This document shows positions 1 through 37,211 of a DNA stretch of 37,211 nucleotides, in pieces. How positions within the stretch are numbered: position 1 is the stretch's first letter; each line of letters starts with the position of its first letter. This stretch comes from [Limnothrix rosea] IAM M-220 (GTDB lineage: Bacteria; Cyanobacteriota; Cyanobacteriia; Cyanobacteriales; MRBY01). The notes under the pieces were generated by a model that had not been told where the DNA came from, did not search any database, and worked only from the letters and a program-made list of their open reading frames with translations. The stretch spans positions 87,817 to 125,027 of the forward strand of contig NZ_MRBY01000006.1 in the NCBI RefSeq assembly GCF_001904615.1. The letters are read 5' to 3'. The translations under genes were made by a program, and so were the position numbers.

Positions 1-252
1 TCGAAGAATTGGCCGTAATGTTCGAAGAATTGGCCGTAATATTCGAGCTATTAGCGGTGATGTTCGAAGAGTTGGCCGTAATATTCGAGCTATTAGCGGT
101 GATGTTCGAAGAATTGGCCGTGATGTTCGAAGAATTCGCTGTGATGTTCGAGCTATTAGCCGTGATGTTCGAAGAGTTGGCCGTAATATTCGAGCTATTA
201 GCCGTGATGTTCGAAGAATTGGCCGTAATGTTCGAGCTATTAGCGGTGATGT
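1..252 (-). repeat. Tandem 21-bp repeat encoding 12 identical SNITANS heptads of the adhesin stalk
   Basis: Twelve contiguous 21-bp units fill this stretch in perfect register and continue beyond the window; a variant thirteenth (RISTNSS) starts the array at about 253-273. All twelve encode the same heptad, yet the DNA differs at silent positions. Units fall into two classes by serine codon, TCT or AGC, arranged mostly alternately, which suggests partial duplication as 42-bp dimers. With Ile at core position a, Asn falls at position d, resembling the asparagine-at-d layers known in trimeric autotransporter coiled coils. Confidence 0.92.
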
Positions 253-1174
253 TCGAAGAATTGGTACTAATTCTAGTAACAACAGCCCCGCCATCGGTTA
301 ACAGTTGATCAGTATCTGGATCATAAAAAATGATTTCATCATTATCCACATCAGCTGTAGCATCATCGCCTAAACCCGGAAGAAAGTAATCACTTGCTCC
401 AGCTGCACCAACAACAACCTCATTGGCACCAGCTGTGACTCCTGAACCAATGGCAATACCGTTCACTCCAGTTACGGAAGAACCTTGTCCAATGGCTACA
501 CCTTGATCCCCTGCTCCTGAAGCAGAAGCCCCTTCTCCAATTACAGTAGCGTTTTCGGCTCCAGCCGCAATATTTGTATTTGCACCTATTGCCGTACCAT
601 TATTACCTCGTGCGTTTGCATCAAAGCCCAGAGACGTTGCGTTTGAGTTGCCGCCAGTATTTCCTGCATTCGCTTCAGCACCAATTGCCGTATTTTGCGT
701 GCCACCAGTTGGAGCTGTGGCATTAAAACCAACGGCTGTTGAGTTCTCTCCTCTTGCATCACTTTGACTACCAACAGCTGTTGCTTGAACTGCATCTGCC
801 GTTGAATTTCGACCAAGAGCTGTAGCATCCTCTTGGTTAGCTAGAGAACTCTGACCAACAGCAGTCGTATCTAAAGCACTAGCCTCTGAATCTTGGCCAA
901 TAGCTGTTGCATTATCAGCTGTAGCTCCTGAATTCCGTCCAACAGCTGTGGCTCTAGCTCCTGTTGCCTGAGCCCCCCTGCCAATAGCTGTTGCGGAACC
1001 TCCATTAGCAGTAGCACCAATACCACAAGCTAAATTCGTATCCGTATTATTAGCTGCGCCACCTGTAGTATCAGTTCCATCGGTGGCTGTTCCGTCCCCA
1101 TTAGTATCGAGAAGACAAACTTCAGCTTGGGCTGGTTTACTCGAAGGCAGAATCACCCCCGATAGAGCTAACAT
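1..1174 (-). CDS. Trimeric autotransporter adhesin (YadA/Hia-like), N-terminal part, 3' end outside window, leader disrupted
   Basis: The minus strand reads open from about 1213 to the left edge. It shows a hydrophobic leader ending in a Gln-Ala cleavage-like site (KPAQA/E), then about ten degenerate 14-16-residue repeats of the type ATAIGxxAxA, the hallmark of the left-handed beta-roll head of YadA-type adhesins. An acidic linker (DNDEIIFYDPDTDQ) follows, then a stalk of repeated SNITANS heptads. The membrane anchor would lie beyond the window. The natural start appears to be ATG at 1231 (MKPQI), but codon 6 is TAA (1216-1214). The first in-frame ATG after that is at 1174 and leaves a shortened leader without basic residues. 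Such proteins are homotrimeric outer-membrane adhesins. I infer either a recent nonsense mutation (a CAA-to-TAA change would fit) or a sequencing error. Confidence 0.8.
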   Translation of the reverse strand, partial: MLALSGVILPSSKPAQAEVCLLDTNGDGTATDGTDTTGGAANNTDTNLACGIGATANGGSATAIGRGAQATGARATAVGRNSGATADNATAIGQDSEASALDTTAVGQSSLANQEDATALGRNSTADAVQATAVGSQSDARGENSTAVGFNATAPTGGTQNTAIGAEANAGNTGGNSNATSLGFDANARGNNGTAIGANTNIAAGAENATVIGEGASASGAGDQGVAIGQGSSVTGVNGIAIGSGVTAGANEVVVGAAGASDYFLPGLGDDATADVDNDEIIFYDPDTDQLLTDGGAVVTRISTNSSNITANSSNITANSSNITANSSNITANSSNITANSSNITANSSNITANSSNITANSSNITANSSNITANSSNITANSSNITANSS

Positions 1175-1231
1175 CAAAGTTAGAGCCGGGCTGGCGATCA
1201 GAGTAAACCGAAATTAAATTTGTGGCTTCAT

Positions 1232-1911
1232 GGTGAATACTTAGGCAGAAAAAATTACGTGTTGTCGAAGGTTTTGATGCAGTGATTGGCGCTTCAAATA
1301 TCTTTGAAGATAGTTTACCTAGCGCAGAGAAAGAATTTCTTATATCGCAATGGGGTTAAACAAATACAGCTATTTTCATATTAATGATGCAAAGTTGTCA
1401 TATTCATATAAACCAAGTTAATTCTGCATTAGATTTAAGATAAATGCAATCATTGTACGAACAAGCTCAAAATATTGATTTTATGGATGCGAGTTGCCTT
1501 TAGCCAAAAATCTGTTGACAGGCTAGTTTTCTTGCAGATCATAGATGTGTTTTGCTTAATAGATTATGTAAACACAAAAACTTTTATGTTTCACTCCTAC
1601 TGGATAGGATAGTGTCATGCTTCCTTTTTCACTTTAATTGTTTCTAACATTTGCAATAGTAAAAACATTCCTTGAACTAAGTTGCGACAAACGAGTTGTC
1701 AGAGTTCTAAAAGTTTTCTTTAAAGATGAATAAAGTCCGTAAAGTCTTCACACTTTAATACAATTTTGATCTAGCATATTCTGATCAAAAAGTATTTCAT
1801 CAAGCATTAGTCGCTATTTCTGTTGTTTTTCGCTTTTGTTCGGAACACTTAAATTGCAGGTGTCTCATATAATCAAATTTTGGAAAACACTACATAACAG
1901 AAGGATAGGTA
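1232..1911. other. 680-bp intergenic region between adhesin and fabD
   Basis: No complete gene is visible. Immediately upstream of the adhesin start a plus-strand frame (1237-1359) without a start codon reads like protein and ends in AEKEFLISQWG and a stop; it may be a remnant of an older gene. The rest is AT-rich. A TATAAT at 1868-1873 and a purine-rich AGAAGGA at 1901-1907 precede fabD. The short frame MQSLYEQAQNIDF at about 1444 is only 19 codons and I do not call it. Confidence 0.6.
1868..1873 (+). promoter_or_regulatory. Probable -10 element of fabD
   Basis: A consensus TATAAT lies 38 bases before the fabD start codon. No good -35 hexamer is present at 17 bases upstream (ACACTT), so this is only a plausible promoter. 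The ribosome-binding site AGAAGGA follows at 1901-1907. Confidence 0.4.
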
Positions 1912-2790
1912 ATGGGTAAGATTGCGTGGCTTTTTCCGGGGCAGGGTTCTCAGGCGGTAGGCATGGGAGCAGATTTAGTGGAGCATCCGCTTGCTAAGGT
2001 AAGGTTTGCTGAGGCAGAGAACATTTTAGGATGGTCTGTTCTCGATAAATGCCAAGGTGACGAGACGGAATTATCCCGCACTCTTTATACTCAGCCTTGT
2101 TTGTACGTTGTCGAGGCTATTTTGTGTGATATGTACCGGGAAAAAGCTGGTGATGTTGATTTTGTTGCGGGTCACAGTCTTGGGGAATATGTCGCTCTCT
2201 ATGGGGCGGGTGTTTATGATTTTGCGGCCGGCCTTAAGCTGGTTCAAAAGCGTGCGCAGCTAATGGATCAAGCTTCTGGTGGCAAAATGGCGGCAATGAT
2301 GAAGTTTAATCGTGAAGAACTCACTGCAAAAATCGAAGCGACTGATGGGGTAACCCTCGCGAATGACAATAGTGAACAGCAGGTGGTGATTTCTGGTACG
2401 CCTGAGGCGGTAGATGAGGTGATGAACAATGTGAAAGCAAAACGGGCGATCGCCCTCAATGTTTCCGGTGCATTCCACTCACCGTTTATGGCAGAAGCAT
2501 CAGAGCAATTCAACACAGTACTCGCCGATATTGAGTTTCAAGATGCCAAAATTCCCGTTTTGTCTAATGTTGACCCACAGCCAGAAACGGATGCTAGTGC
2601 CTTAAAGGCTCGCCTTGAAAAGCAAATGACAGGTTCTGTGCGCTGGCTTGAAATTATGAATACACTCAACGATCTTGATGTTTCAGAAGCCGTAGAAATT
2701 GGCCCCGGAAAAGTTTTAACGGGTTTAATTAAGCGTACTTGCAAGGACATGACAACGAAAAATATCGATACCCTCGAAAAGATTGGTTGA
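1912..2790 (+). CDS. fabD: Malonyl-CoA:acyl carrier protein transacylase FabD
   Basis: FabD moves the malonyl group from malonyl-CoA to acyl carrier protein, supplying the elongation unit for type II fatty acid synthesis in the cytoplasm. The 292-residue protein has the usual length. It begins with the family motif FPGQGSQ (residues 8-14), carries the nucleophile Ser89 in GHSLGEY, the conserved Arg114 in QKRAQLM and the catalytic His189 in GAFHSPFM. The ATG at 1912 follows an AGAAGGA ribosome-binding site. It stands alone here: fabH, its frequent partner, is not in the window, and the next gene is convergent. Confidence 0.96.
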   Translation: MGKIAWLFPGQGSQAVGMGADLVEHPLAKVRFAEAENILGWSVLDKCQGDETELSRTLYTQPCLYVVEAILCDMYREKAGDVDFVAGHSLGEYVALYGAGVYDFAAGLKLVQKRAQLMDQASGGKMAAMMKFNREELTAKIEATDGVTLANDNSEQQVVISGTPEAVDEVMNNVKAKRAIALNVSGAFHSPFMAEASEQFNTVLADIEFQDAKIPVLSNVDPQPETDASALKARLEKQMTGSVRWLEIMNTLNDLDVSEAVEIGPGKVLTGLIKRTCKDMTTKNIDTLEKIG

Positions 2791-2805
2791 ATTTAACTGC
2801 TAACT

Positions 2806-2833
2806 AAAAAAGGGCGCTTCGCGAAGTGCCCCT
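2806..2833 (-). terminator. Palindromic repeat acting as probable terminator of the GH57 gene (copy 1)
   Basis: GGGCGCTTC, a two-base loop GC and GAAGTGCCC form a 9-bp hairpin with one G-T pair (2812-2831). On the minus strand it is followed by six T residues (A run 2806-2811), so it fits a rho-independent terminator for the convergent minus-strand gene ending at 2866. A close relative with the same orientation and flanks lies at 19561-19588 downstream of lpxD. Confidence 0.7.
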
Positions 2834-2865
2834 ACGGAAATTATTTAAGATCCTGACAGATCAGA

Positions 2866-4326
2866 TTACTCTAAGCTGGCCATGCCGTCAGCGTAGAGCT
2901 TGCGGGCATAATCAGTCCAAGTACCCTGTCCCCAGTAACGGAAACAGCTAGTTTCCACAAGCATTAAATATAGCAACGAGCGTTGATAGGCTTCAGTTTT
3001 GGTGACGCTTGGATCTTCTGCAACCAGACGATCATACTTTTCGTGGAACTTGGCACTCAGTTCGTTCATGGGCTCAAGGACATTTTCATAGCCCTTCACC
3101 CAACTCAAATCGTTAGTCCAAGATGCGCCATCCATATGGAATTGGTGGTCGTTGGCGTTGAGGTCGGCGATCGCCGCTTCCACTTTTTCAGTTGTGGCAG
3201 ACGTAGGATCAACAAGATTCCAAATTTTAGACTGACCAACGGCCTGACAAACCGGATAATCCGCTTCAGTAATACCAGCCGCATCAAGCAGCTCAAGGTA
3301 TTCAGTGCCATTAAAACCAACAACACTGCTGTCATTTTTAATCTCGTGCCAAGCAGGATTGTAACCACCGGGAAACTCATTCATCATCACGCCACCATTT
3401 TCACCGTCGGCGATTTGGCTGACAAGACAAGGCACTTCTTTACCACCTAGTTGTTGGCGGCCACGGCTTTTCGCTTCATAGTAAGGTTGCATCTGCGCCA
3501 CAAGTTTCGTATCAGAACCTTGGGTTTTAATCAGCGCTGTAATACTAATTTCTTCGCCACGGGAATTACGGGCAAGTAAACGATTAGGCACATATTTTTC
3601 GTCTTGGGTAAGACCAGAACCATCAAGGTGCTCCACCGAAGCTTCCTGGACTAAAAGCCAGCGATAGCCACATTCTTTAAGAGCTTTAACATATTCATAG
3701 AGCGCATCGGGATGATTAGGTAGGTGCATTTCTGGCGGCGAAAAACCTTTCACACGCTTAAGCGCTTCAACACCAAAAATCTCTGCGAAATAATGTTGCC
3801 AAGCTTGAATTTGCAGCTTTAGATCAGGAATGGGCGTTGAAGTGGCGACGGCGTGACTCCACATCGTACCGAGCCATTCGACGTAAGGCTGATAAGTCTT
3901 ATCAACGGTGATTTTCTTCAGATTGTCGATCACATCATGACGACCCATCTGCTTTAAACCCCACAGCAAATTGCCGGAATAGTCGAGCATAATCCTTGGG
4001 CTGCAACCCGCTGCGACAAGTTCGGGAATAAAGTCACCCATACGGCTATAACACCACGCAAAAACAGTCGCGTTATGGTTGTCCCCGTCGTGGGGATTTT
4101 CCATCATGTGCTGGAGGTTGCAAATAAGCGACCCGTTTTCCCCTGCGGGAATGGTGGGTTGGTGCATGTGTAGCGCACAGGCAAATCCGGCCTGAATTTG
4201 ATCTAAATTGAGATCGCTACGGTCTACAAAAATTGTTTCGTTGTGGTTCACAATGTCAGCAATTTCTTGCTCTTGCCCGCACACATGGGGCAGATTTGTG
4301 GATGTGGAGGAGAATGTCGCAACCAT
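2866..4326 (-). CDS. Glycoside hydrolase family 57-like protein
   Basis: GH57 enzymes are retaining alpha-glucan hydrolases or transferases (amylases, branching enzymes, pullulanases). This 486-residue protein has no signal peptide, so it is probably cytoplasmic and may act on glycogen. The HMHQP motif (residues 53-57) is conserved region 1 of the family. GFSPPEMHLP (Glu199) followed by a GYRWLLVQEAS strand has the layout of the region containing the catalytic glutamate in short GH57 members. I cannot identify the acid/base Asp with certainty, and substrate specificity cannot be read from sequence. It is monocistronic, with its own upstream AT-rich region and a hairpin repeat downstream. Confidence 0.8.
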   Translation of the reverse strand: MVATFSSTSTNLPHVCGQEQEIADIVNHNETIFVDRSDLNLDQIQAGFACALHMHQPTIPAGENGSLICNLQHMMENPHDGDNHNATVFAWCYSRMGDFIPELVAAGCSPRIMLDYSGNLLWGLKQMGRHDVIDNLKKITVDKTYQPYVEWLGTMWSHAVATSTPIPDLKLQIQAWQHYFAEIFGVEALKRVKGFSPPEMHLPNHPDALYEYVKALKECGYRWLLVQEASVEHLDGSGLTQDEKYVPNRLLARNSRGEEISITALIKTQGSDTKLVAQMQPYYEAKSRGRQQLGGKEVPCLVSQIADGENGGVMMNEFPGGYNPAWHEIKNDSSVVGFNGTEYLELLDAAGITEADYPVCQAVGQSKIWNLVDPTSATTEKVEAAIADLNANDHQFHMDGASWTNDLSWVKGYENVLEPMNELSAKFHEKYDRLVAEDPSVTKTEAYQRSLLYLMLVETSCFRYWGQGTWTDYARKLYADGMASLE

Positions 4327-4504
4327 GTAAATTTCCTTTATATGTCTATGGTTCTACGATTTTCGAGGATAGATAAACTAAGCCAAAAATGTCGTGTGAT
4401 TTACGTTGCTCTTAATGTTATCTCAAGATTTCAATTGATTAGTTTAAGTTTTAGTACGCTGTGTTATTATTCGCTAACCTTATTAATGAATGAGGCTGAG
4501 GAAT

Positions 4505-4528
4505 AAAAAAGAGCCTCCTAGGAGACTC
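4505..4528 (-). terminator. Rho-independent terminator of the ndhAIGE operon
   Basis: On the minus strand the stem GAG-CTCC pairs with GGAG-CTC around a tight central CTAG, with one internal mismatch, and is followed by six T residues (A run at 4505-4510 on the plus strand). It lies about 70 bases after the ndhE stop and before the GH57 gene, so it separates the two minus-strand units. Confidence 0.65.
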
Positions 4529-4597
4529 ACTAAGTAGATATGTTTTGAGAGAAAGGCGATCGCCGCCTTTATTTTTCAGGGATTTACTATGGGAGAT

Positions 4598-4909
4598 TTA
4601 CCATTTGAGGAGATTAAACTGCTCCATATCAATGGTGTTGCGATTACGGTAGATTGCGAGAATAATGGCGAGGCCAACGGCCGCCTCTGCCGCTGCCACA
4701 GTCAAAACGAAGACCGTAAAAACCTGACCTTTAATTTCACCGGGATCGAGGAAATTTGAGAACCCCATAAAGTTCAAGTTGACAGAATTTAGTAATAATT
4801 CAATGGACATTAGGACTCGTACAGCATTCCGACTAGTCACCAAGCCATAGATACCGATACAAAAAAGAGCTGCTGCGAGGACAAGAATATATTCGAGTTG
4901 AATTTGCAT
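4598..4909 (-). CDS. ndhE: NAD(P)H-quinone oxidoreductase subunit 4L, NdhE (NuoK-like)
   Basis: Small membrane subunit of the NDH-1 proton-pumping module in the thylakoid membrane, serving respiration, cyclic electron flow and CO2 uptake. The 103-residue protein matches the usual NuoK length and has three hydrophobic helices. Conserved glutamates are visible in [14 protein letters not shown] and in [17 protein letters not shown], the pair implicated in proton transfer in NuoK. It is the last gene of the ndhAIGE operon, 14 bases after ndhG, and ends before a hairpin terminator. Confidence 0.95.
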
Positions 4910-4923
4910 GGATTCTAAAAGGT

Positions 4924-5541
4924 CTAGTTTTTGTCAGAATTGTTAGACGCAGAAACGAGTTCGCGAGGACGTTCAGGGAGTTGTAAACCAGTGCTGCCGC
5001 CATCATCCGTCTCGGAAATTTCCGGAATGATATCACGGCGGGCAAGGATAATCGCACCGACCATGGCAATCAGTAGCAATATTGATGCTAGTTCAAAGGG
5101 TAATAGAAAATCGCTAAAGAAATGTTTGGCGATCGCCACCACAGAATTGCCCACCGCCGCCGGAGAAATTGCCGATAACTTCCAAGGAGTAATTAACACC
5201 ATTGTGCCAAGGAGCGCAAATAAACCAAGACAGACTAAAGCCGTTGCTCCCTGACGTACCCAGCGACGGGGCATCGTACTATAATCTTCCTGCTTGTTGA
5301 CCAGCATGATGGCAAACAGGATCAAAACATTAATCGCTCCCACGTAGATCAGCACCTGCGCCGCAGCAACAAAATCAGCATTTAACAGGATATAAAATCC
5401 AGAAATACTCATAAATACACCACCCAAAAGGAAGGCGGAGTAGACAATATTCTCAAAGAGCACCACCCCTAGGGCAGAAACAATCATCATCACTGCCAAG
5501 ATGACGAAAGAAACAATTTGAACGCCTTCTGCTAAATTCAC
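4924..5541 (-). CDS. ndhG: NAD(P)H-quinone oxidoreductase subunit 6, NdhG (NuoJ-like)
   Basis: Membrane subunit of NDH-1, 205 residues, with five hydrophobic segments in the first roughly 165 residues and a polar C-terminal tail rich in Ser and Asp that probably faces the cytoplasm. The stretch [41 protein letters not shown] is cut here only for description by its features: a NuoJ-type third helix and the AQVLIYVGA motif. It sits between ndhI (80 bases upstream, with a HIP1 site in the gap) and ndhE (14 bases downstream), the standard cyanobacterial order. Confidence 0.95.
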
Positions 5542-5621
5542 TTTTTACTTAAACTCCTAACCAATAAACTCTTGTATCAAATCAGTGTGTGAAACGAAGC
5601 CCACTAAGGGGCGATCGCCAC

Positions 5622-6245
5622 CTATTCAGCATCAGCCGTTTTAGCTGTTTCTTTATCCTGCTCAGCCTTAAGCCGTTCCAAAATATCCTCTGGATGCTCA
5701 CCTGCTCGTTGGGAACCTTCCGGTAAATCATGGGGATCCATCACGCCATTCGGCAAATAAGCCAGCTCACGCATGGGTGTGACCATTGGATCTTGGGTAA
5801 CCTTATAGGGTAAACGACCCAGAGCGACACTATCGTAATTTAGTTCGTGGCGATCATAGGTGGCAAGCTCGTATTCTTCAGTCATCGACAGACAATTCGT
5901 GGGGCAGTATTCAACGCAGTTACCACAGAAAATACAGACACCAAAATCAATGCTGTAGTGCTTGAGGATTTTCTTTTTCGCTGCCTTATTAAATTCCCAA
6001 TCCACCACAGGAAGGTTGATCGGACAGACCCGCACACAGACTTCGCATGAAATACACTTATCAAATTCATAGTGAATTCTGCCGCGAAAACGCTCTGAAG
6101 GAATGAGTTTTTCGTAGGGGTACTGCACTGTGACTGGACGACGACGCATATGGTCGAACGTTACCGAAAGACCCTGACCAATATATTTAGCGGCTTGGGC
6201 AGCTTCTTTAGCGTAGTCACCAACTTGTTTGAGGATTTTAAACAT
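5622..6245 (-). CDS. ndhI: NAD(P)H-quinone oxidoreductase subunit I, NdhI (two 4Fe-4S clusters)
   Basis: Peripheral-arm subunit that relays electrons to the quinone site through two tetranuclear clusters. Both ferredoxin-type motifs are intact: Cys64, Cys67, Cys70 with Cys74-Pro ([12 protein letters not shown]) and Cys104, Cys107, Cys110 with Cys114-Pro ([12 protein letters not shown]). Total length is 207 residues, with an acidic/basic tail (about 180-207) beyond the core that varies among cyanobacteria. It lies 39 bases after ndhA in the same operon. Confidence 0.96.
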
Positions 6246-6284
6246 GGGTTTTAAGGGGTCAAGTTAAACGGTTAACAGAGTGGG

Positions 6285-7403
6285 TTAGCCACCAAAGGCA
6301 ACGGGGAAAGCCAGTTTCAATGCTGCGGTAAGCAACAAATTCACTAGGGCAACGGGAAGTAAAAATTTCCAGCCAAAGTTTAATAGTTGGTCAATGCGTA
6401 CTCGCGGTAATGTCCAACGCAGAAGCAGGGCAATGAAGACAAGGGCATAGGCTTTTACCAAGGTCATAATGATCCCGAGGGATGCGGTGATCACCTGTAA
6501 CCAGCCTGTGTCGGGAGAAACGCCCAACCAATCGGCGAGACGATCTAAAGGCACTGGAAATTCCCAGCCGCCAAGATACAAAATCGAAACAATGAGGGCA
6601 GAGAGCACGAGGTTAACGTAGGAACCAACGTAAAACAGGCCAAATTTCATGCCTGCATATTCTGTTTGGTAACCTGCAACTAGTTCTTCCTCTGCTTCGG
6701 GTAAGTCAAAGGGGAGGCGTTCACATTCTGCTAGGGCTGCAATCCAGAAAATCAGGAAGCCAATGGGTTGACGCCAGATATTCCAGCCAAGGATGCCGTA
6801 ACCGGATTGTTGTTCAACGATGTCAATGGTGCTGAGACTGTTCGACATCATGGCGATCGCCAATACAGCTAAAGCCAAAGGAATTTCGTAGCTAATTGAT
6901 TGGGCAGCTGCTCGCAAACCACCGAGAAGCGAATACTTATTGTTCGAAGCATAACCAGACATTAACAAGCCAATGGGTGCAATGCTTGATAAAGAAATCC
7001 ACAGAAAAATACCGACATTTAAGTCAGTAATCACCAGATTTTGTCCAAAGGGAACGATGAGATAGGACAGAAAGACCGGAATTACGACCAATGCCGGGCC
7101 GAGGGTAAATAGCCAAGGATCGGTTTTAGCGGGAACAACATCTTCTTTAAATACTAATTTCAGTCCATCGGCGACTGGCTGGAGTACACCCAATGGCCCT
7201 GCATATTCGGGGCCTACACGTTGCTGAGCGGCGGCGGAAACTTTTCTTTCTAGCCAGACAACGACGAGTACGCCGACAGTCGCGCCAATAATCATCAGCA
7301 ACAACGGTAATGGCAACCAAATCGTTTTGGCGATTTCGTGGGAAAGTCCCAAAGATTGCAGCGTTTCAATAAAGCTACCTTGGAGGTCGATTCCTGAGTT
7401 CAT
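6285..7403 (-). CDS. ndhA: NAD(P)H-quinone oxidoreductase subunit 1, NdhA (NuoH-like)
   Basis: First gene of the operon and the membrane subunit that joins the peripheral and membrane arms and forms much of the quinone cavity. At 372 residues it has the usual length and about eight hydrophobic segments. Family signatures are clear: [20 protein letters not shown] near residue 50, and the acidic loop with [19 protein letters not shown] near residue 227, rich in the glutamates typical of NuoH. The ATG at 7403 is followed by an N-terminal amphipathic stretch. The promoter should lie in the 7404-7796 gap shared with the divergent DUF928 genes. Confidence 0.96.
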
Positions 7404-7796
7404 ATCGGTTTATCTATCCTGCTCATTGAGTTCCGACAATTGATACCAGAAACAATGGTTTTTAGAAAATTTACGTTACCGATTTAGTATATCGTTGTTC
7501 CGCTCGTGACAACTCCCTTCGTGAAACAGTTCTAGGATTTGCTTAGGTGTCTTTAAATTAGAAATAGACAAAAAAACTAGTGAAAAGCGCCGAACTTATC
7601 AGGATTTAGGGCATTTCATCTGGAAAACAGGGTAAATAACAGGGCGATCGCCCGTTAGTCAATTAATCATACTAATCAAATAAATTAGTGATTTAAAAGA
7701 CTGACGATATTCGATAGCTTTTGAAAAGCTGGAAACTTTTTTGTCATTTTCACCATCTTTAAAAAGTAATGCCATTGGCACATCAAACTTTCGAGC
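7404..7796. other. 393-bp divergent intergenic region between ndhA and the DUF928 pair
   Basis: AT-rich, with no convincing frame on either strand. It holds one HIP1 palindrome inside a longer inverted sequence (GGGCGATCGCCCG, about 7642-7654). It must contain the promoters for both divergent units, but I see no clear -35/-10 pair. Confidence 0.5.
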
Positions 7797-8486
7797 ATGA
7801 ATAATTCTTTTTTACACAACATTTCTCTCTCAAATCCCCTGAAGCGTTTTTGGCCCATCACATCTTTTGTGGGTGTGCTAACGATGCTTGGCGCGATGAG
7901 TGCTCCCGCCTCTGCTGCTTGTCTGACGAATGTTGAGGATTTTGACTTCGTCCCCAGTGGTGCAAGTCAGCAAGTCATCGCAGAATACCCACGTATGTTT
8001 TGGCGTTTGGAAAATCATCAAGCTGAAAATTTACAAATCAGCGTTACAGATGAAAATGCACGAGAACTTTATTTTTGGGACTATCGGTTAAGTCAAAGTA
8101 ATGCCGAAGACTCGGATGGAGGAATGGATTTGATGTCGGTGCAACCATCTCCAAATTTAGCAGTTTCGCCCATGACAGTCGGCTCTGTACAAAATTGGCA
8201 ACTGACGTTGATTTGTGATTACGGCGATCGCACCAAAGACATTGTCATTAATCAAAAAATTGAACGTATTGCAGTTGAAGAATCCCTTAAAAACTCGATT
8301 CAGGCGTTAGCAACCCCCGACAAGATTGAACTTTACCTTACCCAAGGTTTAATCAATAGCGCTTTGGTTGAATTTATGTATTGGCAAGATGAACCATCGA
8401 CTGAATCCACCACAGAATCAACATCAATTGTTCACAAAAACTGGCTGGACTTCCAAAGAAAAGCGGGCATAATAGAATCACAATAA
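7797..8486 (+). CDS. Secreted DUF928-like protein
   Basis: Unknown function. The 229-residue protein has an N-terminal signal peptide: basic NPLKRFW, a hydrophobic core (about 22-36) and a cleavage-like APASA/A near residue 41. The mature part contains an FWRLENHQAENLQISVTDE stretch and a C-terminal half with helices, which resembles cyanobacterial DUF928 proteins more weakly than the next gene does. It is followed after 32 bases by a clear DUF928 paralogue, so the two probably form one transcription unit and may act together in the periplasm or cell envelope. That pairing is inference; no catalytic motif is visible. Confidence 0.7.
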   Translation: MNNSFLHNISLSNPLKRFWPITSFVGVLTMLGAMSAPASAACLTNVEDFDFVPSGASQQVIAEYPRMFWRLENHQAENLQISVTDENARELYFWDYRLSQSNAEDSDGGMDLMSVQPSPNLAVSPMTVGSVQNWQLTLICDYGDRTKDIVINQKIERIAVEESLKNSIQALATPDKIELYLTQGLINSALVEFMYWQDEPSTESTTESTSIVHKNWLDFQRKAGIIESQ

Positions 8487-8518
8487 TCAGGCTCGCTGCA
8501 CTACTTTCACGACTTACC

Positions 8519-9295
8519 ATGAGTAACCAAAATTTCCATTTCACCCGTGCGATCAAGACTTTACTGACGGCCTCAGGGTTGGCGGCGATCGCCCTGTGTA
8601 CCACCGTGGTAAATGCTTCTGCCCAGAACATCCCTAAAGTCTGGGAAAGCCAGAAGTACCAACCTCCCTTTGGATTGCAATCTCCCGGCAATTTATCCCA
8701 AGGTGGCACACGCTCTGGTGCCGAGGCCATCGCAAACCCGAAATTCATTCCGTTGGTTCCCCAAAATAACAACTTTGGTGTCACCACAGCTGCCTATCCA
8801 AGCATCCTTGTTTACGTGGCAGACTATGCGGAACAAGCGAACGTTGATACCTTAGAATTTTTACTTCTAGATGACGAAGGCAACGAAGTTTATCGAGCGA
8901 GATTTGCTGTAGAACTGACCGGCCAGCTTCTACGTATCGACTTACCTAAACATGCTGGTTTAGCGGCACTCGAAGAAGGGAAAGATTATCTATGGTTATT
9001 GGAAGGATTTACCCAAGACTTCACACTATCGGAAACCCTCTTTACCCACGGTTGGATTCGCCGCGTCCCTCCAACGGCATCATTAGTTGAAGATTTAGAA
9101 ACAAGCTCTTCAGCTCAGGAAGTCGCCAATGCTTACATTAATGAACAAATTTGGTACGACGCGATCGCCAAGCTAGAAGAGGGATTTATTAGTGGCACTG
9201 CTTCAGAGCAAATTATGGAACAATGGGAGGCTCTGCTCAGTTCTGCTGGCGTTAATGATGTTGCCTTAGATACCAGCGCCATGCTTGCAGACTAG
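8519..9295 (+). CDS. Secreted DUF928 domain protein
   Basis: A 258-residue exported protein. The signal peptide spans roughly residues 1-36 with a hydrophobic core (LAAIALCTTVV) and an ASAQN cleavage region. DUF928 features follow: a GTRSG motif, a LVPQNNNFGVTTAAYPSILVYV segment summarised by its key LVPxNxxGxT and YP elements, the acidic LLLDDEGNEVYRARF strand, and a conserved ending HGWIRR. DUF928 is widespread in cyanobacteria, often beside CHASE2 or sensor genes, with no established function. Here it pairs with the shorter upstream paralogue. Transcription should stop at the hairpin at 9349-9384. Confidence 0.82.
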   Translation: MSNQNFHFTRAIKTLLTASGLAAIALCTTVVNASAQNIPKVWESQKYQPPFGLQSPGNLSQGGTRSGAEAIANPKFIPLVPQNNNFGVTTAAYPSILVYVADYAEQANVDTLEFLLLDDEGNEVYRARFAVELTGQLLRIDLPKHAGLAALEEGKDYLWLLEGFTQDFTLSETLFTHGWIRRVPPTASLVEDLETSSSAQEVANAYINEQIWYDAIAKLEEGFISGTASEQIMEQWEALLSSAGVNDVALDTSAMLAD

Positions 9296-9348
9296 CCTGC
9301 AAGAGGATTTTGCGTATCCCTAACAAATCACATCTGCATCACGAAAAA

Positions 9349-9390
9349 AGAGGGCTCAACCAATTATTTTTGGCTAAGCTCTCTTCTTTT
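9349..9390. terminator. Hairpin terminator between convergent DUF928 and FHA genes
   Basis: AGAGGGCTCAACCAA (9349-9363) pairs with TTGGCTAAGCTCTCT (9370-9384) with three mismatches or wobbles around an AT-rich loop, followed by TCTTTT on the plus strand and an A-rich stretch (AAAAAA at 9344-9349) giving a T run on the minus strand. It can serve both converging genes. Confidence 0.65.
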
Positions 9391-9420
9391 ATGGCATCAC
9401 ATTCATTGCTTTAACCGCAA

Positions 9421-10131
9421 CTAATTTTCGTTCATTTGAAAGAGAAAGGTTACTTTGTCACCTTTTCCGAAGGCAATGCGATCGCCGGCACGCAGACGGT
9501 GACGATTTCCAGCAGGCAAGGGAGCATGGTTCACATAGGTTCCGTTAGAGCTGCCCGTATCCTCAATAAAGTAAATACCGTTTTCGATGCGCAGATCTGC
9601 ATGGACGCGTGACACAACCTCAGAATGGGGAAAGCCTGAAATATCAATATCCGGTGGTACGACATCATTGGGTTTGCCAATATGCACCACATTTAATCCA
9701 CCGGGAATATCGAGGGGAATATTTGTTTGAACATGGGTTAAGCTCGCTACCGGAGAAGTTTGAATTTTTGTCGCTGTTCCGACGGCTTGCGGCGAGGCTT
9801 CGGCATTGGCGGTGGCCACTGTTGGCATCATTTGTAAGGTGACTTCAGTTTCGTCCTCATCGGAGTCTAGGGCTGTTGCTTCTACAAAGACATCGGGGAC
9901 TTGGGTTGCTGGAATATCGCCGGCATTAGGAGGGGCTGCCGAAAGATTCGCTTTTAAATTAAAACCACATTGTCCACAAAAGGTCGCGTCCTGTTGAACG
10001 GTTGCTGAGCATTGGGGACAAGTGCTGCCAGCTGTAGGTGTAGGTTGTTCTGCTAAAAGGGGAGTGTAACAGGCTTCACATTGGACTGCGCCATCAGGAT
10101 TTTGGTGATTACAGTTGGGACAAGTGACCAT
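9421..10131 (-). CDS. Double zinc-ribbon and FHA domain protein
   Basis: A 236-residue soluble protein. The N-terminus carries two four-cysteine zinc-ribbon modules: Cys4, Cys7, Cys18, Cys21 and Cys38, Cys41, Cys52, Cys55. A low-complexity acidic linker rich in Ala, Pro and Thr (about 60-140) follows, including a TEVTLQMMPT stretch with Thr residues that could be phosphorylated. The C-terminal FHA domain (about 145-236) has the phosphothreonine-binding signature SRVH and the SSNGTYVN loop. FHA domains read Ser/Thr-kinase output, so I infer a signalling adaptor; in other bacteria similar proteins are substrates that bind their own phosphorylated linker. No kinase gene is adjacent. pgl lies 101 bases upstream on the same strand. 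Confidence 0.85.
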   Translation of the reverse strand: MVTCPNCNHQNPDGAVQCEACYTPLLAEQPTPTAGSTCPQCSATVQQDATFCGQCGFNLKANLSAAPPNAGDIPATQVPDVFVEATALDSDEDETEVTLQMMPTVATANAEASPQAVGTATKIQTSPVASLTHVQTNIPLDIPGGLNVVHIGKPNDVVPPDIDISGFPHSEVVSRVHADLRIENGIYFIEDTGSSNGTYVNHAPLPAGNRHRLRAGDRIAFGKGDKVTFLFQMNEN

Positions 10132-10232
10132 AACGACGTTTTCAAGGGATAAACAATCAGCAACAACTCAAGATTTGCGAATTGTATGGTAATTCTTGAT
10201 TTTTGAGTTTGACGCTTTTTATTGTAGAACTA

Positions 10233-10976
10233 TTATTTTGATTTCATGGCGTAGATTGCGCCGTCTGGAGATAATTTCGCGCCGGCTTCTGCGTCTAGTA
10301 GCCACCACAACCGTCCGTCCTTTGGCTGAATAAATTTACTGGGATAGTCTTTGGGGTCGCAATCTTCGTGGAAAACCTTTTGCAAAGCGGGCTGTTTATT
10401 TGCGCCTGCCACAAGAAAAATGATGTTATGGGCTGCGTTAATGACTGGAATGGTGAGGGTAATGCGAGGGTCTTGATCTTTTTGCCCGACTGTCACTAGG
10501 CGATCGCCGGCATCTAGGGCAGCAGTTTGAGGGAATAGAGAAGCTGTGTGGCCGTCATCACCCATACCGAGCAAAATCAAATCGAACTGTGCTGGCTTGT
10601 CCCCAAAGTATGCTTTTAAAGTCTGTTCATAAGTCGCCGCATCGGTTGCAGGCTCTGTTCCTGTGGGAATGGGCAAAATATTTTTAGCTGGAATAGCACA
10701 GTTATTTAGCCATGCTTCCCGTGCCATCTTTTCGTTGCTATCGGGGTGGTCAGCGGGGACATAGCGTTCATCCCCCCAGAAAATAAAGACTTTTTCCCAA
10801 TCGAGGTTTTGGCTTGCGAGTTTTTCGTATAGAGGTTTCGGAGTGCTGCCGCCGGCAAGGGCGATACTACATCTACCGCGTTTGGCGATCGCCTCTTCAA
10901 TACGTCCCACAGAAAGTTTTAAAGCCCGTTTCACTAATTCAGACTTGTCATCCAAGATTTCTAGGAATTTTGTCAT
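10233..10976 (-). CDS. pgl: 6-phosphogluconolactonase
   Basis: Hydrolyses 6-phosphogluconolactone in the oxidative pentose phosphate pathway, the main NADPH source of cyanobacteria in the dark. The 247-residue protein belongs to the Pgl/NagB-like (DevB) type: LAGGSTPKPLYEKL (about 41-54), FWGDERYVPADHPDSN (about 86-101) and LGMGDDGHTASLFP (about 136-149) with the catalytic His are all present. The length is standard. It is divergent from the HpsJ-like gene (98 bases), so each has its own promoter; zwf or gnd are not nearby. Confidence 0.95.
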   Translation of the reverse strand: MTKFLEILDDKSELVKRALKLSVGRIEEAIAKRGRCSIALAGGSTPKPLYEKLASQNLDWEKVFIFWGDERYVPADHPDSNEKMAREAWLNNCAIPAKNILPIPTGTEPATDAATYEQTLKAYFGDKPAQFDLILLGMGDDGHTASLFPQTAALDAGDRLVTVGQKDQDPRITLTIPVINAAHNIIFLVAGANKQPALQKVFHEDCDPKDYPSKFIQPKDGRLWWLLDAEAGAKLSPDGAIYAMKSK

Positions 10977-11074
10977 AAACTTTACAGAAGGCGAATTATG
11001 CCGCCTAGAATAGCTTTATTACATTACATTCTAGGTTTGACCTCCTAAAACCGACATCCACTGATACATAAAGT

Positions 11075-11962
11075 ATGAATAGTACTCGCCTTGCCCGGTT
11101 TACTGCCCTCAGCCTCAAGATTCTTGGGGGTGTTCTCATTATCTCTGCGCTTGTGGATTATGCCCTCGCCGCTTTTCCGCTAATGCCATTGGAGGATGCA
11201 TGGCAAATTAGTTTTACTAGTCAATTAGTTGATCGTGGCCTAACGCCGATGATCGGGATTGTGGCATTACTGCTGAGTGTTTGGGTCGAGTCCAGCACTG
11301 GTAAAGGAAAAACGATTAAGCCAGCTTTTTCTGATATTCGCTTTTTGAGTTTAATTTTGTCCTTGGTTTTAGGGGTGATTTTCTTTTTACTTGTGCCTTT
11401 ACACCTTGATAATCTCCAAGAAATTCGAGACCAGGCCATCTCCCAAATTGAGGAGCAAACGCAACAGCAGGAACAGCAGGTGCAAGCGCAATTCGGTCAG
11501 TTGCAGGCGTTATCCCAAAGCCCTGAAGCGAAGCAACAACTGGATGAACAAATTCGTGCCATCGATGAGGCGATCGCCAGTGGACAGGTTCCCGCCGACC
11601 AGCTGGGTGCAGTGGAAGCCCAACGGCAAGAACTTTTAAACTATCAACGATTTGCCAATGATCCCAATGCCCTGAATGCCCGTCTCGAAGAATTACGAGA
11701 TGAAGTGGAAAAACGCCGGGACGAACAACAGCAACAGGCTGAAAATCGCGTCTTAAAAGAAGCCTTACAAATTGGTCTACGCAGTTTATTACTAGGGGTT
11801 GGCTATATCCTTTTAGGTTGGGTTGGTGTACAAGCGAGTTTGGCAGGTAGCTCCCGGAATGTTGAGCGCCGCGAGTTAGACTATGACATGACTCCAGAGG
11901 CACAACCGACACATGCCTTAGGCGAAACGGAGCCGCCAACCAGCCCCGACGAAGAGGGTTAA
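11075..11962 (+). CDS. HpsJ-like membrane protein with coiled coil
   Basis: A 295-residue protein of cyanobacterial type resembling HpsJ, named from a hormogonium polysaccharide locus; its molecular role is not known. Visible parts in order: a transmembrane helix at about 12-35, the conserved LVDRGLTPMIGI segment leading into a second helix (50-68), a third helix (about 88-107), a long Gln/Glu-rich coiled coil (about 112-225, with Gln runs such as QTQQQEQQVQ), a fourth helix (about 231-255) and a Pro/Glu-rich tail. No exopolysaccharide or pilus genes are adjacent, so involvement in secretion is by family only. The next gene starts 237 bases downstream on the same strand. Confidence 0.7.
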   Translation: MNSTRLARFTALSLKILGGVLIISALVDYALAAFPLMPLEDAWQISFTSQLVDRGLTPMIGIVALLLSVWVESSTGKGKTIKPAFSDIRFLSLILSLVLGVIFFLLVPLHLDNLQEIRDQAISQIEEQTQQQEQQVQAQFGQLQALSQSPEAKQQLDEQIRAIDEAIASGQVPADQLGAVEAQRQELLNYQRFANDPNALNARLEELRDEVEKRRDEQQQQAENRVLKEALQIGLRSLLLGVGYILLGWVGVQASLAGSSRNVERRELDYDMTPEAQPTHALGETEPPTSPDEEG

Positions 11963-12199
11963 ATTGACTCGGCAGCACTGTCTGTCCACTGATAGGGCGA
12001 CGGTTAATCCTTGGCAAAATTCTTAAGGTCAATCCCCAATGCCCCCCGAAGCTAAAAGAATCCAGTAAAATAGGATACGTCAACGGTCGCTTAATATTTT
12101 GTTACCTCCGGCTACCATTTGGCAGCAACCCTAGGCGATCGCCCCTTGTTTCAGCCCTAACGACTCTCCTCTTATTCCCCTCATCCTCAGCGAACCACC

Positions 12200-12961
12200 G
12201 TGCTAGAACGTCTAAAGCAAGATCTTAAAAACGACTTGATTGCGGGATTGTTAGTTGTCATTCCCTTGGCGACAACGATTTGGTTGACCATTACCATTGC
12301 GGCTTGGGTGATCAACTTTTTGACGCAAATCCCCAAACAAATCAACCCCTTTGACGGCCTAGACCCAATTTTGACCAATGCATTAAACATTTCTGTGGGC
12401 ATTACCGTGCCCCTGACTTTCATCTTGGTCATTGGTCTAATGGCACGAAATATTGCAGGTCGTTGGCTATTGGACTTAGGAGAGCAGATTCTACAGGGTA
12501 TTCCCCTCGCCGGCGCAATCTATAAAACCCTGAAGCAAATCCTTGAAACGTTACTCAAGGATTCCCAGAGTCGTTTTCGTCGCGTTGTCATGGTGGAATA
12601 TCCCCGTAAAGGCGTGTGGACACTGGGCTTTGTCACAGGATCAGTCAGTCCGCAAATGCAGTCCCAAGTGACCCAAGCTCTCCTCAGCGTTTTTATCCCA
12701 ACAACGCCGAACCCGACCTCCGGCTGGTACGCCATGGTGCCGGAAGATGAGGTGATCAATATTTCAATGTCCATCGAAGATGCTTTCAAAGTCCTGATTT
12801 CTGGTGGGATTGTGAGCCCCGATGAAAAAGAACTAGAGCGGCGATCGCTCCGCAATGGCATTCCGATCAACCTTCCCCGTCGCAAAAAGGCCGTGGCCGT
12901 TGAAGAGACAGAAGAATTGGAAATGCCCTTAAACATGGTCTCAGCAGAAGAAGAAAGATAG
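12200..12961 (+). CDS. DUF502 family membrane protein
   Basis: A 253-residue protein of unknown function, widespread in bacteria and in plant chloroplasts and membranes. It starts with GTG at 12200 (LERLKQDLKNDLIAGLLVV). Two transmembrane helices are visible (about 13-38 and 60-82), then the family-typical GIPLAGAIYKTLKQ segment (about 100-113), a cytosolic beta-rich part with VMVEYPRKGVWTLGFVTG and PNPTSGWYAMVPED, and a C-terminal ISMSIEDAFKVLISGGIVSP motif. nusB follows 71 bases downstream, a neighbour pairing I believe recurs in cyanobacteria; a functional link is unproven. Confidence 0.85.
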   Translation: MLERLKQDLKNDLIAGLLVVIPLATTIWLTITIAAWVINFLTQIPKQINPFDGLDPILTNALNISVGITVPLTFILVIGLMARNIAGRWLLDLGEQILQGIPLAGAIYKTLKQILETLLKDSQSRFRRVVMVEYPRKGVWTLGFVTGSVSPQMQSQVTQALLSVFIPTTPNPTSGWYAMVPEDEVINISMSIEDAFKVLISGGIVSPDEKELERRSLRNGIPINLPRRKKAVAVEETEELEMPLNMVSAEEER

Positions 12962-13032
12962 AGTAGCTCCAGCCCAGAATACTTTCTTGGAGCATTCACC
13001 AAAATATCGTAATATTTAGGTTTTGATTCCCT

Positions 13033-13677
13033 ATGCCTGCTAGAAAACAACCCCGAAGCGTTGCCCGCGAAATTGCTCTTCTGAGCCTGAGTCAAGTTAA
13101 AGGTAAGGCAGAAAAACTAGAAAAACTAGAATTAGACCAACTCATGTTGGCAGCGGTGCGTACCCTGAGCGGCGAAATTAACGACATTTTAGAAGCAGCA
13201 GCTAGTGAGGTGACTCGTGCTGAAGACAAACTCCTAAAAAGCGAAACCCAAGCGATTAGCCTTCAAAGTGCCCGCACAATGGCACAAGATTCTTTAGACT
13301 TAACCCGCAAAGCCATTAACCGTCTTGGTCATGTGGTGGAATTACCTGAGTTTTTACAATTAACCAAACAAAGCGAAGTACGAACCTACGCCATTGATCT
13401 AATTGGGACTGTCCGCCGTCGTCACGAAGAAATACAGAATATCGTTTCGGATTCCCTTGTCGATTGGCAGTATCACCGTCTGCCGCGTATTGATCGCGAT
13501 ATCTTGCGCATTGCCGTCACTGAGATTATGTTTCTCGATGTGCCCTACAAAGTGGCCATCAATGAAGCTGTGGAATTAGCAAAACGATATTCTGACGAAG
13601 ATGGCCATCGCTTTATCAACGGTGTGCTGCGCCGCATCACAGATAAGGTAAGAAGTCACGAAAAAATAGAACCTTAA
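13033..13677 (+). CDS. nusB: Transcription antitermination protein NusB
   Basis: NusB binds boxA RNA with NusE (S10) in the rRNA antitermination complex. The 214-residue protein is longer than the roughly 140 residues of E. coli NusB because of an insertion at about 18-110 that is helical and charged ([15 protein letters not shown] and following), common in cyanobacterial versions. The N-terminal [15 protein letters not shown] and the C-terminal core [32 protein letters not shown] and FINGVLRRI are diagnostic. The gene ends before a strong hairpin terminator at 13757-13789. Confidence 0.93.
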
Positions 13678-13756
13678 AAGACAAAAAAATTAGAGAATCC
13701 CAAAAATACAGCCACATCTGGCGAAGAGACCTCTCAAGGTGAAGTCTGTATATTTT

Positions 13757-13789
13757 AAGGAGTTGACCAAGATCAACCCCTTATTTTTT
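13757..13789 (+). terminator. Rho-independent terminator of nusB
   Basis: AAGGAGTTGA (13757-13766) and TCAACCCCTT (13773-13782) form a 10-bp stem with one mismatch around CCAAGA, followed by ATTTTTT. It lies between the convergent nusB and CPP1-like genes. Confidence 0.85.
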
Positions 13790-13821
13790 ATGGTTTAGTT
13801 GTCGCTAGGTGATCTTGCTTT

Positions 13822-14439
13822 TTACCTCAAAAAGCTAGTGCTCAATCCGTTAGTAATGCAGCAACTAATCAAGACAATTTGTTCTGGGGCGATCGCCAAA
13901 CTAGCACCTTGGGAAGCAATTAACGCATTTAAAACGCTACCAATCGCCACACCACCCGCAAGACTGACAATCCCAATCAGTAGCGATCGCCCAAAACGAT
14001 TTTCCTTGCGATAAAGCAAATACACATTCACAATCAGCAGCACAGTCAAAATAGTTGAGGCTAGACTAGCACTTAGCACTAGACTACCAAGGGCGATCGC
14101 GCCATTAACCCCAAAAGCAAGATTTAACTCTTGAGGCTCAGGCGTATCTTTTAAATCTGTAATCCAGCTAGGTAGCGACGAAGTCTCAATCCCCTTAGGG
14201 CGATCCATCACCTTCTTTTGGGACTCCGCAAAACGAATTTGGTCAGGCACATCCAACGTTCCCTGTTGGCGTTGACGGAGGCGATCCATAATGATCGCGT
14301 CATAGGCAGCTTCAAGCTGTTCTACAACCGTCGTATCTCCCTGATTTTCCTTGCTGAGCTTTTGTTTGGCAGCTTGGATTTCATCAAAGGTCGCAGACTC
14401 TGCAAGCCCAAGGGTTTTATAGGGATTTTGTTCGCTCAT
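13822..14439 (-). CDS. CPP1-like J-domain-related membrane protein
   Basis: A 205-residue protein. The N-terminus NPYKTLGLAESATFDEIQAAKQKL looks like the first helices of a DnaJ J domain, but the diagnostic HPD tripeptide is absent (the loop reads SKENQGDT), so it cannot be a normal DnaK-stimulating J protein. About three to four hydrophobic helices follow from residue 105 to 200. This architecture matches the CPP1/DUF3353 family; the plant member protects protochlorophyllide oxidoreductase, and cyanobacterial homologues are little studied. It is monocistronic and convergent with nusB. Confidence 0.78.
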   Translation of the reverse strand: MSEQNPYKTLGLAESATFDEIQAAKQKLSKENQGDTTVVEQLEAAYDAIIMDRLRQRQQGTLDVPDQIRFAESQKKVMDRPKGIETSSLPSWITDLKDTPEPQELNLAFGVNGAIALGSLVLSASLASTILTVLLIVNVYLLYRKENRFGRSLLIGIVSLAGGVAIGSVLNALIASQGASLAIAPEQIVLISCCITNGLSTSFLR

Positions 14440-14737
14440 TCTCCTCCTCCTGTGAGCATGCGAAAAGTGGTCTATCCAGCTTCTCGAAACCGTGAGTAGT
14501 GGTCAAATTTTGTTAATTAATTACCTATTATGTCCATTTTTTGAACCGCTTTCCATTAATCTCCCGTAAGAAATATAGATTTAGCCATAAAAAGCCATTC
14601 TTCCTTATCAAAATATCAAGGAGTCCCCGCCAGTCTTTTTGATGACTTTAAACAAAATGTTGCCCATTAAGAATCTCGTCGTACACTAGAATTATTCAAA
14701 CCTTCATATTTGTTTTTCAGAAACCTGATAAGAGTCT

Positions 14738-15448
14738 ATGGCTGCTGCCAGAATCCTAGTTGTCGACGATGACCCCGCAATCCTAAATTTGATTGTACGT
14801 TTCCTTAGTCAAAAAAATTATGAAATGGAGTCGGCGGCGGACGGAAAGTCAGCCTGGGCAACATTTCAGACCTTCAAACCAGATCTTGTGATCCTCGATG
14901 TGAATTTACCTGATATTTTAGGCTATGCCCTCTGTGCGCAAATGCAGGAGCATCAGGATGTTTATATTTTAATGTTGACAAGTCGAACGGATGCATCTGA
15001 CAAAATTCGCGGTTTTTCCCAGGGGGCTGATGATTATTTGACCAAGCCCTTCGACATTTTAGAATTAGAACATCGAGTGGGCGCAATTCTGCGACGTCAA
15101 CGCATTGCCCCGACAGCTCAGAATAATTCTGATACGCTCAATTTTGCTAATTTGACAATTGATCCGGTACGCCGCCAAGTGAAGGTGAGTAATGATGAAG
15201 TTCATTTAACGGCTCTAGAATTTGATTTACTTCATTTTCTGGCAAAAAATGCCAATAAAGTATGGCGACGTTCGGAGCTTATCCAAGAGGTTTGGGGTTA
15301 TGACTATGTCGGAGATCAGCGAGTTGTTGATGTCCATATTGGTCAAATCCGCCGTAAGCTAGAAAGCACTCCCCACCAGCAAGCTACCATTAAGACGGTT
15401 CGGGGTGTGGGCTATGTATTTGATGTGAAATCTGAGCCAGAACCATAG
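14738..15448 (+). CDS. OmpR/PhoB-family response regulator
   Basis: A 236-residue DNA-binding two-component regulator. The receiver domain (about 4-115) has the acidic pocket VDDDP (Asp10-12), phosphoacceptor Asp54 in VILDVNLPD, conserved Thr/Ser in MLTSR and Lys103 in LTKPF. The winged-helix domain (about 130-233) shows LTALEFDLLHFLAKN, the recognition region RRKLE and the terminal TIKTVRGVGYVFD. No cognate kinase is adjacent. The family includes NblR, RpaA/RpaB and ManR; I cannot assign this one by eye. The upstream TAGAAT at about 14688 could be a -10 element. Confidence 0.9.
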   Translation: MAAARILVVDDDPAILNLIVRFLSQKNYEMESAADGKSAWATFQTFKPDLVILDVNLPDILGYALCAQMQEHQDVYILMLTSRTDASDKIRGFSQGADDYLTKPFDILELEHRVGAILRRQRIAPTAQNNSDTLNFANLTIDPVRRQVKVSNDEVHLTALEFDLLHFLAKNANKVWRRSELIQEVWGYDYVGDQRVVDVHIGQIRRKLESTPHQQATIKTVRGVGYVFDVKSEPEP

Positions 15449-15609
15449 CATTTACACTGCTGGGGCGATCGCCTAAGAAGTAGCGAAATAAACCCATAAC
15501 GCTGTTGCGTTTCCTGCTTTCCGCCAAGCCTATAGAGAAATGTGCCAAAATGAACGACTATGACCTTTAACATTCCCTTAGTCTGACTTCAGCCTATTTA
15601 AAATTTTCT

Positions 15610-16605
15610 ATGAGCGACGTCTCGCAAAATTTACAATTACCGAGTTTAGAAAGTGCGATCGCCTTATCTGGCAGCAAAGAAGAAAACCTTGCCCTACTTT
15701 CACGCCATACAGGCACAAAAGTTGTACTTAGAGGCCAATCGCTCGATATCCGCGGCCAAGAAAAAGCCGTTAAACGTTGCTTTCGCGCTATCTCATTTCT
15801 ACAACCCTATTGGGAAGTGGGTCAGGCTATTTCCCAACCAGACATTTTGACTGCCTTTCAGGCGATCGATACCAATAAACAAGACGAATATCGCGACCTG
15901 CAACAGCATACCCTTGCCAAAACTCGCCGTGGCGAATTTATTCGAGCAAAAACCTTTCGCCAGAGACAATACATTAAAGCCATCCAAAAACACGACATCA
16001 CCTTCGGCATTGGCCCAGCCGGCACAGGGAAAACATTTCTTGCCGCTGTCCTTGCCGTACAAGCATTATTAAACGATGACGTAGAACGCTTAATTTTAAC
16101 AAGACCAGCCGTGGAAGCAGGCGAAAGACTCGGCTTTTTACCCGGTGATCTCCAACAAAAAGTTAATCCTTTTCTCCGACCGCTCTATGATGCCCTATAT
16201 CAATTTATTGATCCCCTAAAACTACCAGAGCTAATGGAAAAAGGACGCATCGAAATTGCCCCCCTTGCCTACATGCGTGGCCGAACCCTAAGCAACTCCT
16301 TTGTGATTGTCGATGAAGCACAAAACACAACGCCCGCCCAGCTAAAAATGGTACTGACACGCTTAGGGTTCGGCTCTAAAATGGTAGTGACAGGAGATAT
16401 TACCCAGACAGATCTACCGACACACCAAGCATCAGGATTAGTTACCAGTAGTAATATCCTGAAATCTGTCGAAGGCATTGGATTTTGTTATCTAACGGAA
16501 GCTGATGTGGTTCGCCATCCCCTTGTGCAAAAAATTGTTGGAGCCTATGAAGCCTTTGAGAGCCGCCATGCCCCAAAGTCTGCCCCACAGTTGCGTCGTC
16601 CTTAG
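15610..16605 (+). CDS. PhoH-like ATPase (YbeZ type)
   Basis: A 331-residue cytoplasmic ATPase. The N-terminal 80 residues resemble the KH-like RNA-binding part of YbeZ-type PhoH proteins (LALLSRHTGTKVVLRGQSLDIRG region). The P-loop domain has Walker A GPAGTGKT (135-142), Walker B VIVDEAQN (about 233-240) and sensor-like VTGDITQTDLP. These proteins are linked to RNA metabolism and ribosome assembly with YbeY; the cellular role here is not established. ybeY is not next to it. The window shows no Pho box upstream. Confidence 0.92.
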   Translation: MSDVSQNLQLPSLESAIALSGSKEENLALLSRHTGTKVVLRGQSLDIRGQEKAVKRCFRAISFLQPYWEVGQAISQPDILTAFQAIDTNKQDEYRDLQQHTLAKTRRGEFIRAKTFRQRQYIKAIQKHDITFGIGPAGTGKTFLAAVLAVQALLNDDVERLILTRPAVEAGERLGFLPGDLQQKVNPFLRPLYDALYQFIDPLKLPELMEKGRIEIAPLAYMRGRTLSNSFVIVDEAQNTTPAQLKMVLTRLGFGSKMVVTGDITQTDLPTHQASGLVTSSNILKSVEGIGFCYLTEADVVRHPLVQKIVGAYEAFESRHAPKSAPQLRRP

Positions 16606-16674
16606 CAAATCGTTGTATTTACCATTGATAATTTGATTTTTTCTACCGTCAGTCAACCTTAACTCTCTCTTCCT

Positions 16675-18444
16675 ATGACCACTATTCTCATTATTGAAGA
16701 CGATGACATCGTCCGTAAGCTTGTCCGGAAAATCTTGATTCAGGAAGGCTACAAGGTAATGGAGGCTGGCGATGGTAACAGTGGCACTAAGTTGGCGCAG
16801 GAAAAACAGCCGGATCTGATTGTTTGTGACATTATGATGCCCCAGCTCAATGGCTATCAAGTTTTAGAATTGTTGCAATGTAATCAAGAAACTGAGGCAA
16901 TTCCATTTATTTTTCTCACGGCAAAGGCTGAAAAGCAGTTCATGCGTCAGGGGATGCAGCTAGGAGCTGATGATTATTTAACGAAACCTTTTACAAAGAA
17001 TGAATTGTTGGGGGCAATATCTGCCCGTTTAACGAAATATTCGTCTTTGAAGCAGCGTTATGCGGGTGAAGCAGCGCCGCAGGTTGATTCGCAACTGAAC
17101 CAACTCACTAATCATGATGCTCTGACTAATCTTCCCACCCAGTTGGCTTTACGGGATTTATTTCATCAGATTGTACAAAGTAGTCTTAAGGCTTCAAAAA
17201 ATCGAGTTCCGGGCTCTCCCCAGCAGCTCTATATGGTGCCGGTGTTTTGTATTGGTTTAGATCGGTTTCAGCGGGTCATCGCGACGTTAGGCTATGAGTC
17301 GGCCACGACATTGTTTCAGGCGATCGCCCAGCGGCTCAAAGAGATTATGGGTTCCAAGGGCGTTATCGTTCGACTCAGTGGCGATGATTTTTGTTTAATT
17401 TTAAATGCCGTTGAAAGTAAGCAATCAATCTTGAATTTTGCCCAAACTGTAATCGATGGCTTTAAGGAGCCTTTTTCCTTAGAAGAACAAAAGATTTTTG
17501 TGGGCATGAGTATCGGTGTTGCCATTTATCCAAGGGATGATTTAGATATTAGCGACCTGTTGCAAAATGCTAATAAAGCAATGTTGCAATCCCGCCAGAA
17601 AGGGGGTAATCAATATCAGCTATTTACGGCAGCTTTTAATGTTGGCAAATCTAATCTTGTTTCCCTAGAAACTGATCTTCGTTATGCGATTCGGCGTAAA
17701 GAGATTAAAGTTCATTACCAACCAAAAATGGATTTTCAAAATGGCAAAATCACAGGTGCTGAGGCTTTATTGCGTTGGTATCACCCAGAGCGGGGTGCTG
17801 TTTCACCCGATACGTTTATTGCTTTAGCGGAAGAAATTGGTGTCATTGAAGAAGTTGGAGAATTTGTTCTTAATAAAGCTTGCCAGCAGTTAAAAATTTG
17901 GCAGCAAAATGGTCTTAAGGATTTTCAGATGTCTGTTAATCTATCGGCACGTCAGTTTAATCAGCTTAATCTCCACCAACGTCTGAGCCGTATTTTAATT
18001 GACAATAATATCGAACCTCAAGATTTACAGTTAGAGCTGACTGAAAGTACTTTGGTGCAAAATGCTGAGGTGGCAATTCGTCGTTTAAAAGCCCTTAAAA
18101 CCCTTGGGGTTTCTATTGCTATTGATGATTTTGGCACAGGTTATTCTTCGTTGAGCTATCTGCAACAATTCCCCTTTGATGTTTTAAAAATTGATCGTTC
18201 TTTTGTGAAAAATATTCATACGAATAAGGCTAATTCAGCCATTATTACGGCGATTATTACGATGGCTCACCGCCTCGGTCTAAAGGTTATTGCGGAAGGT
18301 GTGGAAAGTCAGGAGGAGCTAGATTTTCTTAAAAAACATGGTTGTGATGGGATGCAGGGCTATCTCTTTAGTTATCCTGTCAGTGCGAGTGAGTTTTCGA
18401 GTTCGCCTTTTATGGGGACTAATTTTCAAAGTGATTTGATTTAA
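16675..18444 (+). CDS. Response regulator with REC, degenerate GGDEF and EAL domains (cyclic-di-GMP phosphodiesterase)
   Basis: 589 residues in three parts. REC (3-120): acidic pocket EDDD, phosphoacceptor Asp52 in VCDIMMP, Lys104 in LTKPF. GGDEF domain (about 143-315): the catalytic loop is RLSGDDF (SGDDF at 235-239) instead of GG(D/E)EF, so cyclase activity is unlikely. EAL domain (about 330-580): EALLRW at 363, VNLSARQ, ELTES, DDFGTGYS at 484, Lys505 in LKIDRSF and AEGVES at 541 are all intact, as required for hydrolysis of cyclic-di-GMP to pGpG. I infer a phosphorylation-controlled phosphodiesterase. No partner kinase is adjacent; the phytochrome kinase in this window is 12 kb away. Confidence 0.93.
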   Translation: MTTILIIEDDDIVRKLVRKILIQEGYKVMEAGDGNSGTKLAQEKQPDLIVCDIMMPQLNGYQVLELLQCNQETEAIPFIFLTAKAEKQFMRQGMQLGADDYLTKPFTKNELLGAISARLTKYSSLKQRYAGEAAPQVDSQLNQLTNHDALTNLPTQLALRDLFHQIVQSSLKASKNRVPGSPQQLYMVPVFCIGLDRFQRVIATLGYESATTLFQAIAQRLKEIMGSKGVIVRLSGDDFCLILNAVESKQSILNFAQTVIDGFKEPFSLEEQKIFVGMSIGVAIYPRDDLDISDLLQNANKAMLQSRQKGGNQYQLFTAAFNVGKSNLVSLETDLRYAIRRKEIKVHYQPKMDFQNGKITGAEALLRWYHPERGAVSPDTFIALAEEIGVIEEVGEFVLNKACQQLKIWQQNGLKDFQMSVNLSARQFNQLNLHQRLSRILIDNNIEPQDLQLELTESTLVQNAEVAIRRLKALKTLGVSIAIDDFGTGYSSLSYLQQFPFDVLKIDRSFVKNIHTNKANSAIITAIITMAHRLGLKVIAEGVESQEELDFLKKHGCDGMQGYLFSYPVSASEFSSSPFMGTNFQSDLI

Positions 18445-18490
18445 TTTCATTTCATTTCATGGATATGATGTATCTATCTTTTCAAGGTTC

Positions 18491-19543
18491 ATGCGGATAA
18501 CTCAAGCGGAATTAGAGTTTTGGCGATCGCCGCTCCAGATTGGCAATGTCACCTTCACTAGTAGGGTGTTGCAAGCGCCTTTGTCGGGGGTGACGGATCT
18601 GGTATTTCGGCGGTTGGTGCGTCGGTATGCGCCCCAGTCGATGATGTATACGGAAATGGTCAATGCTAAGGAAATTCATCATTTGGCGGAGTTGCCCCGG
18701 CTGATGGAACTGGATAAAGATGAACATCCGGTGAGTATTCAGTTATTTGATTGTCGGCCAGATTTTATGGGGGAGGCGGCGCAAAAGGCTGTGGCAGAAG
18801 GGGCGCAAACTATTGATATTAATATGGGTTGTCCGGTCAATAAAATCACGAAAAAAGGGGGCGGTAGTTCGTTATTGCGTCAACCGGCAGTGGCTGTTGA
18901 GATTGTGAAGGCGGTTGTTGAGGCGGTGGATATTCCAGTAACAGTGAAGACGCGCATCGGTTGGAAGGATGATGAGATTACAATCCTCGATTTTGCGCGG
19001 CGGCTGGAGGATGCGGGGGCGATGATGTTGACGGTGCATGGTCGGACGCGGGAACAGGGTTATAAGGGCACGGCGAAATGGGAATGGATTCGCAAGGTAA
19101 AAGAAGCGCTGATGATTCCGGTGATTGCCAATGGCGATATTTTCTCGGTGGATGGGGCGATCGCCTGTCTTCAGGAAACGGGGGCTGATGGGGTGATGTG
19201 TTCGCGGGGGACGTTGGGTTATCCATTTTTGGTGGGGGAAATTGACCATTTTTTACGGACTGGCGAAAAATTACCGCAACCGACGGCCATTGAAATGATG
19301 CAATGTGCGAAAGAACATCTCGATGGATTGTGGGAATACAAAGGTCAAAAGGGGATTTTTCAGTCTCGCAAACATCTGACTTGGTATTGCAAGGGTTTTC
19401 CCGGTGCGGCGGAACTGCGCGATAAATTAGCCCGTATTGATTCGGTAGAGGAAGGTCATAGTTTGCTGGATGGGGCGATCGCCAACCTCCTTGCGCGAGA
19501 TCAAGAATTTCGCATTGCCCCTGCAGAAAGTTCGGTCTTGTAA
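18491..19543 (+). CDS. dusB: tRNA-dihydrouridine synthase (DusB-like)
   Basis: An FMN enzyme that reduces uridine to dihydrouridine in the D loop of tRNA. The 350-residue TIM-barrel protein has QAPLSGVTDLVFR near the start, the catalytic loop INMGCPVNKI with Cys114, VKTRIGW, TVHGRTREQGYKG and PVIANGDI, all family signatures. The short 46-base gap to the preceding regulator has repeated ATTTC units and no terminator, so co-transcription is possible. It is convergent with lpxD. Confidence 0.9.
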   Translation: MRITQAELEFWRSPLQIGNVTFTSRVLQAPLSGVTDLVFRRLVRRYAPQSMMYTEMVNAKEIHHLAELPRLMELDKDEHPVSIQLFDCRPDFMGEAAQKAVAEGAQTIDINMGCPVNKITKKGGGSSLLRQPAVAVEIVKAVVEAVDIPVTVKTRIGWKDDEITILDFARRLEDAGAMMLTVHGRTREQGYKGTAKWEWIRKVKEALMIPVIANGDIFSVDGAIACLQETGADGVMCSRGTLGYPFLVGEIDHFLRTGEKLPQPTAIEMMQCAKEHLDGLWEYKGQKGIFQSRKHLTWYCKGFPGAAELRDKLARIDSVEEGHSLLDGAIANLLARDQEFRIAPAESSVL

Positions 19544-19560
19544 CAGTGTTTCAAAGATCG

Positions 19561-19588
19561 AAAAAGGGCGTTTCCCGAAACGCCCCTA
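19561..19588 (-). terminator. Palindromic repeat acting as probable lpxD terminator (copy 2)
   Basis: GGGCGTTTC (19566-19574), loop CC and GAAACGCCC (19577-19585) make a perfect 9-bp hairpin; the minus strand then reads TTTTT (A run 19561-19565). It begins 9 bases after the lpxD stop. It shares length, flanking CTAC and A run with the element at 2806-2833. Confidence 0.78.
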
Positions 19589-19593
19589 CATCC

Positions 19594-20616
19594 CTATTTC
19601 GTTAATTTGCGAAAGGCTTTGTACATTTCAGGCAAACGTTTATAAATAGCCGAAGCTTTAAGATAAACGGCATTGGGAACCGCTGGACTTCCTGAAACAA
19701 TTTCCCCCGCTGCAACTTTATTGTTAATGCCTGTCTGAGCTGTGGCGATCGCCCCATCACCAATCACCGCTTCATTTGCAACACCCACCTGACCACCGAG
19801 TAAGACTCGATTACCGACGGTTACGCCGCCAGCCAAACCCACCTGAGCCGCCAAAGCAGAATTAGAACCAACGACACAACCGTGGGCAACGTGAACTAAA
19901 TTATCCAGCTTCGTATCAGATTTAATGCGCGTTTCACCGACAGCAGGACGATCCACCGCGGAATTGCAGCCAATTTCCACGCCATCTTCCAGCACTACGA
20001 TTCCCGACTGTTCCATCTTGAACCAACCCGTCGGACTCGGCACAAAACCAAAACCTTCTGCGCCAATGACCGCACCACTATGAATCACGCAATTATTGCC
20101 AATTTTTACTCGCTCATGAATTGTGCAATTGGCATGGAGTAAACAGTTTTCGCCAATTTCCACATCGGGATAAACTACAGCGTTCGCCATAATGCAGGAG
20201 CGATCGCCGATCTTCGCATTCGGATAAATCACCACATGAGCGCCAATGGAGACATCCTCACCAACCGTTGCAGTGGGATCGATAATTGCAGTGGGATGAA
20301 TGCCGGGTTCCGGTCGAAAAGGTTTATAAAAAATCTGAATGACAGCCGCAAATAATAATCTCGGCGCTTTCGTACTAACCCAAGCAATACCTCGTTCCGC
20401 AGCCTGTTGTTGTAAATCTTTATCGTTCGGCAGCACCAAAGCCTTAGCCCCAGTCGTGCCCACCATTGCCGCAAATTTGCCCCCTTCGATATAGCTCATC
20501 TCGGTGGCGATCGCCTCATCCACCGCAGCAACTCCCGAAATATCAGGATCATCCGCCAAAGAATGATCAATAATGAGACCAGGCGGTAGAGCCTTAACAA
20601 TGTCAGAAACATTCAT
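19594..20616 (-). CDS. lpxD: UDP-3-O-acylglucosamine N-acyltransferase LpxD
   Basis: LpxD adds the second acyl chain to UDP-glucosamine in lipid A synthesis at the cytoplasmic face of the inner membrane. From ATG at 20616 the protein has 340 residues: a uridine-binding N-terminal domain (about 1-95), then a left-handed beta helix of hexapeptide repeats (IHPTAIIDPTATVGEDVSIG and onward, about 105-310). The catalytic His lies in LDNLVHVAHGC, and FGFVPSPTGWFK is the conserved insert. The frame could extend to a TTG at 20634; I chose the ATG because MNVSDIVKALPPG fits the family start. fabZ, lpxA and lpxB are not in the window. Confidence 0.93.
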   Translation of the reverse strand: MNVSDIVKALPPGLIIDHSLADDPDISGVAAVDEAIATEMSYIEGGKFAAMVGTTGAKALVLPNDKDLQQQAAERGIAWVSTKAPRLLFAAVIQIFYKPFRPEPGIHPTAIIDPTATVGEDVSIGAHVVIYPNAKIGDRSCIMANAVVYPDVEIGENCLLHANCTIHERVKIGNNCVIHSGAVIGAEGFGFVPSPTGWFKMEQSGIVVLEDGVEIGCNSAVDRPAVGETRIKSDTKLDNLVHVAHGCVVGSNSALAAQVGLAGGVTVGNRVLLGGQVGVANEAVIGDGAIATAQTGINNKVAAGEIVSGSPAVPNAVYLKASAIYKRLPEMYKAFRKLTK

Positions 20617-20636
20617 CGAATTTTTATCCACCAAAA

Positions 20637-21209
20637 ATGAGCATTAATCTAAAAAAAGGACAAGGAATCTCCCTCAAAAAAGCTGCCCCGAGCCTCAACG
20701 CCGGCTTTATCGGTCTAGGCTGGGACATCAAACAACAGGGCGGTATGGACTTTGACCTTGATGCCTCAGTATTCATGCTGGGAACGAACGGTAAGCTCAT
20801 ATCCGATCAGCATTTCATTTTTTACAATAACTTGACCAGTCCCGATCCCGACAAATCCGTCAAACTGATGGGCGACAATCGTACCGGCGCAGGAGAAGGC
20901 GATGACGAAGTTTTAATCATTGATTTTCGGAAAATTCCCGCAGATGTCGTTCAAATTGCGATCGCCGTATCTATCTACGAAGGAGAAGAACGTAAACAAA
21001 ACTTTGGCTCCGTCCAAAACGCCTTTGTCCGTCTAGTAGACGTCGAAACAAAAAAAGAAGTACTGCGCTACTCACTCCAACAACAATTCTCCACAGAAAC
21101 CGCATTAATTATGGCAAATGTTGCCCGCGAAAACAGTGAATGGCGACTGAACGCAATTGGTGATGCTTACCAAGGAGGCCTACAAACATTACTTGACCGG
21201 TTCCAATAA
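20637..21209 (+). CDS. TerD family stress protein
   Basis: A 190-residue calcium-binding protein of the TerD fold, associated with tellurite and general stress resistance, often with phage or membrane stress. Signatures are FIGLGWDIKQQGGMDFDLDAS with its Asp-rich calcium site, the YNNLTSPDPDKSVKLMGDNR loop summarised by DPD and GDNRTGAGEGDDE, and the ending NSEWRLNAIGDAYQGGL. Other ter genes (terA, terC, terZ) are not visible here, so it is an isolated member. It is divergent from lpxD, with only 20 bases between start codons. Confidence 0.93.
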   Translation: MSINLKKGQGISLKKAAPSLNAGFIGLGWDIKQQGGMDFDLDASVFMLGTNGKLISDQHFIFYNNLTSPDPDKSVKLMGDNRTGAGEGDDEVLIIDFRKIPADVVQIAIAVSIYEGEERKQNFGSVQNAFVRLVDVETKKEVLRYSLQQQFSTETALIMANVARENSEWRLNAIGDAYQGGLQTLLDRFQ

Positions 21210-21276
21210 CCTCGAACTGCTGCTATTTTTTCTAGACTTATTTGAACTCAAATAGAAAGCCTTATTACCCCATACC

Positions 21277-22275
21277 GTGACCTCAGTAAATCCCTACAAA
21301 TTCATAGATTTATTCGCTGGCATTGGTGGCTTTAGACTAGCACTTGATAATCTTGGTTGCCAATGTGTTTTTTCTTCAGAATGGAATAAATTCTCTCAAC
21401 AAACTTACTTCGCAAATTTTGGGGAACAGCCCCATGGTGACATCACACAAATTCACGAATTAGAGATCCCAGACCACGATATTTTAGTAGGTGGTTTTCC
21501 TTGCCAGCCTTTTAGTATTGCCGGAGTCACTAAATACAATGCTCTTGGTAATAAACATGGATTTGATCACCCAACTCAAGGGACTTTATTTTTCGATATT
21601 GTTCGTATTATAAAAGCGAAGCGACCATCTGCTTTTATTCTTGAAAATGTCAAAAATCTACAGAATCATAACAAAGGAAAAACTTTTAAAATTATTAGAG
21701 AAACCCTTTTCCAAGAGCTAGGATATCAGCTTTATTACCAAGTAATTGATGCAAGAACTGTTGTCCCCCAGAATAGAAAAAGAATTTTTATTGTTGGATT
21801 TCGTGAACCAGTAGAATTCACTTTCCCACATATTGAAGATCAAAAGCCGAAAGCTAAAGTAATTTTAGAACAGAACGTTCCCCAAAAATATACCCTTAGC
21901 GACAAACTATGGTCATATTTGCAAAATTATGCCGCAAAACATAGAGCAAAAGGTAATGGTTTCGGATTTGGTTTAATGGACTTTGAAGGAATTACTAGAA
22001 CATTGAGTGCAAGATATTATAAAGATGGTTCGGAAATTTTGGTTCCTCAAGAAGGTAAGAATCCTCGCAGACTCACCCCCAGAGAATGTGCTAGGTTAAT
22101 GGGCTTTCCCGAGAATTTTATTATTCCAGTTTCTGACAACCAAGCTTATCGCCAATTTGGTAATGCAGTTGTCCCTCTAATTGTGGAAGAAGTTGGCAAG
22201 TCGGTACTAGACAGTTTGACAAACAATATTTTGATTTCACCTCAACAAGTTATTAAGCAACTTAGTCTCTTTTAA
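21277..22275 (+). CDS. DNA (cytosine-5-)-methyltransferase of a type II restriction-modification system
   Basis: A 332-residue C5-cytosine methyltransferase that should protect host DNA from the endonuclease encoded 3 bases downstream. Motifs are in canonical order: I FAGIGGF (13-19) for AdoMet, IV GGFPCQPFS with catalytic Cys76, VI ENVKNL, VIII QNRKRIFIVGF, a short target-recognition region (about 215-265) with TRTLSARYYKDGSEI, IX RRLTPRECARLMGFP and X FGNAVVP. It starts with GTG at 21277. The two genes are AT-rich, use codons unlike the neighbours and contain no HIP1 site, which suggests horizontal gain. The recognition sequence cannot be read from the protein alone; see the partner for a guess. 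Confidence 0.93.
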   Translation: MTSVNPYKFIDLFAGIGGFRLALDNLGCQCVFSSEWNKFSQQTYFANFGEQPHGDITQIHELEIPDHDILVGGFPCQPFSIAGVTKYNALGNKHGFDHPTQGTLFFDIVRIIKAKRPSAFILENVKNLQNHNKGKTFKIIRETLFQELGYQLYYQVIDARTVVPQNRKRIFIVGFREPVEFTFPHIEDQKPKAKVILEQNVPQKYTLSDKLWSYLQNYAAKHRAKGNGFGFGLMDFEGITRTLSARYYKDGSEILVPQEGKNPRRLTPRECARLMGFPENFIIPVSDNQAYRQFGNAVVPLIVEEVGKSVLDSLTNNILISPQQVIKQLSLF

Positions 22276-22278
22276 AAA

Positions 22279-23070
22279 ATGTCGTACCAACTTAGTTCTA
22301 CGGAAGAAAAGAATCTTAAAGACATCCAAACAGCATACTATATGCCTCCAGTCTTGCAACGAATAGATCTTCTTCTAAAAGAGAAGATACCCAAATCTTA
22401 TGTATTTGCATTTAATAAGGTTTATCAAATTCTTAGAGAATCTGAAACTGAGGTTCGACAAATTATACAAGAGCGTAAAAAGCAAGGAAAAATCAAAAAT
22501 GTCGATCAAACAGTCAAGTCTGTTGTTGGTAATATATTTCCTCGTTCAATAATTTATCTTTTTTTACAGAACAAAATAGTTGGAAATATTAAAGAGGATA
22601 TTTTTATTACGAGTAAACCCAAACAGGTGAAGGGTTTTGACGAAATTTCAATCATCAACATTGGGGATACCGATACACAAAAGCCAGATTGTGATTTGAT
22701 TATCTATTCGTATCACAGCGATAAATTCAATAAAAAAAATCTAAGAAAATGCATTATCCTATCGCTAAAAACTTCCATGCGTGAGCGTGCCGCACAGACT
22801 TACAAGTGGAAATTGTTACTAGAAATTGCCAATGATCAAGGCTGTGCTGTACGAGAAAAATATGGAATTTCATATGATGTGCCACAAATTCCATTAATTT
22901 GTTTTGTGACAGTGAATTTTTATAATGAAATCAATAACCCTCAGCAAAGGGGTATGTTGAAATTTTTTGACCGTGCTTTTCTTGCAAAAGAATTATCCGA
23001 ACCCTCAGATTTCATAAATCCGATGTCTGATATTGTCGAATTTGTAAATGAAGAGTTTACTGACAGATAA
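22279..23070 (+). CDS. Type II restriction endonuclease, probably CCGG-group (BsaWI-like)
   Basis: A 263-residue protein directly after the methyltransferase (3-base gap), the classic layout of a type II pair. A PD-(D/E)XK-like core is visible: PDCDLIIYS (about 135) and the following strand ILSLKTSMRERAAQ, where SLK would supply the catalytic lysine and RER two residues on resembles the R-(D/E)R signature of CCGG-cutting enzymes. The N-terminal half is helical and Lys-rich. I recall similarity to the BsaWI family, but cannot confirm it, so WCCGGW-type specificity is a hypothesis. No Shine-Dalgarno sequence lies before the ATG, so translation may be coupled to the methyltransferase. Confidence 0.72.
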   Translation: MSYQLSSTEEKNLKDIQTAYYMPPVLQRIDLLLKEKIPKSYVFAFNKVYQILRESETEVRQIIQERKKQGKIKNVDQTVKSVVGNIFPRSIIYLFLQNKIVGNIKEDIFITSKPKQVKGFDEISIINIGDTDTQKPDCDLIIYSYHSDKFNKKNLRKCIILSLKTSMRERAAQTYKWKLLLEIANDQGCAVREKYGISYDVPQIPLICFVTVNFYNEINNPQQRGMLKFFDRAFLAKELSEPSDFINPMSDIVEFVNEEFTDR

Positions 23071-23319
23071 TAATATTGGCTTTCCAATGATGAATTCTTA
23101 ACGAATTGGTGATCACTAAAGATCAGTGTATTAGACTCAAGAGTTTAGCCGAAAATATCTTATAAGTTATGGTCGATTACTATAGTGTACATAGAAAAAA
23201 GCAAATTCTTTGTAGGAAGTCATTGATTTGGCGGAATTCTTTCATGGAATTGGAATGATACAATTTCAAAAATCACGGTGCTATTTACATTGGAAATACC
23301 TTTTAGGAGAAACTTTTAA

Positions 23320-23682
23320 ATGGCAACAGCAGACACAACTTGTTCTGTCTATCCTCACTTCAATGTCCCCCAAGAAAACTTAGACACTTTCTTGGAGCTA
23401 TGTAAATGTTTTGTTGAAAAAACGAAAAAAGAGCAAAAATGCCTGCACTATGGCTTTAGCGTTAATGGCTCTGAAGTTAGATGTCGAGAAGCCCATAGCG
23501 ATGCAGAAGGGGTATTGTTTCATCTGGCAAATACGGGTGGTATTTTAAATCAAGCCTTAGAAATTTCGGAACTGGTGTGCTTAGAGGTGCATGGTAGTGA
23601 TAGTGAACTAGCAAAATTAAAAGCGCCATTGCAAAATTTTAATGTGCAATATTTTTCCTCTAAATACGAGTTTTGGAATTAG
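23320..23682 (+). CDS. Small ABM-domain-like protein (dimeric alpha/beta barrel)
   Basis: A 120-residue protein with the pattern of antibiotic-biosynthesis-monooxygenase (ABM) folds: an N-terminal strand VYPHFNVPQENLDTFLELC, a helix with FVEKTKKEQKCLHYGFSV, then CREAHSDAEGVLFHLAN and a C-terminal strand. Members degrade quinones or heme, or only bind small molecules; no specific substrate can be read. A good ribosome-binding site (TTAGGAGAAAC, about 23303) precedes the ATG. It follows the restriction-modification pair by 249 bases and has its own terminator at 23719-23744, so it is an independent unit. Confidence 0.72.
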   Translation: MATADTTCSVYPHFNVPQENLDTFLELCKCFVEKTKKEQKCLHYGFSVNGSEVRCREAHSDAEGVLFHLANTGGILNQALEISELVCLEVHGSDSELAKLKAPLQNFNVQYFSSKYEFWN

Positions 23683-23718
23683 GGGAAAGATGATGTTGTC
23701 TACTTTGTATCTCAAGAG

Positions 23719-23744
23719 ATTGTACATGTAAGGTACAATTTTTT
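23719..23744 (+). terminator. Rho-independent terminator of the ABM gene
   Basis: ATTGTAC (23719-23725), loop ATGTAAG, GTACAAT (23733-23739), then TTTTT: a perfect 7-bp stem with a T run, 36 bases after the stop codon and before the convergent flavoprotein gene. Confidence 0.85.
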
Positions 23745-23814
23745 CTTCATGTTTTTATCGCTAAAGCTGTTCGGAGGTCACTAGATTCGGAATTTTTTAA
23801 TGTTTTTTAAGGGG

Positions 23815-25251
23815 TCACATTGAACGTAAGAAACCAAAGAATTTAGTTAGAAAGTTTTGCAATGTTTCATTCTCTGCGTATTTCTTTTTTGAGAGTAGTA
23901 AACCTGTTTTGCTGTTGATTTCTGTGAGGGTCGGATAAATGTGGATGCCTGTGAGGGCGGAGACTGGCAGTCGATTCGCCATTGCTAAAACGATTTCTTG
24001 GATCAACTCTCCGGCCATTTTGCCAACCATGTGTGCACCGAGGATTTCACCGTTTTTACGGACAATAATTTTGTTAAAACCGACTGTTGCATCTTCAGCC
24101 TGAGCGCGGTCAACTTCGGCAAAGGGTAATTTGAGCACAAGTACGTCGGCATAACGTTTGCGGGCTTGTTCTTCGCTCATGCCGACCCGCGCCACTTCAG
24201 GATCGGTAAAGGTTGCCCAGGGAATGACGCGGTAATCGATATTTTTCAGAAAAATGGGTAATGGGTTAAGGGCGTTTTGCAGTACGGTAACGGCTTCGTA
24301 GCCTGCTACGTGGGTAAATTGGTAGCCGCCGATCACGTCGCCACAGGCAAAAATATTGCTGTTGGTGGTTTGTAGTTTGTCGTTAACGTGGATGCCTTTT
24401 TTGTCATAGTCTACTCCGGCGGCTTTTAGGTTTAGGGAGTTTACATTAGGGGTGCGGCCTGTTGCTACTAAAATCTCATCGACGATCGCCGCTGCTTGGG
24501 AATCGTTTTCTGTGAAGAGGTGTTTTTTGCCTTTGATCACTTCGACTCGTTTGAGACGGGCTTTTTTGAGGATTTTTAAGCCTTCCCGCACAAATTGTTG
24601 TTCAATTACTGCGGCGGCATCGGGGTCTTCTTTGGGCATCAGGCGATCGCGACTGGCGAAGAGGGTGACTTCTGTGCCGAGGCGATGGAAGGATTGACCC
24701 AATTCGCAACCGATGGGACCAGAGCCAATGACGGCAAGGGATTTGGGTTGTTCGGTGAGGGAAAAAACTTGCTCGTTCGTTAAAAATCCTGCTTCTTTGA
24801 GGCCTTCTACGGGCGGAATGGCTGGACTGGACCCCGTGGAAACTACAAATGCTCTGGCGGTAAGTTTGCGGCCGTTTATTTCGAAGGTTTTCTTGTCGGT
24901 AAATTGTCCACTACCAAAGATTACTTCAACGCCCAGACCTTCAAATCTTTCGGGGGAATCGTTAGGCTCGATGGCGGCGATCGCCTTTTTGACGTGCCCC
25001 ATTGCCTCGGTGAATTTAATTTGAGGGGGCTGAGTATAAATCCCAACGCGATGACCTTCTTTCACTTCATGGGCAACCCGCGCCGCGTGAATCAGGGATT
25101 TACTGGGGACACAGCCGTACCAAAGACAATCGCCACCGAGTTTGTTTTTCTCGACGAGGGCAACCTTTGCCTTCAGCTGAGCCGCAGCACTGGCCACCAC
25201 TAAACCGCCAGAACCGCCGCCAATAATGACGATGTCGTAATCTACAGCCAC
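23815..25251 (-). CDS. FAD-dependent disulfide oxidoreductase, MerA/lipoamide-dehydrogenase-like
   Basis: A 478-residue flavoprotein of the pyridine nucleotide-disulfide oxidoreductase family. It has the FAD-binding GGGSGG (11-16), redox cysteines Cys42 and Cys47 in GGDCLWYGCVPSK, the NAD(P)-binding VIGSGPIGCELGQ and the FAD motif FACGDV. Near the C-terminus the family motif HxHPTxxE reads HIYPTLTE (437-444), so the catalytic His of lipoamide dehydrogenase is Tyr439. The metal-binding N-terminal domain and the C-terminal Cys pair of true mercuric reductase are absent. I infer a disulfide- or quinone-reducing enzyme rather than a confirmed mercury reductase. No mer genes are nearby. A basic/hydrophobic tail (QNFLTKFFGFLRSM) extends beyond the usual fold. 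Confidence 0.88.
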   Translation of the reverse strand: MAVDYDIVIIGGGSGGLVVASAAAQLKAKVALVEKNKLGGDCLWYGCVPSKSLIHAARVAHEVKEGHRVGIYTQPPQIKFTEAMGHVKKAIAAIEPNDSPERFEGLGVEVIFGSGQFTDKKTFEINGRKLTARAFVVSTGSSPAIPPVEGLKEAGFLTNEQVFSLTEQPKSLAVIGSGPIGCELGQSFHRLGTEVTLFASRDRLMPKEDPDAAAVIEQQFVREGLKILKKARLKRVEVIKGKKHLFTENDSQAAAIVDEILVATGRTPNVNSLNLKAAGVDYDKKGIHVNDKLQTTNSNIFACGDVIGGYQFTHVAGYEAVTVLQNALNPLPIFLKNIDYRVIPWATFTDPEVARVGMSEEQARKRYADVLVLKLPFAEVDRAQAEDATVGFNKIIVRKNGEILGAHMVGKMAGELIQEIVLAMANRLPVSALTGIHIYPTLTEINSKTGLLLSKKKYAENETLQNFLTKFFGFLRSM

Positions 25252-25455
25252 AATCTATAGCCCCCCTAGGGCATTTCTGCTGTTTTCATTTTGCGCGAAA
25301 TCGGCAGCAATAAATCCTCTAAACGTAGATTTTCAGGAAATTTTCAACTCTCGCCCAGCTCAGGCTTAATTTTGAGTGATCTTCCTTAGTTTTCTCTCAG
25401 CTTTTAGGTTGAGGCTAATCTTTAGCAGACTGCTTACAATGTCACCAGTAAAAAA

Positions 25456-26259
25456 ATGAGCAAGTTAGTTCTGGGGAAAAAACAAATGATATTACGACGA
25501 TTTTTGTATGGTGTAATAGTTGCGGCGATCGCCCTATTGAGCGTGACATTTCGCGCTGATGCCCAACTGGTGACTAATACAGTAAATTACGACATTGCCG
25601 GAGAATCCTTTACCGGATATGTAGCACGCAATGAAGGATTCGGCGACGAACAACCCATTGTTCTGCTCATTCACGATTGGGATGGCTTAAATAGCTATGA
25701 AGAGAAGCGTGCAGAAATGCTCGCAACCCAAGGCTATACCGTGATGGCGATCGATCTCTATGGCAGTGACGTTCGACCCCAAACTGTTGATGAATCCCGC
25801 GCCGCAAGCAGTAAACTTTACGGCGATCGCAACCTCATGCGTGAACGTTTATTTGCCAGCCTAGAAGTAGCCAAAGGATTAGAAGGCATTAACCCAGAAA
25901 AAATCGCCACAATAGGCTACTGTTTCGGCGGTGCAGCCGTACTCGAATTTGCCAGATCCGGTGCAGATTTAGACGGCTTTGTCTCATTTCATGGCAGCTT
26001 AGGTTTACCCGAAGGACAAGACTATAGCCAAACCCTAGGCAAACTTTTAGTACTCCACGGCTCTGCCGATCCAGTTTCTGGCATAGATGAATTTGCTGCC
26101 CTAGCCACTGACCTCACCGAGGCTAGCGTGGACTTTGATATGGAGCTGTACGGCGGAGTCTTGCACTCCTTTACAAAATGGAGTTCCGACGACTATGACC
26201 CAGACGCAGATCTCCAGTCCTGGGACGAACTATTAGAATTTTTGCCCAGCATCTTTTAA
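25456..26259 (+). CDS. Exported dienelactone hydrolase-like alpha/beta hydrolase
   Basis: A 267-residue protein with an N-terminal signal (basic MILRRFLYG, hydrophobic core, cleavage-like ADA/Q near residue 36), so it is likely periplasmic. The hydrolase core has the Cys nucleophile elbow GYCFGG (Cys156), Asp205 in HGSADP and His237 in GVLHSFT, the Cys-Asp-His triad of dienelactone hydrolases. The physiological ester is unknown. It could start at the internal ATG at 25486 (MILRRFLYG), which would give a more typical signal peptide; I kept the upstream ATG at 25456. Confidence 0.86.
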   Translation: MSKLVLGKKQMILRRFLYGVIVAAIALLSVTFRADAQLVTNTVNYDIAGESFTGYVARNEGFGDEQPIVLLIHDWDGLNSYEEKRAEMLATQGYTVMAIDLYGSDVRPQTVDESRAASSKLYGDRNLMRERLFASLEVAKGLEGINPEKIATIGYCFGGAAVLEFARSGADLDGFVSFHGSLGLPEGQDYSQTLGKLLVLHGSADPVSGIDEFAALATDLTEASVDFDMELYGGVLHSFTKWSSDDYDPDADLQSWDELLEFLPSIF

Positions 26260-26416
26260 AAACTTTGTTTTAATTAAAAAACTATGTCCACCAACAGCAT
26301 CCGCTAACATTTAACCTTTGCCACTTATCCGCATCGTCCTTCCTTATAAGTATTCAGGCAAGCAGAAAGATCCTTTAGGATAAACTCTATAAATAATTTG
26401 AGAGGAATATTAACCA

Positions 26417-26809
26417 ATGGAACTCATTAGTATGCTGACCGAGCAATTAGGAGTCTCTGAGCACCAAGCAAAAGGTGGCTCTGGTCTATTATTTAAGCTG
26501 GCAAAAGATCAACTAAACAATGAAGAATTTGGTCAAATTGCCAAGGTCGTGCCGCACATTGAATCTTTAATGCAGACAGCTCCACCAAAAGAAGATGCCG
26601 GCATGGTAGGAATGCTCGGTGGTTTTGCCTCTTCCCTTGGCGGCGATCAGATGGCAACCATTGGCACATTGGCCCAGTTAGCTGGGGGCTTTAAATCCCT
26701 CGATCTTGACCCCACTATGATCCAAAAGTTTGCGCCGATTATTATGACTTTTTTGCAGTCAGAAGGCGGAGAACAGGTTAAGTCTCTCCTTAAAAAAGCG
26801 ATTCAATAA
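26417..26809 (+). CDS. DUF2780-like small protein
   Basis: A 130-residue protein of unknown function resembling DUF2780 proteins: LTEQLGVSEHQAKGGSGLLFKLAKDQL at the N-terminus (about 7-35), a Gly/Met-rich middle (VGMLGGFASSLGGD) and a helical end (MIQKFAPIIMTFLQSEGGEQVKSLL). There is no signal peptide. A GAGAGGA ribosome-binding site at about 26401 precedes the ATG. It is flanked by its own upstream AT-rich promoter region and by a palindrome downstream. Confidence 0.68.
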   Translation: MELISMLTEQLGVSEHQAKGGSGLLFKLAKDQLNNEEFGQIAKVVPHIESLMQTAPPKEDAGMVGMLGGFASSLGGDQMATIGTLAQLAGGFKSLDLDPTMIQKFAPIIMTFLQSEGGEQVKSLLKKAIQ

Positions 26810-26906
26810 TGCTCATTATTTAACTCACTATTCAATGATTTAACTCATTATTTAAAAACTAGAGCTATCTAACGTGAGTTCTGGTTGAGTAGTAGGCAAG
26901 ATTGGC

Positions 26907-26930
26907 AGGGGTTTAACATGTTAAGCCCTT
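26907..26930. repeat. 24-bp near-perfect palindrome between DUF2780 gene and glcD
   Basis: A centre TTAACATGTTAA is flanked by GGGG and CCC with two G-T pairs. It lies between convergent genes, about 100 bases after DUF2780 and 150 bases before the glcD stop, so a terminator without T run or a protein-binding site are both possible. Just upstream a short repeated phrase (TTAACTCA, 26820-26850) is also present. Confidence 0.6.
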
Positions 26931-27082
26931 ACAGGATAAAGCTTTAAAGTCTATCAGATGTCTTAACTTTGATGGCTTTGACTACCGATAACTAAAGGTT
27001 TCATGACATCGGGGTTCAGCCTGTTAAAACCTGACAAAACTCGTTTAAAGTCGCAATGTCATTTTGAGAGCAAACAAAGTTT

Positions 27083-28567
27083 TTAGAAAAGATCAGCGTT
27101 TTTGAATTTTGTCACGTCTGTCATTTTTGCTGATTCACCGCAGGTGCGCGGCGTTGGAAATAGTTTTTCGGGATTCGCTAAACCTTTAGGATTAAATACA
27201 TCACGTACATATCCCATCGTTTCTAGGTCTGTGTCGCTAAACATATCGGGCATATACATTTTTTTGTCGGAGCCAATGCCATGTTCGCCGGAAATGCTAC
27301 CGCCCATGGTGACACATAGTTTGAGGATCTCGCCGCCAATTTCTTCTACTTCTTCTAAAGCTCCCGGCAAGGCACTGTTGTAGAGAATTAGGGGATGTAG
27401 ATTACCATCGCCGGCGTGAAAGACATTGGCAATTTTGTAACCATGGCGATCGCCGATGGCATTAATTTCTGTCAACACTTCGGCGAGTTTCGTCCGAGGA
27501 ATCACACCATCCTGCACAAAATAATCAGGGCTAATATTACCCGCTGCCGCAAAGGCAGATTTCCGTCCTTTCCAAAGCTTCATGCGAGTATCAAGATCCG
27601 AAGCGGTTGTAATATTCCTTGCTCCCTGTGCCAAACAGATTTCTTTGACCCGCTGCTTAGCGGCATGGACTTCTGTTTTCATCCCGTCAATTTCCACCAG
27701 CAAAATCGCTTCGGCATCCCGTGGATAGCAGTCAAGCTTCACGACATCTTCTACGGCATTAATGCTGAAATTATCCATAATTTCCATGCCTGCTGGGATA
27801 ATGCCTGCGCTGACGATCGCCGCCACAGAGTTTCCCGCCGCTTCAATGGACGTATAGTCGGCCAAGAGGGTGCAAATCGCTTCTGGTTTTTTGAGGATTT
27901 TGAGCGTAATTTCGGTGGCAATGCCAAGGGTTCCTTCAGATCCAACAAAGACCCCCATCAAATCATAGCCGGGCATTTCGGGGACAACGCCGCCGAGGGT
28001 GACCACAGCCCCAGTCGGTGTGACAACCTTTAGCTGTAATACGTGATTTGTGGTGACACCGTATTTAAAACAGTGCACGCCACCAGAGTTTTCGGCAATA
28101 TTACCGCCAATGGAGCAAACGCTTTGGCTAGAGGGATCTGGTGCGTAGTAAAAGCCGTCACCGCTCACTGCTTGGGTAACCCAGTTATTAATCACGCCGG
28201 GTTGAACGGTAATTTGGTGGTTATCGTAGTCAATCTTTAAGATCTTGCGCATCCGCGCTGTTACGATCAAAATGCCATCTTTTAAGGGCAAAGCGCCTCC
28301 CGATAGGCCTGTTCCCGCCCCCCGCGCTACCCAAGGGATGTCTTGGTCATGGCAAAATTTGACGATCGCCGCAATTTCTTCCGTCGTTTTCGGTAAGACA
28401 ACAAGAGCCGGACGCTGACGATAGGCACTCAGACCATCACACTCATAGGTCAAAATTTCTTCTTTACGTCGTACCACCCCATCGCGACCCACGATCTCCA
28501 CGAGTCGTCGCTGAATCCATCGCCAATCAGTTACTGTCTTTCTCATAGGGGCGATCGCCTGTGGCAT
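27083..28567 (-). CDS. glcD: Glycolate oxidase/dehydrogenase subunit GlcD (FAD-linked oxidase)
   Basis: Oxidises glycolate to glyoxylate in photorespiratory glycolate removal; in cyanobacteria GlcD-type dehydrogenase works with quinone or other acceptors. The 494-residue protein has the FAD-binding N-terminal domain (PWVARGAGTGLSGGALPLKDG, about 85-105; DPSSQSVCSIGGNIAENSGG, about 143-162) and a C-terminal FAD_oxidase_C domain ending in HAGDGNLHPLI and GGSISGEHGIGSDK, all diagnostic. The start may instead be at the second Met (28546, MRKTVTDW). glcE and glcF are not in the window. Confidence 0.9.
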   Translation of the reverse strand: MPQAIAPMRKTVTDWRWIQRRLVEIVGRDGVVRRKEEILTYECDGLSAYRQRPALVVLPKTTEEIAAIVKFCHDQDIPWVARGAGTGLSGGALPLKDGILIVTARMRKILKIDYDNHQITVQPGVINNWVTQAVSGDGFYYAPDPSSQSVCSIGGNIAENSGGVHCFKYGVTTNHVLQLKVVTPTGAVVTLGGVVPEMPGYDLMGVFVGSEGTLGIATEITLKILKKPEAICTLLADYTSIEAAGNSVAAIVSAGIIPAGMEIMDNFSINAVEDVVKLDCYPRDAEAILLVEIDGMKTEVHAAKQRVKEICLAQGARNITTASDLDTRMKLWKGRKSAFAAAGNISPDYFVQDGVIPRTKLAEVLTEINAIGDRHGYKIANVFHAGDGNLHPLILYNSALPGALEEVEEIGGEILKLCVTMGGSISGEHGIGSDKKMYMPDMFSDTDLETMGYVRDVFNPKGLANPEKLFPTPRTCGESAKMTDVTKFKNADLF

Positions 28568-28988
28568 GATTTTTCAGAATCTAGAAAAAATAAACAGGCC
28601 TTGATTTTAACTTTCTCCCCCGGCAAACTGAAACATTTGCTACAAAGTTTTATGGCAAACCGGAAGGCGATCGCCCCCCTCAGTCCAAAAACACACCAAA
28701 AAAAATCAGCTTTTGAGCCGCAATCTACTAAATCCTCAATATCGTCATTTCACATATTCCCCATAAATCCTAGAGTGCTCCATTTCCTTCCTTTGAGAAG
28801 GGACTCGCACAAGTTTCGACAGAGATCAGACATCAGTTATCGCTCAAAGTCCTGCCTTCAGGAAGGGGGTCGAAGACCCACAAGGATTTCGACAGGTTAC
28901 GCAAAATCTATCGAGAACTCACCCCTAGCAGCTCCAAAAAAAAACTTACCAATTCCGATTCACCATATCTATATCTATAATCTAAAAC
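28568..28988. other. 421-bp intergenic region with a decayed direct repeat
   Basis: Between glcD (upstream region) and the phytochrome gene (downstream end). It holds one HIP1 site near 28668 and two imperfect direct repeats of 37 and 41 bp (28786-28822 and 28855-28895). The only long frame on the plus strand (28601-29002) has biased, Ser/Lys-rich composition and runs into the phytochrome gene, so I do not call it a gene. Confidence 0.6.
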
Positions 28989-31772
28989 TCAAAAATCCCT
29001 AGGATGTTTCTCCGTCGGTAACCAGCTTTTTAAAATTTCTTGCAGTTCAATAATCCGAAAAGGCTTAGCCAAATAGTCATTCATGCCAGCCTGGAGACAT
29101 TTCTCGCGATCGCCAGCCATGGCATTAGCCGTCATCCCAATCACTGGCGTATGGAGATTATTCTTTTTCTTATATTCCCTAAACTGACTAGCAATCATAT
29201 AACCACTGACACCCGGTAGCTGACAATCAAGCAACACCACATCATAATGGCTAAACTCCGACACCTTTTCACTAGCGACATTGCCATCCCCAATCACATC
29301 ACAATCAAAACCCAGCTTTTCGAGCATTTTCGTTGCCAGTTTTTGATTCAGAAGATTATCCTCAATCAAAAGAATTTTCGGTTGACTCGCTTGTAACAAC
29401 AATTCCAACTCCATTAACTCCGATGTTTGATTCTCCCACTGATCTACCACAACCGGGAAAGGTAACCTCACAGCAAAGCAAGATCCAACACCCACCTCAC
29501 TCTCTACTCCAATCTCACCACCCATCACATGAGCGAGCTTACGGCAGATAGCAAGCCCAAGACCTGTACCCTCATAATGCCGATTCATCGCCCCATCTAC
29601 CTGGGTAAAAGAATCAAAAATATCACCTTGATGCTCCGCTGCAATCCCAATTCCTGTATCTCTCACAGTAAAATCAACCATAACCCGCGCAGCCTGCATA
29701 GAGTCCTGTTTGACCTGTAAAGAAATAGTAACAGAACCCTTTTCTGTGAACTTAATGGCATTACGCACTAAATTAATTAAAATTTGCTCCAATCGTCGGC
29801 AAGCACCAGAAACAATCGGCAAATTTGGCTGTAATTTTAGATAAAACCCTAACCCTTTCTCAGCGGCAGCAGGGGCAAGTAGCTCATAGTTTCTCTGAAA
29901 AATTTCAGAGAGCGAAAATTCCTCTGCTTCTAACGTTAATTCACCAGCTTCAAGCTTTGATAAATCCAAAATATCATTAATGATGTTTAATAATTGTTCG
30001 CCGCCATAATTAATAGATTGCAAATAGCCTTTTTGCTCTATATCTAGATCGGTCATCTCTAACAGTTGAGTGAAACCAAGAATTGCATTCATCGGCGTAC
30101 GAATTTCATGACTCATATTTGCCAAAAATTCGCTCTTTGCAACGCTAGCAACTTCTGCTTTTTGGAGAGAATTTTGTAATGCGGCTTGGGATTGTTTGAG
30201 CACAGCAAGGATTAGGCTATGGCGCAGATTTGTGATGGCTTTAATTTCTATCGCCTTCCATGGAAGACTATGACCCCGTACCGACTCTTGCCATAACAAA
30301 AAGGAAGTGCGCGGGTTTAATGCAGTAATATCATCGGCACTTTTGGGGAGGATGGTGTCTTGGGGATGGCCACTCCAGCTCACAGTGTAAGTTTGTGGTA
30401 GCCGAAACCAGGCTAGCTGACAGAAAATATTTTCAATACCAATGGTGATCACGATCGCCCCGCCAAAGGGTTGCTGAAACTGTTGAACCTTCGGGTCATC
30501 ACGTTCTAGGGCATCGGTCACATAAAGATCATTACTATGTTCTGCCCTAATCCCGTCTAAAAATACGAGGATTTCTGACGGCTTTGGTACGATACCGCTA
30601 GACGCAACGGTTTGGTCAAAACGGACAACGCAACCATCGGCCGACACTAGTTTTAAAAGGGCATCGCGGCTCTGGCACAGCTGCTCAAGAAAATGCTGGG
30701 GGGAGTCTAAAAGGCTTTGGCGAATACGGGTTTCGATCGCCTCGATTTGTTGTTCATATTGGGCAAATGCTTGTTTTTGCTTAACGGCAATTTCTAATGA
30801 AGCAACGTTTCTGAGTAGTCCACAAACTTTGCGAATGTGGGGACTCAGCCAGCGGGGGCTATAGTGATGTCCCGTAACTAGACCCCATAAACGATTTTCA
30901 TCGGTTAGGGCGATGGCAATAGAGCCACGAATGCCTTCCATATTAACCAGATATTGACAGTGGCACTCACTGGGAGCACGCAGAGTCATTTTGCTGATTG
31001 CTAGCTTTTGGTCTCCTTGGATTGGCACAGACGGGGCTAGGGTATCCCCAATTAAACTAACACCGCGCTCTTTAAAGAGGGCTCTGGCTTCGGCAGGAAT
31101 GTCAGTCGCAGGGTAGGTTAGACCGAGAAAAGATTCCCGTTCTGCTGGAGCGACTTCGGCACGCACAATACCCGTGTCATCTTCTTGAAATTGGTACAAC
31201 ATCACCCTGTCATAGCCAATAATCTCAGCAAAGACATGGCACAGTACATCGTAGAGCTGCTCTAGGCTAGCTGTCTGGCGAATTCTGAGGATACCTTCTG
31301 CTAGTTGGTTATAAAGTTTTTCTAGGGTTTTTCTTGACAGGGGCGTAAATGTTTCTAGTCCGAGAAATAGCTTGTCTTGATCTTGCTGAAATTCTCCGAG
31401 GAATTGTTTATTAGGGGAAGTACCAGCCAATGATTTTTTAAGGGATAAAACATAGGGATTGAGGGACTGGATGTCTGTTTCGCTGTCGGCGATCGCCGCC
31501 CGCATCCCTTGAATATCCCGCTTCGTCAATAGCGACGTTAAAGATTGACCCCGCAGCTCTGTAGCCCTAATACCCAAATATTCAGACGTATTTTCACTAG
31601 CCTGAAGAATCTCTAAATCAGGTAACTGCAAAACCAAGAGACACCCATTGCCTTGAATCTTGTCAAGATAGGTCAGTGATTCACCGTAACTAAATTGTTG
31701 TCCTATTTCTACCAACTTTTCGCGCCATGATATATCGCTGCGGGTATCCATGGCTGAATTTAAAGGTGTCAT
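28989..31772 (-). CDS. Phytochrome hybrid histidine kinase (PAS-GAF-PHY-HisKA-HATPase-REC)
   Basis: A 927-residue photoreceptor kinase. PAS (about 35-125): [25 protein letters not shown] (about 155-330): [21 protein letters not shown] with Asp224, and [15 protein letters not shown] with Cys270-His271, the position of the bilin-attaching Cys in Cph1-type phytochromes. PHY (about 345-515): tongue motif NPRTSF and [12 protein letters not shown]. HisKA with His555 in SHEIRTP; HATPase with [15 protein letters not shown] and GTGLGLAI; C-terminal receiver (about 799-918) with Asp849 and Lys903. I infer a red/far-red reversible hybrid kinase, probably using phycocyanobilin. It lacks an N-terminal biliverdin-type Cys. 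Cys272 is an extra Cys beside the chromophore site. No heme oxygenase or pcyA is nearby. Confidence 0.93.
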
Positions 31773-32099
31773 ATCAAGTAATGCCGTCTCAAACTTACTC
31801 TAGTAGCCGTATTTATCTTGTGATCTAAAGCAGATTAGTCACAGCAAAGTATTAGCAACTAGTCGTTTTTTTTGTTAGTTTTAATTGCTAATTTTAACAC
31901 CGACAATAAATTCCTGCTTTATCGTTTTTTGTCTATGACAATACTATTACCAATCAGCTAAACCCAATATATGATGCAGCCTTTTGTGTTGTATCAATGG
32001 TAATCAAGCAACAACACATCAAAAAAAAGCTGAGCAATAATGCTCAACTCCTATTTAATAAAAAAAGGCAATATTTTGATGGCAAACTAACAGAATAAA
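31773..32099. other. 327-bp intergenic region with the argJ terminator
   Basis: AT-rich region that contains the promoter of the phytochrome gene and the argJ terminator at 32021-32048. No frame or RNA is recognisable. Confidence 0.6.
32021..32048 (-). terminator. Rho-independent terminator of argJ
   Basis: On the minus strand GTTGAGCA, loop TTAT and TGCTCAGC make a stem of about 8 bp with one mismatch, followed by eight T residues (A run 32021-32028 on the plus strand). It lies 50 bases after the argJ stop. Confidence 0.85.
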
Positions 32100-33344
32100 T
32101 TACGTTGTGTACTCAGCATTAATACGCACATAGTCATAACTCAGATCGCACCCCCAAGCTGTCCCTGAACCTTCACCATCACCCACAGACACGGCAATGA
32201 GCACGGTATCATCCACTAAGTATTCGCCTGCTGCGCGATCCTTGAGATATTGGCTAGCGGCTTCACGGTCAAATGGGAGGGGTTGTCCTTCGTTCATGAG
32301 CGGCATGTCACCGAGGGAAATTTGTAGATCTTCCTGTCTGAAGGTCACTCCTGCGCGCCCTGAGGCGGCCGCAATTCTGCCCCAGTTGGGATCGCGACCG
32401 AAGATCGCTGATTTCACGAGGGAAGAGCCAGCAATTGTCCGGGCAATTTTTCGGGCGGAGAGGTCATCGACGGCTCCCGACACTTGAATTTCCATCAGGC
32501 AAGTTGCGCCTTCGCCGTCACGGGCAATGGATTTTGCCATGTATTGACAGACTTCGGTGAGCATCGCCTCTAGCTTTTTTGCGTTGGGAGATTCTGGTTC
32601 GGTAATGGCTGTGGTACGGGATTGGCCATTGGCCATGGCAATAATGCAATCATTGGTACTGGTATCGCCATCAACGGTAATTTGGTTAAAGCTTTTATCG
32701 ACAGCGCGGGACAGCATCGCTTGCCAAAGCTGGGTTGAAACGGCCGCATCGCAGGTGACAAAACCGAGCATTGTCGCCATATTCGGGTGAATCATGCCGG
32801 AGCCTTTGCAGATACCGCCGATTCTTACTGGGCGATCGTCAATCATGGTCTCAAGGGCGATCGCCTTAGTGACGAGATCCGTGGTAATAATCGCCTCGGA
32901 GGCCGCATCACCACCTTCTGGCGAGAGGGCTGCAACGACTTTTGGAATACCCGGTCGCATGGCTTCCATTTTTAGTTGTTGACCAATGACACCGGTGGAG
33001 GCGATCTGCACTGCTTGGGGCGTAATGTTTAATTCTTTGGCTACCAGCTCTGCACATTCAACGGCATTGGCCCAACCCTGTGCGCCAGTCGCCGCATTGG
33101 CTTGACCTGCATTACAAAGGATGGCGCGACTACTTGCTTTTTTCTGAAGTTGCTTGCGGCAATAGTCGACACAGGCAGCGCGTACTTCTACTTGGGTGAA
33201 CACTCCAGCGGTAATGGCTTCGGTATCGGAAACGATTAGAGCTAAATCCGGTGCTCCTGATGGCTTGAGCCCGGCGGTAATTCCGGCTGCCCGAAAGCCT
33301 TTGGGGGCGGTTACACTACCTGAGATTTTCTGCCAATCTGCCAT
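32100..33344 (-). CDS. argJ: Bifunctional glutamate N-acetyltransferase/amino-acid acetyltransferase ArgJ
   Basis: Transfers acetyl from N-acetylornithine to glutamate in the arginine cyclic pathway, and may also use acetyl-CoA. At 414 residues it has full length and the autoproteolysis site HPNMATMLG, where Thr191 becomes the nucleophile of the beta chain. CNAGQANAATGAQGW and GICKGSGMIHP upstream are diagnostic, and the C-terminal GDGEGSGTAWGCDLSYDYVRINAEY is conserved. It stands alone with its own terminator. Confidence 0.95.
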   Translation of the reverse strand: MADWQKISGSVTAPKGFRAAGITAGLKPSGAPDLALIVSDTEAITAGVFTQVEVRAACVDYCRKQLQKKASSRAILCNAGQANAATGAQGWANAVECAELVAKELNITPQAVQIASTGVIGQQLKMEAMRPGIPKVVAALSPEGGDAASEAIITTDLVTKAIALETMIDDRPVRIGGICKGSGMIHPNMATMLGFVTCDAAVSTQLWQAMLSRAVDKSFNQITVDGDTSTNDCIIAMANGQSRTTAITEPESPNAKKLEAMLTEVCQYMAKSIARDGEGATCLMEIQVSGAVDDLSARKIARTIAGSSLVKSAIFGRDPNWGRIAAASGRAGVTFRQEDLQISLGDMPLMNEGQPLPFDREAASQYLKDRAAGEYLVDDTVLIAVSVGDGEGSGTAWGCDLSYDYVRINAEYTT

Positions 33345-33835
33345 AATTTTGATCGTTAGCTTGAAAAGAATTGACCAAATTATACTAGGGGATGTGGGGG
33401 CTATTGTGGTTTGAGAACGATTGCTGACATTTTGATGTTTTGCAACTTAAATCGGGCGATCGCCATTGCCTTGATGCCAACCAATTTGAGCTGTGGGTGC
33501 ATCCACTGTTGTGATGACACAATAAGACGAAGTCAGTAGCCCAAACTATGATTTTGCCGACTTAGATTATCTTAGAAATATTGCGGTGATATCCTGATTT
33601 TGATATGCACAAGCGATACATCTATTTTAAAGTTTTCTGGTTTTCTCGGTGTAGAATTTGTGTCTAGTTGGGGGCGATCGCCCCACCACAGCCGACAGTA
33701 AACCGAGATTGACATAATAACAAATGGTCTTCACGGGTAAAGCACTTTGTTGGGTAACTTCCCCTATTTTTAATGGCGTTGTTATTGACACGGATGCGAC
33801 CTAAGGTGATCAAATCCATAAACGAGTTTAAACAA
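33345..33835. other. 491-bp intergenic region between argJ and the ferredoxin gene
   Basis: No convincing gene on either strand. It has two HIP1 palindromes, one inside a 14-bp inverted repeat GGGGCGATCGCCCC at about 33671-33684, and a TTGACA at about 33710. A plus-strand frame runs in from 33773 but lacks a family-like N-terminus, so it is treated as leader of the ferredoxin gene. Confidence 0.5.
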
Positions 33836-34165
33836 ATGCCAACAGTAACTTTTAATAACCAAACGATTACCTGTGAAGCAGGAGATAACCTGCGCAAAGT
33901 TCTCCTCAAGCACAACGCATCTCTATATAACGGTAAAGCTAATATCATTAACTGCATGGGGATTGGTTCCTGTGGGACTTGTGCAGTAGAGATAAAGGGG
34001 CATCTACCAGAGCGAAATTGGAAAGAAACAGCCAGACTTTCTTTGCCGCCCCACCAGCTAGAAAAGGGTAGACGTTTAGCCTGTCAAATCAAGGTTGAAA
34101 GTGATTTGGTCGTGACAAAATATGATGGTTTTTGGGGACAAGGTGATCGCCAAGTTATTGAGTGA
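33836..34165 (+). CDS. Small 2Fe-2S ferredoxin-like protein
   Basis: Electron-transfer protein with a plant-type 2Fe-2S fold. The motif CMGIGSCGTC (three cysteines in Cx5CxxC spacing) and a fourth Cys in RLACQ complete the cluster ligands. The start at 33836 (MPTVTFNNQ) gives a family-typical N-terminal strand and 109 residues; the frame extends to 33773 but those residues look non-native. It has a charged extension (KGHLPERNWKETARL) between the third and fourth ligands, unlike photosynthetic PetF, so the partner enzyme is unknown. Confidence 0.85.
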   Translation: MPTVTFNNQTITCEAGDNLRKVLLKHNASLYNGKANIINCMGIGSCGTCAVEIKGHLPERNWKETARLSLPPHQLEKGRRLACQIKVESDLVVTKYDGFWGQGDRQVIE

Positions 34166-34345
34166 TTAACATTAAATTAAATCTAATATTATTTAGTTTT
34201 TTGATATCTAAAATGAGCTTATTTTTTTATGGCCTTGAGCCAAAAAAAAGTTATCTTAATTGACATTTTTTAACTAAAAATGAACCCTTAGTAAGGATAT
34301 ATTTCGTCCCCAAGAATTTACCATTTTATTTCACTAGGATAAACC

Positions 34346-34365
34346 TAGAGAGAAACAACTCTCTA
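34346..34365 (+). promoter_or_regulatory. Hairpin in the ppsA 5' leader
   Basis: TAGAGAG, a six-base loop AAACAA and CTCTCTA form a perfect 7-bp stem ending 10 bases before the Shine-Dalgarno sequence AAGGAGGT (34376-34383), which lies 8 bases from the ATG. It could shape translation or protect the transcript; no known riboswitch is recognisable. Confidence 0.5.
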
Positions 34366-34391
34366 CTGTTGACCCAAGGAGGTAGATATTC

Positions 34392-36833
34392 ATGGTTAGC
34401 ACTTTGAATGCGATGCAAACTTCTGAGCCACACACAGAAGCATTGGTTTTGTGGTTTGAGGAAGTTGGCTCGAAAGATGTGGGACTCGTAGGTGGTAAAA
34501 ACTCTTCCCTCGGCGAAATGATTCAGCAGTTGCAACCGAAAGGCGTAAATGTGCCGGGTGGTTTTGCGACAACAGCCCATGCCTATCGTTATTTTGTGGA
34601 AGGGGCTGGTTTGGAACCACGGTTGCGGGAGCTGTTTGCTGATCTTGATGTGGATGATGTGGAGAATTTGCAGGCACGGGGTCGTCAGGCACGGGCGTTA
34701 ATTCTCAATACGCCTTTTCCGCAGGATCTTCAGCAGGCGATCGCCGCCGCCTATGAAACAATGTGTGAGCGTTATGGCAAAGGTTCTTCGGTAGCTGTGC
34801 GGTCTAGTGCAACGGCGGAGGATTTACCGGAAGCGAGTTTTGCGGGGCAACAGGAAACCTATCTCAATGTCCATGGCGTAAAAAGTGTCTTGGATGCTTG
34901 CCATAAATGTTTTGCGTCACTTTTCACAGACCGGGCGATCGCCTACCGTCAGCACAACGGTTTTGATCATTTTGAAGTGGCATTATCCGTCGGCGTGCAG
35001 AAAATGGTGCGGTCAGATTTGGCGACCTCTGGCGTAATGTTTTCCATCGATACCGAGAGCGGTTTTAAAGATGCCGCCTTTATCACGGGAGCCTATGGTC
35101 TAGGGGAAAATGTCGTCCAAGGCGCAGTGAATCCCGATGAATTTGTCGTGTTTAAACCCACCCTTAAACAAGGATTTAAACCTATTCTCAAACGTCGTCT
35201 CGGTAGTAAAGCGATCAAAATGATCTATGCCGATGGCGCAAAATTCACTAAAAATATTTCTGTCCCCAAAGAGTTGCAAAACCAATTTTGTATCAGTGAC
35301 GAAGATGTGCTGCAACTCGCCCGTTGGACGACCACCATTGAAGAGCACTATTCCGCTGTCCGTGGGCAATACACGCCGATGGATATCGAATGGGCAAAGG
35401 ATGGCATCACCGGTGAATTATTCATTGTGCAAGCCCGTCCCGAAACGGTACAATCGCAAAAATCTGCCAATATTCTCCGCAATTACAAGCTCAATGAAAC
35501 GGGCGATAATGTGTTGGCAATCGGTCGCAGTGTCGGCGAAATGATCGGTCAAGGGGAAGCCAATGTCATCCTCGATGTGGAGCAAATTAAACTCTTTCAA
35601 CCCGGCCAAGTGTTGGTCACCCGCCGCACCGATCCAGACTGGGAACCGATTATGAAAAAAGCATCGGCGATCGTCACGGATCAAGGGGGCAGAACCTGCC
35701 ATGCGGCAATTATTGCGCGGGAAATGGGGATTCCGGCAGTGGTCGGTTGTGGCGATGCGACAGAACTAATTGCGCTGGGTCAAAATGTGACGGTTTCCTG
35801 CGCGGAAGGGGAAGATGGCAAGATTTATGAGGGTTTGCTGGACTTTGAAATTCAGGAAACTTCCCTCGAAAATATCCCCGAAACCAAGACGAAAATCTTG
35901 ATAAATGTCGGCGATCCAGAACAGGCTTTTTCGCTCTCGCCGTTGCCTGCCGATGGTGTGGGTTTAGCGCGGCTGGAATTTATCATCGCCAACCAAATCA
36001 AGGCTCACCCGAAAGCTCTGATTCACTTTGATGAGCTAGGGAATTTGCTGGACAAAAAGGCGATCGCCGAACTCACCCACTTGTATGAAAATAAAGCCGA
36101 TTTCTTTGTCGATAAATTAGCCAGTGGCATGGCGATGATTGCAGCGGCATTCTACCCGAATCCTGTGGTGATTAGAATGTCCGATTTCAAATCCAATGAG
36201 TACGCAAACTTGCTTGGTGGTCAGCAATTTGAGCCGAAAGAAGAAAACCCAATGATTGGTTGGCGGGGGGCATCGCGCTATTACGACCCGAATTATGCCG
36301 AAGCATTTGCCCTCGAATGTGAGGCGTTTAAAATTGCCCGTAATGACATGGGATTGACGAATATTATTCCGATGATTCCATTTTGTCGTACGCCAGCAGA
36401 AGGTCGCAAAGTGTTAGCTGAAATGGCGAAACATGACCTTAAGCGCGGTGAAAATGGGCTGCAAGTTTACGTGATGTGTGAGTTGCCATCTAACGTAATT
36501 TTAGTGGATGAATTCAGTGAAGTATTCGATGGTTTTTCCATTGGCTCGAACGATCTGACGCAATTAACCCTCGGTCTTGATCGAGATTCGGCTCTGGTTT
36601 CCCATATTTTTGATGAGCGTAGTGAAGGGGTAAAACGAATGGTCGCAATGGCGATCGCCGGCGCGAAGAAACATCACCGCAAAATTGGTATTTGTGGACA
36701 AGCTCCATCGGACTATCCAGAATTTGCCGAATTCCTCGTGAAAAATGGCATCGATTCCATTAGCCTCAATCCCGATACTCTCCTGAAAACAAAATTGGCG
36801 ATCGCCGATCTAGAAGAAAAGCTGAATCGCTAA
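34392..36833 (+). CDS. ppsA: Phosphoenolpyruvate synthase PpsA
   Basis: Makes phosphoenolpyruvate from pyruvate and ATP (pyruvate, water dikinase), allowing carbon to re-enter upper metabolism. The 813-residue protein has the nucleotide-binding N-terminal domain (GGKNSSLGEM near 34; AVRSSATAEDLPEASFAGQQ near 135), the swivelling phosphohistidine domain with GGRTCHAAIIARE (His437), and the PEP/pyruvate barrel ending in SIGSNDLTQLTLGLDRDS and KIGICGQAPSD with the catalytic Cys. A strong AAGGAGGT site precedes the ATG, and a strong terminator follows. Such a leader plus terminator suggests a well-expressed single gene. Confidence 0.95.
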   Translation: MVSTLNAMQTSEPHTEALVLWFEEVGSKDVGLVGGKNSSLGEMIQQLQPKGVNVPGGFATTAHAYRYFVEGAGLEPRLRELFADLDVDDVENLQARGRQARALILNTPFPQDLQQAIAAAYETMCERYGKGSSVAVRSSATAEDLPEASFAGQQETYLNVHGVKSVLDACHKCFASLFTDRAIAYRQHNGFDHFEVALSVGVQKMVRSDLATSGVMFSIDTESGFKDAAFITGAYGLGENVVQGAVNPDEFVVFKPTLKQGFKPILKRRLGSKAIKMIYADGAKFTKNISVPKELQNQFCISDEDVLQLARWTTTIEEHYSAVRGQYTPMDIEWAKDGITGELFIVQARPETVQSQKSANILRNYKLNETGDNVLAIGRSVGEMIGQGEANVILDVEQIKLFQPGQVLVTRRTDPDWEPIMKKASAIVTDQGGRTCHAAIIAREMGIPAVVGCGDATELIALGQNVTVSCAEGEDGKIYEGLLDFEIQETSLENIPETKTKILINVGDPEQAFSLSPLPADGVGLARLEFIIANQIKAHPKALIHFDELGNLLDKKAIAELTHLYENKADFFVDKLASGMAMIAAAFYPNPVVIRMSDFKSNEYANLLGGQQFEPKEENPMIGWRGASRYYDPNYAEAFALECEAFKIARNDMGLTNIIPMIPFCRTPAEGRKVLAEMAKHDLKRGENGLQVYVMCELPSNVILVDEFSEVFDGFSIGSNDLTQLTLGLDRDSALVSHIFDERSEGVKRMVAMAIAGAKKHHRKIGICGQAPSDYPEFAEFLVKNGIDSISLNPDTLLKTKLAIADLEEKLNR

Positions 36834-37211
36834 TCACAAGAGCATTAGTTAAACAATCAATTCTCTTTCCAAAGCTATTTGGAAGGGGAGTTTTTTTTTA
36901 TGAATGTTAAAATTTTGCTGTCTCTCAAACATTACCTCATAGAATTTAGAAGAACTCGATGTCTTCTGAATAAAAAAAGTAGCCAGAAGTTTTTACTACT
37001 GGAAACCTGAAAATCAAACTTTTACAATTAGTGGAATATTCGCTTACACCTAATCTCTGTCCTCATAACTTGTCAAAATTAGATAACTTACACACATGTA
37101 AATGAGTGATGCTTAGGTAGACCGTTCATGACATCTAAATTTATACACAAGTACTTTAACGTGAGTTTTGCTTAAGCATGCTCGGAAGTACGACGCGGTG
37201 AATGGGAGAGC
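36834..37211. other. Region after ppsA to the right edge; possible end of a minus-strand gene
   Basis: After the ppsA terminator the sequence is AT-rich and has no gene. From about 37172 to the edge the base composition becomes GC-richer and a minus-strand frame reads LSHSPRRTSEHA and a stop (TAA at 37174-37172). It could be the last residues of a gene beyond the window, but a second frame is also open, so I do not call it. Confidence 0.45.
36863..36899 (+). terminator. Rho-independent terminator of ppsA
   Basis: CTCTTTCCAAA (36863-36873), loop GCTA and TTTGGAAGGGGAG (36878-36890) form a long stem with small bulges, followed by nine T residues. It lies 30 bases after the stop codon. Confidence 0.9.

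Follow-up and report, generated by a model that had tools for sequence, protein, structure and literature searches.

An asparagine-core adhesin stalk in [Limnothrix rosea] and its DUF2827 neighbors, candidate glycosyltransferases of repetitive fibers

At the very start of a 37,211-nucleotide stretch of [Limnothrix rosea] IAM M-220 contig NZ_MRBY01000006.1 (here referred to as the window), the minus strand encodes one heptad, SNITANS, over and over again in varying codons. What protein does this array belong to, and do the genes beside it serve that protein? Our preferred reading, to which we assign a probability of roughly one-half on the basis of sequence comparisons and a structural model, is that the array forms the stalk of a trimeric autotransporter adhesin (TAA) of a cyanobacterium, encoded with a dedicated modification cassette, and that DUF2827 proteins glycosylate repetitive trimeric fibers, in this case the stalk. 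The features of the locus are listed in Table 1.

Table 1. Features of the adhesin locus (L003 coordinates lie outside the window)
Feature	Location	Strand	Evidence or remark
5' part of the TAA gene	window 2..1231	minus	Extends out of the window and across a 100-N gap as far as an anchor ending at L003:6553
Start ATG and MKPQI (conserved-looking), then in-frame TAA at 1216-1214	window 1214..1231	minus	G244 open at the same point
Signal-peptide-like hydrophobic segment with AQA at its end; TTG 1177 and ATG 1174 as candidate internal start codons	window 1124..1213	minus	Putative
YadA head repeats, approximate limits	window 430..1027	minus	PF05658, 87.1 bits (cut-off 25), 6 stretches
Segment resembling a connector or neck, joining head to stalk (limits approximate)	window 272..429	minus	Translation; putative
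Stalk (coiled coil), one ISTN heptad followed by twelve SNITANS repeats; truncated at the gap	window 1..271	minus	Ile at a, Asn at d, run of 13 heptads
Two DUF2827 genes, directly downstream of the TAA gene	L003:4952-6103 and 3642-4829	same as TAA gene	246.9 and 232 bits (cut-off 25)
Sulfotransferase-like gene, 236 residues, downstream	L003:2804-3514	same as TAA gene	Pfam, 22 bits

A repetitive stalk gene interrupted by an assembly gap

An earlier note, made from the window sequence, had taken the gene for a trimeric autotransporter, and domain searches bore this out: in addition to the PF05658 head repeats, a YadA-type anchor was located downstream of the array, past the gap (YadA_anchor, cut-off 22.7; 29.3 bits when the genome was scanned and 26.3 bits in a separate scan). 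These results support a TAA with head, stalk, and anchor, whose trimeric state is predicted from sequence. In phmmer searches, the stalk matched M protein best (E = 9.8e-5), followed by tail needle gp26 (2.6e-4), with weaker matches to BpaC, EibD, and UspA1 (E = 0.08 to 1.2). On the window side, the stalk was 44% Ser+Thr and 27% Asn, with about 1% charged residues. No RNA family reached its gathering score within the window. A tandem pair of DUF928 genes was present at window positions 7797 to 9295.

On the minus strand, positions 1 to 264 of the window are built from 21-bp units in tandem (12.6 copies by TRF; score, 283) that translate into twelve contiguous SNITANS heptads; a longer period of 105 bp was also reported (2.4 copies, score 428). 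The 100 N (L003:7218-7317) directly precede window base 1 and lie inside the array, whose start at that base is an assembly artifact and not a biological end. Past the gap and on the same strand, the array resumes with eight more SNITANS heptads, one ITALSTN, one ITANSSN, and alternating IATNSTN and ISTNSSN heptads, after which the anchor follows. Its preferred longer period there is 42 (or 63) bp, versus 105 bp on the window side. The heptad counts given here are those on either side of the gap, which conceals the real copy number.

When the array is read in the register ITANSSN, the window side holds 11 complete heptads in a row, and all of these, like the first 8 past the gap, share one and the same protein sequence. 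These 19 and one further copy are encoded by 9 different 21-mers, and the serine at position e is specified by TCT in 10 cases and by AGC in 10. The silent variation and the two serine codon classes described in the earlier note were thus recovered in this set of 20 heptads. Codon comparison of the 20 heptads gave 548 synonymous and 0 non-synonymous differences, the zero arising by construction because identical heptads had been selected. The unselected evidence for a fixed protein is the uninterrupted runs of 11 and 8 heptads with differing codons, which agree with the proposal that selection acts on the protein while the DNA drifts. The proposed growth by copying of 42-bp dimers is borne out in part, with a longer period of 42 (or 63) bp past the gap and 105 bp on the window side; these longer periods fit growth by copying of multi-heptad blocks.

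This copy of the gene contains an in-frame stop codon after the five codons MKPQI, at a point where the G244 homologue, from a relative in the same genus, is open. The stop may mean that translation begins at an internal TTG or ATG, that the gene has been silenced, or that a base was called wrongly. Silencing, with the array now drifting, is suggested by the stop and by the open frame of G244, but the 392-codon frame up to the gap and the frame past it are both open, the contiguous heptads are the same in protein while their codons differ, and an internal start or an assembly error would account for the stop as well. We regard a silenced copy as unlikely. The arguments from DUF2827 linkage and fold given below are independent of the window's own TAA copy.

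Asparagine at position d in this and related stalks

In the stalk, Ile at a and Asn at d recur every seven residues, without interruption for 13 heptads up to the gap and for 8 and 9 heptads past it, which confirms the assignment made in the earlier note. Its stronger statement, that every d layer seen is Asn, applies to the twelve SNITANS heptads of the window and does not extend to the remainder, in which ITALSTN places Leu at d and INEAFDE, near the anchor, places Ala. The heptads past the window edge nonetheless carry mostly Asn at d and are not dominated by hydrophobic residues.

Relatives in the genus vary in repeat sequence, yet their predicted stalks keep the Asn-at-d rule. The repeat is STNIVSNATDIATN in G083 (run of 17 heptads) and STNIVSNANDIATN in G058 (13 heptads), and the G246 stalk has a 13-heptad run located at a contig end. 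In G244, ISVNSSS/ISANSSS/ISTNSAS heptads form three successive runs, each in its own reading frame, of 97, 112, and 49 heptads. The G244 TAA (L134:2970-8896) accordingly spans about 258 IxxN heptads over three frames, in a genome without DUF2827; sequencing errors may account for the two frame changes, near L134:5206-5249 and 7559-7602. By comparison, a scan of 21 other stretches with TAAs (16 from Burkholderia, with 15 TAAs, and 5 from other members of the phylum; L136 was outside the scan) gave maximum [ILV]xxN runs of 1 to 3, all frames considered. Frames up to 200 residues long were omitted from the scan, so that the run of G246 went unseen.

According to excerpts of PMC6839023, Asn-at-d layers that bind chloride are known in UspA1, EibD, SadA, and AtaA, with (I/V)xxN heptads, and a solved UspA1 fragment has eight such layers. 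The layer itself is known in TAAs; the length and uniformity of the stalk are what is unusual here, and the suggestion that an all-Asn stalk would be unusual stands in this narrower form. In designed peptides, two Asn-at-d layers already prevented trimers in solution (excerpts of PMC12933892). The all-Asn stalk is thus a natural test of polar-core tolerance in coiled coils.

DUF2827 beside adhesins and viral fibers

Both DUF2827 (PF10933) genes next to the window exceeded the Pfam cut-off. In G083 and G058, the gene order is DUF2827, TAA, and sulfotransferase-like gene. Among 244 genomes of the phylum, DUF2827 was found in 3 and YadA_anchor in 9; all three DUF2827 genomes had both, 0.5 to 1.1 kb apart. 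That these are cyanobacteria agrees with a photosystem II protein, Psb27, in G083 and with ndh-type genes in the window. Five of the six genomes surveyed in the genus carried TAAs, and three carried DUF2827. A promoter and terminator scan of the cassette yielded fewer sites than shuffled sequences and gave no usable signal.

The small downstream gene was present in 3 of the 244 genomes, namely, the same three that carry DUF2827. Its assignment as a true sulfotransferase was rejected, as the Pfam score of 22 bits is below the cut-off of 27 and there were only four PDB matches (E = 0.39 to 0.69).

G244 lacks DUF2827, although its homologous TAA has a longer, Ser-rich Asn-at-d stalk, and no Pfam glycosyltransferase was matched in the 10 neighboring ORFs scanned within 18 kb of that TAA. 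This is the strongest result against the glycosylation model. Judging from sequence matches, other TAAs of the genus have different glycosyltransferases nearby: a second TAA of G058 (L022:4900-8280), with a collagen-like GATGATGDTGPTGPQGQQGEQGIQ stalk, is followed by a GT2-type glycosyltransferase gene, and near the G246 TAA lies a gene (L133:2591-9877) for a 2428-residue protein matching TPR, GT9, GT1, and FkbM methyltransferase.

The fold was predicted for a phage member of the family, L033 (pLDDT, 93.9; pTM, 0.91; 53-sequence alignment). The model has two Rossmann-like domains and matches known GT-B enzymes over its whole length. Its best VIA match was BshA (6d9t; Z, 24.4; rmsd, 3.9; 324 aligned of 389 residues). 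It also matched SdgB, which was crystallized with an SD peptide (Z, 20.1; rmsd, 4.3; 327 aligned), and, in Foldseek, the O-GlcNAc transferase GtfA (E = 1.1e-6), at 9 to 11% sequence identity to SdgB/GtfA. SdgB and GtfA are transferases that modify repeat adhesins in Gram-positive systems. BshA, MshA, and WaaG, whose folds serve polysaccharide and small-molecule synthesis, were among the fold matches listed, and no HMW1C title was among the 50 matches listed per search. A shared GT-B fold is insufficient to establish the function of DUF2827. At the sequence level, Pfam glycosyltransferase models matched 0 of 14 DUF2827 proteins, 5 of 6 had no match in PHROGs (the sixth had two weak matches; best E, 0.031), and a PDB search with the DUF2827 profile returned one chance match (E = 1.8). 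The cyanobacterial DUF2827 proteins align with those of Burkholderia and, by eye, share several of the viral invariants (an E-x6-K pair, His-Asn, Gly, and a Tyr near the C terminus), but not Trp.

A tblastn search with one cyanobacterial DUF2827 query matched 18 of 72,556 plasmid records, all from Burkholderia or Caballeronia. Thirteen of these records were retrieved, and nine were searched for both DUF2827 and the YadA anchor. In eight of the nine (W01-W04 and W06-W09), an anchor lay within 3 kb of DUF2827, a count of related and therefore not independent loci; the ninth, W05 (Caballeronia), had DUF2827 and no YadA anchor. A tenth record, W11, also lacked the anchor, and its best DUF2827 match was in two pieces with transposase genes flanking. 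Three replicons with a DUF2827/anchor pair are larger than 2 Mb; under random placement, each of them gave a P value of 0.008 to 0.011, these values again not being independent. In the Caballeronia locus L028, no TAA or repetitive fiber was recognized near DUF2827, ORF calling being poor there.

The linked adhesins are also distinctive in composition. The eight TAAs beside DUF2827 had a median Ser+Thr fraction of 0.436, versus 0.234 for all 14 other anchor-bearing frames of the same records (one-sided P = 0.0064; P = 0.016 without two short frames), and charged residues were correspondingly 0.037 versus 0.089 (P = 0.0019). Two Ser/Thr-rich TAAs do not adjoin DUF2827, i.e., L120 (Ser+Thr, 0.488) and W06:130069 (0.487; separated from the DUF2827 genes by about 12 kb); for these, action of DUF2827 in trans is possible. 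The Burkholderia TAA frames L124, L125, L126, and L127, which adjoin DUF2827, are 2516 to 4172 residues long, with 43 to 47% Ser+Thr and 1 to 4% charged residues.

In viral contigs, a profile search detected 82 DUF2827 relatives, of which 80 were kept, giving 48 nonredundant loci by our own clustering. The phage link of DUF2827 rests on these uncultured viral contigs, because tblastn with the one cyanobacterial query matched 0 of 50,697 named phage records. A strongly repetitive ORF was present within 3 kb of DUF2827 in 20 of the 48 loci (22 at a laxer threshold) and absent from the other 28. The repeats were of several kinds (collagen-like, SLDT/SLST coiled coils, SGTSG, and TPT). The share of repetitive ORFs was 12.3% at 0 to 1 kb, 6.1% at 1 to 2 kb, 15.6% at 2 to 3 kb, and 9.5% at 3 to 4.5 kb, and it was 1.7, 3.9, and 2.0% farther out, to 11 kb. 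Extreme SGTSG, TPTSS, or NGTSG repeats near DUF2827 were seen in the viral ORFs L047:12233-15301, L099:6572-9625, L064:6745-9522, and L071:6396-9356. The nearest 5' ORF, which was on the strand of DUF2827 in 41 of 45 cases, had a median Ser+Thr fraction of 0.173 (45 ORFs), versus 0.121 for the rest (464 ORFs; P = 1.6e-4); the nearest 3' ORF was not Ser/Thr-rich (P = 0.91). This signal may partly reflect just a location in tail-fiber regions.

These neighborhoods bear on a plainer explanation, in which the gene encodes an ordinary long Asn-at-d TAA and the adjoining DUF2827 proteins build a surface polysaccharide, leaving the adhesin untouched. Such a role would suit the related folds of BshA, MshA, and WaaG and the presence of the G244 stalk in a genome without DUF2827; the glycosylation step is itself only inferred, and in two B. 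glumae records, a gene for a nucleotide-sugar-binding protein lies at a distance of some 10 kb. It would leave unexplained why DUF2827 accompanies TAAs in two bacterial groups, cyanobacteria and Burkholderia, and fiber genes in viral contigs, as well as the Ser/Thr bias of the linked TAAs, and no polysaccharide operon was found in four annotated Burkholderia neighborhoods of DUF2827, whose gene tables are incomplete. A polysaccharide operon as the setting of DUF2827 is weakened by these four neighborhoods, the two B. glumae records being additional to them, and we consider the polysaccharide explanation somewhat unlikely.

Proposed mechanism and relation to known systems

In the preferred reading, i.e., glycosylation of the stalk, DUF2827 would transfer a sugar from a nucleotide donor onto the stalk in the cytoplasm, before export. 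The acceptor would be Ser/Thr, with Asn less likely, because the Burkholderia TAAs linked to DUF2827 combine a high Ser/Thr content with few sequons and because the relatives lose sequons. The added sugar would make a nearly charge-free rod hydrated and stiff, and the polar Asn core would probably hold chloride, as in other TAAs. Recombination among the 21-, 42-, and 105-bp units would lengthen or shrink the array, so that stalk length varies while selection keeps the heptad.

The alternative acceptor deserves separate mention, since each SNITANS heptad contributes two N-x-S/T sequons (NIT and NSS), and DUF2827 could be an N-glycosyltransferase like HMW1C/NGT acting on a sequon array. The window-side stalk has about 27 sequons per 100 residues, and, in the excerpted text of PMC5303269, NGT/HMW1C enzymes modify TAAs, among which AtaC has 72 sequons. 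Half of the sequon asparagines here are at d, however, where they are expected to be buried; the sequon is not kept among relatives, NAT in one repeat being NAN in that of another; and the eight DUF2827-linked Burkholderia TAAs have only 0.70 to 3.35 sequons per 100 residues. N-glycosylation by DUF2827 is on these grounds quite improbable.

A wider proposal is possible but doubtful: DUF2827 would be an unrecognized glycosyltransferase family for repetitive trimeric fibers, serving bacterial TAAs (cyanobacteria and Burkholderia) as well as phage tail-fiber modules and passed between the two, and the Asn-core stalk may fold only when glycosylated. If true, this would assign a function to a family on which hardly anything has been published, and it suggests that an enzyme for coating long protein fibers is common to bacteria and phages.

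Several known systems resemble parts of the locus. UspA1, EibD, SadA, and AtaA have the same head, coiled-coil stalk, and YadA anchor, with chloride known in their (I/V)xxN heptads (excerpts of PMC6839023); unlike the UspA1 type, the stalks of this genus have runs of 13 to 112 heptads in which charged residues are few or absent, and three genomes have the DUF2827 cassette. Haemophilus Cha is likewise a TAA with perfect tandem repeats, of 28 residues each, which affect adherence (excerpts of PMC3498257). The excerpted text of PMC3404963, on a TAA cluster, contained no word starting with "glycosyl." In Kingella, Aggregatibacter, and Actinobacillus, TAAs are modified in the cytoplasm by glycosyltransferases of the HMW1C/NGT type, which in the first two genera are encoded far from the adhesin (excerpts of PMC5303269), whereas DUF2827 adjoins the TAA, has GT4-type enzymes among its fold matches, and is linked to stalks rich in Ser/Thr. 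Bacterial and phage fibers overlap in kind, because cyanophage virions carry YadA-domain structural proteins, i.e., TAA-like fibers (excerpts of PMC9146016). With SdgB/GtfA, DUF2827 would have in common the GT-B fold and a substrate among Ser-containing repetitive surface proteins, at a sequence identity of 9 to 11%.
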